Shown here: positions 1 to 64,000 of the stretch, one piece after another
Position numbering within the stretch: the stretch's first letter is position 1
How the letters are laid out: each line of letters opens with the position of its first letter
NCBI GenBank assembly: GCA_025355005.1
Contig: JANXLV010000019.1
Coordinates: forward strand, 1-64,000
Direction of reading: 5' to 3'
Source of the DNA: Myxococcales bacterium
Lineage (GTDB): Bacteria > Myxococcota_A > Polyangia > Polyangiales > Polyangiaceae
Length of the DNA: 64,000 nucleotides
Made by a program: the position numbers and the translations under genes
Notes under the pieces: model-generated
Told to the model about the DNA's origin: nothing
Database searches by the model: none
What the model saw: the letters and a program-made list of their open reading frames with translations, nothing else

Positions 1-3
1 TGA

Positions 4-1392
4 TCATGCGGTCGCCTCCACGGCGCCCTTGGGCTCTTCCGATGCTGGCGCGGTGGGCGGCGCGGGCGGCGGGGCGGCGTCCTCTCTGCGTTTGTGCTCA
101 CGCACGACAAGCGCGAGGATACCGAGCCACGCGGCGACACCCACCAGGTTGATCGTCACGAGCAACGTGGTCGACAGTCCCCACCGCTTCATGACGAGCA
201 CGGCCGTGATCGCGTCGCCGGCTCGCACGATGAACGTGTCAGCCAGCTGCTTCACCTTGTACTTGGCCTCGCGGGTGGTGACGAGCCACAGCGACTGCGT
301 GGTGGTGTTCGCGAGCGAGTAGTCCAGGCTGTTCTCGACGACCTTCTGGAAGAAGACGACCGACAGCGTGGGAAGAACCAACAACGTGCCGTAGCCACCG
401 AGCGCCGCGAGCGGCATGGCGAAGAGCGCCTTGCGCACGCCGATGTACTTGATGATGCGCGACACGAGGAAGAGCTGCATCCCCATCCCGAGGATGTTGA
501 TCCATTCGAAGTAGCGCGCCTTGAAGTGGCCGATGAACTCCGTCTTCGAGATCCCCTCAGCGGCGGCGCTCGCGTCTGCGCTGGACAGCATCGTGCGGTC
601 GAGGATGAACTCCCCCATCGAGTTGACGAGGTTCAGCACGAGCAGCATGAGCCCCACGTAGATGAGGTACTTGTCCTTCAGCATCATCGAGAACGCGTTC
701 TCGTGACCGAAGGCCTCCGCCGGCTTCTCGTGCTTGGCTGCCGTGCTTGCGGACTCGCGACGGTGCACGATGTAGCTGATGCCTACGCACCCGGCGAGGA
801 CGAACGCGGCGACCCACATGAGCCCGCTTGGCCCGAGAAAAAGCAGCTTGTCCGCGATGGTGGCGCCAGCGGCTGCGCCAGCGGAGCTGCCCACGCCGAG
901 CACGGGGAAGAGGCGTTTGCCCCGCTCGCCCGCGTAGATGTCCGCACCGAACGCCCAGAACTGAGCGATCACCATGCGGTTGAAGATGCCGACCCACAGG
1001 TAGAACGGGACGCCGAGTGACAACTTGGTGCGAGCCAGGATCGCGAACACGACGAGGTTCGACACGAAGAAGAAGCTCATGTACGCGATGAGCTTCATGC
1101 GCCCGACCCGGGAGGCCAGCCAGCTGTAGACGAGCGTGACGCCGATCAGGAGGACGGACTGCCCCGCGGCCGCGAACTGCTTCAATTCGGCGCCACCGCC
1201 GAGAAGGATGAGCGGCTCGCGAGCCACCTTGAGCAGGTAGTAGGCCGCCAGCAAGAGGAACACGTTGAGCGTCAGCAGGAGCGCCGTGGGGGCTTCACCG
1301 GCGCGCACTTCTGCCACAGCTGACAGCACGGTCTCGACGGGGCCGCGATGCCGCCGCGAGGGTACTGGATCGTGGTGACGCGCGTCGCTCAT
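4..1392 (-). CDS. ATP/ADP translocase-like (Npt/Tlc family) membrane carrier
   Basis: The 462-residue protein has about 11-12 hydrophobic segments and a charged, Pro/Ala-rich C-terminal tail. The segment near residues 375-391 (KYKVKQLADTFIVRAGD) and the preceding NSLDYSLANTTTQSLW stretch are typical of the Tlc/Npt nucleotide-transporter family. Classical members exchange ATP and ADP in plastids and energy parasites; free-living bacteria carry relatives of unproven substrate. I chose the ATG at 1392 (MSDARHH) because an upstream in-frame start would run through the divergent lipoprotein gene at 1449. It could equally be called an MFS-like transporter; the substrate is unknown. Confidence 0.8.
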   Translation of the reverse strand: MSDARHHDPVPSRRHRGPVETVLSAVAEVRAGEAPTALLLTLNVFLLLAAYYLLKVAREPLILLGGGAELKQFAAAGQSVLLIGVTLVYSWLASRVGRMKLIAYMSFFFVSNLVVFAILARTKLSLGVPFYLWVGIFNRMVIAQFWAFGADIYAGERGKRLFPVLGVGSSAGAAAGATIADKLLFLGPSGLMWVAAFVLAGCVGISYIVHRRESASTAAKHEKPAEAFGHENAFSMMLKDKYLIYVGLMLLVLNLVNSMGEFILDRTMLSSADASAAAEGISKTEFIGHFKARYFEWINILGMGMQLFLVSRIIKYIGVRKALFAMPLAALGGYGTLLVLPTLSVVFFQKVVENSLDYSLANTTTQSLWLVTTREAKYKVKQLADTFIVRAGDAITAVLVMKRWGLSTTLLVTINLVGVAAWLGILALVVREHKRREDAAPPPAPPTAPASEEPKGAVEATA

Positions 1393-1448
1393 CGATTTTC
1401 GTCTAACCCCACTTGTGTACCGGTCACTACCACGCTTAAACAATATCC

Positions 1449-3212
1449 ATGATGCAACGGAGGGTGGACGTTCTCTTCGCCGCGGCGCTGGTCGCGCTCG
1501 GCGGATGCGCGACGGATCATGATCGCCGCTTCCCACTTGCGCCGCACATGCAGCGCGATCCGGATCTCGCCTCCGTGTCGCTGCCGTGCAAGGCGGACCC
1601 CACGAAGAAGGATCCCAATCACGTGGCCTGCACCCCCGCGACGTACGTCTCGCCACTTGCGTGGGATGCCATCGACAACGCGATCGCCCGACCCATCACC
1701 GAGACACTGCGCGTTCCCGCGACGACCGAGGCCACGAACGCCACCGCCAAGGACGAGGTGGTGCCCTCGGCCTGGTTCACGCCGCGTCTCGGCGCGCGAC
1801 CGGTGACGCTCGAAGAGGCCACGCGCGGCGCCTGCGAGGCTTCGCAGATCCTCGACGGTAGTGCCGCGGGCGCGGGTGAGTGGCTCATCGACGCGGGCAA
1901 GGCCAACGGCTCGTCTCCTGGGTTTCGCGTCAACATCCCCGGCAAGGGAAAGTACATGTTCAAGTCGGATGACGCCCAGGGCGAGCATCCGACCGCCGCG
2001 AGCGCGATCGGCGCGGCCATCTACCACGCTGCCGGTTTTTACACGTCTTGCGAGCAAGTCGTCTACTTCAACCCTCGCGTCCTTGCGCTGACGCCCGGGC
2101 TGGTCACCCAGGACAACAGCGGACTTCCAAAGCCGTTCGATGCCGCGGCGCTCGAGCACGTTCTCTCGCGCGCGACGAAGCGAGGCGAGCTCGTGCGTAT
2201 GCAAGCGTCCGCGTGGCTGCCGGGCAGGCTGGTCGGCCCGTTCCGCTACGAGGGCACGCGCAAGGACGACCCGAACGACGTCGTGCCGCACGAGGACCGT
2301 CGCGAGCTCCGTGGCGGTCGCCTGCTTGCCGCGTGGACGGAGCACCACGACGCGCGCGAGCAGAACAGCATGGACTCGTGGATCTCCGACGCCGGGAAGG
2401 CGAGTCCCGATGGCTCGCCGGGCTTCGTGCGCCACTACTACCTCGATACGAGTGAGTGCTTCGGCAGCGAGTGGGAGTGGGAGGCGGTGTCCAAGCGCCT
2501 CGGGTACAGCTACCTGCTGGACGTGCCGGACATCACGACCGACTTCCTGACGTTCGGCATCGTGACGCGACCCTGGGATCTCGCGGAGCGCGCGCCCGGC
2601 AAGGAGCACTTTGCGTTCTACGACGTCGAGCGCTTCGTGCCGGAGGAGTGGAAGAACGAGTACCAGAACCCAGCGTTTTCTCGCATGACGGAGCGTGACG
2701 GCGCGTGGATGGCGCGCATGCTGGCGCGCGTGGACCCGGCGCTGGTGCATGCGTTCGTGAAGGCGGGGAACTTCACGAACCCCGACGACGCCGTCTATCT
2801 GGCGAACATCCTGCAGGGACGGCTCGACAAGATCATGTTGCGCTACCTCACGCGGCTGTCGCCGCTGGGTGAGATCAAGCAAGACGGTGACTCCGTGTGC
2901 GCCGTGGATTTCGCGCGGCTGCGTGGCCTCGCGACGGCGGACCATTTTCGCTACGCGGCCACGGTCGCGGGCGAGGGCGCGGGCGAGCCGTCCCGCGTCG
3001 TGTCGCTCAGCCTGCAAGAGAACGGGGCGATCTGCGCGAAGGTGCCGCACAAGGCGGGCCTCGCCGACGCGTTCCGGGACGACGCGAAGGAGCGCTACGT
3101 GGTCGTCACCATCGACAATGGCGTGAGCAAGAACCCGCTCAACTTGCACCTGTACGATCTGGGCGAGCGTGGCTTCTATCTCGCGGGCGTTGAACGTCCC
3201 GATGCGCGTTGA
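1449..3212 (+). CDS. Large lipoprotein of unknown function
   Basis: The 587-residue protein starts with a type II signal peptide; the lipobox (ALGGC) puts the lipidated Cys at residue 20, or 19 if the second ATG at 1452 is used. The mature part is soluble-looking, with Trp- and Asp-rich segments, no membrane helix and no motif I recognise. It is divergent from the nucleotide carrier, with 56 bases between starts. No function is assigned. The lipobox and codon usage support a real gene over the equally long opposite-strand frame. Confidence 0.85.
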   Translation: MMQRRVDVLFAAALVALGGCATDHDRRFPLAPHMQRDPDLASVSLPCKADPTKKDPNHVACTPATYVSPLAWDAIDNAIARPITETLRVPATTEATNATAKDEVVPSAWFTPRLGARPVTLEEATRGACEASQILDGSAAGAGEWLIDAGKANGSSPGFRVNIPGKGKYMFKSDDAQGEHPTAASAIGAAIYHAAGFYTSCEQVVYFNPRVLALTPGLVTQDNSGLPKPFDAAALEHVLSRATKRGELVRMQASAWLPGRLVGPFRYEGTRKDDPNDVVPHEDRRELRGGRLLAAWTEHHDAREQNSMDSWISDAGKASPDGSPGFVRHYYLDTSECFGSEWEWEAVSKRLGYSYLLDVPDITTDFLTFGIVTRPWDLAERAPGKEHFAFYDVERFVPEEWKNEYQNPAFSRMTERDGAWMARMLARVDPALVHAFVKAGNFTNPDDAVYLANILQGRLDKIMLRYLTRLSPLGEIKQDGDSVCAVDFARLRGLATADHFRYAATVAGEGAGEPSRVVSLSLQENGAICAKVPHKAGLADAFRDDAKERYVVVTIDNGVSKNPLNLHLYDLGERGFYLAGVERPDAR

Positions 3213-3249
3213 CGGCGCCAGCACTACTGCCACGCAGTAGAGCTAGGGG

Positions 3250-4269
3250 TTATTCGGTAGCCCAGCGATAGCGGACTCCGAGCTCGGTGAAGTCGCTTCC
3301 GTCGAGCCCGATCTTGTCGGGGCCGAGTAACATCATGACGAAGCTCCCGCGCAGCTCCACGCGCCGGGAGAGCGCGATGCGCACCACGGGGCCCGCGCGG
3401 AACGTGATTGCGTCATCCCGCTTGGGAACGTCCAGGACATCTGCCACGAGGCCCACGGAATGCTGGCTGTAGGCGCCGAGCCGGATCAGATAGCCACCTC
3501 GGCCGCGGTAGATGAGGGGCGGGGCAACGACGACCTTCATTGTCTCCTCGAACGCGTATTCGCCATTCGGAACATTGGTGACGTAGGAGACGGTCCCACG
3601 CAGCACGACGGCGCCCGGCCCCAGCGGAATGGTCGAGTCCAGCTCGGCCTCGTAGGTGAGGATCTTCTGCTGCGCGCCTTCGCTCGTGGAGATGTCGAGC
3701 CGGTCGTAGTTCGGCTTCTGCGGAAGGAACGAACGATTGAACGAGACGACGTAGCGAGGCCCGACACGAAGGTCGACATACGGGAGCTCGGCCCGGATTC
3801 CGGCGTAGACGCCCGCGACGTCGCTGCTCACGATGGGGTTCGCATCCACGCCGATCCATTTCGTGAACGGCTTGCCATATCCGAGAGTGACCCGAGGCCG
3901 CAGGTACACGAAGCCGATGTCGATGGTGGTCGAGACGAACGGCCGAGACGGAAGCGCCGCCCAGGACCGCGTCATGCGCGGGTCCATCAGCCTGTCCTCG
4001 AGGGGAGTAGGAAAGAGGGAGAGCGGAGGCCTGGGATCGACGCGGGGAAAGTCGGAGGGCGCCGTCGGAGTCGAGAGCGTGGTCGTCGTGGAGGTCGTGG
4101 TCCGCGACCCGGTCGTGGGTGAGGTCGAGGTCGAGGTCGAGGTCGGAGGCGCGGGCGGTGGGCCTTCCTCGGGCACCCAGCCCGACGTCGACTGCGTCAC
4201 GTTCGCGAGGGCCGTCGCCGACACCGTGGTCGTGGCGAGCGTGACGCAGAAGATCAAGCGCGCGCGCAT
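3250..4269 (-). CDS. Secreted outer-membrane-like protein with Thr/Ser-rich linker
   Basis: The 339-residue protein has a signal peptide (MRARLIFCVTLATTTVSATALA), then a low-complexity region of alternating Ser/Thr and Pro up to about residue 75. The remainder has alternating hydrophobic/aromatic strands such as VSTTIDIGFVYLRPRVTLGY, consistent with a beta-barrel. Its ATG shares one base with the TGA of the PAP2 gene upstream, so it is the last gene of a three-gene operon (ATP-grasp, PAP2, this). Function is unknown; an outer-membrane role is inferred from composition only. Confidence 0.75.
   Translation of the reverse strand: MRARLIFCVTLATTTVSATALANVTQSTSGWVPEEGPPPAPPTSTSTSTSPTTGSRTTTSTTTTLSTPTAPSDFPRVDPRPPLSLFPTPLEDRLMDPRMTRSWAALPSRPFVSTTIDIGFVYLRPRVTLGYGKPFTKWIGVDANPIVSSDVAGVYAGIRAELPYVDLRVGPRYVVSFNRSFLPQKPNYDRLDISTSEGAQQKILTYEAELDSTIPLGPGAVVLRGTVSYVTNVPNGEYAFEETMKVVVAPPLIYRGRGGYLIRLGAYSQHSVGLVADVLDVPKRDDAITFRAGPVVRIALSRRVELRGSFVMMLLGPDKIGLDGSDFTELGVRYRWATE
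4121..4144 (+). repeat. GAGGTC hexanucleotide repeat (4 units)
   Basis: Four consecutive GAGGTC units encode, on the minus strand, the Ser-Thr linker behind the signal peptide of the outer-membrane-like protein. The same unit recurs at 36109, 57053 and, degenerate, at 10602. Confidence 0.85.
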
Positions 4270-5312
4270 CAGAACGACCCCACGAGGCCGGCGCCGTTGG
4301 CGGTGGGGAATAGGCTCATCTTCACGGCTCCCACGTGGACGCCAAAATCCACGCGCTTGTAGTGAAGCCAGGGCACTCCGTAGCCCACCATCGTTCCGAT
4401 GATGGCGCCCGTCATGACATCACTTGTATAGTGCATGTCGCTGACCACGCGGAACGCCGACGTCATCACCGCCGCCGCGTAGCCGCCGCCGCAGCTGATG
4501 GCATCCCACGGCTCGCCGAGGAGCTCGTTCTTCTCGTGGTCCAGGCAGACCAGCGCTGCCGTCGTGAACCCGAACGCGGCGTGGCCGCTGAAGAAGCTGC
4601 GATAGTGGTTGGGGCCTTGGCAGTCGATCGAGGTGCTCGGCAGCTCCGCCGTTCCGCAGTTCACGCCGTAGGGGCGTTCGCGGCTCACGAGGACGTTGGT
4701 CGCCCCCTGTATCGCGCCAGCAATGGCGAGCGTCTCGAGGTCGAGCAGCGCCATCTCTTGCGCTGCCTCGCGACTGCCGCGGTACCACCATGCGGTCATC
4801 AGTGAATCGATGAAGAACGGCCATGTGGCCTCGAGTGAGAGCCCGACGTCGCTCGCGTCACGGAACGTGTACCGGATCTGAGATGCGTCAGGGCGGAGCG
4901 CGTTGCGCACCTGGCGGTCGAAGAGGACCGGGCCCTGGAGCGAGTGGCTCGAGAGTGGATGAAAGATGGCGGAGGCCAGCGTGATCGCGCCCGCGCTCGC
5001 CGTCACCACGTAGTCCGCGGTGCCGAAGCGACGCCATTTCCAGAACAGCGGCTTCACGGCGAAGTCCGGGTTCTGTGGCGTACCGCCGAGGACGAGAATG
5101 TTCGGATCCGGTACCGGCGGCGGCTCGCCCGGCGGCGTGTTCTGGGTCGGTCCCGTGGGTGGCGGAAGCGGTGTGACCTTGGGGGTCACGTCGATCTGCG
5201 CGATGCGCGCCGGCTCAGGCTCAGCGCGCGCCACCGCCGGTCCACCGATGAGGCCCAGCGAAACGAGCAACGCGAGCGCGCGTCGTGAACGAAGCGGGAG
5301 GAGGAGGCGCAA
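4269..5312 (-). CDS. PAP2-superfamily phosphatase, exported
   Basis: The frame contains the three PAP2 (type 2 phosphatidic acid phosphatase) motifs: RERPYGVNC, FFSGHAAFGF near residues 238-247 and SDMHYTSDVMTG near residue 290, including the catalytic histidines. Such enzymes dephosphorylate lipid phosphates or polyprenyl pyrophosphates on the periplasmic side. I chose the TTG at 5312 because it gives a clean signal peptide (MRLLLPLRSRRALALLVSLG, ending ARA) and begins 5 bases after the ATP-grasp stop. Upstream starts in this frame overlap that gene. The protein is 347 residues. Substrate cannot be told. Confidence 0.85.
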   Translation of the reverse strand: MRLLLPLRSRRALALLVSLGLIGGPAVARAEPEPARIAQIDVTPKVTPLPPPTGPTQNTPPGEPPPVPDPNILVLGGTPQNPDFAVKPLFWKWRRFGTADYVVTASAGAITLASAIFHPLSSHSLQGPVLFDRQVRNALRPDASQIRYTFRDASDVGLSLEATWPFFIDSLMTAWWYRGSREAAQEMALLDLETLAIAGAIQGATNVLVSRERPYGVNCGTAELPSTSIDCQGPNHYRSFFSGHAAFGFTTAALVCLDHEKNELLGEPWDAISCGGGYAAAVMTSAFRVVSDMHYTSDVMTGAIIGTMVGYGVPWLHYKRVDFGVHVGAVKMSLFPTANGAGLVGSF

Positions 5313-5317
5313 GGCGG

Positions 5318-6571
5318 TCAGGAGTATACGATGCGCACGTTCTGGACCAGCGCGAGCAGGGCCTCCTTCGCGCCTTCGGTTGTCTCGGATCGGACGTAGG
5401 CATAGCCCTCGCCCTCGTAGCCATCCGCGCGCGGCTGCCCCACCTTTGGTGAGCGCATCTCCACGAGCGCGTCCCCCGCGTCGGCCACCGCGCGCTCGAT
5501 TCCCTTCACGGAGGCGACGCGCGTCCCCTGCCCTTGCCCGCGGAAGAACGCGGCCCCTGCAGCGCGGACACGCTTCTTCGGAACGAACTCGTCCTTGGCG
5601 ATGAGCCGCGCCCATGCGGCAAAAAAGCTCGTGTCGTAGGCAATGCTCATCAACGGCATGATCCCGACTCCCGGTGGTCTCGCGCCCACCTCGTTGACGA
5701 GGGAGCTGCCGTCCTCACGCAGGAACCACTCCATGTGCGTCAGCGCGGTCCCGGCCGCGGTGTTGGCCGCGTCGCCGAAGAGCGCAGACAGCGCCGCGCC
5801 GTTCGTGTCGTGGAAGCGGGTCCAATCGGTCTCCTCTTCTTCGCGCGGCAGGAGGACGCAGTATTGCATCCACGGATTCTCGAGTGTCTCGAGCGGGGAC
5901 GGCAGGTAGCGGGTACCAGATCGCCACACCGGAACGCCCCGCACAGTGACAGTTTCGCACGTGTACTCGCGCGCGCGGATGAACTCCTCCACTTGAAGGG
6001 GGATGTCCGTAGATGGGGCAATCCCTTGCGCGAAGAGCGCGTCCACATCCGCGTCGTGCGCCACCCGAAAGGTGGAACGCGCGCCGAGGCCAGCCTGCGG
6101 CTTCACGATGGCCGGATACCCGAGCTCGGAGAGCGCGGTGCGCAGTCCTTCCTTCGACCCCACGAGCAGGCTCCGCGCAACAGGGACACCACGCGCACGC
6201 AGCACCTCCTTCATGCGGTCCTTGTCGCGGAAGCGGCGCGCGATCTCGGGAAGCATGCCTTCGATGTCGAGCGCCGCCCGCACCTCCGCCAGTGGCATCT
6301 GCAGCTGCTCGAGCGCGCCGGTCAAGCGGTCCACGGGGCCCACGCCGCGCGAGATGGCGCGCACCGCGGTCGTGATGTCCGCCGCGTTCATCGGATCATT
6401 CACGCGATAGTGCGCAGCGAGGTGCGGTCGCAACGCAGTGGGGATCGCTGTGTCGGGATCTCCGCTCACGACGCTGGTGCGCACGCCCGCACTCGCGAGG
6501 GAAGCGAAGGCGGCGACATAGCGATTCGTGTTCTCGGCGAAACGCGGCGCGATGAAGACGACGTGCGGCAT
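5318..6571 (-). CDS. ATP-grasp domain protein
   Basis: The 417-residue protein has an N-terminal Rossmann-like part (MPHVVFIAPRFAENTNRYVA) and a central ATP-grasp fold: the lysine strand YPAIVKPQAGLGARSTFRV, the QVEEFI hinge, and NEVGARPPG as the metal-binding segment. ATP-grasp enzymes ligate a carboxylate to an amine or thiol through an acyl phosphate; the actual substrates are unknown. It is first in a minus-strand operon with a PAP2 phosphatase and an outer-membrane-like protein, which suggests an envelope or secreted product. Confidence 0.85.
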   Translation of the reverse strand: MPHVVFIAPRFAENTNRYVAAFASLASAGVRTSVVSGDPDTAIPTALRPHLAAHYRVNDPMNAADITTAVRAISRGVGPVDRLTGALEQLQMPLAEVRAALDIEGMLPEIARRFRDKDRMKEVLRARGVPVARSLLVGSKEGLRTALSELGYPAIVKPQAGLGARSTFRVAHDADVDALFAQGIAPSTDIPLQVEEFIRAREYTCETVTVRGVPVWRSGTRYLPSPLETLENPWMQYCVLLPREEEETDWTRFHDTNGAALSALFGDAANTAAGTALTHMEWFLREDGSSLVNEVGARPPGVGIMPLMSIAYDTSFFAAWARLIAKDEFVPKKRVRAAGAAFFRGQGQGTRVASVKGIERAVADAGDALVEMRSPKVGQPRADGYEGEGYAYVRSETTEGAKEALLALVQNVRIVYS

Positions 6572-6610
6572 CTACGCCCGTCTACCGCACAACGCCGTGA
6601 GCATCAAACC

Positions 6611-8755
6611 CTAGCGCGCGCAGCGACCGCCTTGCGCCCAGTACTTGTTCGTACCGAGGACGTTGACACCGCAGGAGCCCGCGCCCGAGAACGGGATCGG
6701 GTGACCCTGCCATGAGCCCGAGCGCGACCAGCAGTTGTTCGCACCGCTGATGTTCAGCGCGTTGAAGACGTTGCCGCCGAGGTCCAGGATGCCACCCTTG
6801 CCGGCGCCGTTGGGGAAGCGTCCCGGCGGGGCGATGTAGATGGTGTAGTCCGGGTTCGTGCCGCTGTTGCGGGTGACGCCGTTCCAGTAGTTGTAGTTGT
6901 AGTTCGCCCACCCGAGGTTCGTGAGGTTGTCACCCGCGAGCGGTCCGACGACGTTCGGCGGGGACTGGTATTGGCCATACGACTCCGTGTAGCCGGCACC
7001 ACCCTTGGGGTCCGAGTCATATGCGAACAGGTATCCGGCAGGATTGCCGAGGCCCGGCGCTGCGCCGCCCGCGGGATTGCCCCAGGGCTTGCTGCCGAGC
7101 CACAGGAAGTCGATCTGCTCGAGCGTGGGCAGGTGCCCGCCGTCCCACGCGCAGAAGGCCGCGGTGATGTACGACTCGACGCAGTTCATCGAGCGCTCGT
7201 CGTCGAACGCCTGCGTCCAGTACTGCTTGTCACCGAACGCCGTGTTGATCGCGTCGGGGATGCGGTAGCTGCGCGCGCCGTTGCCGTTGATGAAGCAACC
7301 CTCGTTCGCGCCGACGGCTCCGGGCGGATGCACGTAGGGGCCGAACTCCTGGTAGACGCCGTCGCCGACGTTGGGTGTGCCGTAGTTGCCGCTGTCCATC
7401 TTGTCGGGCAGGAACGCCGTCCATGCAGGGTTCCACCATGCGGGGGTGTGGTTCGAGATCCACGTGCGCATGTCGCCGTTGGTGAACGTGACGAACGCGC
7501 GCATGCGGCCTGCGGTGATGTTGTACTTGTCGATCGACGTGGTTGCCACGACCGGACCACCGTGCGTCGTGGCCTGGGGCAGACCGGCGACGACCGTGGT
7601 CACGCAGCAGCTCTCGTTAGCGGCGGGACCGCAAGTGTCGCCGCCGTGCTGGCCAGTGCAGGAGATCTTGTCTGCGCACTTGCCCTTGTAGTTGCAGCCA
7701 CCGGAGCCGCAGTCCGTGCCGACGAGACAGGCCCCGCCGGTGGGGCATGCCAGAGCAAACGTGGGCGCGCCGCCGCCGCAGTCCACGTCCGTTTCGGTGC
7801 CGTTCTGGTAGCCGTCCATGTTGGTCGGCGTGGCGCACTTCTTCAGCGGGTTGCAGTAGGCCGACGTGCAGTCGGTGCCATCTGCACACGCATAGGTGTC
7901 GGCGCATAGGGGCGCGCCGTCGAGCGAGTGACCGCCGCAGTCGATGTCGCTTTCGCCGAAGTCCTTCTTGCCATCCGAATAGCCGTTGGCGACGCAGAGC
8001 AGCCCCGCGCTGCAGTAGGTGCTCGTGCAGTCGTTGTTCAGTACGCACGCGAAGCCCACATCACACGTCGGAGCCATGTCCGTGCTGTTGCCGCCGCAGT
8101 CGATCGCGCTCTCGCCGAAGTCCTTCTTGCCGTCCGTTGCGCCGGGGGTGCAAGTGAGACCCACGCTGCATGCAGCGCTCGTGCAGTCGTTGTCCAGCAC
8201 GCACATCTTCGTGTTGGCGCACTTGGGCGCGCCGTCGGTCGTGTTGCCACCGCAATCGATGTCGCTCTCGCCGAAGTCCTGGATGCCGTCGGATGCGCCC
8301 GGCGTCGAGCACGTCTTGCCCGTGCCGCAGTTGGCGTTCAAGCAGTCGGCGTTGTTCACGCACGTCTTGCCAAGCGCGCACTTCGAGGCCATGTCGGTCG
8401 TCGCGCCACCGCAGTCGATGTCGCTCTCGCCGAAGTCCTTCTTGCCGTCCTTCGACCCTGTGGTGCACTTGCCATCGACGCCGCACGCCTTGCTCGTACA
8501 GTCCGTGTCGGCCTTGCACGCCGCGCCCGCTGCGCAGTTGGGTGAGCATGCGCCAGGGCCCGCGTCCTTGTTGCCGCCGCTGCCAGCATCCTTGCCACCG
8601 GCGCTGCCATCGGGGCCGCCGCCGCCACCACTGTCGGTTCCATCCACCGTTCCGCCGTCGTCGGTGCCTCCGTTTCCTTCGGAGCCACCACTACATGCGG
8701 CGACGAGGATTCCCAGGGTGGCGGTACACACGAGCAGCGGTCGGATACGAAGCAT
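6611..8755 (-). CDS. Cys-rich repeat lipoprotein with formylglycine-enzyme-like C-terminus
   Basis: The ATG at 8755 has a strong Shine-Dalgarno (AAAGGAG, 7 bases upstream). The 714-residue protein has a lipobox (ILVAAC) followed by a Gly/Asp linker. Five Cys-rich repeats of about 52-53 residues, keyed by DFGESDIDCGG or a variant, come next. The C-terminal half (SYITAAFCAWDGGHLPTLEQ, ILDLGGNVFN, SRSGSWQG) resembles the SUMF1/EgtB formylglycine-generating-enzyme fold, often used as a binding scaffold in myxobacterial surface proteins. Catalytic function is not demonstrated. It is probably displayed on the cell surface. Confidence 0.85.
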   Translation of the reverse strand: MLRIRPLLVCTATLGILVAACSGGSEGNGGTDDGGTVDGTDSGGGGGPDGSAGGKDAGSGGNKDAGPGACSPNCAAGAACKADTDCTSKACGVDGKCTTGSKDGKKDFGESDIDCGGATTDMASKCALGKTCVNNADCLNANCGTGKTCSTPGASDGIQDFGESDIDCGGNTTDGAPKCANTKMCVLDNDCTSAACSVGLTCTPGATDGKKDFGESAIDCGGNSTDMAPTCDVGFACVLNNDCTSTYCSAGLLCVANGYSDGKKDFGESDIDCGGHSLDGAPLCADTYACADGTDCTSAYCNPLKKCATPTNMDGYQNGTETDVDCGGGAPTFALACPTGGACLVGTDCGSGGCNYKGKCADKISCTGQHGGDTCGPAANESCCVTTVVAGLPQATTHGGPVVATTSIDKYNITAGRMRAFVTFTNGDMRTWISNHTPAWWNPAWTAFLPDKMDSGNYGTPNVGDGVYQEFGPYVHPPGAVGANEGCFINGNGARSYRIPDAINTAFGDKQYWTQAFDDERSMNCVESYITAAFCAWDGGHLPTLEQIDFLWLGSKPWGNPAGGAAPGLGNPAGYLFAYDSDPKGGAGYTESYGQYQSPPNVVGPLAGDNLTNLGWANYNYNYWNGVTRNSGTNPDYTIYIAPPGRFPNGAGKGGILDLGGNVFNALNISGANNCWSRSGSWQGHPIPFSGAGSCGVNVLGTNKYWAQGGRCAR
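7660..8560 (-). repeat. Coding tandem repeat, period about 156-159 bp
   Basis: Equivalent points of the repeat (the TCGAT inside the DxDCGG codons) lie at 7941, 8100, 8256 and 8415, giving a period of 156-159 bp, plus a more divergent fifth copy nearer 7780. Each unit carries about six cysteines, DGKKDFGES(D/A)IDCGG-like keys, and a NDCTSxxC-type segment. The repeats lie within the lipoprotein at 6611-8755. Confidence 0.85.
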
Positions 8756-8823
8756 CAAGGCTCCTTTGGTGTGGGGCGGAGTCGAAGTAGAGCAGTAGAT
8801 AAGAGTAGCGCGTCCAAGCCTGC

Positions 8824-9777
8824 ATGTTCATGAAAACTGTGTCGTCAGAACGGAGGGCAGTGCCTTTGTTGCTCGAGGTCGCCAGGGTCTTCTTGGTGCT
8901 TGGACTCACAGCATTTGGCGGGCCAGCGGTCCACGTCGCGATGATGGAGGAGGAGCTGGTGCGGAAGCGCAGGTGGGTGACACCGGAGCGGTTCCTCGAT
9001 CTATTCGGCGCATCCAACCTGATTCCGGGTCCGGGCTCGACGGAGCTCGGGATCTTCCTCGGCTTCGAGCGCGCGGGTCATGCAGGGCTCATCGTCGCAG
9101 GCGTCTGCTTCATCCTGCCAGCGGCGCTCGTCACGGGAGGCCTGGCGTGGGCTTACCTACATTGGGGCGCTCGTCCGGAGCTCGCCGGAATGCTGCGCGG
9201 GGTGAAGCCCGTCGTGATCGCCGTGGTGGGCCAGGCGATCGCGAAGCTCCTCCCCAAGGCGGTGCGGCGGTCGTGGGCGCTCGGGCTCGTCGGTGTAGCA
9301 GCGGCGGCGGGAGCGTGGCTGGGGCTCTCGCCGCTCGCAGTCCTGCTCGCCTCCGGCATGACGACGATCGCGTGGCATGCGGTAACGAGGCGAGGACCGG
9401 ATGCGCGCGCCGCATGGGTGATGGAGCTCACGGGAGCCGGACGCGCGCTCGGCGTGGAGAGCAGCGCAGATCTCAGTGCGGCACCGAGCGCGATGGGCGT
9501 GCTCCTCTCCTTCCTCAAGATCGGCGCTGTCTCGTTCGGCGGTGGCTACGTGCTGGTCGCGTTCTTGCGGAGCGACCTCGTGCTCACGCGCCACTGGCTG
9601 ACGGAGTCGCAGCTCCTCGATGCCGCCACCGTGGGGCTCGCGCGCGCGGCGCTCGTCGATGGACCCACCCTCGCGATCGGCGTCGTCGCCGCGGTCCTCC
9701 ACCTTCGCTTCAAGGTCGCATCCACGTGGCTCGTCCTCGGTGGCGCCGGGGTGTCGTTCGTGCTCGGCATGGCGTGA
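8824..9777 (+). CDS. chrA: ChrA-family chromate transporter, second half internally deleted
   Basis: The first half is a normal CHR domain: LTAFGGPAVHVAMMEEELV near residue 29 and SNLIPGPGSTELGIFLG near 65. The second half starts normally (SFGGGYVLVAFLRSDLVL) but jumps at residues 270-272 from LLDAATVG to LARAALVDGPT. The usual TPGP motif and two or so membrane helices, roughly 70 residues, are absent while the frame is kept. The 317-residue length compares with about 400 for the family. The true start may be TTG 8866, which has GGAGGG 8 bases upstream. Transport function is doubtful. Confidence 0.75.
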   Translation: MFMKTVSSERRAVPLLLEVARVFLVLGLTAFGGPAVHVAMMEEELVRKRRWVTPERFLDLFGASNLIPGPGSTELGIFLGFERAGHAGLIVAGVCFILPAALVTGGLAWAYLHWGARPELAGMLRGVKPVVIAVVGQAIAKLLPKAVRRSWALGLVGVAAAAGAWLGLSPLAVLLASGMTTIAWHAVTRRGPDARAAWVMELTGAGRALGVESSADLSAAPSAMGVLLSFLKIGAVSFGGGYVLVAFLRSDLVLTRHWLTESQLLDAATVGLARAALVDGPTLAIGVVAAVLHLRFKVASTWLVLGGAGVSFVLGMA

Positions 9778-9863
9778 ACCAGGCTTGGACCGCGGCCGTG
9801 AACCGCAGTTCTCGACTGCAGCAGGCGCGCGCCGATCGGGCGTGAATCGCGCAGAAATTCGGC

Positions 9864-9878
9864 TGGCACGATGGTTGC
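9864..9878 (+). promoter_or_regulatory. Sigma-54 (RpoN) -24/-12 promoter
   Basis: TGGCACG-ATGG-TTGC matches the sigma-54 core consensus, with GG (9865-9866) and GC (9877-9878) separated by exactly 10 bases. Transcription would start about 12 bases downstream, near 9890, only a few bases before the ATG at 9894. The match is seen directly; activity is inferred. Confidence 0.65.
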
Positions 9879-9893
9879 GAAACGCCGACCACG

Positions 9894-10595
9894 ATGAACC
9901 GCTCGACCTCTTTTGCGCTCCTTCTTCTTCCTCTTCTTGCCGGCTGCTACGTCAAGAGCGAACCCACGCCGACGCAGCGGTCTGGTGGCGGTGGCACCGT
10001 CTCTGGCGATCCGAGCAGCAGCACCGGCGGCACCGGCGGCACCACATCCGGTGGCGGCACCGGCGCGAGCGGGAACGGCACTGGCTCTGGCGGCGGCACC
10101 ACCGGCGGCACGACCACAACGACGGGGCACCGCGTGTTCGTGACGTCGACGGTCTACAACGGCAACATGGGCGGCGCGGCGGGCGCCGACGCGCACTGCC
10201 AGACAGTCGCTGACTCGAAGGAGCTCGGCGGCACGTGGGTCGCGTGGATCTCCGACGGCACGAGCGGCCCGACGGTCCGCCTCACGTCGACGGGTCCGTG
10301 GTCGAACGTCCTCGGCGAGGAGGTCTTCAGGAACCGCGCGAACCTCCTCACCGTTCCGGAAGGCTTCTTGCCGGACGAGGCAGGCAACTACCCGCAGTGG
10401 ACTGGCAAGAGCGCCCCGTGGACCGGCGTGGACGAAGGCGCGAAGCCGACGGGCTACGACTGCGGCGGCTGGGGGAGCGCCGCGACGACGGCGATCGGTA
10501 CGACCTCGAGCGCGAAGCAAGATCAGACCTGGGGCGGAGGCGGAAGCCCGATCGATTGCGACGCGAAAGCCCCGCTCATCTGCTTCGAAAACTGA
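9894..10595 (+). CDS. Lipoprotein with DUF1554-like (C-type-lectin-like) domain
   Basis: The 233-residue protein has the lipobox LLAGC (Cys 18), then a long Gly/Thr/Ser-rich linker, then a domain starting HRVFVTSTVYNGNMGGAAGA that contains ADAHCQTVAD and ends PLICFEN. This matches the DUF1554/collectin-like module found in bacterial surface lipoproteins; ligand unknown. The ATG immediately follows a sigma-54 promoter, leaving little or no room for a ribosome-binding site. It is probably surface-exposed and regulated by an RpoN activator. Confidence 0.8.
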   Translation: MNRSTSFALLLLPLLAGCYVKSEPTPTQRSGGGGTVSGDPSSSTGGTGGTTSGGGTGASGNGTGSGGGTTGGTTTTTGHRVFVTSTVYNGNMGGAAGADAHCQTVADSKELGGTWVAWISDGTSGPTVRLTSTGPWSNVLGEEVFRNRANLLTVPEGFLPDEAGNYPQWTGKSAPWTGVDEGAKPTGYDCGGWGSAATTAIGTTSSAKQDQTWGGGGSPIDCDAKAPLICFEN

Positions 10596-10601
10596 CAACG
10601 C

Positions 10602-10633
10602 CGACCTCGACCCTCGACTTCGACTTCGACTTC
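10602..10633 (+). repeat. Degenerate CGACCT/CGACTT repeat, intergenic
   Basis: The spacer between the two lipoprotein genes contains consecutive CGACCT, CGACCCT and three CGACTT-type units, a degenerate non-coding form of the hexamer that elsewhere encodes Thr-Ser linkers. Confidence 0.7.
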
Positions 10634-10654
10634 ACACGTGATAGGTTGCGGTCG

Positions 10655-11449
10655 ATGCGTCGTTTCCTCGTCATTTCGGCTGCCGTTCTTCTTGGTGGGT
10701 GTCTCGAGGCACCGCCTCCTGCGGTCGCTGCTCCGATCGCCGAGCCGCCGCCGCCGGAGCCCGTAGCGATCGCGGATGGTGTCACGCCGGTGGCCAGCGG
10801 TGAGCCTGCGAAGAAGGACACGCCGCGCGCTGTGGATGGGCCGGAGTTCACGAATGCGACGATCGCTGGCGCGACGCGTGACCCCGCGAATGGACACTTC
10901 TCTCTCTTGCAGGCCACGGCTGGTCTTCCCGGAACAGGGCAGCTGACCGCGATCATCAAGACGAACATGGGGTCGATGACCTGCAAGCTCGATGCGGAGC
11001 ATGCACCGAAGTCCGTGGCGAACTTCGTCGGCCTCGCTCGCGGCAAGCGGCCGTGGAAGAGCCCCGATGGCGCGTGGGTCGTGCGGCCCGCGTACGACAA
11101 CACGTCGTTCCACCGCGTCATCAAGGGCTTCATGATCCAGGGCGGCGATCCCACAGGCACCGGCGCCGGAGAGCCGGGCTACACCATCAAGGACGAGCGC
11201 TGGTCCGGCGCCACGCACGATCGCGCGGGCCTCCTCTGCATGGCGAACCGCGGACCGGACACGAACGGCATGCAGTTCTTCATCACGGACGCCAACACGC
11301 CGCATCTCGATCGCGGCAAGACCGCGTACACCATCTTCGGCTCGTGCGAGCCGCTCACCGTCCTCCACGCGATCGCCGATGTGCCTGTCGGCGCGGCGGA
11401 TCGACCCAACCAGCCCGTCACGATCGACTCCGTCACGATCGAGCGCTGA
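10655..11449 (+). CDS. Peptidyl-prolyl cis-trans isomerase (cyclophilin type), lipoprotein
   Basis: The ATG at 10655 gives MRRFLVISAAVLLGGC, a lipobox with Cys 16, and a 264-residue protein. After a Pro-rich linker the cyclophilin domain runs from about residue 95: FHRVIKGFMIQGGDP, MANRGPDTNGMQFFIT and LDRGKTAYTIFG are the family signatures. It should catalyse prolyl isomerisation in the periplasm or at the outer membrane, assisting folding. It follows the DUF1554 lipoprotein in the same direction with a 59-base spacer and may be co-transcribed. Confidence 0.92.
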   Translation: MRRFLVISAAVLLGGCLEAPPPAVAAPIAEPPPPEPVAIADGVTPVASGEPAKKDTPRAVDGPEFTNATIAGATRDPANGHFSLLQATAGLPGTGQLTAIIKTNMGSMTCKLDAEHAPKSVANFVGLARGKRPWKSPDGAWVVRPAYDNTSFHRVIKGFMIQGGDPTGTGAGEPGYTIKDERWSGATHDRAGLLCMANRGPDTNGMQFFITDANTPHLDRGKTAYTIFGSCEPLTVLHAIADVPVGAADRPNQPVTIDSVTIER

Positions 11450-11474
11450 AGCCGGGCTGCCGTCAAACTGGGGC

Positions 11475-13598
11475 TTACGCTGGTTCGACCGTCACGGGCA
11501 CGCCATTCAGCGCGGCATTCCCGGAGACGTCGAGCGAGGTCTCGTCGGTGAGGTCGTTGTTGCTGGCGCCGGGGTAGGCGGACGCGACGGAGAGGCGTGC
11601 GCCCGCGCGGTCATGACCGAAGCCATGCGGAAGGCTCACCACGCCCTTCATCATGTCGTCCGTGGTGTGCATGTCCACCGTGACGTCTCCGGTGCGTGAG
11701 CGCACGCGCACCCGCGCGCCGCTGGCGAGGCCGTGCGTGCGCGCGTCGTCCGGGTGCATGAGGAGCTCGTGGCGCGTGGGCCCCTTCATGAGCCGCTGCG
11801 CGTTGTGCAGCCACGAGTTGTTCGACCGGAGGTGGCGTCGACCGATGAGCAACAGCGAGTGGGTCGTCACTCGCGCACCGCTCGCGGCGCTCTCCGTGAC
11901 CGCGCGTGTGAAGCGGCCGAGCTCTTCGCGGAGCAGCTCGGGCATCGCGACGATCTTCTTGTCGGCGTGGAAGAGGCGCGCCGGAAGGCCCGGCATCAGG
12001 GGACCGAGGTCCACGCCGTGCGGCTCCTTTGCGAGCGACTCGAGGTCGAGCGGGGTCGCTCCGTCCGTGCGGCTCGCGCCGTAGGGTCCGAATCGCAGGC
12101 CCAGATCGACCACCGCAGTGGGATCCGGGAACGGTTCCCAGCTCTTTCCCATCTTCGCCGCGAGGCGCTGCCCGAGGCCCTCGAAGATCTCGAAATCGTG
12201 CCGCGCGTGCTCACCGCGCGGGAAGAGCGCGGGGCTGTACCGCGCGGTGTTGCGCACCGCGAACACGTGAAAGACCAGATCGTAGTGATCGTGCTCCAGC
12301 GTGCACGTGGGCGGCAGGATCACGTGGGCGTGACGCGTGGTCTCGTTCAAGTAGAAATCCACGGAGGCCATGAACCCGAGACCGTCGAGCGCGCGGGAGA
12401 GGTTCTTTCCGTTGGGCGTGGAGAGCACTGGGTTGCCCGCCACGGTGACGAGCGCGCGCACCTGCCTGTCGCCCGGCGTCGTGATCTCCTCCGCGAGCAC
12501 GGCCACGGGCAGCTCGCCTGCGAACTCTGGCAGGTCGCGCACGCGGCTCTTCCACCGTCCGAAGTGGCCGGGTCGTGATGCAGGGCCGTGCACCAGATCG
12601 ATGGCGGGTGTGGTGAAGAGCACCCCTCCGGGACGATCCAGATTTCCCGTCACGATGTTGAGCAGCTGGATCGCCCACTGCGAGAGCGTACCCCAGCGCG
12701 TGACGGAGACTCCCATGCGCCCGTACACCGCAGCGCGCTTCGCGGACGCGAGCTCTCGCGCGATGCGCTCCACCGTCGCACGCTCGAGGCCGCACGCGTC
12801 GATGAGCGCGGTCTGCGGCAATCCACGGATCTCGCCGAGCGCGGCGTCGAGGCCGGTCGTCATCGCGGAGAGTGCCTCGGGGCGGGCGAGCCCCTCGCCC
12901 ACGATGATCGAGAGCACCGCGAGCAAGAACGCCGCGTCCCCGCCGGGCCGGATGAAGTGGTGCTCGGTCGCCTCCTTCGCCGTCTCGGTGCGGCGCGGAT
13001 CCAGCACGACCATTTTTCCACCGCGCGCATACAGCTCCTTCATGCGTCCGGGGAAATCCGGCACGGTCATGAGTGAGCCGTTGGACGCGAGCGGATTCGC
13101 ACCGAGCACCAGGAAGTAGTCCGTGCGATCCACGTCCGGGATCGGCACGAGCAGCTGGTGTCCATACATCAGGTACGCAAGCAGCTGGTGCGGAAGCTGG
13201 TCGACTGACGTCGCGGAAAAGCGGTTCTTCGTGCGAAGCGGCCCCAGCATGCGCGAGCCATGGGTCATGGACCCCAGGTTGTGCACGTTTGGATTGCCGG
13301 GGTACGTGGCAACGGCATCGGGTCCGTGCGCGCTCGCGATCTCGTGGAGCTTCTGCGCGGTGACGTCGAGCGCGTCGTCCCACGAGAGCTCCTCCCAGCC
13401 CGTCTCCGTGCGCCGCAGCGGACGCGTGAGCCTGTCCGGATCTTCGTGGATGTCCTTCAGCGCCATGGCCTTCGGACAGATGTGACCGCGCGAGAGCGGG
13501 TCCTTCGTGTCCGCGCGGATCGACGACACGCGGCCATTCTCTTCCTCGATGACGAGCCCACAGATGGCCTCGCACAGGTTGCAGGCGCGCGTGTGCAT
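11475..13598 (-). CDS. Molybdopterin-dependent oxidoreductase (DMSO reductase family)
   Basis: The 707-residue protein starts with a [4Fe-4S] motif at Cys6, Cys9, Cys13 and Cys41 (CNLCEAICG, HICPK). It has bis-MGD binding segments such as VLGANPLASNG and VVLDPRRTETA, and a C-terminal molydopterin-dinucleotide domain (LMHPDDARTHGLASG). There is no Tat signal, so it is cytoplasmic. The architecture is that of assimilatory or formate-dehydrogenase-like oxidoreductases; substrate unknown. Its ATG overlaps by one base the TGA of the AgmX-like gene upstream. Confidence 0.88.
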   Translation of the reverse strand: MHTRACNLCEAICGLVIEEENGRVSSIRADTKDPLSRGHICPKAMALKDIHEDPDRLTRPLRRTETGWEELSWDDALDVTAQKLHEIASAHGPDAVATYPGNPNVHNLGSMTHGSRMLGPLRTKNRFSATSVDQLPHQLLAYLMYGHQLLVPIPDVDRTDYFLVLGANPLASNGSLMTVPDFPGRMKELYARGGKMVVLDPRRTETAKEATEHHFIRPGGDAAFLLAVLSIIVGEGLARPEALSAMTTGLDAALGEIRGLPQTALIDACGLERATVERIARELASAKRAAVYGRMGVSVTRWGTLSQWAIQLLNIVTGNLDRPGGVLFTTPAIDLVHGPASRPGHFGRWKSRVRDLPEFAGELPVAVLAEEITTPGDRQVRALVTVAGNPVLSTPNGKNLSRALDGLGFMASVDFYLNETTRHAHVILPPTCTLEHDHYDLVFHVFAVRNTARYSPALFPRGEHARHDFEIFEGLGQRLAAKMGKSWEPFPDPTAVVDLGLRFGPYGASRTDGATPLDLESLAKEPHGVDLGPLMPGLPARLFHADKKIVAMPELLREELGRFTRAVTESAASGARVTTHSLLLIGRRHLRSNNSWLHNAQRLMKGPTRHELLMHPDDARTHGLASGARVRVRSRTGDVTVDMHTTDDMMKGVVSLPHGFGHDRAGARLSVASAYPGASNNDLTDETSLDVSGNAALNGVPVTVEPA

Positions 13599-14161
13599 CA
13601 GGGTTGTTGGGAGAACACGACGGAGTACGTCGCCTCGACCGTGCCCTGGGAGGGCCGCGGGAACGCGGTGGCGCGCACGGCCTTCAGCACGCAGCGCGCG
13701 AGCTTGTCGTTCTTCAGTGTGGAGGGTGCGGTGACGTTGGCGGAGGACACCTGACCCGTCTGATCGATCAGGATTCGCAGCCGGAGCGTTCCACTTGCGG
13801 GCGCGCCGTCCGCGAGCGCGGCCTTCTGACAGGCGGTGAACGTGGGCATGTGCCCCGCCATCTTTCCTTGAATCTCTTCCGGCGCGAGCTTGCCAGTCAC
13901 TGTCACTGGCCCCGCGCGTACCTGACCTTCTGGCGGCGGCGGTGGCGGTGGCGGCGAAGCGGGAGACTCACCCGGCACGCCGGCATCGGGGCCCCGCGCG
14001 GAGAGATCTGGCCCGGGGTCGGGCGCGGCGGCGCTGCTTTCGGGCGCGGTGGCCGTGACCGTGATCGGGGGAGAGGTGGGCCCGCCTGCGCCCCCGCAAC
14101 AGGTGAGCCCCAGCAGAACCGGGAGCCTTGACCACTTCATCAATGGGATATCTGCATTCAT
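13598..14161 (-). CDS. AgmX/PglI C-terminal domain lipoprotein-like protein
   Basis: The 187-residue protein has a hydrophobic N-terminus ending in a CC pair (LLGLTCCGG), a Pro-rich middle and a C-terminal domain (GHMPTFTACQKAALADG; RLRILIDQTGQVSSANV; ARCVLKAVRATAFPRP). This matches the AgmX/PglI C-terminal family known from myxobacterial gliding/adventurous motility proteins and resembles TonB-type C-termini. I favour the ATG at 14161 over 14140 because GGAGAGGA lies just upstream. It overlaps the molybdoenzyme start, so the two are coupled, though a functional link is not obvious. Confidence 0.8.
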   Translation of the reverse strand: MNADIPLMKWSRLPVLLGLTCCGGAGGPTSPPITVTATAPESSAAAPDPGPDLSARGPDAGVPGESPASPPPPPPPPEGQVRAGPVTVTGKLAPEEIQGKMAGHMPTFTACQKAALADGAPASGTLRLRILIDQTGQVSSANVTAPSTLKNDKLARCVLKAVRATAFPRPSQGTVEATYSVVFSQQP

Positions 14162-14316
14162 TCTACGTCCTCTCCGCCGTTTGCGACAGCGAACGCCCGA
14201 CCGCGCACCGAATTACGCAGCGGAATCGCGCACTGCGAAGCACAGCCCCCAGACTGCGGAGAGGCCAGCAGCGTTGTGGGCGCGGCTTTTCTTCTGGTAA
14301 GAGCAGCGGCGTTTGC

Positions 14317-17300
14317 ATGCACCAGAACGGAACGTCCAAGCCGGCTGCCTTCGTACCCGCCACGCAAGTGAAGCCGCTCGACATGCACGCCATGTTCGAC
14401 GGCGCGCGCCTGCTCATCCTTGGAGGCACCGGCTTCCTCGGGAAGATCTTCTGGTTGATGCTCCTCGATCGCTATCCAGAGATCGGGAAGATCTTTCTCC
14501 TCGTGCGCAGCAGCAAGACGCAGACGTCGGAGCAGCGCTTCTGGGCCGACATCGCCACGAGCGAGGCGATGCTCCCGCTGAAGGAGAAGTACGGTGAGGG
14601 CTTCGACGCGTTCATTCGTTCGAAGGTTACCCCCGTCGACGGTGACGTGAGCCGCACCAACTGCGGACTCGAGCCCGAGTGGCTCAAGAACGAGAAGGGC
14701 ACGATCGACGCGGTCGTCAACGTCGCTGGCGTCGTGGACTTCAACCCGCCGCTCGACGAGGCGCTCGACACGAACGCCTTCGGTGCGCAGAACCTGGTGG
14801 AGCTCGCGCGATCGCTTGGTGACGCGCCGCTGTTCCACACGAGCACCTGCTACGTCGTCGGCAATCGCACCGGCGTGATCCTGGAGGACCGCCCCGGCAC
14901 GTTCCCGTTCCCGCGCGCGGGAGAGCTCGACCCCAACCTGTGGAGCGCAGAGCGCGAGATCGCAGACTGTCTGGATCTCATCGCGCAGGCACGTCACCGC
15001 TGCGACGACGCCTTCCGCCAGAGCACGTTCCAGGAGCAGGCCAAGAAGAACCTGCTGCGCCGCGGCGAGCCCACGACCGGGCCCGCGCTCGATCTCGAGC
15101 TCAAGTCCGTGAAGCGCAAGTTCGTGAGCGACCGTCTCGTGGAGGCGGGCCTAGAGCGCGCAGAGCACTGGGGCTGGCCGAACATCTACACGTACACGAA
15201 GAGCATCGGCGAGCAGATCATCGCGAACGCCGGCATCCCCTACGTCATCGCGCGCCCCGCCTGCTGCGAGAGCACGGAGAGCTTCCCCTTCCCGTCCTGG
15301 AACGAAGGCATCGGCACCAGCGCGCCGCTCATCTTCATGGGGATGAAGGGCCAGCACCAGATGATGGGCCGGAACGTGATCCTCGACTTCATCCCGTCGG
15401 ACATCGTGGCCGCTGGCATGGTGCTCACGCTGGCGGAGCTGCTCGAGGGCACCGCGAAGCCCGTCTACCAGTATGGCTGCTCGGACACGTCGCCCATCAC
15501 CATGGAGCGGCTCATCGAGCTCACCGGAATCTACAAGCGGAAGTACTACCTGCGTCAGGGCAAGGGGAACCCGTTCCTGAACTTCGTCCAGGCTCACATG
15601 GAGCCCAGCTCCGTCAGCAAGGAGCGCTACGACCTGGTGGGGCCCGGCGCGATCTCGAAGTTCGCAAAGTCGATCGCGAACGTGCTGCACAAGACCCCGG
15701 GCCCTGCGCGCAAGGTCGCGAAGAGCGCCGCTGGGGGTCTGGAGAAGTTCAGCGCGACCGCCGCAAAGATCGACGAGATCCAGCAGCTCTTCGTGCCGTT
15801 CACTTACTACCAGAAGGGCCCGTTCTCCTGCGTGAACACGCGCAACGCGTACGCGCGCCTGTCGCCCGAGCAGCAGGCAGAGCTGCCGTGGCACCCGGAG
15901 ACGGTCGACTGGTCCGACTACTTCATGAACAAGCATCTCCCGGCGATGGAGAAGCGGATCATCCCGTGGCTCGAGGAACGCTGGAAGCGTGAGCAGAAGC
16001 CGCTCCGCGCGCACGAGACACTGGCCACGCTCATCTCGCAGATGTCGGAGCGCCACGCGCACTCGCTCGCATTCCAGATGATGCAGGAGGATGGCCTGTC
16101 GCGCGTCACGTTCGAGGACGTGCGTCTCCGCGTGCAGGCGACGGCGCGCAGGCTGCTCGCGCGCGGCCTCACGAAGGGTGACACCGTCATCCTCTCCGGC
16201 CTTGGCCGCCCCGAGTGGCCGATCGCTTACTTCGGTATCGTGTCCGCAGGCGGCGTCGCCGTGCCGGTGGATCGCGATCTGGAAAGCGTGCAGTTTACAA
16301 ATATCGCGCGCGAATCCGCGGCGCGTTTTGCCTTCTGGGACGCCCACGTCGCGAAGAAGGGCGGACAGGGCGTGCAGGAAGAGATCCCGGCGCTCACGGT
16401 GCTCGCGCTCGAGACCGAGACGGAAGCAGACGGTCAGGATCTCCCGCTGCCCATCGAGGTCACGGGCGAGGACATCGCGAGCCTCATCTACACCAGCGGC
16501 ACCACGGGCCGGCCGAAGGGCGTGCGTCTGTCGCACAAGAACTTCCTGTCGCTCATCGCTGCCCTTGCGCCGCTGTTCCCTCTCACGCCGAACGATCGCG
16601 TGCTGTCGGTGCTCCCGCTCCACCACACGTTCGAGTTCTCGTGCGGCTTCCTGCTTCCGTTCTCGCGCGGCGCGCGCGTGGTCTACGTGGGTGAGCTCAC
16701 TGGCGACCGCGTGACGCAAGGGCTCCGGGAAGGCCGCATCACGGCCATGGTCGGCGTCCCCGCTGTGTGGCAGCTGCTCGAGCGCCGCATCATGTCCGAC
16801 GTGCGCTCGCGCGGAAAGCTCGCCGAGCAGGTGTTCCACGCCGGCACCGAGGTGAACACCTGGATGAACCAGACGCTCGGGATCGACCTCGGGCGCACGC
16901 TCTTCTCGCAGGTGCACGACGGCCTCGGCGGTCACGTGAAGTGGCTCATCTCTGGCGGCGCGGCGCTTCCGCCCGACACGCAGCGGCTCTTCAGCGGCCT
17001 CGGCCTCAAGCTCACGGAGGGCTACGGCTTGACGGAGGCGGGGCCCGTGCTCACGGTGGCCAAGCCTGGCTCCAAGGCGGGACAGGTCGGCAAGCCGATC
17101 CCCGGCGTCAAGATCAAGATCGACTCCCCCGACGCGACGGGCGTGGGCGAGGTGCTGGCGAGCGGGCCCAACATCATGTCCGGATATACCGACGACGACG
17201 CCACGCGATCCGTCATGACAGAAGAAGCAGACGGAACGCGCTGGCTGCGCACCGGTGACCTCGGGAAGCTCGACAAGCAAGGCCGCCTCGTCATCGTGGG

Positions 17301-19029
17301 CCGCTCGAAGGACGTCGTCGTTACGTCCTCTGGCGAGAACATCTATCCCGACGATCTCGAGAAGCTCGTGAACGGCGTGAAGCACATCACGGAATACACG
17401 TTCATCGGCATCCCCAGCCCGAGCGGCGGTGAGCGCCTCGCGTGTCTCGCCGTTCCGGACGCCGATGCGACCGTGGACCGCGCCACGCGCATGGCCCGCG
17501 CCGAGCGCGTGCTACGCGAGTCGTTGAACAAGCTCCCCGCAGGCAAGCAGCCCAGCGTCGTGAAGCTGTACGACGCCCCGCTTCCGCGCACCGCGACCCG
17601 CAAGGTGAAGCGCCCCGAAGCGCGTGCGATCCTCGAGCGCCTCATCGCGGCCAGCACCCGCAGCGAGACGGGCCCTGACTCGATCGCGAGCGGCGTCTCG
17701 CACGTGCGCCACGCGATCGCGGCCGTCCGCGGCGTGCCCATCGACAAGGTGAGCGCCCACACGAACCTGCTCGAGGACCTTGGCTTCGATTCGCTCGCGC
17801 TCACCGAGCTCCTCGCCGCGCTGGAGACCAAATACGGCACGGTGAACCCGGACGACCTCACGGCGTGCCGCACCGTGGCCGACGTGGAGTCGCTCGCGAT
17901 TCGCGACAAGAAGGAGAGCCGCACGCGCACGATTGAAGGGCGAAAGAAGCCTGAGGAGGCACCTGCGATCGAGTTCCCGCGCGAGGTCCAGGACGTCGGC
18001 AAGCGCGCCATCGGCATGATCCAGGACATGTTCTACGGCCAGATGATGGACTCGGAGATCTATGGCCGCACGTTCATCCCGCACAACCGCCAGACCATCG
18101 TCATCGCCAACCACGCGAGCCACCTGGACATGGGCTTCGTGCGGCACGCTCTCGGCAAGTACGGTGAGGACATCGTCTCGCTCGCCGCGCAGGACTACTT
18201 CTTCGAGCGCGGCTCCTTCAAGCGCACGTTCTTCGAGAACCTGACCAACCTCCGCGCGCTCGATCGCAAGGGCGGTCTGCGCGCGAGCGAGCGTCAGGCA
18301 AGCGAGGTCCTCGAGCAGGGACACACCATGCTCATCTTCCCGGAGGGCACACGCAGCCCGGACGGAGAGATCCACGAGTTCAAGCCGCTGCTCGGGCACC
18401 TGTCGCTCGCGAACGGCGTGGACATCCTGCCCGTGTACCTGGGCGGCACGCGCGCAGCCATGCCGAAGGGCGCGCGCATCCCCACGTCGCGCCGCATCTT
18501 CGCGCGCATCGGGCCGCCGCTCTCCGTCGTGGATCTGCGCAGACTCACCAAGGGCCTCACACCTGCTGATGCATCGCGTGAGGTCGCGAAGCTCGCGCGG
18601 CGTGCGGTCGTTGCACTGCGCGACGGTGACGTGCTCGACATCCGCGCGATGGACGGCCTTGCGCCGAACAGCGTGGCGCCGCCGGCGAAGAAGCGCGAGC
18701 ACCCGCTCGTGGAGCTCTTCTCGGAGCTCGAAGGCAAGTTCGACAAGACGCGCGTGGAGAAGCCCGTCTCGTTCTATTTCACGCTCGGAAGCGACACGTA
18801 CGCCAAGTGGACGGTGCTCTGCGACCGCGAAAAATGCGAGGTCCGCCAGGGCAAGCCCGAAGGCGGCACGGCCGACTGCGTCCTGAAGACCAGCCCCGAG
18901 CTGTTCACGCGCATCGTTCGCGATGCGTTCGTCCCGGGCCCCTCGGAGTTCATCAGCGGTCAGATCAAATCGAACGACATCGAGCTGCTGCTCACGTTCC
19001 AGAAGATCTTCGCGCTCTCCTCGACCTGA
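14317..19029 (+). CDS. Multidomain fatty acyl reductase/AMP-ligase/ACP/acyltransferase/SCP2 protein (ElbD-like)
   Basis: The 1570-residue protein carries five domains. An NAD(P)-binding fatty acyl reductase domain has GGTGFLG at 36-42 and Tyr291/Lys295. An acyl-AMP ligase carries YTSGTTGRPKG at 725-735. An acyl carrier domain carries GFDSL with the phosphopantetheine Ser1159. A PlsC acyltransferase has NHASHLD with His1266 and Asp1271, and FPEGTRS at 1341-1347. The C-terminus (about 1475-1570) is an SCP2 sterol-carrier-like domain. The set resembles ElbD, the multifunctional enzyme reported in myxobacterial ether lipid synthesis; that assignment is by domain content. It should activate a fatty acid, reduce it to an alcohol and acylate a glycerolipid. 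Upstream in-frame starts overlap the divergent gene. Confidence 0.9.
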   Translation: MHQNGTSKPAAFVPATQVKPLDMHAMFDGARLLILGGTGFLGKIFWLMLLDRYPEIGKIFLLVRSSKTQTSEQRFWADIATSEAMLPLKEKYGEGFDAFIRSKVTPVDGDVSRTNCGLEPEWLKNEKGTIDAVVNVAGVVDFNPPLDEALDTNAFGAQNLVELARSLGDAPLFHTSTCYVVGNRTGVILEDRPGTFPFPRAGELDPNLWSAEREIADCLDLIAQARHRCDDAFRQSTFQEQAKKNLLRRGEPTTGPALDLELKSVKRKFVSDRLVEAGLERAEHWGWPNIYTYTKSIGEQIIANAGIPYVIARPACCESTESFPFPSWNEGIGTSAPLIFMGMKGQHQMMGRNVILDFIPSDIVAAGMVLTLAELLEGTAKPVYQYGCSDTSPITMERLIELTGIYKRKYYLRQGKGNPFLNFVQAHMEPSSVSKERYDLVGPGAISKFAKSIANVLHKTPGPARKVAKSAAGGLEKFSATAAKIDEIQQLFVPFTYYQKGPFSCVNTRNAYARLSPEQQAELPWHPETVDWSDYFMNKHLPAMEKRIIPWLEERWKREQKPLRAHETLATLISQMSERHAHSLAFQMMQEDGLSRVTFEDVRLRVQATARRLLARGLTKGDTVILSGLGRPEWPIAYFGIVSAGGVAVPVDRDLESVQFTNIARESAARFAFWDAHVAKKGGQGVQEEIPALTVLALETETEADGQDLPLPIEVTGEDIASLIYTSGTTGRPKGVRLSHKNFLSLIAALAPLFPLTPNDRVLSVLPLHHTFEFSCGFLLPFSRGARVVYVGELTGDRVTQGLREGRITAMVGVPAVWQLLERRIMSDVRSRGKLAEQVFHAGTEVNTWMNQTLGIDLGRTLFSQVHDGLGGHVKWLISGGAALPPDTQRLFSGLGLKLTEGYGLTEAGPVLTVAKPGSKAGQVGKPIPGVKIKIDSPDATGVGEVLASGPNIMSGYTDDDATRSVMTEEADGTRWLRTGDLGKLDKQGRLVIVGRSKDVVVTSSGENIYPDDLEKLVNGVKHITEYTFIGIPSPSGGERLACLAVPDADATVDRATRMARAERVLRESLNKLPAGKQPSVVKLYDAPLPRTATRKVKRPEARAILERLIAASTRSETGPDSIASGVSHVRHAIAAVRGVPIDKVSAHTNLLEDLGFDSLALTELLAALETKYGTVNPDDLTACRTVADVESLAIRDKKESRTRTIEGRKKPEEAPAIEFPREVQDVGKRAIGMIQDMFYGQMMDSEIYGRTFIPHNRQTIVIANHASHLDMGFVRHALGKYGEDIVSLAAQDYFFERGSFKRTFFENLTNLRALDRKGGLRASERQASEVLEQGHTMLIFPEGTRSPDGEIHEFKPLLGHLSLANGVDILPVYLGGTRAAMPKGARIPTSRRIFARIGPPLSVVDLRRLTKGLTPADASREVAKLARRAVVALRDGDVLDIRAMDGLAPNSVAPPAKKREHPLVELFSELEGKFDKTRVEKPVSFYFTLGSDTYAKWTVLCDREKCEVRQGKPEGGTADCVLKTSPELFTRIVRDAFVPGPSEFISGQIKSNDIELLLTFQKIFALSST

Positions 19030-19051
19030 CCTGACCTGCGTAACCTGTGCC

Positions 19052-19417
19052 TCAGTGCTTGAAGGCGAAGGCGATGTCGCGCTTGCCTGGTCCGCAGGGA
19101 ACCTGCCATGCGCGGACCTTGGCGGTCACGCACTGATCGAGCGCGATCGCGGCGCTCGTGCTGTTGCTCGATGTGGTGGTCACGGACTGGACCGCGCCGC
19201 CAGCCTGCCATGCGACGTGCGCGGTGACGTTCACGTCCTCCGGCATCGGAATGTGGCCCTTCACGGAGGCAAGACAGTCTGTCTGGACCGCTGGCACCTT
19301 CTTCGCGATCGCGTCTTCGACGATCCTCGGCGTGCAGATGGCCTCGGCGCTTGCAGGCGACTCTGCAAGTAGCATGGCAGTCACCAGTGCAGCGCCAAGG
19401 ATGTACACAGCTCTCAT
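19052..19417 (-). CDS. Small secreted protein, TonB-C/AgmX-like
   Basis: The 121-residue protein has a signal peptide (MRAVYILGAALVTAMLLAES, cleavage after ASA), then a domain with four cysteines and the pattern NVTAHVAWQAGGAVQSV ... ALDQCVTAKVRAWQVP. This resembles the energy-transducer/AgmX C-terminal fold. The frame stays open far upstream (to 20689), but that part is the wrong frame of the antiporter gene. It lies convergent to the ElbD-like gene and 65 bases after the antiporter stop. Function unknown. Confidence 0.7.
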   Translation of the reverse strand: MRAVYILGAALVTAMLLAESPASAEAICTPRIVEDAIAKKVPAVQTDCLASVKGHIPMPEDVNVTAHVAWQAGGAVQSVTTTSSNSTSAAIALDQCVTAKVRAWQVPCGPGKRDIAFAFKH

Positions 19418-19482
19418 GCTGAGAACTCTCGCACACATCTGGGCGTCGGCAACTGAGCGGAGGCTGAGCGACGGCCTCCCGC

Positions 19483-20679
19483 TCAGACAATGCGGAGTCT
19501 GCGGAGCAGCGGACGCGCTGTCAGCCCTTGCAGCACGATCGAAATCGACACCACGCCGAACGTGGTCGTGACGATCAGCTGACGCTCCGGCAGCGACTCC
19601 GGGATCGCAAGCGCGAGCACCATGGACAGCGCTCCACGAAGTCCGCCCCACGTGAGCACCAGACCGTGGGAGAACGGAATGCGCTCCTTCGTCCGCGCGA
19701 GCAAGGCAGACACCACGAACACGACGACCGCGCGCCCGAGCGTCATCGCAACGAACGCGAGCACGATCGGACGCCACGCGGCGCCAAGCTGCGAGAGCTT
19801 CACCTCGAACCCGATGAGCAGGAACACCAGCGAATTCAGCGCAAATGCCGCGTACTCCCAGAAGGACTGCACGGCCATGTTCGTCGCCTCGCTGCATACT
19901 TCGGGTCGCGCCTGCGCTCTGCACACGACCCCCGCCCCCAGCGTGGCGATGATGCCGCTCACATGGAATCGCTCGGCGAGCGCGAACGAGCCATACGCTG
20001 CGAGCGTCGTCAGCGCGATCTCGATCATCGGCTCCGCGGTCCTCCGTCGCAGCCCCGACGCGAAGTAGCCAATAGCCACCCCGACGAGCGCGCCACCACC
20101 CACCACGATCACGAACTCGAGCGCTCCGGTGGCGAGGCTCGCATGCCCGTTTCCAGTCACTGCGCCCACGACGATCGCATAGAGCACGGCAGCGGTGCCG
20201 TCGTTCACCAGGCTCTCGCCCTCGATGAGCACGGACAACCGACGCGGTGCGCCCAGCGTCTTGAAGAGCGCTACGACGGCGATCGGATCCGTGGCCGCGA
20301 TCAGCGAGGAGAACACGAGCGCATGCGACCAGCTGAGGCGCGGGCCGTTCGCGAAGGCATCCGTGGAAAGGACCAGGATGCCCGCCGTTGCGGCCATGGC
20401 CAGAAGCACACCGGGCACCGCGAGCGCGAAGATCGCGCGGAGGTTCTGCCGGAGCTCCGAGATTGTCAGGTTGTACGCGGCCTCGAAGATGAGGCCCGGC
20501 AGGAACACCGCGTAGAGGATGTCCTTCGTGAGGTGAATCGGCGTCGAGAGGTGCGCAGCGCCCAGGCCAGTGCCCACCACGACGAGCGCGACGGTGTAGG
20601 GTACCTTGAGGCGCGTGGTGGCGATCGCAACGGCGGTCGCCACGCTGAGAAGAAGAAGGATGCCGAGCTCCGTGGACAC
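19483..20679 (-). CDS. Cation:proton antiporter (CPA1/NhaP type)
   Basis: The 398-residue protein has about 11-12 membrane segments. The conserved acidic motifs are SSLIAATDPIAVVALFKTLG and IEGESLVNDGTAAVLYAI, the ion-binding ND/DP signatures of CPA1 Na+(K+)/H+ exchangers. I chose the GTG at 20679 (MSTELGILLLL), 25 bases after the stop of the zinc-ribbon gene; an ATG further upstream would overlap that gene. It is the last gene of a tight minus-strand operon with three zinc-ribbon proteins. There is no C-terminal regulatory domain. Confidence 0.88.
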   Translation of the reverse strand: MSTELGILLLLSVATAVAIATTRLKVPYTVALVVVGTGLGAAHLSTPIHLTKDILYAVFLPGLIFEAAYNLTISELRQNLRAIFALAVPGVLLAMAATAGILVLSTDAFANGPRLSWSHALVFSSLIAATDPIAVVALFKTLGAPRRLSVLIEGESLVNDGTAAVLYAIVVGAVTGNGHASLATGALEFVIVVGGGALVGVAIGYFASGLRRRTAEPMIEIALTTLAAYGSFALAERFHVSGIIATLGAGVVCRAQARPEVCSEATNMAVQSFWEYAAFALNSLVFLLIGFEVKLSQLGAAWRPIVLAFVAMTLGRAVVVFVVSALLARTKERIPFSHGLVLTWGGLRGALSMVLALAIPESLPERQLIVTTTFGVVSISIVLQGLTARPLLRRLRIV

Positions 20680-20704
20680 CAGCGTCCACGATAGCTTGGT
20701 TCGC

Positions 20705-21940
20705 TCACTTCGGGATCGTGTGTGGCGACCCCTGTTCCCCGTCCAGCACGAGATAGAATGTTGGCCAGCGCGGTGGATCGAAGGAGCGCTGGTGCGCGGC
20801 GTCATCGACGTATGTGTGCATCTTGCATGCATTGCAGAGTCGAATCCTCGACGGATCGATTCCAAGGGGCTGCTCGGCGTCGCATGCGGCGCAGACGAAG
20901 GTGGCGGTCGGGTCGATCGGTCTTCCGCCGGGCTCGATCACCAGCGTAACGTCGGGAGCGATCGCCTTTGCGCACACGTCCGGTGCGCGGTTCAGGGTGC
21001 TCCGCCCGCACCCGCAGGTGATCTTGCCTGGCTCTCTCGCATGGATCGGCGCGCCGCACGGGCACGACGCGTTCGCGACCCGCAGGGTCATGCGACGGGA
21101 CAGGAAGCGCGCGCCGAAGTCACTGCCGTACGGCTCGTCCGGATTGTCCGCACCGCGGCGGAGCTTCGAGAAGTCCCTCTCGAAGAAGCCGCTCCACTCC
21201 GCTGGCGAGAGCGAGAACGCCTCGCCGCACGAGCCACAATCGACGTGCTCACGCGGACAGCCGAGCAAGACCGGATGCTTGCACGCGGGACAGTCGAGCC
21301 CAAGACGCATCGCAAGGATCAAGGGAGCGGTCCCCTTCGCCGACGACTTCGACACCGGCTCGCTCGCGCCGTCCGGGGCAGCGGCGTCAAGGGTGAGCTC
21401 GCTTGCCCACGCACTGTCTCGCGGCGCGGAGATGCGGTCCCGAAGGGCTGGGTCCACGCTTCCCTCCGCGAACTCCAGGCCCAGGAGCAACTGCTCCGCG
21501 TAGTCGGCCCATGACGCATGCTTCGCGAGCGATAGCGTCACGATCGGCCTGATGGCTTCGGTCGCAAGAGTCCGCTCCAGCAGACCGCCGAGCACGCACC
21601 ATTCGACGAGGACTGACGCCCGCATCGCGTCGAGCGCCACGAGCCCGCGCCCCGAGAGTCGAGCGCGATGGGCCACGGTGAACGCTGCCTTGCGTGCGAG
21701 GTCTCGATCGCGCGCCTCCGGCTTCCACGCGCCGCCCGCGTGCGCCTCGTACGACGGCCACTCGGCGCGCATGCCTCGCTCCGCAAAAAAGAGAAGGACC
21801 GGGAGCACGGTGGCCGCAGAGGTCGCGCCGAACAGCGTCTCGATGCGCGCGCGCGCAGTAGATGCATCATACACGTTTCCGCCCACCAGGATGGGCGAGG
21901 CAAGCGCGCGAACGGTGTCGTCTAGCGTGGGCATGGTCAT
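20705..21940 (-). CDS. Multi-zinc-ribbon protein of unknown function (I)
   Basis: The 411-residue protein has a helical, Ala-rich N-terminal half and a C-terminal half with three Cys pairs arranged as zinc ribbons: CPACKHPV with CGSCGEAF, CPCGAPIH with CGCGRST, and CAACDAEQ with CNACKMH. No catalytic motif is seen. Its ATG overlaps the stop of the next upstream gene by 4 bases (ATGA), so translation is coupled. It shares cysteine layout with its upstream neighbour and is probably its paralogue. Function unknown; the zinc sites suggest a structural or protein-binding role. Confidence 0.75.
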   Translation of the reverse strand: MTMPTLDDTVRALASPILVGGNVYDASTARARIETLFGATSAATVLPVLLFFAERGMRAEWPSYEAHAGGAWKPEARDRDLARKAAFTVAHRARLSGRGLVALDAMRASVLVEWCVLGGLLERTLATEAIRPIVTLSLAKHASWADYAEQLLLGLEFAEGSVDPALRDRISAPRDSAWASELTLDAAAPDGASEPVSKSSAKGTAPLILAMRLGLDCPACKHPVLLGCPREHVDCGSCGEAFSLSPAEWSGFFERDFSKLRRGADNPDEPYGSDFGARFLSRRMTLRVANASCPCGAPIHAREPGKITCGCGRSTLNRAPDVCAKAIAPDVTLVIEPGGRPIDPTATFVCAACDAEQPLGIDPSRIRLCNACKMHTYVDDAAHQRSFDPPRWPTFYLVLDGEQGSPHTIPK

Positions 21941-23112
21941 CCTTGGCTGAAGAAGAGCGTGACCAGACCGTGCGGCTCGCCGATTCGAAGCGGACCGCCA
22001 AGCACGTAGCGCGCGCGGAAATCAGCCTCGCGCATCGTGTCGGGGGCGACGCCGACGGCGACCGTGTTTCCGCATGCGCAGGTCAGGACGCCGCCGTGCT
22101 CACGCACCGACGCGCGAACCAAGGCATCTGCGAATGGACTTCCGCAGCTGCAGCTCGCTGGTCTCCTGGTGTGTACGACGCGCACGCGTGGATGATCGAT
22201 CACGGCGAGCTGCCTCACGCCGGTCTCTCTGCGCTCGGCCTCCGCGGCGGCCTCTTCGCTAGCGTCCAGTTCGATGCGGTCGCCCAGATGCGTAGCGTGT
22301 TGCCACGCACGAGCGGTCAGGTGGTCCAGCGAGGCCCCGCACGAGTGGCAGCGGGCGCGTGGTGACGTGTCAGGTAACAGCGTGGGGTGGAGGCACTCGG
22401 GGCAATCGACGAACACGCGTACCGAGACCGAGGACAGCGGGCCGCCCGGATCACCTGGCTCCACGGTGAGCGCGTGAAGCGGGGAGAGGTCCACGTCCCA
22501 CGGCAAGGTGCACCACGGGCTCGCGACATCCGCGAGGAGCTCAGCGACCTTCTTCTCCATCGCGACGACGTTGGCATCCACGTGGCCAGCCCAGAACCAC
22601 GTGCCGTACACGAACGCGCGCCCATACGCCGCCCATGAGTCGTACGTGGCGCGCGCGAGGTTTGCGGCCGCGAGCAGCGCCGCCGATGCCTCGTGCTCCG
22701 CGACATATGCCGCGGCGTAGGCGAAGCCGGAGAACTGAACCTGCGCCGCCACGTCCAGCGCGACGATCGAGCTCTCCTCCGTCTGTCCGCCGTGCACCTG
22801 GATGAATGCACGCCCGCGCTGCTCGTCCGCGTCCATGAAGCGGAAGCCAACGGAGCTTGCCTCCGCTGGCAGCGACTGCCACCACGCGCGCTTCTGAGCG
22901 TAGTTCGCCTGCATCCCGTCAGCCGACACGCGGCGAAGCTTCACCATTGCCTCGCGACGTCCATTCACCCCCTGTACGTCGGCGAGCCACGCACGGGCAC
23001 TGGGCTCGCCGCGCCCTCCGCGGACCACGACCTCCTTCGAATCATGGCGCGGCGCGCAGAGGGCATGGACCCACCGCTTTGCGAGCGAGAGTGCAGCGCC
23101 GTCGGTGCTCAT
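21937..23112 (-). CDS. Multi-zinc-ribbon protein of unknown function (II)
   Basis: The 391-residue protein starts at the ATG at 23112, which overlaps the preceding small zinc-ribbon gene by 4 bases. It has a helical N-terminal half with an Ala/Tyr-rich segment near residues 150-195. Ribbons follow: CPECLHPT with CHSCGASL, and CSCGSPFADA with CACGNTV. It ends with a hydrophobic GLVTLFFSQG. The cysteine order parallels that of the downstream 411-residue protein. An upstream reading to 23337 would overlap the small gene and is not needed. Function unknown. Confidence 0.75.
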   Translation of the reverse strand: MSTDGAALSLAKRWVHALCAPRHDSKEVVVRGGRGEPSARAWLADVQGVNGRREAMVKLRRVSADGMQANYAQKRAWWQSLPAEASSVGFRFMDADEQRGRAFIQVHGGQTEESSIVALDVAAQVQFSGFAYAAAYVAEHEASAALLAAANLARATYDSWAAYGRAFVYGTWFWAGHVDANVVAMEKKVAELLADVASPWCTLPWDVDLSPLHALTVEPGDPGGPLSSVSVRVFVDCPECLHPTLLPDTSPRARCHSCGASLDHLTARAWQHATHLGDRIELDASEEAAAEAERRETGVRQLAVIDHPRVRVVHTRRPASCSCGSPFADALVRASVREHGGVLTCACGNTVAVGVAPDTMREADFRARYVLGGPLRIGEPHGLVTLFFSQG

Positions 23113-23387
23113 GCCTTCGCCCGTCTTCGCAAGGCATCCCACAGAGGCCCCAGCACGTCGACTGGACCGCACTGCGGGCATTGGACCGAGCGCGTTCGTC
23201 CATCCGCGCGCAGCGACGACCGGCACGCGCAGCGGAAGGCCACGTGCGACGTCACCGTCAGTACGGGGATGCACGCGGGGCAGCTCGCAACCTCTCCCGA
23301 CGCCGAAAGTGACGCTGGCTCCATGCACTGCGAGCACGTACCGAAGCGCTTCGCTCGTGGCTTCCTGGCCATCTCGGCTAGAATCAT
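23109..23387 (-). CDS. Small zinc-ribbon protein
   Basis: The 92-residue (or 87 from the second Met) protein has CSQCMEP with CPAC and CACRSS with CPQCGPVDV, i.e. two short zinc ribbons and a basic N-terminus (MARKPRAKR). It opens the operon that continues with two larger zinc-ribbon proteins and a CPA1 antiporter, with 4-base overlaps. It may be an adaptor or nucleic-acid/protein-binding partner; no specific function can be assigned. Confidence 0.7.
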   Translation of the reverse strand: MILAEMARKPRAKRFGTCSQCMEPASLSASGEVASCPACIPVLTVTSHVAFRCACRSSLRADGRTRSVQCPQCGPVDVLGPLWDALRRRAKA

Positions 23388-23442
23388 GTCATGGATGCGC
23401 GGCGCGAAGACGACTTGATGATCGCTCGCCCGTGACCCAGAG

Positions 23443-25836
23443 CTAAGGCTTCGTGGGATCGAAGCGCTTCTTCATTCCTTCGAACTGATCGAGGAACGCT
23501 TCGTCGACCAGCGGCGTGGTCGCTGCCCACGTCGAAGTCCTGAACGGAAGCGCGGACTCGAACATCACCCAGAGTGACTCGTCCGGGACGCGGAATGGCT
23601 TTTCGTTCGGGTCTACTGGCCTATCGAGCTCGCGATCGTAGCTGTGTGTCGCGACGCCGTGCGCGGTGAGCAGCGGTGAGAGGAACGTGACGCCCGGCTC
23701 GTAGCCACCGTCGACCGACTTCACGCTCACGACGCAGTTGATCTCGCTCGCTGCGTTTCGGTGCATGTACGGCGGGCGGAAGCTGTGGTCCATGGCCATC
23801 CACCTTCCGGTGAACGCGACGAAGTCACAGACAGCGCGGCCCTTGTCGTCCAGCGGCGCCGTCAGCACGGTGAGGACCGAGGGGTCAACGTGATCCCATG
23901 TGACCGAGCCCATCGCGTTGAAGAGCGACAGATCGTACGCGTAGGGCACCAGCGTGCCGTGCCAGGCGACCACGTCGAACGGCGAGTGATGCTGCGTGGC
24001 GACAGAGAGGTCGCCGCCGAGCTTGGTGACGATGTCGAAGCCGCCGGGACACTCGCGGTCCTCGTACGAAGCGACGGGCGCACGGAAATGGCGCGCGTCC
24101 GCGAGGCCGTTGGAGCCAATGGGGCCGCGCTCGGGGAGGCGGATGCGCGGGCCGAACACCTCGAGCATCCAGCCGCGTGCCTGGCCTTCGGGAAGGCCGA
24201 CAGTGAACTTGATCGCGCGCGGGATGACGAGGATCGTACCGGGCGTGGCAGAGAGCCAGCCGAGCTCTGTCCGCACGTCGATCCTTCCCGTCTGCGGAAC
24301 GATGAGCATGTCGCCATCGGAGTTGGAGAAGCTGCGGTCCGCCATGTCCGCGTTCGCCGCGTAGAGGTGGAGCGCGTAGCCGGGACCGCACACGGGATCG
24401 CCCGCGCCGCCGAGCGTGACGAGCCCGTCCAGAAAGTCGGTACGCGACGATGCATCGGGCATGGGGAGCGGACGCCAGCGCGTGCGCGAATGCTCGACCT
24501 TGCCGAGCGCGCAAGCGAAGCGGGCATGCGGCAAAGGCTGGAATTTCCCGTGTGAGAACGACGCGCGCACGCGGTACATGAACGTGCGCGCGTTCTCCGC
24601 GCTCTTCACTGTGAAGGGCGTGCCGTTCACGCACTCGGGCAAGAGCCCGTACGGCGCTGGGTGCGGCGTGTTCTGCTTCGTGGGCAGCGCGCCCGGCAGC
24701 GCCTCGGAGTCGTGCGTGCCTCCGAAGCCGCGCTGCTCGCCGATGTCCGCCGGTGCGCGGACCCTGGGTGCCTCGGGGCGCGCGGCGGGCTCGAGCGCGT
24801 CGCTCAGCAGCGATGTGAGTGTCGCGTGATCGATCGCACGCGGCGAGAACGCCGGGCTCTTCATCATCACGTCCACCACCGCGGCGATTCCGTCCTTCTT
24901 CATGCCGAGCGCAGCGAGCCCGCGCGGGGCGGTGGCCTGCGAGAGCCGGGCGAACGCGGCAACGGGATCGATCGCGCCGATCGCACGCGCGATCGCGCTC
25001 ATGGCCTCCGGCGCGGCCGCCGCGTTCACGCGGACCACGTGTGGAAGCAGCACCGCGTGCGTCGCTGCGTGCGCGAGCCCCAGCGTTCCACCCAGCACGT
25101 GACACAGCTTGTGATGAACCGCGCCACCGACGTCCGCGAAGACGGCGCCTGCGAGGAACGCGCCCTCGAGTCCGAGCTCGCACGCGCTCTGATCGGTGCT
25201 GTCGACGGAGAGCCGCGAGAGCGCGGACCAGAGGAGCCGCACCGACTCCTCCGCGGAGAGCAACGTCCCGCGATCGGGCTCGTTCGCCCACAGCGCCTCC
25301 ACGGCGTGCGCCATGGCGTTCCACAGGCTGCACAGCGCGGTGTCGCGCGGGAGGTTCGCGAGGAGATCGGGATCGTAGATGACGAGCGCCGGACGCGCAC
25401 GCGCATCCTTCGCGACGCGCTTGTCGTCACCGTCCGTGATGCCAAAAACGGGCGTCATCTCGGAGCCGGAGTACGTGGTGGGGACGGCGATGATACGCGT
25501 CTCACGCGGCGACTCCACCGCGAGCGCCTTCGCAAGACCGATCGCGGAGCCACCGCCGAACGCGAGCAGCGCATCGGCCTTTGCGCTCGCGAGCGTTTTG
25601 AGCCCTTCCGTCACCGTGGCGCGCGGCACATGCTCACGGGCGATCGCCATGACTCCCGCGCTCCTCGCGCCAAGGCCTGCGGCGAGCGCCTCCGCGTCCT
25701 TCTTCCGACCCGGCGTGGAGACGAGGAGGACGCGCTCGGCTCCCAGCGTTGCAAGCTCTTCCTCGATCCGAGACGAGCTCCCGCGCCCGAAGACGATCCG
25801 GCTGTTGCCGCGCTGCATCGCAAAACGACGTGTCAT
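23443..25836 (-). CDS. Maleylacetate reductase / homogentisate 1,2-dioxygenase fusion
   Basis: One uninterrupted frame joins two enzymes. Numbered from the outer ATG (25848), residues 10-355 are an iron-alcohol-dehydrogenase-type maleylacetate reductase (FGGGSAIGLAKA at 97, NAMAHAVEALWA at 177, HHKLCHVLGGTLGLAHAATH at 245). Residues about 374-801 are homogentisate 1,2-dioxygenase (GFGGTHDSEALPG; metal ligands His696, Glu702 and His730 in HRNAASE and TAHG). Linker about 355-373 is Pro/Ala-rich. I prefer the ATG at 25836 because GGAGAG lies just before it (797 residues). It should open homogentisate to maleylacetoacetate, while the first domain reduces a maleylacetate-like compound. It is divergent from a GST gene. 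Confidence 0.9.
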   Translation of the reverse strand: MTRRFAMQRGNSRIVFGRGSSSRIEEELATLGAERVLLVSTPGRKKDAEALAAGLGARSAGVMAIAREHVPRATVTEGLKTLASAKADALLAFGGGSAIGLAKALAVESPRETRIIAVPTTYSGSEMTPVFGITDGDDKRVAKDARARPALVIYDPDLLANLPRDTALCSLWNAMAHAVEALWANEPDRGTLLSAEESVRLLWSALSRLSVDSTDQSACELGLEGAFLAGAVFADVGGAVHHKLCHVLGGTLGLAHAATHAVLLPHVVRVNAAAAPEAMSAIARAIGAIDPVAAFARLSQATAPRGLAALGMKKDGIAAVVDVMMKSPAFSPRAIDHATLTSLLSDALEPAARPEAPRVRAPADIGEQRGFGGTHDSEALPGALPTKQNTPHPAPYGLLPECVNGTPFTVKSAENARTFMYRVRASFSHGKFQPLPHARFACALGKVEHSRTRWRPLPMPDASSRTDFLDGLVTLGGAGDPVCGPGYALHLYAANADMADRSFSNSDGDMLIVPQTGRIDVRTELGWLSATPGTILVIPRAIKFTVGLPEGQARGWMLEVFGPRIRLPERGPIGSNGLADARHFRAPVASYEDRECPGGFDIVTKLGGDLSVATQHHSPFDVVAWHGTLVPYAYDLSLFNAMGSVTWDHVDPSVLTVLTAPLDDKGRAVCDFVAFTGRWMAMDHSFRPPYMHRNAASEINCVVSVKSVDGGYEPGVTFLSPLLTAHGVATHSYDRELDRPVDPNEKPFRVPDESLWVMFESALPFRTSTWAATTPLVDEAFLDQFEGMKKRFDPTKP

Positions 25837-25915
25837 GCCGCTCTCCATTGTGATCCGGTAGGGCCCGCTTTACCGTTCGGCCCCCCGAATCGATCTCTCA
25901 CCACAGAGGGTTACC

Positions 25916-26593
25916 ATGAAGCTGCATTTTCATCCGGTCTCTACTGCCTCGCGTCCCGTGCTCCTCTTCTGCGCGGAGGCCGGCATCAAGTTCGACCCCG
26001 TCGTCGTCGACATCATGGTCGGTGAGCACATGAAGGATCCCTTCACCAAGCTGAACCCCAGCGGCATGATCCCCGTGCTCGAGGACGGCGACTTCATCCT
26101 GTCCGAGTCGTCCGCGATCATGAAGTACCTGGCGGACAAGACCGACTCCCCCGCCTACCCGAAGGACCTGAAGAAGCGCGCGCGCGTCAACGAGCGCATG
26201 GACTGGATCAACACGCAGTTCTACCGCGACTGGGCCTACAACCTCATCTACCCGCAGGCGTTCCCGAGCCACAAGCGCACCTCGGACGCAGCGCACTCGG
26301 GCACCATCGAGTGGGGAAAGAAGAACGTGGAGCGGTGGCTTGCCATCCTGGATAACGACATCATCGGCAAGAACAAGTACCTCTGCGGCGATGAGATCAC
26401 GATCGCGGACTACTTCGCGTCCATCATCGTCGCCGCTGGTGACCTGATCGGCCAGGACCTCTCGCGCTTCCCGAACCTGGCGCGCTGGATGGGCTCCATG
26501 CGCGCACTTTCGAGCTGGAACGTCGTGAACGAGGTCCACAATGGCTTCGCCGCGTCGCTCAAGGGCAAGCCGTTCGTCACCGCTCATTCCTGA
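25916..26593 (+). CDS. Glutathione S-transferase (theta-like)
   Basis: The 225-residue protein has a thioredoxin-fold N-terminal domain (HPVSTASRPV with candidate catalytic Ser near residue 9; NPSGMIPVLEDG; LSESSAIMKYLAD) and an all-helical C-terminal domain. AGAGGG sits just before the ATG. It conjugates or isomerises substrates with glutathione. Its position, divergent from a homogentisate dioxygenase, would suit a maleylacetoacetate isomerase, but the zeta-class SSCS motif is not present, so that remains speculation. Confidence 0.88.
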   Translation: MKLHFHPVSTASRPVLLFCAEAGIKFDPVVVDIMVGEHMKDPFTKLNPSGMIPVLEDGDFILSESSAIMKYLADKTDSPAYPKDLKKRARVNERMDWINTQFYRDWAYNLIYPQAFPSHKRTSDAAHSGTIEWGKKNVERWLAILDNDIIGKNKYLCGDEITIADYFASIIVAAGDLIGQDLSRFPNLARWMGSMRALSSWNVVNEVHNGFAASLKGKPFVTAHS

Positions 26594-26609
26594 TCATTTC
26601 GAGCGACCG

Positions 26610-28118
26610 TTGACGGATTTTCCGGAGACGATCCCCGCGCTGCTCACGTGGCGCGCTTCCCTCGCGGGGGCGCGCCCGTGGCTTTTTTTCGAGGGTGATT
26701 CGTACACGCTGACGGATGTCACGAGCGCTGTCGATCGCTTCGCCATTGCACTGGCGGAGCGGGGCGCTCGGCATGGTGATCGCGTCGCGATGGTGCTCGG
26801 CAACAGACCAGAGACGCTGTTCGCGTGGCTCGCCGCGAATCAGCTCGGCGCGATCGCCATGCCGCTCAACCCGGCGTACAAGGCGCCGGAGCTCGCGGGT
26901 GTACTGCGGCTCACGAAGCCGCGCGTACTCGTCGTGGACGAGCACCGCGCGCTCTGCGAAGTTGCGTGTCTCGCGCTCGCGGAGAACGACAGGCCCGCGC
27001 TGGTCTCGCCGGCGGACCTCACGCAGGGGCGTGGAGAAGCGCCGCGAGCGAAGGTCACTGCGGACGACGTCGCGGTCCTCTTGCCCACGTCCGGCACCAC
27101 GGGCTCACCCAAGGCCGTGATGCTCACGCACCGGACGTTCACGCTGACCGCGGAGGCGTTCCCCGCATGGGTGGGGCTCAACGCGGATGATCGCCTGCTT
27201 GCGGTGCTCCCGTTCTTCCACGTGAACGCGCAGGCATACTCCGCCATGGGGGCGCTGGGCTGTGGCGCGGGGCTCGCGCTCTTGCCGAAGTTCTCCGCGT
27301 CGCGGTTCTGGCAGGACGCGAAGCGGCTCGGCGCCACGGAGGTGAATGCCGTGGGCGCCGTCGTGAACATCCTCCTCAAGACAGAGGCGAAGGCCACGGA
27401 TCGCGATCACGCGATGCGTGTAGTCTACACGGCTCTCGCGCTACCGGCGGCGCAGCACCGCAGCTTCGAAGAGCGCTTCGGCGTGAACATGACAGTGGGC
27501 TACGGCCTCTCGGAGTGCACATTCGGCACGATATGGCCGCTTTTTGTGACACCCCGCCACGGCACGATGGGGACGCTTCGGCAGCACCCCCGTCTCGGTG
27601 TGGTGAACAGTGCCCGCGTGGTCCTTGACGACGGCACCGACGCGGCGGACGGCGAGCCCGGCGAGATGTGGCTCAGGAACCCGGCCATGATGCGCGGCTA
27701 CTACGGTGACGAAGCGCGAACGCGCGAGGTGCTCTCTCCCGACGGATGGTTCCGCACGGGCGATCTCGTGCGTCGAGACGCGGACGGCTTCTACACGTTC
27801 GTCGCGCGCAAGAAGGAGGTCATCCGCAGACGCGGAGAGAACGTCGCGGCCGCCGAGATCGAAGGCGTGCTCGCCTCGCACGATCTCGTTCGCGAGGCAG
27901 CGGCGGTGGGCGTGCCCGCGGAGCTCGGCGAAGAGGACATCGTCGCGTACGTGGTGCCGGAGCCTGGCGCGGTGCTGGACGTGGAGGAGCTACGAGCATT
28001 CGCGCGCGAGCGGCTCGCGGACTTCAAGGTGCCGGCGAGGATCCACGTGCGTGAGTCGCTACCGAAGACCGCAACGGAGCGGATCGCGAAGCATCTGCTT
28101 ACGGAGACCCCTGAGTGA
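26610..28118 (+). CDS. Acyl-CoA synthetase / AMP-dependent ligase
   Basis: The 502-residue protein has the P-loop LLPTSGTTGSPKAVMLTHR (about residues 156-174), the YGLSE motif, and the core GWFRTGDLVRRDADGF and RRRGENVAA motifs of the ANL superfamily; the C-terminal Lys lies in LPKTATERIAK. It activates a carboxylic acid as acyl-AMP, then acyl-CoA. I chose the TTG at 26610 (MTDFPETIP), 16 bases after the GST stop; the ATG at 26541 would overlap GST by over 50 bases. It probably shares an operon with the GST. Confidence 0.88.
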   Translation: MTDFPETIPALLTWRASLAGARPWLFFEGDSYTLTDVTSAVDRFAIALAERGARHGDRVAMVLGNRPETLFAWLAANQLGAIAMPLNPAYKAPELAGVLRLTKPRVLVVDEHRALCEVACLALAENDRPALVSPADLTQGRGEAPRAKVTADDVAVLLPTSGTTGSPKAVMLTHRTFTLTAEAFPAWVGLNADDRLLAVLPFFHVNAQAYSAMGALGCGAGLALLPKFSASRFWQDAKRLGATEVNAVGAVVNILLKTEAKATDRDHAMRVVYTALALPAAQHRSFEERFGVNMTVGYGLSECTFGTIWPLFVTPRHGTMGTLRQHPRLGVVNSARVVLDDGTDAADGEPGEMWLRNPAMMRGYYGDEARTREVLSPDGWFRTGDLVRRDADGFYTFVARKKEVIRRRGENVAAAEIEGVLASHDLVREAAAVGVPAELGEEDIVAYVVPEPGAVLDVEELRAFARERLADFKVPARIHVRESLPKTATERIAKHLLTETPE

Positions 28119-28152
28119 CGTGGACGAGACCCGTCCGGCGGCGGAACGCGCG

Positions 28153-28713
28153 CTACTTCTTCACGCGCTCCATCACGGCGGCGTTGGTCGTCACGTTCTT
28201 TCCGTGGATCTCGATGTAGTCCACCGAGCTCAGAAACCCGCCGAGCTTCACGTAGACGTTCGTGAGCTTCGACTCTGCGCCGTTGATGGAGACCTTCGCG
28301 AACGCGGAACACTTTCCGTCTGCGCTCTTCTCCGTGACGATCGTGACGGGGCGCGGCAGCTGCTTCAGGCGGATCGTGTACTCGTCCCGTTTGCCTTCGT
28401 TGCGGATGATGTGCTGCTCGGAGATGCCGTATGCGATGCGCTCGAGCGCGTTGAGGCCGTGCGTGCGGACCGGCGGTGAGCTCTCGAACTCACGCCAGTA
28501 TGGGAAGACCGCGCCTTCGGTCGTGGCCAAACAATCCGGGGAGAGGTGCATCCCGTAGTCGACGCGGTTGTGGTCGTCGCTCTTGTTGATGAAGAAGACG
28601 GTGGGCACGTCGTTCTGCGCGAAACGGATCTCTTCCGCCTCTGCCGTGGCCGGCGAGAGCGTGGCAACGCATGCCAGCGCTAGCGAGAAGAGGGTGCCGC
28701 GAACGAGCCTCAT
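28153..28713 (-). CDS. DUF4833 domain-containing secreted protein
   Basis: The 186-residue protein has a signal peptide (MRLVRGTLFSLALACVATLS, cleaved near AEA), then a compact domain (TVFFINKSDDHNRVDYGMHL; YWREFE; AYGISEQHIIR) that I recognise as DUF4833. Function is unknown; it is presumably periplasmic. The ATG at 28713 places the signal sequence correctly; the frame extends 14 codons further up, but those add a non-signal-like prefix. It is convergent with the acyl-CoA synthetase gene. Confidence 0.8.
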   Translation of the reverse strand: MRLVRGTLFSLALACVATLSPATAEAEEIRFAQNDVPTVFFINKSDDHNRVDYGMHLSPDCLATTEGAVFPYWREFESSPPVRTHGLNALERIAYGISEQHIIRNEGKRDEYTIRLKQLPRPVTIVTEKSADGKCSAFAKVSINGAESKLTNVYVKLGGFLSSVDYIEIHGKNVTTNAAVMERVKK

Positions 28714-28776
28714 GAACTTCCCGCCGTATTTGCAACCAAACGGTCGCAGAAGCAAGCGGTGCGAACGTCGAGCTCT

Positions 28777-29385
28777 TCAGAAATCGAAGGCATATCCAGC
28801 AGCGAGCCCCGCATATGGGAAAGACGTGACGAGCAGGCCACCGGCCGCGTTGGAGCAGGTCCGGCCGCCCCCCGTCTCGCAGCCGTCGGCGACGGGGTTG
28901 GCGAGGTGTGCCCAACCCACGTACGCACGGAGTTCGACGCCCGTGTGGTCGCGGAATTCAATCGACGCCTCGCCATTGGCCCAGAAGGCGCGTTTCCAGT
29001 GCCAGTTCTCGCCGGCGCCAAATGGGTTGGTGTCCGATGCGTCGTACGCGCCGGTCGACATGCCGCCGCCGAGCGAGAACGCGAAGTGGCCCATCGGCGC
29101 ACGGAAGCGCGCCATCGCCGCCTCCTGCATGCCGCCCTTTCCAGCGCCGAGCCCGCCGGAGACCACGAACCAACGAACCGGGGCGAGGTCGATCGACATG
29201 CCACCGAATCCGAGCGGCGTACCGACACCACCATGCACGTCGAACGCGAGCGGCCGCGCCCACAGCGGATCCGTGGGCTTCGATGGCGCGCGCGCGATCG
29301 GTGCCTCCGCCGCCTCGGCGCGAGCGGGCACAGCGAGCAGAAGGAAGGAGAACGCAGCAAAGAAAGCAAAGCGACGCGAAGGCAT
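28777..29385 (-). CDS. Secreted beta-barrel-like envelope protein
   Basis: The 202-residue protein has a signal peptide (MPSRRFAFFAAFSFLLLAVP, then ARA) and alternating aromatic/Gly strands such as FDVHGGVGTPLGFGGMSIDL and GVELRAYVGWAHL, ending GLAAGYAFDF. A terminal Phe is typical for outer-membrane barrels. One Cys pair (DGCETGGGRTC) may form a loop disulfide. The ATG at 29385 was chosen for the signal peptide. Function unknown; it lies upstream of the DUF4833 gene in the same direction, about 60 bases apart. Confidence 0.75.
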   Translation of the reverse strand: MPSRRFAFFAAFSFLLLAVPARAEAAEAPIARAPSKPTDPLWARPLAFDVHGGVGTPLGFGGMSIDLAPVRWFVVSGGLGAGKGGMQEAAMARFRAPMGHFAFSLGGGMSTGAYDASDTNPFGAGENWHWKRAFWANGEASIEFRDHTGVELRAYVGWAHLANPVADGCETGGGRTCSNAAGGLLVTSFPYAGLAAGYAFDF

Positions 29386-29591
29386 TGCTTGGTGTCGAGC
29401 AAGAGGCAGGCCACGACGGACCAGAAGGGCCGACGTGAGGGTCGCGACCAAATCGGCTGAATTTACCTTGGATTTCGGCGCGTCATTCCGTTCGCGGCGG
29501 ACGGGGCCGTGCGGCGCGCGACGCTGCGATCACAGCCACGTGGGAACGGCCGTCCACAGATCGGCATGAATCTGGTAGGAACGCGGTCCTG

Positions 29592-30611
29592 ATGCGCGTG
29601 CTCGTCACAGGCGGAACCGGCTTCTTGGGGCGTCATCTCCTGAACCTCCTCGCGAACCAAGGCGACGAGGTGGTCGCGCTCGTCCGCAAGAAGACACACG
29701 ACGTGGACTCACGCGTGCGGCAGGCGGAGGGCGACATCCTGGACGGGCCCAGCGTGGAGGCCGCCGCGCGCGGCTGCGATGCGCTCTACCACTGCGCCGG
29801 TCGCGTCTCGCGTCGCACCGAGGACGCGGAGATGCTCTACAAGCTCCACGTCGAGGGCACGAAGACCACGCTCGGAGCCGCGAAGAAGGCGGGCATCAAG
29901 CGCGTCGTCGTGGCGAGCACCAGCGGCACGATCGCCGTCAGCGAGAATCCGGATTTCATCGCGACCGAGTCGTTCACGCCGCCGCTCGCGACGATCGCGC
30001 GCTGGCCATACTACCGCTCCAAGTACTTCGCAGAGAGCGCCGCGCTCGACATGAACGCAGCGGACTTCGAGGTCATCTCCGTGAACCCGACGCTGCTGCT
30101 GGGCCCGGGCGACGTGAATGGATCCTCGACCGAGGACGTGCGCCTCTTCCTCGAGAAGAAGATCCCCGCCACGCCCGCGGGCGGTCTGTCCTACGTGGAC
30201 GTGCGCGACGCGGCAGAGGCCATGCGCCTGGCGATGCTGAAGGGCAAGCCGGGCGAGAAGTACCTCATCGGCTCGTGCAACCTCACGCTGTCGGAGTTCT
30301 TCGGCCGTCTCTCGCGCGTGTCGGGGATCCCCGCGCCGAAGTTCACGGTGCCTCGCGCGCCCGTCATCGCGCGCGTCGGTGTCGAGGTCGCGGAGAAGAT
30401 CATGTCGCGCATCGGAATGGCGATGCCGATCGACGCAGTGAGCTTCGACATGGCGCAGTTCTACTGGTACCTGGACGCGACGAAGGCGGAGACGGAGCTC
30501 GGCTGGACCTCGCGCGATCCGCTCGAGACCTTGTACGACACGGTCGAGGACCTGCGCGCGCGCGGCATCGTGTGGCCCGAGACCTTCGCAGAGAACGAAG
30601 CGAGCATCTGA
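29592..30611 (+). CDS. NAD(P)-dependent epimerase/reductase (HpnA/DFR-like)
   Basis: The 339-residue protein starts MRVLVTGGTGFLGRHLLNLL, a Rossmann fold of the extended SDR family. The catalytic pattern is Tyr-x3-Lys in YYRSKYFAESAAL, and LYHCAGRVSRR is a downstream strand. Similar proteins are called hopanoid-associated sugar epimerase or dihydroflavonol-4-reductase-like. The true substrate is unknown. It heads a plus-strand operon with a diacylglycerol kinase-like gene starting 2 bases after its stop, suggesting lipid metabolism. Confidence 0.85.
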   Translation: MRVLVTGGTGFLGRHLLNLLANQGDEVVALVRKKTHDVDSRVRQAEGDILDGPSVEAAARGCDALYHCAGRVSRRTEDAEMLYKLHVEGTKTTLGAAKKAGIKRVVVASTSGTIAVSENPDFIATESFTPPLATIARWPYYRSKYFAESAALDMNAADFEVISVNPTLLLGPGDVNGSSTEDVRLFLEKKIPATPAGGLSYVDVRDAAEAMRLAMLKGKPGEKYLIGSCNLTLSEFFGRLSRVSGIPAPKFTVPRAPVIARVGVEVAEKIMSRIGMAMPIDAVSFDMAQFYWYLDATKAETELGWTSRDPLETLYDTVEDLRARGIVWPETFAENEASI

Positions 30612-30613
30612 TC

Positions 30614-31594
30614 GTGGGCAAAACCCTGGAGGAGCGCGCGACGACGTGGGGTGGTGCGAAGCTGCACCACCCCCTGCTGATCGTGAATCCGAAGTCGGGA
30701 GGCGGCAAGACCGGGCGCGCCTGGCCGGAGCTCTCCAAGGTGATCGCGGCGAAGCTCGGCGAGCACGAGGTCGTCTTCACGGAGCGCGCGGGCCACGGCA
30801 TCGAGCTCGCGCGCGAGGGCGCGAAGGAGGGTGCCACGCTGGTCGTCGCGGTGGGCGGCGACGGGACGTTCAGCGAGATCGTGAGCGGCGTGATCGAGTC
30901 CGGCACGAGCGCGGAGGTCGGCATCATCGGTCAAGGTACCGGTGGTGACTTCCGGCGCACGCTCGGTCTCGACCACCGCCTGGACGCGTATCTCACCGCG
31001 CTCACGGGAGACAAGACGCGCAAGCTGGACGTCGGCAAGGTCACGTTCGACGACAACGGCAAGGAAGGCGCGCGCTACTTCGTGAACATCGTATCCGCCG
31101 GCATGGGCGGCCTCGTCGATCGCTACGTGGCGACAGCGTCGCGCGCGCTCGGTGGAGCCGCGGCGTACTTCGGCGCGTCGCTGAAGGCGCTGCTTCGCGC
31201 GGAGCTGGGGCACGTGCGCGCGGAGATCACGCACGAGGGCAAGACGGAGACGCACCGCATCCGCACGTTCATGCTGGCCATCTGCAACGGGCAGTATTTC
31301 GGCTCTGGAATGCACGTGGCGCCCATGGCGGATCCGGGCGACGGGGTCTTCGAGATCGTCTCATTGGGTCCCACGAACAAGGTCGCGTTCGCGCTCACGT
31401 CGTCGGCGATCTACAAGGGCGACCACCTGAAGCAGCCAGGCGCGATGCACCTGCGAGGCGACAAGATCACGCTGACGCTGGACAACGAGCGCGCCGCGAA
31501 GCCGCATTTTCTGCTCGATCTGGACGGCGAAGCGGTGGGCGGACTGCCGATGACGGTGGAGATGATGAAGGGCGCTGTGACGGTACGGGCGTAG
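30614..31594 (+). CDS. Diacylglycerol kinase-like lipid kinase
   Basis: The 326-residue protein starts at a GTG 2 bases after the epimerase stop. It has the DAGK/YegS catalytic signatures NPKSGGGK (25-32) and GGDGTFSEIVSGV (81-93), and GQGTGGDFRRTL. It phosphorylates diacylglycerol or a related lipid with ATP. The C-terminal FLLDLDGEAVGGLP is the second-domain hallmark. It is translationally coupled to the epimerase; substrate not specified by sequence. Confidence 0.88.
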   Translation: MGKTLEERATTWGGAKLHHPLLIVNPKSGGGKTGRAWPELSKVIAAKLGEHEVVFTERAGHGIELAREGAKEGATLVVAVGGDGTFSEIVSGVIESGTSAEVGIIGQGTGGDFRRTLGLDHRLDAYLTALTGDKTRKLDVGKVTFDDNGKEGARYFVNIVSAGMGGLVDRYVATASRALGGAAAYFGASLKALLRAELGHVRAEITHEGKTETHRIRTFMLAICNGQYFGSGMHVAPMADPGDGVFEIVSLGPTNKVAFALTSSAIYKGDHLKQPGAMHLRGDKITLTLDNERAAKPHFLLDLDGEAVGGLPMTVEMMKGAVTVRA

Positions 31595-31623
31595 TCACCG
31601 GCCCATCAGCATCGGAGTGTCCT

Positions 31624-31679
31624 CCTCGAGCTGACCCAGATGGCGCCCCGCCGTGGCCTGGTTCACCGCGAGCTCGAGG
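31624..31679. repeat. Inverted repeat, 9-bp arms
   Basis: CCTCGAGCT (31624-31632) is perfectly complementary to AGCTCGAGG (31671-31679) with a 38-base GC-rich loop. It lies in the 139-base gap between the diacylglycerol kinase-like and GST-ABM genes. It could be a terminator stem without a U-tract, or incidental. Confidence 0.4.
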
Positions 31680-31682
31680 GGG

Positions 31683-31698
31683 TCTGCATTTTTGCAGA
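31683..31698. promoter_or_regulatory. Palindrome TCTGCA-TTTT-TGCAGA
   Basis: A perfect 6-bp inverted repeat with a TTTT centre lies 36 bases before the GST-ABM start. It looks like a small operator or hairpin; no regulator can be named. Confidence 0.35.
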
Positions 31699-31733
31699 GG
31701 ACGCCAGCGCCCGATCGGTCCAAGCTCCGGCCC

Positions 31734-32750
31734 ATGGATCTCGAGCTACACATGTTCCAGAAGAACTACTCCTCATGGTCGATGCGGCCCTGGCTGCTCC
31801 TCGTGGCGGCAGGCGCCACATTCCGTGAGGTGATGCACTGGCCGCAGGAGGCGACCTTCCGCGAGGGCATCCGCGCCGTGAGTCCGACGGGCAAGGTGCC
31901 GCTCCTTCGCGATGGCAACGTCACCGTGTGGGAGTCGCTCGCCATCGCCGAGTACATCGCGGAGCTGTTCCCGGAAGCGGGCCTCTGGCCAGAGGATCGG
32001 GCCGCGCGTGCGTGGGGGCGGGCAGTGAGCGCGGAGATGCATTCCGGGCTCGCTGATCTGCGGCGGAACTGCCCCATGAACCTTGCACGCAGAGCGCCCC
32101 TTCCACACGTGGACCCGGCCACGCGTCGCGACGTCGCGCGCTTCGATGCGATCGTGACGGAAGGGCGCGCGCGCTTCGGCGGTCCCTACCTCTCCGGGAA
32201 GTTCTCCGTTGCGGACGCGATGTTCGCGCCCGTCGTCACGCGCATCATCTCGTACGAGCACGACGTGAGCCCTGACACGCGCGCGTACGTGGAGACGATG
32301 CGAGCGAATCCGTCAGTGGATCGCTGGTATCGCGAGGCCGCGGTGGAGGCAGAGGGGCGGCCCGCGCAGATCTCGCCGGTCACCGGCCCGGAGGTCCTCC
32401 GCGGCGTGAGGCCAGCGGAGCAAGTGCCCGACGCGCCGTGCTGGGCGGTGATCTTCGAGAGCCAGCTCGACCCCGACACGTCGCGTCCGGAAGAGAGGGC
32501 CGAGTACGATGCGCTGGCAGCGCGCATGGCGGAGCTCGCGCAGAAGCAGCCCGGATGGCTGGGCATCCGCAGCGCGCGCGGCGCCGATGGCTTCGGGATC
32601 ACCGTGTCCTACTGGGACTCGATGGACGCGATCGCGGCGTGGCGCGCGCATGGGCAGCATCGCGAGGCGCAGGCCATGGGAAAGAGCCGCTTCTATGCGA
32701 GCTACGACGTCCGCGTCGCACGCGTAGAGCGGACCAGAACGCATCGGTGA
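31734..32750 (+). CDS. Glutathione transferase fused to antibiotic-biosynthesis-monooxygenase (ABM) domain
   Basis: The 338-residue protein starts at the ATG at 31734 (MDLELHMFQKNYSSWSMRPW). Residues about 1-215 form a two-domain GST (SSWSMRPWLLLVAAG, SPTGKVPLLRDG, ESLAIAEYIAELFPE). Residues about 235-335 form a ferredoxin-like ABM/DUF4188-type domain (CWAVIFESQLDP, QPGWLGIRSARG, YWDSMDAIAAWRAHGQH). ABM domains oxidise or bind small aromatic compounds. Combining both in one chain suggests a detoxification protein. Both halves keep their core motifs. Confidence 0.85.
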   Translation: MDLELHMFQKNYSSWSMRPWLLLVAAGATFREVMHWPQEATFREGIRAVSPTGKVPLLRDGNVTVWESLAIAEYIAELFPEAGLWPEDRAARAWGRAVSAEMHSGLADLRRNCPMNLARRAPLPHVDPATRRDVARFDAIVTEGRARFGGPYLSGKFSVADAMFAPVVTRIISYEHDVSPDTRAYVETMRANPSVDRWYREAAVEAEGRPAQISPVTGPEVLRGVRPAEQVPDAPCWAVIFESQLDPDTSRPEERAEYDALAARMAELAQKQPGWLGIRSARGADGFGITVSYWDSMDAIAAWRAHGQHREAQAMGKSRFYASYDVRVARVERTRTHR

Positions 32751-32783
32751 GTCGGAGCGGACGCAGGCCTCTCCCGCATCGGA

Positions 32784-34016
32784 CTACTGGCAGCCGTGGC
32801 CTTCGCGTTTTCGTTGCGCGACGATGAGGGGCTTCATCAGGTATGGCTTCGCGGCGCAGATCTTCGTGTTGGCCTTCACCGCGAGGTCCTTGTCTCCGGA
32901 CGCCTCGTAGGCGCGCGCGAGGACATAGAGATCCTGCACGTCCGAGTCCTTCTCCATGTCGACCTTCTTGCCGAACGTTGCGGCTTGCTTCCCCTGCCCT
33001 TGCCGCTCCGCGAAGAACGTGGCGAGCACGGCGGCGCCGTCGTTGTCCTTCTCCCTGGTCGCGAGCGCGTCGTAGTCGGCCTTCGCGGCGGTGGCGGCGG
33101 CGAGCACCTTCTGCTTGTTCTCGGCCTTGCCGGTCATCGCGAGCTCGAGGAGCAAGTAGCTGCGGTCCCACTTCTCGTGCAGGCGCAGCTTGTTCTTCTT
33201 CTCCTCGGGAAGAACGGAATGATCGGCGGCGGCGCGCGCCTCTTCGACCTCGGCGAGCGCGGCGGTGAGGTCGCCCTCGGCCCAGTGCACCCAGGTGAGC
33301 TCGTTGTGGAGCCAGAACTCCAGGTCATCCTCGGGGTGGCTCTTTGCCTCGCGCACCAGCGCGGAGAGACCTGCGCGCGCGGCGCCAAGGTTGCCCGCGC
33401 CCGCGCCTTCCACTGCCGCGTCGTACGCCGCCTTGTGACGTCCGCGCAGGTCGTCCATCGTGGCCTCGGTCTTTGCGTCGCCTGCGATGGCCTTGCGCAC
33501 GGCGTCCACGCGCTCGTTCGGGATCACGAGCGCAAGGTTGTATTGTACAATCACATAGCGGGTGCCGTTGCGCACGAGCACGCCGCTGCCGCGCGTGGGT
33601 CCGATGCGCGCGCTCGTGAGGTCCTCGTCGAAGTAGCCCACGCTGCCGTCCGCGTTGAATGAGACCGCGCGGCGCGACGCCTTGTACGCCCAGCCGTGCC
33701 CCGCTGCGAAATGCGGATGCGCATAGGCGCGGAACGCAGCCAGATCCCAGCGCTCCTTCGCGTCCGTGCCCAGGAACACGGCGTTCGGTGCGAAGTGCCC
33801 GAAGTAGCGGTTCTCGTCGGCCGCAGCGGCGGCCGCGTGCAGATCGTCGAGCTCGGCCGAGACCTCCTGCGCGCGGGCGTTGAGCTCCTTCTGACCGAGC
33901 TCGATCTTGGCGGGAGGCGCGGCCGTGGGCAGCGTGGGCGGCTCCGCGGGAGTGCAGGCGCCTAGCGCAAGCGAGATCAGAAGGGCGAGCGACGAAGAAA
34001 TGACGAGGCGGTTCAT
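32784..34016 (-). CDS. Lipoprotein with NTF2-like and helical-repeat (TPR-like) domains
   Basis: The 410-residue protein has the lipobox LALGAC (Cys 21). Residues about 50-170 look like a SnoaL/NTF2-like cone (DENRYFGHFAPNAVFLGTDA, FAAGHGWAYKASRRAV). The C-terminal half is Ala/Lys/Glu-rich helical repeat material (WVHWAEGDLTAALAEVEEAR; LYVLARAYEASGDKDLAV), TPR-like. Probably periplasmic; function unknown. It is divergent from the NADPH oxidase gene with 53 bases between starts. Confidence 0.8.
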   Translation of the reverse strand: MNRLVISSSLALLISLALGACTPAEPPTLPTAAPPAKIELGQKELNARAQEVSAELDDLHAAAAAADENRYFGHFAPNAVFLGTDAKERWDLAAFRAYAHPHFAAGHGWAYKASRRAVSFNADGSVGYFDEDLTSARIGPTRGSGVLVRNGTRYVIVQYNLALVIPNERVDAVRKAIAGDAKTEATMDDLRGRHKAAYDAAVEGAGAGNLGAARAGLSALVREAKSHPEDDLEFWLHNELTWVHWAEGDLTAALAEVEEARAAADHSVLPEEKKNKLRLHEKWDRSYLLLELAMTGKAENKQKVLAAATAAKADYDALATREKDNDGAAVLATFFAERQGQGKQAATFGKKVDMEKDSDVQDLYVLARAYEASGDKDLAVKANTKICAAKPYLMKPLIVAQRKREGHGCQ

Positions 34017-34069
34017 GAGGCGGCCAGCATAGACGAAAGCGACGCTCGCGGCCTAGACTCGCGCGCCTC

Positions 34070-36055
34070 GTGGGGTCCCCGTCCGAGATCGACAGCGCGC
34101 TGCTGAAGAAGCTGGAGCGGTCGTTTGCTCGGCTTGCGGGCGCGGACGCAGTGATCGATCCTGCGGAGCTGCAGGCGGCGCTCGGTCTCAAGAGTGAGTA
34201 CCTCGCGAAGCGCATCTTCTCCCTCTTCGATACGAACGGCAGCGGCTCGATCGACAGGGAGGAGTTCCTGTCCGCCGTGAAGAAGCTCGTGCTCGGCAGT
34301 CCAGAGGAGAAGCTCCTGTTTGCGTTCCGCCTGATGGATCACGACGGCGACGGCACACTCGACCGGAGTGAGCTCCTTCGCATGGTGACGCTCAGCCTCG
34401 CCGAGAGCACGGTGGTCGCGCGCGACACGCAGCCGCCCGAGCAGCTGGTCGCCGCGCTGCTCCACGCATCGGACACGAACAAGGACGGCCGCGTCAGCTT
34501 CGACGAGCTCTCCGCGGTGATGCAGAAGCACCCCGACCTGCTCTGGCGAATGACCCGGAGCGAGGCGACCTGGATCGCCCCGAACGAGGACCTCTTCGAG
34601 GGCGTAGGTGTTTGGGGGAAGAGCCAGCGCTCGGGCATGGGGCAGATGCTCGCGACTGGCGCTGCGCCCGTGGTGATCGTCGTGGTGTGGATGATCGCAA
34701 ACGTCGCCGTGTTCATGTCGTCGATCGGCAAGACGGAGATGCTCGCGCCTGGCACGAACCCGCTCATACAGGTCGGTCGTGCGCTCGGCGCGTGCCTGGA
34801 TCTCGACGGCGCGCTCATCCTCGTCCCGATGATGCGACGTCTGCTCTCGCGCGTGCGTGCCACGTGGCTGGGCCGGGCGATCCCGGTCGATCATGCCATC
34901 GCGTTCCACAAGCTCGTCGGGCACTCGCTGTTCGCGCTGGCGTGCGCGCACGTCGCTGCGTTCGTTTTCGCCTATGCGGCGGGCCACACGTCACTGCCTC
35001 TCTTCCACGTGCTGATGTCGGCGCGCGGAGCCACCGGCGGTGTGTTGCTGGTGGTCTTCGCGGTGATGTGGCTCTTCTCGCTCGGCTTCGTGCGACGGAG
35101 CGCTCGCTTCGAGCTCTTCTATTTCACGCACCTGCTCTATGTCGTGTGGCTAGGCCTCGCGATCGCGCACGCGCCGCGCTTCCTCTTCTATGCGGGCGTG
35201 CCCATCGCGGGGTTCGTCGTGGAGCAGATCCTTCGCCTCGTGCGGCGCGGCAAGGAGAGCCCGATCTTGCTCGCCGAGCCGCTGCGGTCCGGTGTGACCC
35301 AGCTGCGCCTGCAGAAGCCGAAGGGATTCGACTTCAGCGCGGGCGACTACGCCTTCATCAAGGTCCCGGCGGTCGCGAAGCACGAGTGGCATCCGTTCAC
35401 CATCTCCAGCGCGCCCGAAGCGGAGGAGCTCTCCTTCCACGTCCGCGTGCTCGGCAACTGGACGCACGCGCTCCGCCATCACATCGACATGGGCGCCCCG
35501 CCGGACGTCGCGCATGTGGACGGTCCCTACGGCTCGCCAAGCGCGCACATCTTCAGGTCGAAGGTCTGCGTGCTCATCGGCGCGGGCATCGGAGTGACGC
35601 CGTTCGCGAGCGTGCTGGAGAGCATCGTGCTCCGCGGTAACGGCCAGAGCGACCGCCCTTCGAAGCTCGAGAAGGTGCATTTCTTCTGGCTCAACAAGGA
35701 CCAGTACTCGTTCGAGTGGTTCACGAGCCTGCTCTCCGATCTGGAGAAGACGGATCAGCGCGGCATGCTGGAGGTGAACCTGTGCATGACCGGCGCACGC
35801 AGCGGCCTGACGTCGCTGGGGCTCGACCTCGCGCGTCAGGTGATGCACCAGAAGGGACGCAGCGACATGATCACGGGCCTGCGCACGAAGACGCACTTCG
35901 GTCCGCCGGACTTCCAGACGTGGCTCGGTCGGATCGCGAACGCGCACCCGGGAGAGAAGGTGGAGGTCTTCTTCTGCGGGCCGCCGGGCCTCGGAAAGAT
36001 CGTCCGCGCGACCGCGGAGAAGCTCCGCATGGGGTACAGGGAGGAGCGGTTCTGA
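34070..36055 (+). CDS. EF-hand NADPH oxidase (NOX5/Rboh-type flavocytochrome)
   Basis: The 661-residue protein has three EF-hand calcium loops (54-65, 90-101, 135-146, each starting Asp and ending Glu) and then about six membrane helices from residue 198. Heme ligands show the NOX spacing: His280/His294 (H-x13-H) and His354/His367 (H-x12-H). FAD binding is HPFT 441-444; NADPH binding is GAGIGVTPFAS 504-514 and CGPPG 636-640. KTHFGPPDF and a terminal Phe are NOX hallmarks. The start is GTG at 34070. It should pass electrons from NADPH through FAD and two hemes across the membrane to oxygen or another acceptor, activated by Ca2+. It is the first gene of a five-gene run. Confidence 0.92.
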   Translation: MGSPSEIDSALLKKLERSFARLAGADAVIDPAELQAALGLKSEYLAKRIFSLFDTNGSGSIDREEFLSAVKKLVLGSPEEKLLFAFRLMDHDGDGTLDRSELLRMVTLSLAESTVVARDTQPPEQLVAALLHASDTNKDGRVSFDELSAVMQKHPDLLWRMTRSEATWIAPNEDLFEGVGVWGKSQRSGMGQMLATGAAPVVIVVVWMIANVAVFMSSIGKTEMLAPGTNPLIQVGRALGACLDLDGALILVPMMRRLLSRVRATWLGRAIPVDHAIAFHKLVGHSLFALACAHVAAFVFAYAAGHTSLPLFHVLMSARGATGGVLLVVFAVMWLFSLGFVRRSARFELFYFTHLLYVVWLGLAIAHAPRFLFYAGVPIAGFVVEQILRLVRRGKESPILLAEPLRSGVTQLRLQKPKGFDFSAGDYAFIKVPAVAKHEWHPFTISSAPEAEELSFHVRVLGNWTHALRHHIDMGAPPDVAHVDGPYGSPSAHIFRSKVCVLIGAGIGVTPFASVLESIVLRGNGQSDRPSKLEKVHFFWLNKDQYSFEWFTSLLSDLEKTDQRGMLEVNLCMTGARSGLTSLGLDLARQVMHQKGRSDMITGLRTKTHFGPPDFQTWLGRIANAHPGEKVEVFFCGPPGLGKIVRATAEKLRMGYREERF

Positions 36056-36726
36056 TGAGAACGAAGCTTCTATTTACGGCATTCACGCTGCTAACCCTCC
36101 CAGCCTGCTCGACCTCGACCTCGACCTCGACCTCGACCTCCACCTCGACCTCCACCTCCACCTCCAAGCTTTGCGCTTCTTGTCACCTTCGTGACTTCGA
36201 GGAGGTCGCCCATCCTGTTCACGTTGGGAAGAAGCCCAGCAGCTGCGCGAACTGTCACTTGCAGACCGGGTGGCATCCGACGCAGCTGATGCATCCTGGC
36301 TGGGAGCTCACTGGGAAGCACGTGGGCGCTGCTTGCTTCTACTGTCACGAGGGGACGCCTCCCGTGTTCGAGGGCACGACGAAGCTTTGCTTCGGATGCC
36401 ACGAGCCCGAGCGCAAGAAGGTGACGCAGCCAGACCACACGCACTTCCCGACCACGTGTGAGGAGTGCCACACAACGGACGCGTGGAAGCCGGCAAAGCC
36501 AGATCACGCGGACCACGAGCCCGCGCCGATCGACGCGCCGATCGACGCGGGAGCGCCAGCCATAGCGCCAAGCGCAACCCCGACCGCGCGCCCAACAGCG
36601 GTCCCAACCCATCGCCCCATTCCACGCCCCACCTCGACACCAACCCAAACCCCCACCTCGACCCCTACCGCCGTCCCCACCGCAGTGCCCCCCGACATCC
36701 CCATCAACGCCTCGCGTCGCCGATGA
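36055..36726 (+). CDS. Pentaheme c-type cytochrome lipoprotein
   Basis: The ATG shares one base with the NADPH oxidase stop (TGATG). The 223-residue protein has a lipobox (LTLPAC, Cys 18), a Thr-Ser linker, and five CxxCH heme-attachment motifs (Cys38, 62, 92, 110 and 133) with extra histidines (51, 54, 72, 78, 87, 126, 128) suited to bis-His ligation. A long Pro/Thr/Ala tail follows from about residue 155. It should be an exported electron carrier anchored by lipid. The overlap with the oxidase gene suggests it receives electrons from that enzyme; direct transfer is inferred. Confidence 0.9.
   Translation: MRTKLLFTAFTLLTLPACSTSTSTSTSTSTSTSTSTSKLCASCHLRDFEEVAHPVHVGKKPSSCANCHLQTGWHPTQLMHPGWELTGKHVGAACFYCHEGTPPVFEGTTKLCFGCHEPERKKVTQPDHTHFPTTCEECHTTDAWKPAKPDHADHEPAPIDAPIDAGAPAIAPSATPTARPTAVPTHRPIPRPTSTPTQTPTSTPTAVPTAVPPDIPINASRRR
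36109..36165 (+). repeat. CGACCT/CCACCT hexanucleotide repeat (about 9 units)
   Basis: TCGACC/TCCACC units run immediately after the lipidated-Cys codon of the pentaheme cytochrome and encode a 19-residue Ser-Thr linker. Confidence 0.9.
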
Positions 36727-36775
36727 CCCGATGCACGGGCTACGAACCATTGCCAAGGTGCTCTACGATGCGGGC

Positions 36776-37435
36776 ATGAGTCCGGAGAGAGCGCTCGCCG
36801 TCGCGATCCTCGTGTTCGTGATCAGCGGCTGCACGAAGCAAGCACAGCCTGTGACCGGCGCTCCGATCGCCGTGGCCACGTTCCCACCGCCACCACCGCG
36901 CCCCACGTGCGCCGACGGCGAACGCTGGGATGGTCACGCCTGCGAGCGCATTCCACAGGCCCGCACGCCGCGACCGGCGCCTGCGCTCACGCACGACGTG
37001 AGGATCGGCTCCGGCCTGCTCTTGATCCATCATGGCGACGATCTGCAGGTGAACGAGGACAGCGAGGCCCTCCTCTTCCTCGAGCCTACGCCTGACTCCA
37101 AGCTGACGCCGCACGCGCTCGTCGCGTTCATCACGAACCAGAACCCCGTGTCGCAGGACCTCGTCGTGTATGGGGAGGCGCTGCAGGGCGCACGGGAGAA
37201 GGCGCTCACCCAGTACTCGCTGCTCTCACGCACACCGGGCCGGTGCTTCCAGAACCTGAAGGGCATCGAGACGCGCTGGGCGTTCGCGGAGAGCGGCACG
37301 ATGATGCAGGGGCGCGCGTGCGCGTTCCTCCACAACTCTCACGGCTACTCGTTCATGTACGCCTTCGACCCGCAGAAGCCCGAGGACGAAGCGCGGCTGC
37401 GCGCCGTCGTCGAGGCGACCGAGATGACGGACTAG
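36776..37435 (+). CDS. Small lipoprotein of unknown function
   Basis: From the ATG at 36776 the 219-residue protein has the lipobox VISGC (Cys 19), a Pro-rich linker and a 140-residue soluble domain (GSGLLLIHHGDDLQVNEDSE; GRACAFLHNSHGYSFMYAF). The ATG at 36731 is possible but puts 15 non-signal residues before the signal. It sits 49 bases after the cytochrome gene and 5 bases before the next start, within the oxidase operon. The conserved-looking domain is not one I recognise. Confidence 0.75.
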   Translation: MSPERALAVAILVFVISGCTKQAQPVTGAPIAVATFPPPPPRPTCADGERWDGHACERIPQARTPRPAPALTHDVRIGSGLLLIHHGDDLQVNEDSEALLFLEPTPDSKLTPHALVAFITNQNPVSQDLVVYGEALQGAREKALTQYSLLSRTPGRCFQNLKGIETRWAFAESGTMMQGRACAFLHNSHGYSFMYAFDPQKPEDEARLRAVVEATEMTD

Positions 37436-37440
37436 CGCTG

Positions 37441-38382
37441 GTGCCGTTGACGCGCGCAGCTCATATCGCCCTGCCTCTCGCGCTCGCTGCGTGGCTCGTT
37501 TGCCGCGCCACGCCGGCGTACGCACAGGCCTGCTGCGCTGGAAGCGGAACGGTCACGCCTGCGCGGCTCGCGTTGCACGAACGCGCGCTCGTGGGCGGCG
37601 TCGTCAAGGCAGCATCCGTGCTGGGCTCGTGGGACCAGAACGGCATGTACGTGCCCGCGCGGCCCGGCTCGTCGGAGCTGGATCTCGAGCAAGATCTCTT
37701 CGGCGCGCTCCGCATCGTTCAAGGTGTGCAGGTCGCGCTGCTGGTGCCGTTCGTGGAGACGCATCGCAAGAGCCAGGGCAAGGGGGAGCTCGGCGGCGGC
37801 ATCGGTGATGTGAACGCGAGCGGCCGCTGGGACATCACGAACGCGGGCGCATCGCGCTACGTGCCAGGGATCGCGCTGCTCGCCGGGCTCACCGTGCCCA
37901 CCGGAAAACCTGCGGACGCGTCGGACATCGGCTCGCTCGCGACCGGCGCCACGGGGATTGGCGCATTCCAGATCAACGGTGGCCTTGCCGTCGAGCAAGC
38001 ATTCGGGCCGTGGCTCGTCGGCTTGAGCGGGCTCGTCGCGCAGCGCACCGCACGCACCGTGGGCTCCGGCGACGCCGCCATCCACGAGCGCCTGGGTCCA
38101 CAGTGGACCGCGCAGGCCACGGCGGCCTACGTGTTCCCGCACGAGATCTCGGCGGCGCTCGCCGCGTTGTACACAGTGGAGGAGAACGCGACGATCAACG
38201 GCAAGGACGCGCCGCACACGTCGCACCGTCTCCCCTCACTCTCCCTGGGCACGGCCATTCCGATCACCGATACGTGGAGAGTACAAACATCGCTCTCCGT
38301 GCAGCCGCAGGTGGACGGCCTTGGGCAAAACCAGCCAGCGAACGCAGGAACGGCCATTACGGTGGTACACTCCTGGTTCTGA
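37441..38382 (+). CDS. Outer-membrane beta-barrel-type protein
   Basis: The start is a GTG 5 bases after the previous stop. The 313-residue protein has a signal peptide (MPLTRAAHIALPLALAAWLV, cleaved near AQA), then CCAGSG and amphipathic strand-turn repeats (GLTVPTGKPAD, FQINGGLAVEQAFGPW), ending in Trp-Phe as barrel proteins do. It resembles the MetA-pathway/transporter-type outer-membrane family. Its stop overlaps the thioredoxin-like start by one base. Role: possibly a surface conduit or solute channel for the redox operon; inferred only. Confidence 0.75.
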   Translation: MPLTRAAHIALPLALAAWLVCRATPAYAQACCAGSGTVTPARLALHERALVGGVVKAASVLGSWDQNGMYVPARPGSSELDLEQDLFGALRIVQGVQVALLVPFVETHRKSQGKGELGGGIGDVNASGRWDITNAGASRYVPGIALLAGLTVPTGKPADASDIGSLATGATGIGAFQINGGLAVEQAFGPWLVGLSGLVAQRTARTVGSGDAAIHERLGPQWTAQATAAYVFPHEISAALAALYTVEENATINGKDAPHTSHRLPSLSLGTAIPITDTWRVQTSLSVQPQVDGLGQNQPANAGTAITVVHSWF

Positions 38383-38975
38383 TGTCGCGACGCGTTCTTC
38401 TCGCTCTGCTCGCCACCGTGTCTGCGTGCGCAGGATGTGCAGGCAACGGCACCGCGGACCCGCGGACGCCAGCTAGGCTGGCCGTCTCCACCGCGGAGAT
38501 GCGCAAGGGCACGGACGGAGCAGACCACGCGATCGTCGCTCCCGGCGCAAAGTTCACGGTGATCGAGTTCTTCTCTCATCACTGTCCGTGCCAGGAGGCG
38601 CACGACCCTCGCCTGCGTGAGCTCGCGCAGAGCTATGGACCGCGCGGCGTCGCGTTCTACGCCGTCGACTCGGAGTCTGGCGCGACCATCGAGCGCGATC
38701 AGAAAGAGTCCACCGCGCGCGAATATCCGTATCCCGTGCTCATCGACGGCGGCGGCAAGCTCGCGCGCGCAGTCGGCGCCACGTACGCCACCTACACCAT
38801 CGTCCTGGACGCCGAAGGACACGTGCTCTACGGCGGCGGTATCGACACCGACAAGAGCCACCTGACGGATGGGGCCACGCCGTACCTGAAGAACGCGCTC
38901 GACGAGGCCCTCGCGAGCGGCAAGGTCAAGACCCCGCGCACGGAAGCCTTCGGCTGCGCGCTCACGCTGGAGTGA
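38382..38975 (+). CDS. Thioredoxin-fold lipoprotein with Cys-Pro-Cys motif
   Basis: The 197-residue protein has a signal sequence with candidate lipobox ACAGC, then a redoxin/TlpA-like fold. The active-site region reads FFSHHCPCQEAHDPR, a CPC motif rather than the usual CxxC, and a third Cys sits in the C-terminal FGCALTLE. This C-terminal Cys is usual in this redoxin subfamily. It should catalyse thiol/disulfide exchange, peroxide reduction or metal delivery in the periplasm. It closes the five-gene oxidase operon with a one-base overlap. Confidence 0.8.
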   Translation: MSRRVLLALLATVSACAGCAGNGTADPRTPARLAVSTAEMRKGTDGADHAIVAPGAKFTVIEFFSHHCPCQEAHDPRLRELAQSYGPRGVAFYAVDSESGATIERDQKESTAREYPYPVLIDGGGKLARAVGATYATYTIVLDAEGHVLYGGGIDTDKSHLTDGATPYLKNALDEALASGKVKTPRTEAFGCALTLE

Positions 38976-39006
38976 GCTGGAGTGAGACCCCACGGGCACG
39001 CGAGCA

Positions 39007-39594
39007 TCACGGTCGCCAAGGCTGGCCCGTCTCGCAGTCGATGTGACTGAGCGACACGCCCAGAGCGGTGACGTCGATCACCCCGAGGACGATCGGCAGC
39101 TGGAAGCGGCGTGGTCCGACCGAACCCGGGTTCATCACGGTGACGCCACGATCGTGCGCGGCGAACGGCACATGCGAGTGCCCACACACCACCAGCTGCG
39201 CGTCCTCCGCTTTGGCCATGCGCAGCACGTCAGCGCGGAGCTTGGGTCCGTTCACGGCGATGTGCGTCATGAGGATCCGCAGGATCGTCCCCTTCGCGCT
39301 CACCACGTCGACGGTGACCACATCCGGCATGTCGAGTCCGTCGATGTTGCCGCGCACCGCGACGACGGGCGCGCACGCCTCGAGGTTTTTCAGCACGTCC
39401 AGATGACCGATGTCGCCAGCGTGAAAGATTCGATCTGGCGAGAGCTCTGCGAGTCGCGCGCGGAGCTCCGGATGCGGTTTGCTATGTGTGTCCGCGACGC
39501 AAGCGATGCGTAGCCGCTCTGGCTGCGCGCCATCACCGAGCACGAGCTTCACGCGCGTGTGGGTTTGCTTGTGAGAATGCGTGGCAGCTCGCAT
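39007..39594 (-). CDS. Metallophosphoesterase (YfcE/MJ0936-like)
   Basis: The 195-residue protein carries the calcineurin-like metal motifs in order: CVADTHS, FHAGDIGHLD, RGNID, and CGHSHVPF. It should hydrolyse a phosphodiester such as bis-pNPP-type substrates using Mn/Ni; real substrate unknown. The 25 or so residues before the first motif are not conserved-looking, so the start may lie inside the listed one. It is convergent with the thioredoxin-like gene. Confidence 0.85.
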   Translation of the reverse strand: MRAATHSHKQTHTRVKLVLGDGAQPERLRIACVADTHSKPHPELRARLAELSPDRIFHAGDIGHLDVLKNLEACAPVVAVRGNIDGLDMPDVVTVDVVSAKGTILRILMTHIAVNGPKLRADVLRMAKAEDAQLVVCGHSHVPFAAHDRGVTVMNPGSVGPRRFQLPIVLGVIDVTALGVSLSHIDCETGQPWRP

Positions 39595-39773
39595 GGGCGA
39601 CTGCGCATCAAACTAGCTTGTTTTCTCGGTATGCGGTGAACCAAGCAGCAAGCGGCGCGACGGCCCACGGGTTGCGTTAGCGAGAGGGAAGCGTTATGGT
39701 GGAAGCAATCACGGTGCCAGCGCACATGCCTCATCCCTTGGATGGTGTGGTGCGCCCTCCGGAGCCCTCTAGA

Positions 39774-39820
39774 AGAGAGTGGCCGCGCAGCGAAGTGCGC
39801 GCGATTGCTCGCCACTCTCT
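39774..39820 (+). promoter_or_regulatory. Structured leader: nested inverted repeats before a small gene
   Basis: AGAGAGTGGC (39774-39783) is perfectly complementary to GCCACTCTCT (39811-39820). Inside it, CGCGCA (39784-39789) pairs with TGCGCG (39796-39801). The double hairpin ends 17 bases before the ATG at 39838. The 243-base gap from 39595 holds no other gene that I can support. Confidence 0.5.
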
Positions 39821-39837
39821 CGCCTGCGAGGTGTTCC

Positions 39838-40176
39838 ATGAAGGACAAGACCGAAAAAGCGGACCCAGATGCGCCCAAGATCACGAACCAGTTCCGCTCG
39901 CGAATCGGGTTCGTCTACGACGTGAAGTCCAGCGGCGTTCGCTTGACGTTGAACGTGTGGAAGAAGCAGACGGAGGCAGACCCCGGTGAGTGGTGTGTTG
40001 ACGCGCGCGTGAACTCCGTGCCGGAGACCGCACCGATCACTGCGTGGGCGCCGACGCGCATGGATGCGCTCAAGGAAGTGGGGCGGCTCTGGACGACCAC
40101 CGGCACGGACCTGGGCCTTCCCACGTTCGACTGGGATGCGGTCACGACACTGCTCTCCGGCGTGCGCGCCGTCTGA
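39838..40176 (+). CDS. Small conserved-looking protein of unknown function
   Basis: The 112-residue acidic protein (MKDKTEKADPDAPKITNQFR) has no signal peptide and no cysteine pair motif. It has a compact beta-rich look (RIGFVYDVKSSGVRLTLNVW) and one WTTTGTDLGLPTFDWDAV segment. The ATG at 39838 follows GCGAGG-type bases and a structured leader. It is followed 25 bases later by another small gene in the same direction. No family is recognised. Confidence 0.65.
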   Translation: MKDKTEKADPDAPKITNQFRSRIGFVYDVKSSGVRLTLNVWKKQTEADPGEWCVDARVNSVPETAPITAWAPTRMDALKEVGRLWTTTGTDLGLPTFDWDAVTTLLSGVRAV

Positions 40177-40201
40177 CAACCTCTCAACCCTGGTCCATCC
40201 C

Positions 40202-40417
40202 ATGAACAAGAAACTATTGCTCTCCAAGATCGCGACCTCGAACTCCGAAGTGGCGGAGGCGGAGGAGCGGCTCGTGACGCTGCTTCGTGAGACACGTAGC
40301 GGGACCCGCGCGGAGAAGACCACCGTGACCGAGCTCGTCAGCGAGGCGATCTCGAAGCTGCGCACGGCGCGCACCGATCTCGAGGACCTGCACAAGATCG
40401 TTTCGGAAGAGCTGTGA
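40202..40417 (+). CDS. Small helical protein of unknown function
   Basis: The 71-residue protein is almost entirely helical and charged (KIATSNSEVAEAEERLVTLL; LRTARTDLEDLHKIVSEEL), suggesting a coiled coil. It has no cysteine or signal sequence. It lies 25 bases downstream of the 112-residue gene and ends directly before the convergent lipoprotein stop. No family recognised; function unknown. Confidence 0.6.
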   Translation: MNKKLLLSKIATSNSEVAEAEERLVTLLRETRSGTRAEKTTVTELVSEAISKLRTARTDLEDLHKIVSEEL

Positions 40418-41353
40418 TCAGTTGCCCGCGGGCGCGAGCGTGTCGCCGTCGTTCAGGATCGAACACGGCGTCAGGTGATCGTTGCCTGGGGTGGCCTCGT
40501 CGTCGCAGGCCAGGAGCGACGTCTGCTTGTCGGTTCCCACGGTGAAGAGCGTGTATTTCTCGTCCACGTCCGTGTTGGCGTTGACCGTGAGCCGGACCTC
40601 CTTGGAGGTCGTGGTCTGAAGGATGAGCGGCGCGCCGCCGAGCGGGTCGAGGGCTGCGTAGCCCTGCTTGCTGAGCGTGCCCTGCTTCGCGATGCCGAGG
40701 TACGGTGTGTCACCGAAGATGCCGGAGTAGTTGCCGTCGTCGTCGTTCGTGCCGAGATCTGCGTCCATGGCCCAGTTGGCCGCGTGCACCAGGCGAACGA
40801 AGGTCGTGGTGTTGGAGATCGAGGGCTCATCGATGAGGACCTTGGTCTCCGGCGTACCGCTCTTCTGGCCGAGGACGATCGTCGCGGGCCACTCTCCCGG
40901 GATGTCGGTCTTCACGTCGGCGCCAACGCCCGTCTTGCAGTCGCTTCCGGTCACGGCGCGAACGGTGAAGTGCGCATTTTTCATCGAGGTCCGCGCGGAC
41001 ACCGTGTTCGGGTCCAGCGACTTGCCGGCGAGCTGCTTCATGAGCGGACCGACCCACGTCGCGCCGCCGTCCGTGGAGACGCACGCGTCGGCCGGGGTGG
41101 CGAAGAAGTTCGCGACGCGGATGAACACCGCGCCCGACGGCGGCGGAGCGGGAGGCGTCGAGGGCGGGTTCGCGGAAGGGTCGGACGACGGCGGCGAGGA
41201 CGAAGGGTCACCCGCGTTGCTTGGGCTACCGGAGTTGCTGCCCCCCGCCTGTCCTGCCGCCTCTTTCCGGAACGCGGGAGCGGATGCGTCGCCGCAGCCG
41301 ACCGCGAGAGAGAGGAGAGAGGCGGAGGCGAGGAGGAGGAGGGAGCGGCTCAT
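40418..41353 (-). CDS. DUF4397-type lipoprotein
   Basis: From the ATG at 41353 the 311-residue protein has the lipobox LAVGC (Cys 20), a long Ser/Pro/Gly linker and then a beta-rich region starting AVFIRVANFFATPADACVS, with TFVRLVHAANWAMDADLGTN midway. The repeated RVANF/RLVHA pattern suits the DUF4397 family of exported proteins. The frame extends 24 codons upstream but the signal sequence begins at 41353. Function unknown. Confidence 0.75.
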   Translation of the reverse strand: MSRSLLLLASASLLSLAVGCGDASAPAFRKEAAGQAGGSNSGSPSNAGDPSSSPPSSDPSANPPSTPPAPPPSGAVFIRVANFFATPADACVSTDGGATWVGPLMKQLAGKSLDPNTVSARTSMKNAHFTVRAVTGSDCKTGVGADVKTDIPGEWPATIVLGQKSGTPETKVLIDEPSISNTTTFVRLVHAANWAMDADLGTNDDDGNYSGIFGDTPYLGIAKQGTLSKQGYAALDPLGGAPLILQTTTSKEVRLTVNANTDVDEKYTLFTVGTDKQTSLLACDDEATPGNDHLTPCSILNDGDTLAPAGN

Positions 41354-41420
41354 GTCCGCTAGCACTGCAGAAATAGTGCCCGCGCGGAAGACGCCGTGGC
41401 GCAACGCTGCGAAGCTAGAA

Positions 41421-41438
41421 ATCACGGTGTTTCGTGAT
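41421..41438. promoter_or_regulatory. Inverted repeat ATCACG-N6-CGTGAT upstream of DUF4397 gene
   Basis: A perfect 6-bp dyad with a 6-base spacer lies 68 bases upstream of the lipoprotein start. It could be a regulator-binding site; the regulator is unknown. The surrounding 163-base gap (41354-41516) holds nothing else I can support. Confidence 0.3.
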
Positions 41439-41516
41439 GAAGGCTCCTGTGCGCAAACTACACCTACATGAGATTTTCACGCAGCAACTGGATCGCGTCG
41501 ACCCCGCCTCTCTTGC

Positions 41517-42320
41517 TCACCTGTCGCCTTGAAGCGCGGGCGTGACCCATTCGGTGGTGAGCCACTCGAGCCCGAGCGACTTCTTCCGGAGCGCACGGTC
41601 CACGGCGCGTGCGGCTGCGTCGGGTGCGGGACGTCCGTAGGCACGCGCATAGAGGACCCAGTTGGAGAGCTCGTAGCGATGTAGCAACACGCCGAGGCGA
41701 TGCGCGTCGAAGCGGGCGAGCGCGCGTGATGCTTGCTCGGCTGTCTTCGCGGCGTGAAGCGCGAGAGAGGCGTCGTAGAGCAGCGCTCGGAGATCGACGA
41801 ACGCGCGGTCTGGGTCTTGAGCGATCGTGGCGAGGAGCGTGGCGAACTCGTCCGCGCCGACACCAGCGGCCTCGGTGGCCTCCGACATGGCGGGGACCTG
41901 TGTCGCCAGGAACTCCGACCTTGGCGCGTGCCCGAGGAGGCGCCCAACGAGGTACAGGTCGAACGCGCTCGCGATCGCCTCGCCGAGGAAGAGCGACTCG
42001 ACGCTGGGCGAGGCTGCGCGTCCGCGGAGCGCGCGCGCGGCAAGGTGGTGCCACGCCACGTGCGTGACGACGTCCGCCGCGAGCCGATCGCCGACGAGGA
42101 TGTCACCGCCGGCATCCGGGCTCCAGAAGGTGAGGTTCAAGAAGAGCGCGCGATCCCAGGTGGCAGCCCGCCCGCGCATGACGCGGAAGCGGTATCGCTC
42201 GCGCCGCAGGATCTCCTTGAGGTCCGAGTAGAGGCCAACATGGCGGAACGAGCGCTCGTCGTCGATGGTGAGCGCATCGATCGTCTTCTCCTCGAACGCG
42301 GACGCCAGCTTCCTGTTCAT
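41517..42320 (-). CDS. Conserved-looking protein of unknown function
   Basis: The 267-residue protein is helical and soluble with no signal peptide. A VTHVAWHHLAARAL segment near residue 85 has a His-x3-His pair but lacks the Glu of a zincin, so no peptidase activity is claimed. LFLGEAIASAFDLYLVGRLL looks like a buried helix. A 63-residue gene lies 47 bases upstream in the same direction. No family is recognised. Confidence 0.7.
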   Translation of the reverse strand: MNRKLASAFEEKTIDALTIDDERSFRHVGLYSDLKEILRRERYRFRVMRGRAATWDRALFLNLTFWSPDAGGDILVGDRLAADVVTHVAWHHLAARALRGRAASPSVESLFLGEAIASAFDLYLVGRLLGHAPRSEFLATQVPAMSEATEAAGVGADEFATLLATIAQDPDRAFVDLRALLYDASLALHAAKTAEQASRALARFDAHRLGVLLHRYELSNWVLYARAYGRPAPDAAARAVDRALRKKSLGLEWLTTEWVTPALQGDR

Positions 42321-42367
42321 GCGGAGGGGAAGCTACCACGGACGACGGACGGCGGCGGCGGCTCAGG

Positions 42368-42559
42368 TCACGAGCGAGGCTTCGCGGTCAGCCACTCGTC
42401 GACGAGCTCATCGCCAATGGGCGGTGCAGCGGGCGCGGGAGGAGCGCTGGACCGAAAGGCTGCGCGGATCTTCTCGATGGAGGGAGGCGCGCTGGGGCGT
42501 GACGAAGGTCGATCGAACCAGGCCGCCTCGGACTCATCGGACATTTCGAATGTGTGCAT
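42368..42559 (-). CDS. Small hypothetical protein
   Basis: The 63-residue frame from the ATG at 42559 (MHTFEMSDESEAAWFDRPSS) is Ser/Pro/Ala-rich with an IEKIRAAFRSS helix and ends LVDEWLTAKPRS. It precedes the 267-residue gene by 47 bases. No homologue is recognised and its short length makes it uncertain. The extra 23 codons upstream in frame overlap a spacer that looks non-coding. Confidence 0.45.
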   Translation of the reverse strand: MHTFEMSDESEAAWFDRPSSRPSAPPSIEKIRAAFRSSAPPAPAAPPIGDELVDEWLTAKPRS

Positions 42560-42642
42560 GGTGCATCTCGCGGAAGGGGCGCCCCGAACTGGCGACGCGG
42601 ATTGTGATGCCGGGCGAAAGCAGGACATTCACGTTAAATGCG

Positions 42643-42676
42643 AACCGCCCGCGACGCGTTGGCATCACGGGCGGTT
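42643..42676 (-). terminator. Hairpin downstream of mdh, probable terminator
   Basis: AACCGCCCG (42643-42651) and CGGGCGGTT (42668-42676) form a perfect 9-bp stem with a 16-base loop, 24 bases beyond the malate dehydrogenase stop. On the minus strand it is followed by CGCATTTAACG, only weakly U-rich. Confidence 0.55.
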
Positions 42677-42700
42677 GCACCGGGGATGAATAGCGCCGGA

Positions 42701-43645
42701 TCAGCCGAGGAAGCCGCGGGCGATGTTCATCAGCTCCGTGTTCGCGGCGACGGAGGCTGCGAAGGCCTTCTTCTCCGACTCGGAGAGCTCGAACTCGTGC
42801 ACGGACTCTGCACCCTTCGAGGTGAGCTTCACGGGCACGCCGACGAACGCGTCCTTCACGCCGAACTCGCCCTTGAGCTCGACCGAGCACGGGAGGAGGC
42901 GGCCCTGGTTGCGGACGATCGACTCGACCATGAGGGACGTGCCGGCGCCGGGCGCGAGCCACGCGCTGGTGCCGATGAGGCCGGTGAGCGTCGCGCCGCC
43001 CTTCTTGGTGTTCTCAACTACCTCGTTGAGCTTCTCCGCGGAGAGGAGCTTCGCGACCGGGACGCCGCCGATGGTCGCGGTCGAGAGGATGGGGACCATG
43101 TCCTTGTCCGTGTGCGCGCCGAGGACGATCGCGCTGACATCCTCCACGCTGACGCCCGCGGCGAGCGCGAGGTAGGTGCGGAAACGCGCGCTGTCGAGCA
43201 CGCCTGCGGAGCCGATGACGCGCTCGCGCGGGAAGCCCGTGACCTGCTTCGCGACGAACACCATCGCGTCGAGCGGGTTCGAGACCACGATGAGGATCGA
43301 GTTCGGCGCGTACTTCTTCACGTCGCCGCAGATCGCCTTCACGATGCCTGCGTTGATGTTGATGAGCTCTTCACGCGACTGGCCCGGCTTGCGGGGCACG
43401 CCAGCGGTCATCACGACCACGTCGGAGTCCGCGAGGGCCTCGGACTTGTCCGTGGCCTTGAAGCTGGTGTTGTTGAAGCCCTCCCATGGGCCGCACTGCG
43501 TGAGATCAAGCGCGCGTCCCTCTGCGGGACCGGCCTTCAGATCGATGAGGACGAGATCGCCGAGCTCCTTCTGCGCACTCCACTGCGCGACAGCTGCACC
43601 AACGTTTCCACCAGCACCAACGATTGCAATTTTGGGTCGTTTCAC
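42701..43645 (-). CDS. mdh: Malate/lactate dehydrogenase family, malate dehydrogenase
   Basis: The 314-residue protein starts at GTG 43645 (MKRPKIAIVGAGGNVGAAVA). It has the NAD-binding Gly motif, VVVMTAGVPRKPGQSREELI with the substrate arginines, VVSNPLDAMVFVAK, and GAHTDKDMVP with the catalytic His. It interconverts malate and oxaloacetate in the citric acid cycle. The arrangement is the LDH-like (type III) bacterial MDH. It follows the ketopantoate reductase gene by about 50 bases in the same direction. Confidence 0.93.
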   Translation of the reverse strand: MKRPKIAIVGAGGNVGAAVAQWSAQKELGDLVLIDLKAGPAEGRALDLTQCGPWEGFNNTSFKATDKSEALADSDVVVMTAGVPRKPGQSREELININAGIVKAICGDVKKYAPNSILIVVSNPLDAMVFVAKQVTGFPRERVIGSAGVLDSARFRTYLALAAGVSVEDVSAIVLGAHTDKDMVPILSTATIGGVPVAKLLSAEKLNEVVENTKKGGATLTGLIGTSAWLAPGAGTSLMVESIVRNQGRLLPCSVELKGEFGVKDAFVGVPVKLTSKGAESVHEFELSESEKKAFAASVAANTELMNIARGFLG

Positions 43646-43697
43646 GCGGGCGAACCTAGCGCTGCAACGGGTGCCAGGCAAGAGGCGACGGGGGGGG

Positions 43698-44741
43698 TCA
43701 GTGCGGTCCGGTCGCGTCGAACAGGGCCTCGAGCGTGGACATGCCCGGCGTGCGCTTCTTCTCCGCGAGCTCCCACACCATCTTCTGCACGGTGGCGTTC
43801 ACCTTCGTGTCGATGCCGTGCGTGAAACCGCGCGTGACGATCTCGCCGTTGAGAAAATCCACGGCTGGCTTTCTGCCGCGCTCGATCGCGCTCAGCATCG
43901 AGCTGCGCATGCGGCGATAGCGAAAGCCGACCGCGAGGAGCAGCCCGTGCTTCGCGACCAGCGCCGGCGAGCCCGCTGCGACGCGGTCCTCGTCCGACAG
44001 CGCGATGAACGGTAGATCGATCGTCCCTGCGACCTTCTCGAGCTTCACGCCCTCGGCCTTCGCGACCTGCACGACCTCCGTCATGATCTCCAGCGCGAGA
44101 CGACGCACGAAGCGATGCGGCATCAGCGCGCCCAGGCGATCGCCGCCGAGCGTGCCGAGCGAGCTGATCGCGCAGTTGATCGCGAGCTTGCTCCACCGCT
44201 TGCCTTGCAGGTTCTGCGTGAGCTCCACGGGGCCGATGCACTCGAGCGCCGACGCGAGCTCGTCCGCGCGAGGGTCGCGCGTGCCGTCCATGCGACCGAG
44301 CGTGAAGCCGCCCTGCGCCGTGCGATCGTAGATGCCCGGCTCTGGCATCGTGGCGCCCCACGCAACGACGGCGCCGAGCACGCGCTCTTTGCCGACGATC
44401 TGCGCGACGCGATCCTCGCACAGACCGTTCTGGAGGCACACCATGCGGCCATCCTTCGCGAGCGACGGCGCGAGGTCACGTGCGGCGCGCTCCACGTCGG
44501 GCGGCTGCGTGGCGAGGATCACGTAGTCGAACGTCTCGCCCTCGGGCACTCCGACGGACACCTTGCCGGAGACCGAGCGCGGCTGCCCATCGCCGCGGAG
44601 CTGGAAGCCGCCCTTGCGCAGGCTATCCGCGATGCCCTCGTTCTTCGTGACAGCGGTGACGTCCTGTCCGGTCTCCGAGAGGAGCGCCGTCACGATTCCG
44701 CCGATGCCACCCGATCCGACCACGCAGTACTTCTGGCCCAT
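43698..44741 (-). CDS. panE: 2-dehydropantoate 2-reductase (ketopantoate reductase)
   Basis: The 347-residue protein has the Gly-rich NADPH motif YCVVGSGGIGGIVTALLSETG, the Lys-containing NLQGKRWSKLAINCAISSLG segment with the catalytic Lys, and the C-terminal helical domain SMLSAIERGRKPAVDFLNGE. It reduces 2-dehydropantoate to pantoate in pantothenate/CoA synthesis, though related family members use other 2-oxoacids. It is somewhat longer than the usual 300 residues. Confidence 0.88.
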   Translation of the reverse strand: MGQKYCVVGSGGIGGIVTALLSETGQDVTAVTKNEGIADSLRKGGFQLRGDGQPRSVSGKVSVGVPEGETFDYVILATQPPDVERAARDLAPSLAKDGRMVCLQNGLCEDRVAQIVGKERVLGAVVAWGATMPEPGIYDRTAQGGFTLGRMDGTRDPRADELASALECIGPVELTQNLQGKRWSKLAINCAISSLGTLGGDRLGALMPHRFVRRLALEIMTEVVQVAKAEGVKLEKVAGTIDLPFIALSDEDRVAAGSPALVAKHGLLLAVGFRYRRMRSSMLSAIERGRKPAVDFLNGEIVTRGFTHGIDTKVNATVQKMVWELAEKKRTPGMSTLEALFDATGPH

Positions 44742-44827
44742 TCGCGGTGGCAGATAGCAAACGCCAGGGCTTCCGCCAGCGGGAAAGCGTCATTTCCAGG
44801 GCAAATGGACGCTAGCATCACAGTCGC

Positions 44828-45643
44828 ATGGTGCGCGGCGTCCTCGGAAAGCCCATCTTCGACCTGGTTCCCTATCTGGACCTCCGTCCGTTGCCTGGCA
44901 TCCACGACGAGGTCTGCATCGGCCTCACGCGCATCACGGACAACGAATACACGGGCGGTAGCCATCGCTCGATGGGCATCATGCCCGAACGCCTGGAGGC
45001 CGAGGCGCTCACCGACTACGGCGAGATCATCGCCGACATGAGCGACGAGGACTTCCTCGTGCTCGGCGCGATGTCCGACACGCCGCAGCTATGGGACCTC
45101 GAACGGCGCGAGACCGTGACGTTCGGCGAGGAGCGCGACGTCCTCCTGAACCAGCGGCAGATGCGCTGGCTCGAGGTGCGCCACGGCGTGTACTTTCCGT
45201 GGAAGACGTACGTGGAGCTGATGCCCGGCGGCCGCTGGGACGAGAAGGCGAACCCGAAAGGAAAGGCCTTCACGCGCGAGGCGCTCGCGCTGTTCCCGAA
45301 GACGTGCGCGTTCATCCGCGCGCTCCCCTTCACGTCCATCGGCAGCGTGAAGCTGCTCGGACTCCAGCCACACGATCATGGCACCGTGCATCGTGATCGC
45401 GATGGGCAGAAGGCCTTGCACGTGGATCACTTCGTCACGTTCTGCCCGGGCAAGAACAAGCGACTCTTCGTCTACGACGAGGAGACGGACACACGCCACG
45501 TGGCCACGACAGAGGCTTACTGGTTCAACGACGCGGACTATCACGGCGTGCTCGCGGATCCGTTCTTCCGCTACTCCTTCCGCGTGGACGGCACTTTCAC
45601 GCCGGAGTTTCTGGCCAGGGTCGAACGCTCCGCCGCGCCTTGA
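44828..45643 (+). CDS. Possible 2-oxoglutarate/Fe(II)-type oxygenase (Asp/Asn hydroxylase-like)
   Basis: The 271-residue protein has a candidate facial triad in the C-terminal half: HDHGTVHRDRDG supplies His and Asp, and WFNDADYHGV the distal His, followed by Arg in FRVDGTFTP. This pattern recalls the aspartyl/asparaginyl beta-hydroxylase fold, but identity is low and the assignment is tentative. The N-terminal half has TRITDNEYTGGSHRSMGIMP. It is followed by a TetR gene, whose possible TTG start would overlap its stop. Confidence 0.55.
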   Translation: MVRGVLGKPIFDLVPYLDLRPLPGIHDEVCIGLTRITDNEYTGGSHRSMGIMPERLEAEALTDYGEIIADMSDEDFLVLGAMSDTPQLWDLERRETVTFGEERDVLLNQRQMRWLEVRHGVYFPWKTYVELMPGGRWDEKANPKGKAFTREALALFPKTCAFIRALPFTSIGSVKLLGLQPHDHGTVHRDRDGQKALHVDHFVTFCPGKNKRLFVYDEETDTRHVATTEAYWFNDADYHGVLADPFFRYSFRVDGTFTPEFLARVERSAAP

Positions 45644-45675
45644 CGGAACCGGGTCCGCGCGATTCCATCGCGACC

Positions 45676-46350
45676 ATGGAGAAGCCCCCGCGAGACGAAC
45701 GGCGCGCGATCGTGAAGGCGGCGAAGAAGCTCATCGACGAGCGCGGCTTCTCGCGGCTCACACCGGCGGACGTCGCGACCCAGGCCAAGGTCTCGGACAT
45801 CGTGTTTCGCGCGGAGTTCGCCGACATGGACGCGCTCTTGTGCCAGCTGTCGCTCTCGTGGGCGGAGCAGATGATCGCGGCCACGGACGCGGCCACGCAG
45901 CAAGGGATCTGGAAGGGCGCTGCGGCGCGCGACGTGGTGGAGGTCGCGGTACGCAGCATCGTCGACGTGGTCCTCAGCGAGGGCCCGCTGGTCCGCGAGA
46001 TCCTGGCAGCGAGCGCGCGTGAGCCCGCGTTCGGAAAGCACCTGGAGCGAATCGGTCGCCATCTCTCCAGTCGACTGGTCGCCGTCATGGCGGAGTGCAC
46101 GAACGTACCCATGCGTCCGGCGCGCTCACTCGCGTTCTCGCTGCTGCTCACGGTGTCGCTCGCGCACCATCACGTGCTTGTCGGCGACGACTGGTCCGGC
46201 GTGACGTTCACCAAGGAGCAGCTCACGGAGGAGGCCGCGCGCGCGGTCTGCGCGTATCTCGGTCTGTCAGCCACGATCACGTTCAAGGACGAGGGACCGG
46301 ACGTCGCGCCCACGGAGATGGTCGAAGCGATCAGGCCGGCTCGAAGTTGA
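45676..46350 (+). CDS. TetR-family transcriptional regulator
   Basis: The 224-residue protein starts at ATG 45676 (MEKPPRDERRAIVKAAKKLI). Residues 8-60 are a TetR helix-turn-helix: SRLTPADVATQAKVSDIVFR. The C-terminal ligand-binding domain is helical. A TTG at 45640 would overlap the preceding oxygenase-like gene stop; either start is possible. It presumably represses the neighbouring gene or its own; ligand and target unknown. Confidence 0.85.
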   Translation: MEKPPRDERRAIVKAAKKLIDERGFSRLTPADVATQAKVSDIVFRAEFADMDALLCQLSLSWAEQMIAATDAATQQGIWKGAAARDVVEVAVRSIVDVVLSEGPLVREILAASAREPAFGKHLERIGRHLSSRLVAVMAECTNVPMRPARSLAFSLLLTVSLAHHHVLVGDDWSGVTFTKEQLTEEAARAVCAYLGLSATITFKDEGPDVAPTEMVEAIRPARS

Positions 46351-46358
46351 CGTCATCG

Positions 46359-47723
46359 CTATTCCCCGTCCTCTACCTGCATGCGACCGGACTTCGGGTC
46401 GAGCGTGGGAAGCTCCGCGGTGAGGCCCTTGCCTCGTCCAGCCTTCTCTTTTGCGTCCATCGTGCGCTTCACGAAGAGCGTCATCCGTGGCTCGTCACAT
46501 CTCATGCGCGGACTCTCGACGTGGCAGACGCGCGCGCGGTGCTCGGCCATCCAGTCCACGGAGGCGTCGGGCGTTCCATCGGGGAGCCATGCGGTCATCG
46601 GGATCTCCATCGTCACGGACGCCAGAACCAGGACGGCAGCGCCCTTCGATTGCATCATGGCCGCGCGCCATCCTGAAGGCCTTCCCGAGTCGCCGATGTC
46701 GTTCGCGGAGCTGTACTCGGGTCCGCCCACGATGATTCCGTCCTTGCGACGCAGCATCAGGTAGCGATCCTCCTTCACGGCCACGCCATCGAAGAAGCCG
46801 AGCGTGACGGCGGTAGGGATCGACCAGCCATCCGGCAGCGCGCCTGCCTCGAGAGCGGGCGCTGCCATTTCCGTGCAGATTACACTCTTCTCGTCGTAGC
46901 CCTCGAGTCCGTGGCCGGCCTTCTGCTCCCGTCGCACCACGGACATGAGCTCCTTCTTCCAGGCGTCACAGACCTCGCGAACGGTGCGGCCCTCGCGGCC
47001 GTCCACGGACAGCTCCCACAGCTCCGCGGCGCGCTTCGGCGCAGGCGCGCTTCCTGCGGCCACGTTCACGCGCGGCAGCTTCGGCTCCGCGAGCCGGACC
47101 TCCTTCGGTGCGGTGCCCAGCGCGGCGAGCTCGGAGACGACGATCTCCTGCCACTTCGGGTTCGTGCCGGGCAACGTCTCCATCACCGTGATCTTGAACC
47201 TGCCTCCGGGCTTGTCGACAGGCACGTGCTGCGGGCCTCGCACCGCGGGATCGAGCGTCACCTCGCGGACGAGAACACCGTCGCGTTCGACCTTCACCTT
47301 CTTGATGCGCAGGTTCTGCTCGAAGGGCGCGCCCTTGTCGAAGCCTGCCGTGATCTCGAAGCTGGCCACGTGGACGCGCGGGTCCAGGTTCACCTCTATC
47401 CACGCGTTGGTGTCGCCCGTCTTGCCGTTCCACGCGGTCTCTCGCTTGCCATCCACGAGGTGCTCCGGATAGTCACGCGGGTTGTCCACGCGCGAGGAGA
47501 GCGTGAGCTCGGCGTCCGTTTCGTGGAGCAGGTTCAAGAGCACCTCACGCGGCGCCCCGGCGTCGAGCGTTGCGCTCGCGGACGCATCGCCCTGCGCGAG
47601 CGCGGTCGCATTGGATGCATTCTGCACGGAATTTGTCCCACCATGGGGGTCATCCTTCGACCGACACCCAGCTCCGAGCAAGGCCAGGGCGAACAGCACT
47701 GGAAGCGGGTATACTTCAGTCAT
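46359..47723 (-). CDS. Lipoprotein with F5/8C (discoidin)-like domain
   Basis: The 454-residue protein from the ATG at 47723 has the lipobox LLGAGC (Cys 20), although the signal lacks the usual basic residues. Residues about 60-190 look like a discoidin/NADase-type galactose-binding domain (SSRVDNPRDYPEHLVDGKRE, TAWNGKTGDTNAWIEVNLDP). The C-terminal half (WELSVDGREGRTVREVCDAW) has no recognised domain. The minus-strand ATG overlaps the plus-strand ATG at 47722. It is likely an exported carbohydrate-binding protein. Confidence 0.75.
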   Translation of the reverse strand: MTEVYPLPVLFALALLGAGCRSKDDPHGGTNSVQNASNATALAQGDASASATLDAGAPREVLLNLLHETDAELTLSSRVDNPRDYPEHLVDGKRETAWNGKTGDTNAWIEVNLDPRVHVASFEITAGFDKGAPFEQNLRIKKVKVERDGVLVREVTLDPAVRGPQHVPVDKPGGRFKITVMETLPGTNPKWQEIVVSELAALGTAPKEVRLAEPKLPRVNVAAGSAPAPKRAAELWELSVDGREGRTVREVCDAWKKELMSVVRREQKAGHGLEGYDEKSVICTEMAAPALEAGALPDGWSIPTAVTLGFFDGVAVKEDRYLMLRRKDGIIVGGPEYSSANDIGDSGRPSGWRAAMMQSKGAAVLVLASVTMEIPMTAWLPDGTPDASVDWMAEHRARVCHVESPRMRCDEPRMTLFVKRTMDAKEKAGRGKGLTAELPTLDPKSGRMQVEDGE

Positions 47724-48183
47724 GGCACGACTCCGGCTCGGTTGGATCTGCGTGCTCATGCTCGGCGCATGCACGGCGTTCTCCGGCTCGGATATCAACG
47801 CCAAGGGTGGTGACGGCAATTCCAAGGACGCCTCCGCGAACGATGACGGTGCGGCGGTGGCAGCGAACGACGACGGTGGCATGGCGGATGGGGCTGTCTT
47901 CATCGGGTCTGACGTTGACAGTGGCGGGAGCAAGACCGACGCCGGGTTCGATGCGGGGACCTTCGCCCCTTGCGGCTCGATGTGCAGCTGCACAAAGTCT
48001 ACCACGTGCGATTTCACCTGCGCCGCGGGTGCATGCGCGCTCACGTGCAGTGGAATAGGCGACGTGTGCGCGATCGCGTGTCCGCCGACGACCACGTGCG
48101 CCATCGCCTGCGGAAACGGCGCGGACTGCACGTGCCTCAGCGGCAACTGTACATGCAACGCCGCCGGCGGCACCTGCCACTGA
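47722..48183 (+). CDS. Small Cys-rich lipoprotein
   Basis: The 153-residue protein has the lipobox LGAC (MARLRLGWICVLMLGAC), an Asp/Gly/Asn-rich linker, then a C-terminal module with about 14 cysteines (CSCTKSTTCDFTCAAGACAL) that probably forms disulfides. Its ATG lies in the same CATG as the divergent start of the neighbour. It may be a secreted structural or binding protein; no family recognised. Confidence 0.75.
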   Translation: MARLRLGWICVLMLGACTAFSGSDINAKGGDGNSKDASANDDGAAVAANDDGGMADGAVFIGSDVDSGGSKTDAGFDAGTFAPCGSMCSCTKSTTCDFTCAAGACALTCSGIGDVCAIACPPTTTCAIACGNGADCTCLSGNCTCNAAGGTCH

Positions 48184-48184
48184 C

Positions 48185-49822
48185 TCAGCGCGCGAGCGCC
48201 TCGAAGACGCGGGCTACGGCCTCTGCGCCGGGATCAGGGACGCCGCGGAGTGAGTCGGCGTTGAGATAGCTCGAACGCCCGGCCCGCGCTGACAGCATCG
48301 TCGCGGTCGCGTCTGCACCCTCGCGTGCGCGCTTCGCAGCATCGGGCAGAGAGCCCGCGCTCAGCGCGTCCAGCGCGGGGCACATCGCGTCGAGCATGGT
48401 GCGATCGCCGAGCTTTGCGCCGCCGACCTCGCGAACGCGCGAAGCCCCCGCTTGCAACGCGCCGGGAAGAGCTACGCCGTTTGCCAGCGCGGTGCCAGCA
48501 GCGGCAGTGAAGATGGAGAGGAGCACGCCGCTGGAGCCGCCCATCACGACGCCGAGCCGATCGGACAGCGCGAACAACAGCTGCGCCGCGTCGGCGAGCG
48601 GCAGCGACGAGAGGTCAGCGGAGATCTCGCGGGCTGCGGACGCCAGCGTGGAGCCCGTGTCGCCATCGCCGACCTTCGCGTCCAGCGCGTCGAGCTCCTT
48701 CTGATTCGATACGAGCGTCTGGCAGATCACCTCGAGCGTCTTGCGGGTCGGCTCGTGCGTGGACGCGACGAACGTGCGACCTGCGAGCTCCTTCGCCAAC
48801 GGAAGGAGCGGCGGCACACGCTGCACGGCAAAGGCGCCGGGCCAGCTCCGTGGTCCCACGTCCGCGATCAGCGCCTCGCGGCTCTCCGTGGTGAGGCGAA
48901 GGAGCGACAGCGAGAATCCCTTCATGTCGAGCGACGTCATGAGCGGCGCCGGACCAACCACGAGATCAACGCGCTGTCCGAGGGGCGTCTCCAGGAAGCA
49001 CTTCGTGACGACGCTCATCTCGATGAGCGGGACGCCACCAAGGCCGTTCACGAGGAGCGCATATCGCTCGCCAGCATCCATGAACACCGCGCCGAGGCGC
49101 TTCGCCATCTCGGAGACCAGCTCCTTCACGGGCGCGAGCGCGATCCTCGCGACGCCGGGTTCGCCGTGGATACCGAGGCCGAGCTCGGCCTCGTTCGCGG
49201 TCATGCGCTGCTCCGCCGGCTGCCCTGGGATCGTGCATGACGAGAGCGCGATGCCGAGCGAGCCTGCGCCATTCGCCACCCGCTCGGCGGCTGCCGTGAC
49301 CTCGGCGAGGCTCTTGCCTTGCTCTGCCACATGACCCGCGACCTTGTGCACGAAGAGCGTTCCCGCGACGCCACGTGGGTGCGGTGCATCGGGGAGCGCG
49401 ATGTCGTCGGCGACCACGACCATTTCGACCTTCTTGCCGAGCGTCCGCGCCTTCTCGCGCGCAAGGCCGAAATTGAGGCGATCACCCGTGTAGCTCTTCA
49501 CGATGAGCAGGCAACCTGCGTCCCCGGTGACGGACAGGATCGCCGCGAGCACGGCGTCCACACTGGGCGACGCGAACACCTCTCCGGACACCGCAGCTGT
49601 GAGCATGCCGCGACCGACGAAGCCCACGTGCGAGGGCTCGTGTCCAGCGCCACCACCCGAGATGAGCGCGACCTGCGTGGTCGTCCTTCGGTCCCAGTCC
49701 GAGCGCACGACCACCTTGATCGCCGGGTAGCCGTCGAGGCGCGAGAGCCCAGGCCTCGTGTAGAGGACGCCCGTGATCGCTTCGCGAACGAGGTCATCCT
49801 TCTCGTTGATGAAGTGCTTCAT
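48185..49822 (-). CDS. Dihydroxyacetone kinase, DhaK-DhaL fusion (ATP-dependent)
   Basis: The 545-residue protein joins DhaK (substrate-binding: SGGGAGHEPSHVGFVGRGM; covalent His in GIHGEPG near residue 217) with DhaL (ATP-binding: DALDAKVGDGDTGSTL near 375-390; GGSSGVLLSIF). It phosphorylates dihydroxyacetone with ATP, unlike the PTS-dependent split form. Start at ATG 49822 (MKHFINEKDDLV) is preferred over 49840. It is divergent from a protein kinase gene. Confidence 0.92.
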   Translation of the reverse strand: MKHFINEKDDLVREAITGVLYTRPGLSRLDGYPAIKVVVRSDWDRRTTTQVALISGGGAGHEPSHVGFVGRGMLTAAVSGEVFASPSVDAVLAAILSVTGDAGCLLIVKSYTGDRLNFGLAREKARTLGKKVEMVVVADDIALPDAPHPRGVAGTLFVHKVAGHVAEQGKSLAEVTAAAERVANGAGSLGIALSSCTIPGQPAEQRMTANEAELGLGIHGEPGVARIALAPVKELVSEMAKRLGAVFMDAGERYALLVNGLGGVPLIEMSVVTKCFLETPLGQRVDLVVGPAPLMTSLDMKGFSLSLLRLTTESREALIADVGPRSWPGAFAVQRVPPLLPLAKELAGRTFVASTHEPTRKTLEVICQTLVSNQKELDALDAKVGDGDTGSTLASAAREISADLSSLPLADAAQLLFALSDRLGVVMGGSSGVLLSIFTAAAGTALANGVALPGALQAGASRVREVGGAKLGDRTMLDAMCPALDALSAGSLPDAAKRAREGADATATMLSARAGRSSYLNADSLRGVPDPGAEAVARVFEALAR

Positions 49823-49883
49823 GCGCCCTTCATATACCATGGTGTCTCGGTCGTTCGCTTTCGGGCGCCGGAGGTAGAACGCC

Positions 49884-51143
49884 ATGCAAGAGGACTCCGC
49901 GAACGCAAAGACGGTCGTGGACAACACGCTGACGGACGGCGCGACGCTTGCGGACGATCGCACGCCGATCGTCGGTTCGCTGCCGGTGCTCCCGCGCGGC
50001 GTCGCGACCACGCTTCGAACCACCGTGCTTCCGCGTATCTCGGTGATCGAGAAGGCAACACCCACCGTTGGTGGCGATCCGAAGCCCAGGTACGCGCTCG
50101 CGCACCAGCTGGGGCAGGGTGGCGTGGGCGACGTCATCAAAGCGCACGACAACGACATCGAGCGCCCGGTCGCCATCAAGCGAATCCGCGCCGATGCGAA
50201 GTCGCACGCGACCGTCATGCGGTTCGCCGAGGAAGTGCGCACCATCGGAAACCTGGAGCATCCGAACATCGTGCCGATCCACGACGTCGGGCTCGATGAG
50301 AACGGCGAGTACTACTTCGTCATGAAGTACGTCCACGGCGAGACGCTCGAGTCGGTCATCGAGAAGCTTCGCGAGGGCAACGCCGACTATCACGCGCGCT
50401 ATGGCTTCGAGCGGCGCGTCGAGATCATGGTGGGCATCCTGGAAGCCATCGCTTTCGCGCATGCGAACGGAGTGATCCATCGCGACATCAAGCCCGCGAA
50501 CATCATGATCGGCCCGTACGGCGAGGTGATGGTCATGGACTGGGGGCTGGCGCGCAAGATCAAGGGCGATGAGCCCGTGCAACCGCTGGCGCAGACGCTC
50601 CTCGAGGGCACCGTGCCCAAGCGGCGCCTCTTCGAGACACAGGTCGGCACCTTGCTCGGAACGCCCGCGTACATGTCACCGGAGCAGGCGCGGGGCGAGA
50701 AGCTCACGGAGAAGAGCGACATCTACAGCCTCTGCATGACGTTCTACGAGCTACTCACGCTCACGCATCCATTCGAGTCGAAGACCACGCTCGAGACGAT
50801 GCTCGCCGCCGTGATGACACAGCACGTGCCACACGCTTACGAAGCAGGGAGCGCGACGCAGCCGATGGTGCCGGCGGACCTCTCGTGGTTCACGCAGGAT
50901 GGTCTCCAGAAAGATCCTGCGCTGCGCTTCGCGTCCGTGGACGACATGGTCACGCGCCTGCGCGATCGCGCGGAGGGCGTCATCCCCGTCCAGTGCAGGG
51001 TCACGTTCATGATGATGCAGGTGGGAAAGGTCAGGCGCGCGTTCGCGGTTCGCCCGTTCCAGAGCGCCGTGATCGTGAGCGTCCTCGTGCTGTGGATGCT
51101 CGCCACCACGGTCTATTCGGTGTTGCGCGTACTGCGCGGCTGA
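49884..51143 (+). CDS. Membrane-anchored Ser/Thr protein kinase
   Basis: The 419-residue protein has an N-terminal 65-residue low-complexity region, then a kinase domain: LGQGGVGDVIKAHD, Lys99 in VAIKRI, HRDIKPANIM (199-208), and DWG at 219-221 in place of DFG. A hydrophobic segment at 394-414 anchors the C-terminus, so the kinase faces the cytosol with almost nothing outside. It is divergent from the DhaK-DhaL gene by 61 bases. Substrates unknown. Confidence 0.9.
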   Translation: MQEDSANAKTVVDNTLTDGATLADDRTPIVGSLPVLPRGVATTLRTTVLPRISVIEKATPTVGGDPKPRYALAHQLGQGGVGDVIKAHDNDIERPVAIKRIRADAKSHATVMRFAEEVRTIGNLEHPNIVPIHDVGLDENGEYYFVMKYVHGETLESVIEKLREGNADYHARYGFERRVEIMVGILEAIAFAHANGVIHRDIKPANIMIGPYGEVMVMDWGLARKIKGDEPVQPLAQTLLEGTVPKRRLFETQVGTLLGTPAYMSPEQARGEKLTEKSDIYSLCMTFYELLTLTHPFESKTTLETMLAAVMTQHVPHAYEAGSATQPMVPADLSWFTQDGLQKDPALRFASVDDMVTRLRDRAEGVIPVQCRVTFMMMQVGKVRRAFAVRPFQSAVIVSVLVLWMLATTVYSVLRVLRG

Positions 51144-51187
51144 GACGCAGCGGGACCGAGGAGACGTGAGCCCCGCGTTGCTATAGG

Positions 51188-52771
51188 ATGAACCTCGTGG
51201 CGGATGAGCGAAGGCAACTCTCGCCGGGGATGCAGGTCTCCAAGGGCGTGACGCTGCGAAGCCCACTCGGGGAAGGTGGGATGGGCGCGGTGTGGCTCGC
51301 GGATCACGCGGGGCTGCAGACGCAGGTCGTCGTCAAGTTCATGGTCGGCAACCTGGACGCCAGTCCGCACGCGCGCGCGCGCTTCGCAAAGGAGGCGGCT
51401 GCGGCCGCGCAGGTGAAGAGCCCGCATGTCGTGCAGATGCTCGACCATGGCATCACCGACAGCGACGTGCCCTTCATCGTGATGGAGCACCTAGTCGGCA
51501 AGAGCCTGGGTCAGTACATGGACGACCACGGCCTCATGTCGCCGCAGGAGACCATCGCCGTCGTCTCCCAGGTCGGCAAGGCCCTCGCCCGCGTACACGC
51601 CGCCGGACTCCTGCATCGCGACATCAAGCCAGACAACATCTTCATGTGCGACGGCGACGACGAGCTCTTCCTGAAGCTCCTCGACTTCGGCATCGTGAAG
51701 ACCAACGGCGAAGGGCCGGCCCTCGACGGGCAGACGAAGACGGGCCAGGTCGTCGGCACGCCGTTCTACATGAGCCCCGAGCAGATGAACGCGGAGAAGA
51801 ACATCGACGCGCGCAGCGATCTTTGGTCGCTGGCGGTCGTCGCGTTCGAGGCGCTCACTGGTTCCAGGCCGTTCTCGGGGCAGTCGTTCGGTGCCCTGGC
51901 CGTGGCCATCGTCACGACGGCACCGCAGCGAGCCTCGTCGCTCAACCCGAACCTGCCGGCGCAGGTGGACGCGTGGTTCGATCGCGCGCTTGCACGCGAT
52001 CCCGAGAAGCGCTTCGCGACCGCACGTGAGATGTCCGACGGCCTCCGCGCCGCATTCTCCGGGGTGATGAGCCTTCCGCCGAGCGCTGACCCTTCCAACC
52101 CGGCGCTCTCCAGATCCGGCCCGCGCTCGGTCGACGCGGACGGGCACGCGAAGACGGAGCGCATGGACGGTCCGCCGACGCCGGAGCACATCGCTCGTCC
52201 CCCGACGCCCATCGAGCTCGACGCGACCCAGCGTCAGGAGACCACTGCGCTAGCGCGCAGCGAACCCGCACACGACAAGGCGGACCTCTCGTCCACGACG
52301 AACGAGCGCGCCGCAGCGAGAAAATCCAGGCGACGCGGCGGTGCGATCGTCGTCACTGCGCTCATCATCGTCTTCGGCGTCGTGACGTTCCTTGCAGCGA
52401 AGCAGGGTGGTTCCGCGGCATCCGACAAACCCGTGGGCGACAAGATCAGCGCTGGTGGAACGTCGCAGCCGCAGGGCGTGGCGCAGACCCTGCCAGAAAC
52501 CACAGCCACAGCCACAGCCACAGCCACAGCCACAGCGGACATTGTCGTCGACGCGCCGATAGCGCGCGGCGCAACCAGCAGCGCGCCCTCAGGAAGCGCG
52601 ATCTCCGTTGGACCGGGCGCGCGGACGGGGACACCGGTGGCAAGGTCTTTCGCTCAGCTGGGGACCACACCCGCCATCAAGGCGTCGAGCACGAACGTGG
52701 ACACAGGCTCGACGACGCCGGCTCCTTCCGCAACGCCGAAACCGAGGAGCAGTGGTGATCCGCTCTTCTGA
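51188..52771 (+). CDS. Membrane-anchored Ser/Thr protein kinase with Thr-Ala repeat tail
   Basis: The 527-residue protein has a canonical kinase domain: LGEGGMGAVWLADH, Lys50, HRDIKPDNIF (143-152), DFG (166-168), GTPFYMSPEQ. A Pro/Ser-rich region follows, then a membrane helix (about 386-405). The external tail carries Thr-Ala repeats from the ACAGCC microsatellite and Ala/Thr-rich sequence. It overlaps the next gene by 17 bases and lies 44 bases after the other kinase. Function: likely signalling to the downstream TPR/PEGA-like protein; inferred. Confidence 0.9.
   Translation: MNLVADERRQLSPGMQVSKGVTLRSPLGEGGMGAVWLADHAGLQTQVVVKFMVGNLDASPHARARFAKEAAAAAQVKSPHVVQMLDHGITDSDVPFIVMEHLVGKSLGQYMDDHGLMSPQETIAVVSQVGKALARVHAAGLLHRDIKPDNIFMCDGDDELFLKLLDFGIVKTNGEGPALDGQTKTGQVVGTPFYMSPEQMNAEKNIDARSDLWSLAVVAFEALTGSRPFSGQSFGALAVAIVTTAPQRASSLNPNLPAQVDAWFDRALARDPEKRFATAREMSDGLRAAFSGVMSLPPSADPSNPALSRSGPRSVDADGHAKTERMDGPPTPEHIARPPTPIELDATQRQETTALARSEPAHDKADLSSTTNERAAARKSRRRGGAIVVTALIIVFGVVTFLAAKQGGSAASDKPVGDKISAGGTSQPQGVAQTLPETTATATATATATADIVVDAPIARGATSSAPSGSAISVGPGARTGTPVARSFAQLGTTPAIKASSTNVDTGSTTPAPSATPKPRSSGDPLF
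52502..52536 (+). repeat. ACAGCC hexanucleotide repeat
   Basis: Nearly six ACAGCC units in a row encode a Thr-Ala repeat in the extracytoplasmic tail of the second kinase. A slippage-prone microsatellite like the GAGGTC family, but different sequence. Confidence 0.85.
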
Positions 52772-53789
52772 CCTGCGCCGCCTGTTGCGGCCCCGCCTCT
52801 TGCTGATTGGCTTGCTCGGGTGTGCGTGGGCGCTTCAGACGAGAAGCGGGCGCGCGGACGAGGCGCACGGCTCCGGAGCGGACCCAGAACCTGCTCGGCA
52901 TGCGCCCACCGCCGAGAACATGGCCATGGCGCGCGAATCGCTGAAGGATGGCATGGCGCAGCGTGATGCGGGTGACGCCGCGGGTGCGTTGCCAAAGCTT
53001 CACCTCGCGTACGTGCTCGTGGCGACGCCGGTGACGGGCTACGAGCTCGGAAAGACGTACATGACGCTGGGACGGCTGCTCTCCGCGCGTGAGGCGTTCA
53101 TCTCGGTCGCGCGCATGCCTCGCACGATCGAGGAGAGCGACCGCTCGGAGAACGCGCGCCGCGAGTCGGAGCGGCTCGCCAACGAGCTCGAGCCGCACAT
53201 CCCGAAGCTCCACATCCACGTCACGCTGCCGCCCGGAGCCGTCGCGACGGTATCGGTGGACGGCGCCGCGCTGCTCGACGAAGCCGTGATGGCGCCGCAC
53301 AGCGTCAATCCCGGCGTGCACGACGTCACGGCGAAGGCCGGCGACGGCGAGCCCGTCTCGACGAAGGTGGAGGTCCACGCGGACGAGACGAAGGACGTCA
53401 CGCTCGCCCCGAAGTGGGTAGCGCCGAAACCACCACCCACGCTGGCGCGGCCGTACTACGTCAGGTCGTCACCCAACCCACTTCTCTATGTGGGTGTCGT
53501 CGCCGGCGTGGTCGGCACCGTCGTCGGAACCACGACGCTGATCCTGAGCATCACTGAGCAGTCCGCCGGTCTGGCCGAGTGCGGCGCCAACTACTGTCCG
53601 CACTCCACCCGCAATCACTTCGAGGCACAGGCCGGATATGCCGTCACGGCGCTCGTCGCTGGCGGCCTGGTCGTGGCGGGGGTCGGCACGTCCCTCTGGG
53701 CGGTCTTCAATCCGAAGACCGACAAGGTCTACACGGGCATCCAGCCCATCATCGGTCCCGGTATCGCCGGTCTTCGAGGAACCTTCTGA
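52755..53789 (+). CDS. TPR/PEGA-like membrane protein
   Basis: The 344-residue protein starts at GTG 52755, with GGAG 5 bases upstream, overlapping the kinase stop. A hydrophobic signal-anchor comes first (RLLRPRLLLIGLLGCAWALQ), then helical repeats (MAQRDAGDAAGALPKLHLAY) and a PEGA-like beta domain (HIHVTLPPGAVATVSVDGAA). Two hydrophobic segments lie near the C-terminus, separated by a Cys-containing stretch. It is typical of the protein encoded beside myxobacterial kinases; function unknown. Confidence 0.75.
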   Translation: MIRSSDLRRLLRPRLLLIGLLGCAWALQTRSGRADEAHGSGADPEPARHAPTAENMAMARESLKDGMAQRDAGDAAGALPKLHLAYVLVATPVTGYELGKTYMTLGRLLSAREAFISVARMPRTIEESDRSENARRESERLANELEPHIPKLHIHVTLPPGAVATVSVDGAALLDEAVMAPHSVNPGVHDVTAKAGDGEPVSTKVEVHADETKDVTLAPKWVAPKPPPTLARPYYVRSSPNPLLYVGVVAGVVGTVVGTTTLILSITEQSAGLAECGANYCPHSTRNHFEAQAGYAVTALVAGGLVVAGVGTSLWAVFNPKTDKVYTGIQPIIGPGIAGLRGTF

Positions 53790-54595
53790 TGCGGGGTGCG
53801 ATGGTGGCGGTGGCGCTGATGTCACTTTTGGCGGCCGCGGCCGTGAGCGTGGCGTGCCTGACCGAGGCGCAGCCGCCCCGAGAAAAAAAGGGGTACTGCA
53901 GGCTAGAGGATCTCGCCTCCGTGAATCCCGCGACCACGGTGACCTGCGAGACATGTCTCACCAAACACACGCAGTGCTGTGACCTGTATGGCGACTGCGA
54001 GGCGACAGGCAATTGCGCCGCGACCGTTGCGACAGACTATCGGTGCGTCGCCGGCGCGGGAACGCTCGGCCTCTACGACGAACAGTCATGCCTCGAGGGT
54101 GGGACGCCACAGTCGAACGCCGTCTACGGTTGTATGAAGGACAACTGCGCGAACGAATGCGGCCTCGCCGCGGCCGCGTGCACCCCCGAGCCCGCGGTCC
54201 CCTTCATCACCAAGGCCAGCTGCGACAGGTGCGCCACCGTCAAGTGCTGCACGACCATCAACAGCTGCTACCAATCGCGCACGTGCAAGCTCACGTTCGA
54301 TTGCATCCTCAAATGTACGAAGGAGCTCGGCGCTATCTACAGCCCGAAGGCCGCAGCCGCACTCCTTGCCACCACCACGTCAGTCTGTAGCGACGCAGGC
54401 TCCCCCAGCGAGGGGCCCGGCGAGGGCGGCGTCCCCGACGAACTTTCCTGCGTTCGCGGCTGCGTGAACGACTACATCGACCTGACCACGACGGAAGGGC
54501 GAGCCGGGGGCTGCGCCTCACTGGAGCTCTTCTCGTGCACGTACACGCAGTGCCGAGACGAGTGCAAGCAAGACGACGCCGGCATGGGAGACTGA
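53789..54595 (+). CDS. Cys-rich lipoprotein of unknown function
   Basis: The ATG shares one base with the preceding TGA. The 268-residue protein has the lipobox SVAC (Cys 23) and more than 25 cysteines distributed through the mature part (CETCLTKHTQCCDLYGDC; CDRCATVKCC), implying many disulfides. It is the last complete gene of a kinase operon (51188-54595). No family is recognised; secreted and probably a surface or structural protein. Confidence 0.75.
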   Translation: MRGAMVAVALMSLLAAAAVSVACLTEAQPPREKKGYCRLEDLASVNPATTVTCETCLTKHTQCCDLYGDCEATGNCAATVATDYRCVAGAGTLGLYDEQSCLEGGTPQSNAVYGCMKDNCANECGLAAAACTPEPAVPFITKASCDRCATVKCCTTINSCYQSRTCKLTFDCILKCTKELGAIYSPKAAAALLATTTSVCSDAGSPSEGPGEGGVPDELSCVRGCVNDYIDLTTTEGRAGGCASLELFSCTYTQCRDECKQDDAGMGD

Positions 54596-54629
54596 TCTAT
54601 GCCCAACCTGGAACTGGCACCGAAGCCAT

Positions 54630-55028
54630 ACGCTGAACCTGGATCTTCGATGGGCAGGCATCCCGAAGGATCCCTTCGGCAGCATCATGATCACGAACGT
54701 CGGTTCGCTGGGCCTCGACGTGGCGTACGTGCCGTTGGTGCCGTACTCGCGCGTGCCCATCTTGCTCGCCGTGGGCGCGGTGAAAGCGAAGCCCATCGCG
54801 CGCGACGGCGCGGTCGTCATCGCGAAGATGATGAACATCAATGCCACGTTCGATCACCGCCTCATCGACGGCTTCCACGCGGCCACGATGTCGAAGGTGC
54901 TGAGAGAGTGGCTGGAGCACCCCTTCGAGAAGTTCGACAACCTGGAGGGATGGAAGGAGCCCGAGAAGGAGCCACAGAAGGAGGCCGAGAAGGAGGGGGA
55001 GAAGGAGCCGGAGAAGGAGGCCCAGTGA
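54630..55028 (+). pseudogene. Remnant of a 2-oxoacid dehydrogenase E2 acyltransferase
   Basis: The reading NLDWAGIPKDPFGSIMITNV followed by DHRLIDGFHAATMSKVLREW (catalytic DHRxxDG) is the C-terminal half of an E2 acyltransferase catalytic domain. The lipoyl domain, subunit-binding domain and first half of the catalytic domain are absent. Homology begins about 35 bases after the Cys-rich lipoprotein stop. The only start in the remaining frame is ATG 54687, inside the domain. The tail is a Lys/Glu-rich repeat (54950-55025). The 518 bases from 54596 to 55113 hold nothing else. Confidence 0.75.
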
Positions 55029-55078
55029 TTTCAATTCTTCAATTTTATTCAGTTTTATAGATGTAGGTGAATATCGGC

Positions 55079-55106
55079 TTGACCGGACGACGTTCGGGAC
55101 TAGTAA
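55079..55106 (+). promoter_or_regulatory. Possible sigma-70-type promoter for DUF6209-like gene
   Basis: TTGACC (55079-55084), 16-base spacer, TAGTAA (55101-55106) in an unusually AT-rich spacer. Transcription would begin near 55113, so the transcript for the ATG at 55114 would be almost leaderless; no Shine-Dalgarno is visible. Confidence 0.35.
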
Positions 55107-55113
55107 CTCTGAC

Positions 55114-56133
55114 ATGAGTTACTTCAACCGCACACTTTCGCTCCTTGGTCTGCCCGTCCTCGGTCTCTCCATTCTCGGTCTGGGTCTTGGTGGATGCGCT
55201 GCGCCGACGGGCGAGGATGTCGCGACCACGGAGTCCTCGTCGCTGAGCGAGGAAGCCACGATTCATTTTCGCGCAGGTGGCGTTGATACGACCGGGACGT
55301 TGTCGGCTGGTGAGGTTCTTCACGTCGAGTACGACACGAACCGCCTCACGGCGTGCCGCGGTGGCAACAACGACGGCAGCCCCGGCTGGTCCATCACGGG
55401 CTTCTACCGCCTCAACGGCGGTGCAGTGAGCACGTTCGAGGCGGGCGGATTCTCGCCGACGCACAGCACCGCAGCGCCGCAGATCACGGTGACCGGCGCC
55501 GGTGACCTGGAGATCTGGTTCCAGAACACCAGCCGCTGGGGCTGCTCGGGGTACGACTCCGCGTTCGGCAAGAACTACCACTTCGCAGTCGCAGCTTCCG
55601 CGAACGCTCCCGGCTGGATGGGCAACCTCACGGTGGTGATGTCGCGCGAGTGCAGCGGCGGCCGCGGCGCTGCGTGTGATCGCGATCGCCGCGCGACGGA
55701 CGGCAATTTCACGTACGACACGTGGTCGCGTCAGCGTGCCGCAACGACGACGCTCTCGTTCGAGGTGTGGAAGAACGGGGTGACCGATTTCGACAACCAC
55801 GATCTGTGGAAGCAGCTCGACGTGCGGATGTACTCGCGCGTCGGTGACGGCGGGCAGTTCCAGATGCAGTACGTCACGCTCGACCAGCGCGTCGGCAACA
55901 ACGCGCGCTACATGGTGGACCTGCACGGCCTCGACCCGATCGTTGGCCTCACGCAGATCACCGACAAGTCGAAGTGCCCGGCCTTCCCGCTCATCAACGA
56001 GGGCAACGGCCTGGTTACGGCGGACCTCCAGTACTACTTCGTCGTGAACGGCGCGGAGCTTCGTCCGCACGGAGGCGGCGTCTTCCACGGCACGTTCGAG
56101 AACTACAAGGACGCGGTCGCCGTCTGCCTCTGA
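55114..56133 (+). CDS. DUF6209-like lipoprotein
   Basis: The 339-residue protein has the lipobox LGLGGC (Cys 28) and a mature part starting with a beta-rich domain: LHVEYDTNRLTACRGGNNDG, GWSITGFYRLNGG, ITVTGAGDLEIWFQNTSRWG. This matches the DUF6209 family I associate with myxobacteria. A second beta-rich half (VWKNGVTDFDNHDLWKQLDV) ends in DAVAVCL. Exported, probably surface; function unknown. Confidence 0.75.
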   Translation: MSYFNRTLSLLGLPVLGLSILGLGLGGCAAPTGEDVATTESSSLSEEATIHFRAGGVDTTGTLSAGEVLHVEYDTNRLTACRGGNNDGSPGWSITGFYRLNGGAVSTFEAGGFSPTHSTAAPQITVTGAGDLEIWFQNTSRWGCSGYDSAFGKNYHFAVAASANAPGWMGNLTVVMSRECSGGRGAACDRDRRATDGNFTYDTWSRQRAATTTLSFEVWKNGVTDFDNHDLWKQLDVRMYSRVGDGGQFQMQYVTLDQRVGNNARYMVDLHGLDPIVGLTQITDKSKCPAFPLINEGNGLVTADLQYYFVVNGAELRPHGGGVFHGTFENYKDAVAVCL

Positions 56134-56196
56134 CGGCAGAGGACGATTCTCGACACTTCATGCCCGAAATTCCGCGTCCGGGAGTAGGGTGTAGCC

Positions 56197-56598
56197 ATGA
56201 TCGACTCTCAGAATGCAGGCGGCGCCGGCAAGTCCGATTCGTGCGGAGTCTGCGGCGGTGACGGCAAGCTGGAGAACGCGTGGGGCCAGGTCGCCAAGTG
56301 CCCGAGCTGCCACGGCAACGGACGTCGCGCAGAGGACACGGGCTTCCGTGACGTCACCAAGACCAAGGCATCGCACCACCAGCAGAGCAACAAGGCGGCG
56401 GTGGCGGTGAAGCAGACGTGGCCGACGACCGCGACGGGCATCCAGCTCGCGACCGAGATCCGGGACTCCGGGCTGGACGCAGCCACGAAGGAGAAGGTCA
56501 CGCGCGAGATCATGGAGCACGAGGCCACGCATGGTCTCTGCACGCAGACGTTCTCCAAGAAGATCCGGAAGCAGATCAGGCCCGCCGCGGCGCGCTGA
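56197..56598 (+). CDS. DnaJ-type zinc-finger protein
   Basis: The 133-residue protein has CGVCGGDGK and CPSCHGNGR, two CxxCxGxG motifs as in the DnaJ Cys-rich domain, but no J domain. The remainder is a charged helical region (IQLATEIRDSGLDAATKEKV). It probably binds zinc and a partner protein; specific role unknown. It lies convergent to the lipoprotein at 56602. Confidence 0.8.
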   Translation: MIDSQNAGGAGKSDSCGVCGGDGKLENAWGQVAKCPSCHGNGRRAEDTGFRDVTKTKASHHQQSNKAAVAVKQTWPTTATGIQLATEIRDSGLDAATKEKVTREIMEHEATHGLCTQTFSKKIRKQIRPAAAR

Positions 56599-56601
56599 CG
56601 C

Positions 56602-57198
56602 TCAGAGGCCGTCGTCCCACGGGGATCCCGCACCAGAGTCGGGTGTGGCAGGACAGAGATCTTCTTTGGTGGCGGGCGCGCACACCTCACGCGCACCGAA
56701 TGTGCCGCCGAACGCCTTGCCATCGCAGAATGAGTTCGCGTCGGACCAGCCCTCGACAGCCACGAGCGCGCCGCTGGCGTCGAAGTACTTCGTGGTGCCA
56801 GCGTAGCCGTCCGACTGCTTCACGAACGAGAAGCGCCCACATGTACCAATGCGTGCACTCTGCAAGCATCCCTGCCCCTTGTACCGGGCAATCAAGCCGC
56901 GCAGCTCACCCGCAGTGTGAGCAAAATCGGGGCAAGGCCGCGTCGCGCAATAGTCAGCAAGCGAGCGACGACAGGCCGCAGGAGCGATCGCAACGGGCGG
57001 AGCCGCCGAAGCGCTGGTGCCAGCAGTCGGGGTCGGAGCCGGGGCTGGGGCCGAGGTCGAGGTTGAGGTCGAGGTCGAGGTCGAGGTCTGGGTCGAGGTC
57101 GAGGTCGAGGTCGGCGCTGAGCTCTTCGCGCAGCCTGCCACGATGATCAGCGCGACGCCCAGCCTCTTCACAGCACCCACGCCTGCACGATAGCGCAT
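56602..57198 (-). CDS. Lipoprotein with Thr-Ser repeat linker, Cys-rich domain
   Basis: The 198-residue protein (from ATG 57198) has the lipobox IIVAGC (Cys 23), a long Thr-Ser repeat linker, a Pro/Ala stretch, and a domain with about eight cysteines (ACRRSLADYCATRPCPDFAH, GRFSFVKQSDGYAGTTKYFD). Function unknown, probably exported. It is divergent from the TPR lipoprotein at 57238, with about 39 bases between starts. Confidence 0.78.
   Translation of the reverse strand: MRYRAGVGAVKRLGVALIIVAGCAKSSAPTSTSTSTQTSTSTSTSTSTSAPAPAPTPTAGTSASAAPPVAIAPAACRRSLADYCATRPCPDFAHTAGELRGLIARYKGQGCLQSARIGTCGRFSFVKQSDGYAGTTKYFDASGALVAVEGWSDANSFCDGKAFGGTFGAREVCAPATKEDLCPATPDSGAGSPWDDGL
57053..57112 (+). repeat. 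GAGGTC hexanucleotide repeat (about 9 units)
   Basis: GAGGTC units with single substitutions (GAGGTT, GGGTC) read on the minus strand encode a Thr-Ser linker directly behind the lipobox of the 198-residue lipoprotein. Confidence 0.9.
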
Positions 57199-57237
57199 GG
57201 ATACCAAGGAAAAGAGGCCTCGCTCGTCTATCCTTTG

Positions 57238-58410
57238 ATGATGCGGACCAGGTCTCTCACGTTGGCAGCTCTCACGCTCCTCGGCGCCACCGCGTGTGCC
57301 CCACGCGACGAGCCTCCCGTCGTGGGCGCGCCGCTCGCCGCACCGGCTGCGGTGGATGTGCCGCCTCCACCGCCGTCGTCGCACGCTCCCGTGGCGACGG
57401 ACGAACCGTCGCTGAAGAAGACCAAGGCGCACGAAGAGGAGGGCCTGGGGTCGCGCGACATGCGCCGGTCGGTCGTGGCGCCGCGGCAGCGCGCCCTGCT
57501 GGTCACGGAGCTCGCGGGGCTCACCTCGCTGCTGCAAAGCATGCAGATGACGTCGCCCGATCGGCCGCAGGTTCTCCGCCGCGTCGCGGAGGACTATGTG
57601 GAGCTGGAGTATGCCGCAACGATGGACGGGGCCAGCGAGATCGCAACGAACGCGAGGCGCGAGGCGACCGCGACCTACACGAAGCTCGCAAACGACTACC
57701 CGAACTACGCGCAACGGGACGAGGTCCTCTACTTCCTGGCCTTCGAGGAGGAGCTCGCGAACGATCGCAACAGCGCGCGAAAGCGGTACTTCGAGCTCAT
57801 TCAGAAGTACCCGCAGTCGAAGTACCTGCCGAACGCGTACCTGGCCTTCGGTGAGATGTTCTTCGCGGAGGCCTCCACCGATCCGAGCAAGCTCGATCTC
57901 GCCGAGCAGGCCTACAACGAGGTCGTGAAGTTCCCACCGCCCGCAAATCAGGTCTACGGCTACGCGTTCTACATGCTCGGGCAGGTGTACACGGCGAAGG
58001 GCGATTTTCCGAAGGCGCTCTCCGCGTTCAAGAAGACCATCGACTTCGGGAAGACCTATCCGCAGATCGCGAACGCCGGGCGCCTTGCGGGGGTCGCGCG
58101 ACACGATCTGGTGTTCGCGTACTCGCAGGTCGGCGATCCGCGCACCGCGTTCAACTTCTTCATGCCCTTGAGCGGAGACGGCACTGGCGAGAAAGAGCGC
58201 ACGTTCGCGATGATGGGGGTGCTCGGAACGAACTACATGTCCAGTAACCGCTTTGCAGAAGCGTCTGCGATCTACCAGGATCTTCGCACGCGCGATCCCG
58301 CGCACTCGTGCAGGTGGACCGCGTACGGGGACGACGCGGACAAGGCGTACAAGGGCATTGCACAAACACCCGCAGCCCTCGAAGCGGCTGTGCACGCGTG
58401 CGGGCCGTAG
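57238..58410 (+). CDS. Tetratricopeptide-repeat lipoprotein
   Basis: The 390-residue protein (ATG 57238 or 57241) has the lipobox GATAC (MRTRSLTLAALTLLGATAC) and a Pro-rich linker, then TPR helices (YTKLANDYPNYAQRDEVLYF; AYNEVVKFPPPANQVYGYAF; KALSAFKKTIDFGKTYPQIA). It resembles YbgF/BamD-type periplasmic scaffolds, including the TPR lipoproteins of myxobacterial motility complexes (an inference from organism). It may organise an envelope complex; partners unknown. Confidence 0.85.
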   Translation: MMRTRSLTLAALTLLGATACAPRDEPPVVGAPLAAPAAVDVPPPPPSSHAPVATDEPSLKKTKAHEEEGLGSRDMRRSVVAPRQRALLVTELAGLTSLLQSMQMTSPDRPQVLRRVAEDYVELEYAATMDGASEIATNARREATATYTKLANDYPNYAQRDEVLYFLAFEEELANDRNSARKRYFELIQKYPQSKYLPNAYLAFGEMFFAEASTDPSKLDLAEQAYNEVVKFPPPANQVYGYAFYMLGQVYTAKGDFPKALSAFKKTIDFGKTYPQIANAGRLAGVARHDLVFAYSQVGDPRTAFNFFMPLSGDGTGEKERTFAMMGVLGTNYMSSNRFAEASAIYQDLRTRDPAHSCRWTAYGDDADKAYKGIAQTPAALEAAVHACGP

Positions 58411-58457
58411 TGGCTTTGGGGGTGTACACTAGGGGCTTCCGAACCCCCGAGGGAAGC

Positions 58458-60305
58458 GTGTCGCACAACCTTGTTCAGCTACGCCGTCACCGCGCTGATT
58501 TCAGCCTGACCGACAACGCTCTGTCGCGCCTCAAGCAGGTGATGCACGAGAGGCGTGAGATCACGCAGGACGACATCGCGCAGATCGCGAAGGCCACGCA
58601 CCAGCCCGAGGCCGCGGTGTTCGGCGTGGCCACGTACTACGGCGACCTCGGAATGAAGAAGCGCGGCAGGACGCGCGTGAAGGTGTGTCGCGGCACCGCG
58701 TGCTTCGCGACGTCCGGCGAGGCTCACGTGACGTGGCTCGAGGAAGCACTGGGCGTCACGCTCGACGAGACCAGCGCGGACGGCAGCGTCTCGCTCGAGG
58801 GCGTGTACTGCCTCGGATTCTGCAACGCCGGCCCCACCGTCGAGGTCGATGGCAAGGTCTACGCTGGCCTCACGAAGGAGAGCGCGCACGCTCTCGCAAA
58901 GGATCTCGGCGCGCATGCGGCGGGTCGCGGAGCGATGCATCTTGCGGACGTCGCGAACGTGCCCGTGTTCGAGGCGCACGGGTGTCCCGCGATCGTGACG
59001 GAGCGGCTCGCGCTCTTCACCGCGAGCGGCGTGGATGCCACCAAGCTGGACGTCGCCGAGACGCATCACGCGTGGAAGGGCTTCGCGCTCGCGCTCGCAA
59101 CGAAGACCCCGGACGAGACCATCGCAGAGGTGGAGCGCTCTCAGCTGCGCGGCCGGGGCGGCGCGGGGTTCCCGACCGCGACCAAGTGGAAGCTCGCTGC
59201 TGGTCATGTAAAGAGCCAGAGCGCCCGTGCGGGTTCCCACTCGGTTGCAGGTAGCGATTCCGGTCGGAACGACGCGTTCGTGGTGTGCAACGCGGACGAG
59301 GGCGATCCGGGCTCGTACATCGACAAGTACCTGATGGAGAAGGACCCGTTCGCGGTGCTCGAGGGCGTCGCGATCGCCGGCTACGCGATCGGCGCGACGC
59401 GTGGCTTCGTGTACGTGCGTTCCGAGTACCCGCTCTCCATGCCGACCTTGAAGAAGGCAGTCGTGGATGCGCGCAAGGCGGGGTGGCTCGGCACGAACAT
59501 CCGTGGCAGCGGGTTTAGCTTCGAGATCGAGATCGTGGAAGGCGCCGGCTCGTACGTCTGCGGCGAGGAGACCGCGCTGCTCCGCTCGCTCGAAGGGCTC
59601 CGCGGCATGGTGACCGCGCGACCGCCGTTTCCCGCAGAAAAAGGCCTGTTCGAGCGTCCCACGATCGTGAACAACGTGGAGACGCTCGCGAACCTCGGCT
59701 GGATCATGCGCCACGGCGGCGACGTCTACGCGGCGATGGGCATCGGCAAGAGCCGCGGCACGAAGGCGATCTCGATCAACGAGCTCTTCGCGCGTCCTGG
59801 CATGTACGAGGTCCCGTTCGGAACGCCGCTGCGCGAGGTCCTGGAAACGCTCGGCGGCGGAATGAAGACGGGCCGGCCCATCAAGGCCGTACAGGTGGGC
59901 GGGCCTCTCGGCGGCGTCCTTCCAAACTCGCTCCTCGACACTCCGATCGGCTTCGACGAGCTCGACGCTGTCGGCGGCCTGCTCGGGCACGGCGGCGTGG
60001 TCGCATGGGACGACACGGTCGACGTTCGCGACATCGCCATTCACCTCTTCGAGTTCTGCGACGCAGAGTCCTGCGGGAAGTGCTTTCCGTGTCGCATCGG
60101 CGGGCGCCGCGGGTGGGAGCTCGTGAAGCGCATGCGCACCAGCACCGATCGCGCGCAGCTAGATGCGGACGCCGCGCTCCTTCTGGACCTGTGCGAGACC
60201 ATGAAGCTTGGCTCGCTGTGCGCGCACGGCGGCGCCATTCCCATTCCCATCGCGTCGCTCCTGACGCATTTCAACGGCGAGATGATGACCGGAGGTGCGC
60301 GATGA
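58458..60305 (+). CDS. Fused NuoE-NuoF type diaphorase subunit of NAD-dependent formate dehydrogenase
   Basis: The 615-residue protein starts at GTG 58458. Residues 1-160 are NuoE/FdsG-like with the [2Fe-2S] cysteines 77, 82, 118 and 122. Residues about 165-615 are NuoF/FdsB-like: RGRGGAGFPTATKWKLA (from 231) for FMN/NADH and the [4Fe-4S] motif ESCGKCFPCRIG with a later Cys. It passes electrons from formate to NAD+. It overlaps the catalytic subunit gene by 4 bases, so the two are coupled. In most relatives the two parts are separate genes. Confidence 0.92.
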   Translation: MSHNLVQLRRHRADFSLTDNALSRLKQVMHERREITQDDIAQIAKATHQPEAAVFGVATYYGDLGMKKRGRTRVKVCRGTACFATSGEAHVTWLEEALGVTLDETSADGSVSLEGVYCLGFCNAGPTVEVDGKVYAGLTKESAHALAKDLGAHAAGRGAMHLADVANVPVFEAHGCPAIVTERLALFTASGVDATKLDVAETHHAWKGFALALATKTPDETIAEVERSQLRGRGGAGFPTATKWKLAAGHVKSQSARAGSHSVAGSDSGRNDAFVVCNADEGDPGSYIDKYLMEKDPFAVLEGVAIAGYAIGATRGFVYVRSEYPLSMPTLKKAVVDARKAGWLGTNIRGSGFSFEIEIVEGAGSYVCGEETALLRSLEGLRGMVTARPPFPAEKGLFERPTIVNNVETLANLGWIMRHGGDVYAAMGIGKSRGTKAISINELFARPGMYEVPFGTPLREVLETLGGGMKTGRPIKAVQVGGPLGGVLPNSLLDTPIGFDELDAVGGLLGHGGVVAWDDTVDVRDIAIHLFEFCDAESCGKCFPCRIGGRRGWELVKRMRTSTDRAQLDADAALLLDLCETMKLGSLCAHGGAIPIPIASLLTHFNGEMMTGGAR

Positions 60306-63088
60306 GCGCTGATGGAACTGCCGACGCGAAGCGCGAGCGCAAGGTGGTGCGCCTCCAGATCGACGGACAGGAATACGTCGCGAGCGACCGCGCCACCATC
60401 CTGGACGTCGCGCGCCGCGCGAACATCTTCATTCCTACGCTCTGCTACGACCCCAAGCTCGCCGCGTTCGGCGCGTGCCGTGTGTGCATGGTCGGCGTTG
60501 CGGGCGCACGTGGTCCCGTGGCCGCATGCACGACGCCCGTGCGCGAAGGTATGGTCGTGGACACGCACGACGCGATCGCCACGCGCGTGGCAAAGGGTGT
60601 CGTGGAGCTCGTGCTGTCCGACTATCCGGACGCAGCGCTCGCGCGCGAAGGCGACCGCAACGAGCTGCGCGATGTCGCCGCCCATTTCGGGCTAAAAAAC
60701 AGCCGCTATCAGGGCGAGCGACACGCGTACGCCAAGGACGACCGCCATCCGTACATCAAGGTGGACATGAACGAGTGCATCGTCTGCGGACGATGCGTGC
60801 GTGCCTGCGACGAGGTGCAGGGCGCATTCGCGCTGGCATACGCCGGCCGCGGCTTCGGCACCAAGATCGTCGCTGGCATGGACTCGTCGTTCGCGGACTC
60901 GAGCTGCGTCTCGTGCGGCGCGTGCGTGCAGACGTGCCCCACGGGCGCCCTGGACGAAGAGGCCTTCAAGCTGAAGGAGACCATCGACAAGACGGTCACC
61001 ACCACGTGCGCGTACTGCGGCGTGGGTTGCTCGCTCGAAGTGAACGTCCGCGGCGACCACGTGGTGTCGATCGACCCCGCCGCCGAAGGTCCGTCCAACG
61101 AGGGGCACACCTGCGTGAAGGGCCGCTTCGCGCACCAGTACGCGCGCGCCGCAGATCGCCTGACCGCTCCCCTGCTCCGCCGGACGGACGGCACGTGGCG
61201 CGAGACGAACTGGGAAGAGGCCTACGCGTTCGTCGCGTCGCGCATGAACGACATCAAGCAGAAGCACGGCCCCGACGCGCTGGCCGCCATTTCTTCCAGC
61301 CGCTGCACGAACGAGGAGAACTACCTCCTCATGAAGCTGTTTCGCACGGCGATCGGCACGAACAACATCGACAACTGCTCGCGCGTCTGTCACTCGCCCA
61401 CCTCGCTGGGGCTCATTCGCTCGCTCGGGGAGTCGGGCGGGTCGAACTCGTTCGCGGACATCGATCTCACGTCGTGCATCCTGCTCACTGGCGCGAACCC
61501 CACGGAGGGCCACCCGGTCGTGGGCGCGCGCATGAAGGAGGCGGTGTTGCGCGGGGCGAAGCTGATCGTGATCGATCCGCGGCGCATCGAGCTCGCGCAG
61601 ATGGCGGACGTGTATCTGCAGCTTCGGCCTGGCAGCAACGTCGCGGTCTACAACGGGCTCGCGCATGTGATCATCAGGGATGGCCTTGCGAACCAGGCGT
61701 TCATCGACGCGCGCACGGACGGGTGGCAGGCGTACAAGGACTTCATCGCCACATACGATCCTCAGAGGGTCTTTGAGCTCAGCGGCGTGGCCCCGAAGGA
61801 CCTGGAGCGCGCGGCGCACCTCTACGCGAAGAGCCCGCCCGCGGGGATTCACTACGGACTGGGCGTGACGGAGCAGTCGCAGGGCGTGTCCGGCGTGCGC
61901 ACGCTCGCCAACCTGGCGCTGCTCACTGGCAACTTCGGCGTGCGAGGCGCCGGCTCCAACCCGCTACGCGGCCAGAACAACGTGCAGGGCTCCAGCGACG
62001 TGGGCGCGCTGCCCACGTACCTGACCATGTACCGCCCCATGGCGGACGACGCCACGCGCGCGCAGTTCGAGAAGAAGTGGAACGTCACGATCAAGAAAGA
62101 GCGCGGGCTCATGATCCCGGAGATGTTCCAGAGCGCGATCGACGGCACGCTGCGCGGGATGTATGTCTTCGGCGAGGACATCGCGCAGACCGATCCGAAC
62201 GTGCACCACGTGGAGAAGGCGCTGCGCGCGCTGGACCTCTTGGTCGTGCACGACATCTTCGAGAACGTGACGGCGCAGTTCGCGCACGCGCTGCTCCCAG
62301 GCTCTGCATTCCTCGAGAAAACAGGCACGTTCACGAACGCGGAGCGCCGCGTGCAGCTCGTGAACCAGGCCGTGCCACCGCCGGGCGACGCACGTCGTGA
62401 TCTGGATATTCTGATCCAGCTCAGCAAGCATCTTGGCTACGAGATGCCGCACAAGGACGCCGCGGATGTGATGGACGAGATCGCAGAGCTCACGCCGCAG
62501 ATGAGGGGCATCTCGCACGCGCGGCTTGGAACACAGGGCCTGCAGTGGCCAGTGCCCGACAAGGACCACCCAGGAACGCCCGTGCTCTATGAAGAGCAGT
62601 TCCTCACGGCGAATGGACGTGGCGTGCTGTTCCCGGTGGAGTGGGAGCCGCCGGGTGAGTCCGCGAGCGCGGACCTGCCGTTCATCCTGATCACGGGAAG
62701 GCAGCTCGCGCACTACAACTCCGGAACGCAGACACGGCGCACGGGCAACTCGGAGCTGCAGCCCGCTGACCTGGTGGAGATTCACCCGGGCGACGCGGCC
62801 GAGCTCGGGATCGCGCCGGGAGACATGGTCGAGATCGCCAGCGCTCGCGGAAGCGTGCAGACATGGGCCTGCGTCACCACGCGCGTCATGCGCGGCAACG
62901 TGTTCCTGTCGTTCCACTTCCCCGAGGTGAAGACCAACTTGCTCACCAGCGGCAACGCGGATCCGGGGACCAAGTGCCCCGAGTACAAGGTGACCGCGGT
63001 CTCCGTGCGCAAGGTCGTGGGTGAGCACCCGAAGGCACCCGAGGCGGCGAAGGGTTTCCGGCAAGACGCGTTCGACGCGGCGGAATAA
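60302..63088 (+). CDS. fdhF: Formate dehydrogenase catalytic subunit (Mo/W-bis-MGD)
   Basis: The 928-residue protein has an N-terminal [2Fe-2S] ferredoxin domain (Cys48, 59, 62, 76), two [4Fe-4S] clusters (Cys159, 162, 165, 169; Cys202, 205, 208, 212), the proximal [4Fe-4S] of FDH (Cys236, 239, 243, 271), and the active-site SRVCHS with Cys363 as metal ligand. The C-terminal molydopterin-binding domain reads GRQLAHYNSGTQTRRTGNSE. It oxidises formate to CO2. No selenocysteine is used. It forms an operon with the diaphorase and FdhD. Confidence 0.93.
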   Translation: MSADGTADAKRERKVVRLQIDGQEYVASDRATILDVARRANIFIPTLCYDPKLAAFGACRVCMVGVAGARGPVAACTTPVREGMVVDTHDAIATRVAKGVVELVLSDYPDAALAREGDRNELRDVAAHFGLKNSRYQGERHAYAKDDRHPYIKVDMNECIVCGRCVRACDEVQGAFALAYAGRGFGTKIVAGMDSSFADSSCVSCGACVQTCPTGALDEEAFKLKETIDKTVTTTCAYCGVGCSLEVNVRGDHVVSIDPAAEGPSNEGHTCVKGRFAHQYARAADRLTAPLLRRTDGTWRETNWEEAYAFVASRMNDIKQKHGPDALAAISSSRCTNEENYLLMKLFRTAIGTNNIDNCSRVCHSPTSLGLIRSLGESGGSNSFADIDLTSCILLTGANPTEGHPVVGARMKEAVLRGAKLIVIDPRRIELAQMADVYLQLRPGSNVAVYNGLAHVIIRDGLANQAFIDARTDGWQAYKDFIATYDPQRVFELSGVAPKDLERAAHLYAKSPPAGIHYGLGVTEQSQGVSGVRTLANLALLTGNFGVRGAGSNPLRGQNNVQGSSDVGALPTYLTMYRPMADDATRAQFEKKWNVTIKKERGLMIPEMFQSAIDGTLRGMYVFGEDIAQTDPNVHHVEKALRALDLLVVHDIFENVTAQFAHALLPGSAFLEKTGTFTNAERRVQLVNQAVPPPGDARRDLDILIQLSKHLGYEMPHKDAADVMDEIAELTPQMRGISHARLGTQGLQWPVPDKDHPGTPVLYEEQFLTANGRGVLFPVEWEPPGESASADLPFILITGRQLAHYNSGTQTRRTGNSELQPADLVEIHPGDAAELGIAPGDMVEIASARGSVQTWACVTTRVMRGNVFLSFHFPEVKTNLLTSGNADPGTKCPEYKVTAVSVRKVVGEHPKAPEAAKGFRQDAFDAAE

Positions 63089-63094
63089 GCTCAT

Positions 63095-63922
63095 TTGACG
63101 AACCCATCGCGCAACAAGAGGGAGATCGGCGTCGCCCGCTACGAGCAGGGCGCGTTCTCTTCACGCGGCGACGAGATCGCATGTGAAGAGCCGCTGGAGA
63201 TCCGCGTCTCCGGTGACACGTTCGCGATCACGATGCGCACGCCAGGCCACGATCGGGAGCTCGCGCTCGGCCTGCTCTTCGCGGAAGGTGTCATCAAGGG
63301 CGTGGACGACGTGGCGACGGTGACCCATTGCGGACGGACTGGCGACGCCGGGCGCGAGAACACGATCGACGTGAGACCCGTGTCCACCGCGAAGGTCGTG
63401 CTGCCGGACGAGCTCCCCGGACGGCGCGGCACGCTCACCACCAGCGCGTGTGGCGTGTGCGGTCGTCAGAGCATCGATGATCTGCTCGAGCGGTGCACGC
63501 CGCTCCCGCTCGGGGCAACGCTGCCCGCCGACGCGATCCTCCGCGCGGTTTCTTCCCTCGATGGGGCGCAGGAGCTCTACGCGCTCACGGGAGGCTGCCA
63601 CGCCGCGATGCTCAGCACGTTCGATGGTGAGCGGGTCGCGGCGTTCGAGGACGTGGGCCGTCACAACGCCGTCGACAAACTGATCGGAGCCATGCTGCTT
63701 CTGAAGAAGCTCCCCCTTGCCGGTCACATCCTCACGGTGAGCGGACGTGCCAGCTTCGAGCTGGTGCAGAAGGCCGCCGTCGCGGGCATCCCGGTGCTCG
63801 CGAGCGTGTCCGCGCCGAGCACGCTCGCTGTGGACCTGGCCACGCGCGCGAACGTGACGCTTGCGGGCTTCGTGCGCGGGGCCGCGATGAACGTCTACGC
63901 TGGTGTGGAGCGCATCACGTGA
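63095..63922 (+). CDS. fdhD: Formate dehydrogenase accessory sulfurtransferase FdhD
   Basis: The 275-residue protein starts at TTG 63095, 6 bases after fdhF. It has the sulfur-carrying CGVC at Cys119/Cys122 and the FEDVGRHNAVDKLIG motif. It delivers sulfur from IscS to the molybdenum cofactor of formate dehydrogenase, supporting the functional identity of the upstream enzyme. The stop overlaps the next GTG start. Confidence 0.93.
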   Translation: MTNPSRNKREIGVARYEQGAFSSRGDEIACEEPLEIRVSGDTFAITMRTPGHDRELALGLLFAEGVIKGVDDVATVTHCGRTGDAGRENTIDVRPVSTAKVVLPDELPGRRGTLTTSACGVCGRQSIDDLLERCTPLPLGATLPADAILRAVSSLDGAQELYALTGGCHAAMLSTFDGERVAAFEDVGRHNAVDKLIGAMLLLKKLPLAGHILTVSGRASFELVQKAAVAGIPVLASVSAPSTLAVDLATRANVTLAGFVRGAAMNVYAGVERIT

Positions 63923-64000
63923 GCGGACTCGTGGACACGCGTGATTTTCAGAAGGGCGCGCAGCTGTATGCGGAGGGCCGCTACTGGGAGGCGCACGAGG
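63919..64000 (+). CDS. DUF309 family protein, truncated by window end
   Basis: The GTG at 63919 overlaps the fdhD stop (GTGA). Only 27 residues are visible, including DFQKGAQLYAEGRYWEAHE, the N-terminal motif of the DUF309 helical family. Function unknown; the coupling suggests co-transcription with the formate dehydrogenase operon. Confidence 0.7.
   Translation, partial: MSGLVDTRDFQKGAQLYAEGRYWEAHE

Follow-up and report, generated by a model that had tools for sequence, protein, structure and literature searches.

The DNA analysed here (the window) is a stretch of 64,000 nucleotides from a Myxococcales bacterium, a member of the Myxococcota, a group of soil bacteria. Five open reading frames on its plus strand, named NOX, CYT, LIP, OMP and TRX, were confirmed between positions 34070 and 38975 (Table 1), with the spacings given in an earlier note on this DNA. 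A scan of the region for promoters and terminators returned nothing beyond chance.

Table 1. Genes and sequence features of the five-gene region (positions in the window)
Feature	Position	Strand	Description	Basis
NOX	34070..36055	+	661 aa, GTG start; EF-hand NOX5-type flavocytochrome b	Pfam domains, human NOX5 match
EF-hand loop DTNGSGSIDREE	34229..34264	+	NOX residues 54-65; canonical 12-residue loop	
EF-hand loop DHDGDGTLDRSE	34337..34372	+	NOX residues 90-101; canonical 12-residue loop	
EF-hand loop DTNKDGRVSFDE	34472..34507	+	NOX residues 135-146; canonical 12-residue loop	
Arg237	34778..34780	+	Oxygen-centre Arg (NOX2 R54, CsNOX5 R256), kept; flanks A-R-G changed to G-R-A	
TM3 heme ligands	34907..34951	+	His280 (inner), His294 (outer)	Alignment
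Phe298	34961..34963	+	In the place of NOX2 H119, CsNOX5 H317 and DUOX1 H1148	Alignment
TM5 heme ligands	35129..35170	+	His354 (inner), His367 (outer)	Alignment
NOX/CYT stop/start overlap	36053..36057	+	TGATG, 1 base shared	Sequence
CYT	36055..36726	+	223 aa; pentaheme c-type cytochrome lipoprotein, NOX-linked subfamily	CXXCH motifs, lipobox, Cytochrome_C7
CYT five-heme core	36172..36471	+	CXXCH at residues 40, 64, 94, 112 and 135	
CYT Pro/Thr-rich tail	36472..36726	+	Ends in PPDIPINASRRR, a C-terminal motif common to several relatives	Alignment
LIP	36776..37435	+	49-base gap after CYT; small lipoprotein, orphan, outside the conserved module	
OMP	37441..38382	+	5-base gap after LIP; predicted 12-stranded outer-membrane channel, COG4313/FapF-like; half of a separate pair	
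TRX	38382..38975	+	1-base overlap with OMP; Redoxin/AhpC-TSA-type, CPC motif; half of the OMP-TRX pair	

NOX carries the Ferric_reduct, FAD_binding_8 and NAD_binding_6 domains (Pfam, above cut-off), and its closest solved relative in a sequence search is human NOX5 (E=2e-105). The histidines that ligate the two b hemes are intact in all aligned NOX. With EF-hands, two His pairs and FAD/NAD domains all present, NOX is by descent a NOX5-type flavocytochrome, and its description in the earlier note as such an enzyme with three EF-hands stands. The same applies to CYT, which had been called a five-heme c-type lipoprotein: its CXXCH motifs number exactly five, none of them missing from any of the 17 relatives aligned, it carries a lipobox at Cys18 and a Cytochrome_C7 domain, and the host genome holds three PF01578 genes for c-type heme assembly. 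Structure prediction for CYT from a 17-row alignment gave a pLDDT of 50 and a pTM of 0.21. A sequence comparison of CYT with the PDB returned mainly circumsporozoite protein, matched by chance through the low-complexity Pro/Thr tail. LIP matched no family, and its homologues comprise one paralogue in the host genome and one weak match elsewhere. The AF2 model of OMP (pLDDT 80) resembles FapF and a COG4313 channel (Foldseek E=1.7e-15), which agrees with the barrel-like protein proposed before, and TRX is a Redoxin-family protein whose HCPC motif contains the expected Cys-Pro-Cys.

Homologues of NOX were searched in 184 genomes of the host's order and were found in 26 of them (E <= 1e-40). A phylum-wide sample of 379 genomes yielded homologues in 12 (E <= 1e-30), 10 of which belong to the host's order, and none was found on plasmids. 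The distribution of cytochrome genes among these loci is sharply divided. In one NOX clade, a gene for a penta- or octaheme lipoprotein starts at -16 to +4 nt relative to the NOX stop in 19 out of 19 loci (18 of the 184 genomes), mostly through TGATG or TTGA overlaps; these counts include G467 and G377, which run off the contig within CYT, and G035, whose NOX is split over two contigs, while two further NOX fragments that stop before the junction were left out of linkage scoring. By contrast, no multiheme gene lies near any of the remaining seven NOX5-like loci in the order. Because NOX and CYT meet in this way at 19 loci, their junction is not a product of chance.

The earlier note had treated the five genes as one system and proposed to look for their co-occurrence in relatives. 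This comparison upholds the first two genes as a conserved pair and fails for the remaining three, which adjoin NOX in none of the other NOX loci read. OMP is present in 26 of 59 relatives, and TRX follows it at each of the 11 further OMP loci inspected, none of which has NOX or CYT. Several genomes hold both pairs unlinked, with NOX-CYT and OMP on different contigs (G010, G035, G050, G051 and G056), and the two pairs were seen next to each other in the host genome only. On this evidence of gene order, OMP-TRX is a separately conserved pair. A single system in which OMP served as outer-membrane exit and TRX as thiol acceptor would fit the packing of the genes with 1-base overlaps, the predicted true barrel of OMP and the occasional presence of OMP-TRX near another pentaheme cytochrome in other genomes. 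However, LIP is not conserved, and OMP is modelled as a 12-strand channel and not as an MtrB-type conduit. Since neither OMP-TRX nor LIP is co-inherited with NOX-CYT, the one-system idea is rejected; as a conserved system, the five-gene set is largely refuted by the comparative data, and such a system is now very improbable. Read in this way, the region is a conserved NOX-CYT pair followed, by happenstance, by an orphan lipoprotein gene and a second, independent pair.

A further line of evidence is the site at which NOX enzymes reduce oxygen. Structures have shown that this centre combines an Arg, the His that ligates the outer heme and another His four positions later (R256/H313/H317 in CsNOX5, R1087/H1144/H1148 in DUOX1 and R54/H115/H119 in NOX2), and mutations in CsNOX5 alter reoxidation by O2 (PMC8129163, PMC7794343, PMC9711523, PMC9568551). 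A superfamily study identified His-119 of NOX2 as the residue dividing NOX from the FRE metalloreductases (PMC3591440). The alignment shows that this His is replaced by F, Y, L or V in 19 out of 19 CYT-linked NOX, and by Phe in both unscored fragments, whereas it is retained in all seven unlinked myxococcal NOX, in L052, in CsNOX5 and in human NOX5. The Arg is present in 17 of the 19 linked proteins, and the Thr-178/Gly-179 dipeptide, which corresponds to Thr322-Gly323 in the window NOX, is mostly kept among them. The window NOX thus has the Arg and the Thr-Gly of the ROS-oxidase signature and lacks its His-119; by the signature tested, classification as a ROS-generating oxidase is not warranted.

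The remodelling extends beyond a single residue. A comparison of 466 testable columns between 19 linked and 10 unlinked sequences, with the Rhodospirillales proteins L053 and L054 left out, separated the two sets fully at six columns (222, 236, 298, 301, 372 and 406). Five of the six are on the periplasmic side around the outer heme (hypergeometric p = 3.6e-4), a set of 70 columns whose placement follows the heme-ligand topology and not a structure; the set was delimited once the separating columns were known. The oxygen-site Arg lies between positions 236 and 238. These changes bear on the possibility that NOX still makes periplasmic superoxide, with CYT either drawing electrons from it as a sink or scavenger, in the manner of a superoxide oxidase, or protecting the envelope. 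The persistence of the Arg and of the Thr-Gly dipeptide would be expected under this explanation; further, ROS production is still assumed for some eukaryotic members of the NOX group that lack His-119 (PMC3591440), and O2 is believed to be reduced at the outer heme by an outer-sphere mechanism (PMC8129163). It is nevertheless unlikely, given that the His is never retained in the CYT clade, that the flanks of the Arg and positions in the periplasmic loops have been remodelled, and that the CYT gene abuts or overlaps that of NOX and has its kin among electron-relay cytochromes.

The phylogeny of NOX indicates how the association arose. The 19 linked proteins and the two fragments form one clade (support 100/99), whose sister is a pair of unlinked, His-bearing NOX (97/95). 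Since the linked NOX are a single clade, CYT was gained and the His lost in one event. Judged from the tree, the association is therefore one evolutionary event plus its maintenance and not many independent ones, and the Fisher p value of 1.5e-6 ignores this and does not represent independent replication. Across deep branches and several families, CYT has not been lost again and the His has not returned. In the Rhodospirillales NOX (L053 and L054), the Arg has changed to Gln and the His to Tyr independently, and a divergently encoded monoheme cytochrome c adjoins, a suggestive case of parallel change beside a c cytochrome and a candidate for a second origin.

When the 184 genomes were searched with a CYT profile, the best 17 matches were all NOX-linked (187-249 bits) and two more NOX-linked fragments scored lower; unlinked proteins begin at 163 bits, leaving a gap below the linked set. 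Within these 184 genomes, the CYT subfamily as defined by its profile is exclusive to NOX loci. Its nearest unlinked relatives are octa-, undeca- and 14-heme lipoproteins, which in three of the four clusters read stand beside 10-heme and 20- to 23-heme cytochromes; at L140 and L141, the unlinked lipoprotein is close to a YpdA-like membrane FeS/FAD oxidoreductase. The five-heme cores of the NOX-linked CYTs cluster together (SH-aLRT 86), the octaheme members being basal, and in these octaheme homologues a triheme module occupies the place of the Pro/Thr-rich tail. We infer that NOX recruited an octaheme relay lipoprotein, whose triheme module most lineages subsequently swapped for a Pro/Thr-rich tail with a basic end motif.

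Multiheme lipoproteins of Geobacter with Pro/Thr-rich parts, such as PgcA, reduce metals. Together with the role of His-119 in dividing NOX from FRE, this likeness would suit an assimilatory metalloreductase, in which NOX-CYT reduced periplasmic Fe(III) or Cu(II) for uptake in the way of the FRE branch of the ferric-reductase superfamily. This explanation is given a low probability, below that of superoxide production, as CYT is the only window gene that recurs beside NOX at the loci inspected, and an unsystematic reading of the neighbouring genes revealed neither a metal transporter nor a receptor.

The constant pairing of this NOX clade with a multiheme cytochrome, together with the loss of the oxygen-site residue, argues that electrons probably go to CYT and not to oxygen. 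The explanation considered likely is that NOX-CYT is a two-gene electron-export module, a Ca2+-gated NADPH:multiheme-cytochrome oxidoreductase for which O2 is not the main acceptor. In such a module, cytosolic NADPH would reduce the FAD of NOX and electrons would traverse the inner membrane via its two b hemes. From the outer heme b they would pass directly to co-translated CYT, docked nearby with its five c hemes, O2 having ceased to be the main recipient, and CYT would deliver them to a periplasmic or envelope acceptor encoded outside the module. By analogy with NOX5, Ca2+ bound to the three EF-hands would probably turn the enzyme on. In keeping with such gating, all CYT-linked NOX that have the N terminus keep three canonical EF loops, bar a few with D for E at the loop end, and the loop at residues 54-65 is canonical or near-canonical in every CYT-linked homologue that covers it; in unlinked myxococcal NOX, the first loop is degenerate in six out of seven. 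The calcium-gated flow of electrons from NOX to the cytochrome, which was already part of the earlier proposal, is thus strengthened by co-inheritance, by the loss of the oxygen-site His and by the intact EF loops, whereas the unity of five genes on which that proposal was built has fallen away.

No description of the NOX-CYT module was found in the literature searched, nor any paper linking NOX to multiheme cytochromes or NOX5 to Myxococcota, and the comparison has to be made with systems that share some of its parts. Human NOX5 and the cyanobacterial CsNOX5 have the same N-terminal EF-hands, six-helix ferric-reductase domain, four heme His and FAD and NADPH domains; in contrast to them, CYT-linked NOX has the oxygen-centre His replaced, the periplasmic face remodelled and a multiheme cytochrome c as constant neighbour. 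SpNOX, which to our knowledge has no EF-hands, belongs to a different branch from the window NOX and has no known co-encoded acceptor. It is, with the SpNOX-like proteins, a bacterial NOX without the canonical oxygen site that in vitro reduces cytochrome c directly and without O2, and its authors questioned whether O2 is the physiological acceptor (PMC5676040, PMC11564096). By analogy, this precedent supports the feasibility of direct cytochrome reduction by the window NOX. In MsrPQ and the MsrQ-like flavinylation clusters, a ferric-reductase-type membrane domain feeds a periplasmic protein acceptor (PMC8238504), as proposed here. MsrQ, however, is supplied with electrons by quinol or by a separate NAD domain and passes them to a molybdoenzyme or an FMN-binding protein and not to a multiheme c cytochrome; no molybdoenzyme is found among the neighbouring genes of the window, where the candidate acceptor is a c cytochrome. 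With cytochrome c7/class III and the unlinked octa- to 14-heme lipoproteins of the order, CYT has in common the CXXCH spacing and the lipoprotein anchor, and the octaheme CYTs also share the triheme C-terminal module of the unlinked multiheme lipoproteins. The latter stand mostly in clusters with 10- and 20-heme cytochromes, whereas the NOX-linked CYTs are a group of their own that has mostly lost this module. Finally, in MtrCAB and other porin-cytochrome conduits electrons likewise cross the envelope via multiheme cytochrome lipoproteins, but the locus contains no MtrB-type barrel and no decaheme pair, and its COG4313/FapF-like OMP is not conserved with the module.

The use of O2 and of other substrates by bacterial NOX was left open in the SpNOX papers (PMC5676040, PMC11564096). 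One bacterial order now offers a paired natural experiment, with related EF-hand NOX on both sides: those that have the oxygen site and no cytochrome on one side and those that have lost the oxygen-site His and are co-encoded with a multiheme cytochrome on the other, so that the question of the acceptor becomes directly testable. Residues 222, 236, 238, 298, 301 and 372 are candidates for what makes a NOX an oxidase. A bolder and rather doubtful reading is that the clade represents a line of Ca2+-gated, NADPH-driven export, in which a NOX5-type enzyme abandoned O2 and sends its electrons via its own multiheme lipoprotein partner to acceptors within the envelope or beyond it, superoxide-making and electron-exporting NOX5 being alternative fates of the enzyme. 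The proposed NOX-CYT module would in any case be a new route feeding a calcium and NADPH input into a multiheme electron wire.

The Pro/Thr-rich tail of the pentaheme CYT cytochromes terminates in PPD(V/I)xx(G/R)xSRR, a conserved C-terminal motif that the window has in common with several of the aligned relatives (alignment A3). Just past the lipobox, the CYT gene carries a CTCGAC array of 9.5 copies, whose product is a (Ser-Thr)n linker. Relatives lack the array, and this hexanucleotide repeat is a possible slippage-prone spot.

Positions of the features in the window (plus strand)
Feature	Gene	Position
CTCGAC array	CYT	36108-36164
C-terminal motif	CYT	36690-36726
Conserved gene pair	OMP-TRX	37441-38975

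In two loci, L044 (genome G050) and L100 (G432), the NOX gene is broken between the EF-hand or C-terminal part and the remainder. These breaks are frameshifts or assembly errors, and the CYT reading frame located 3′ of them remains open in both loci. The NOX of L055, one of the Rhodospirillales EF-hand NOX loci (L053-L055), is divided over two frames, and in L053 and L054 both oxygen-site residues are altered (R to Q and H to Y). A monoheme cytochrome c gene is encoded divergently from the Rhodospirillales NOX. The record of L052 is titled Mesoflavibacter (Bacteroidota), yet its NOX clusters with the NOX proteins of Rhodospirillales in the tree, and the label may be wrong.

Large unlinked multiheme clusters were observed in the same order as the window (L138, L139 and L140, with L141 included for its lipoprotein), comprising a lipoprotein with 8 to 14 hemes together with cytochromes with 20 to 23 and 10 hemes. 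These clusters, and L141 for the lipoprotein, gave no good match to any curated family; L140 and L141 additionally contain a YpdA-like FeS/FAD oxidoreductase.

The channel and redoxin genes form a conserved OMP-TRX pair, shared by the window and loci L071-L078. Outside the window, a YtkA-like lipoprotein can stand upstream of this pair and a C554-like pentaheme cytochrome can occur close to it.
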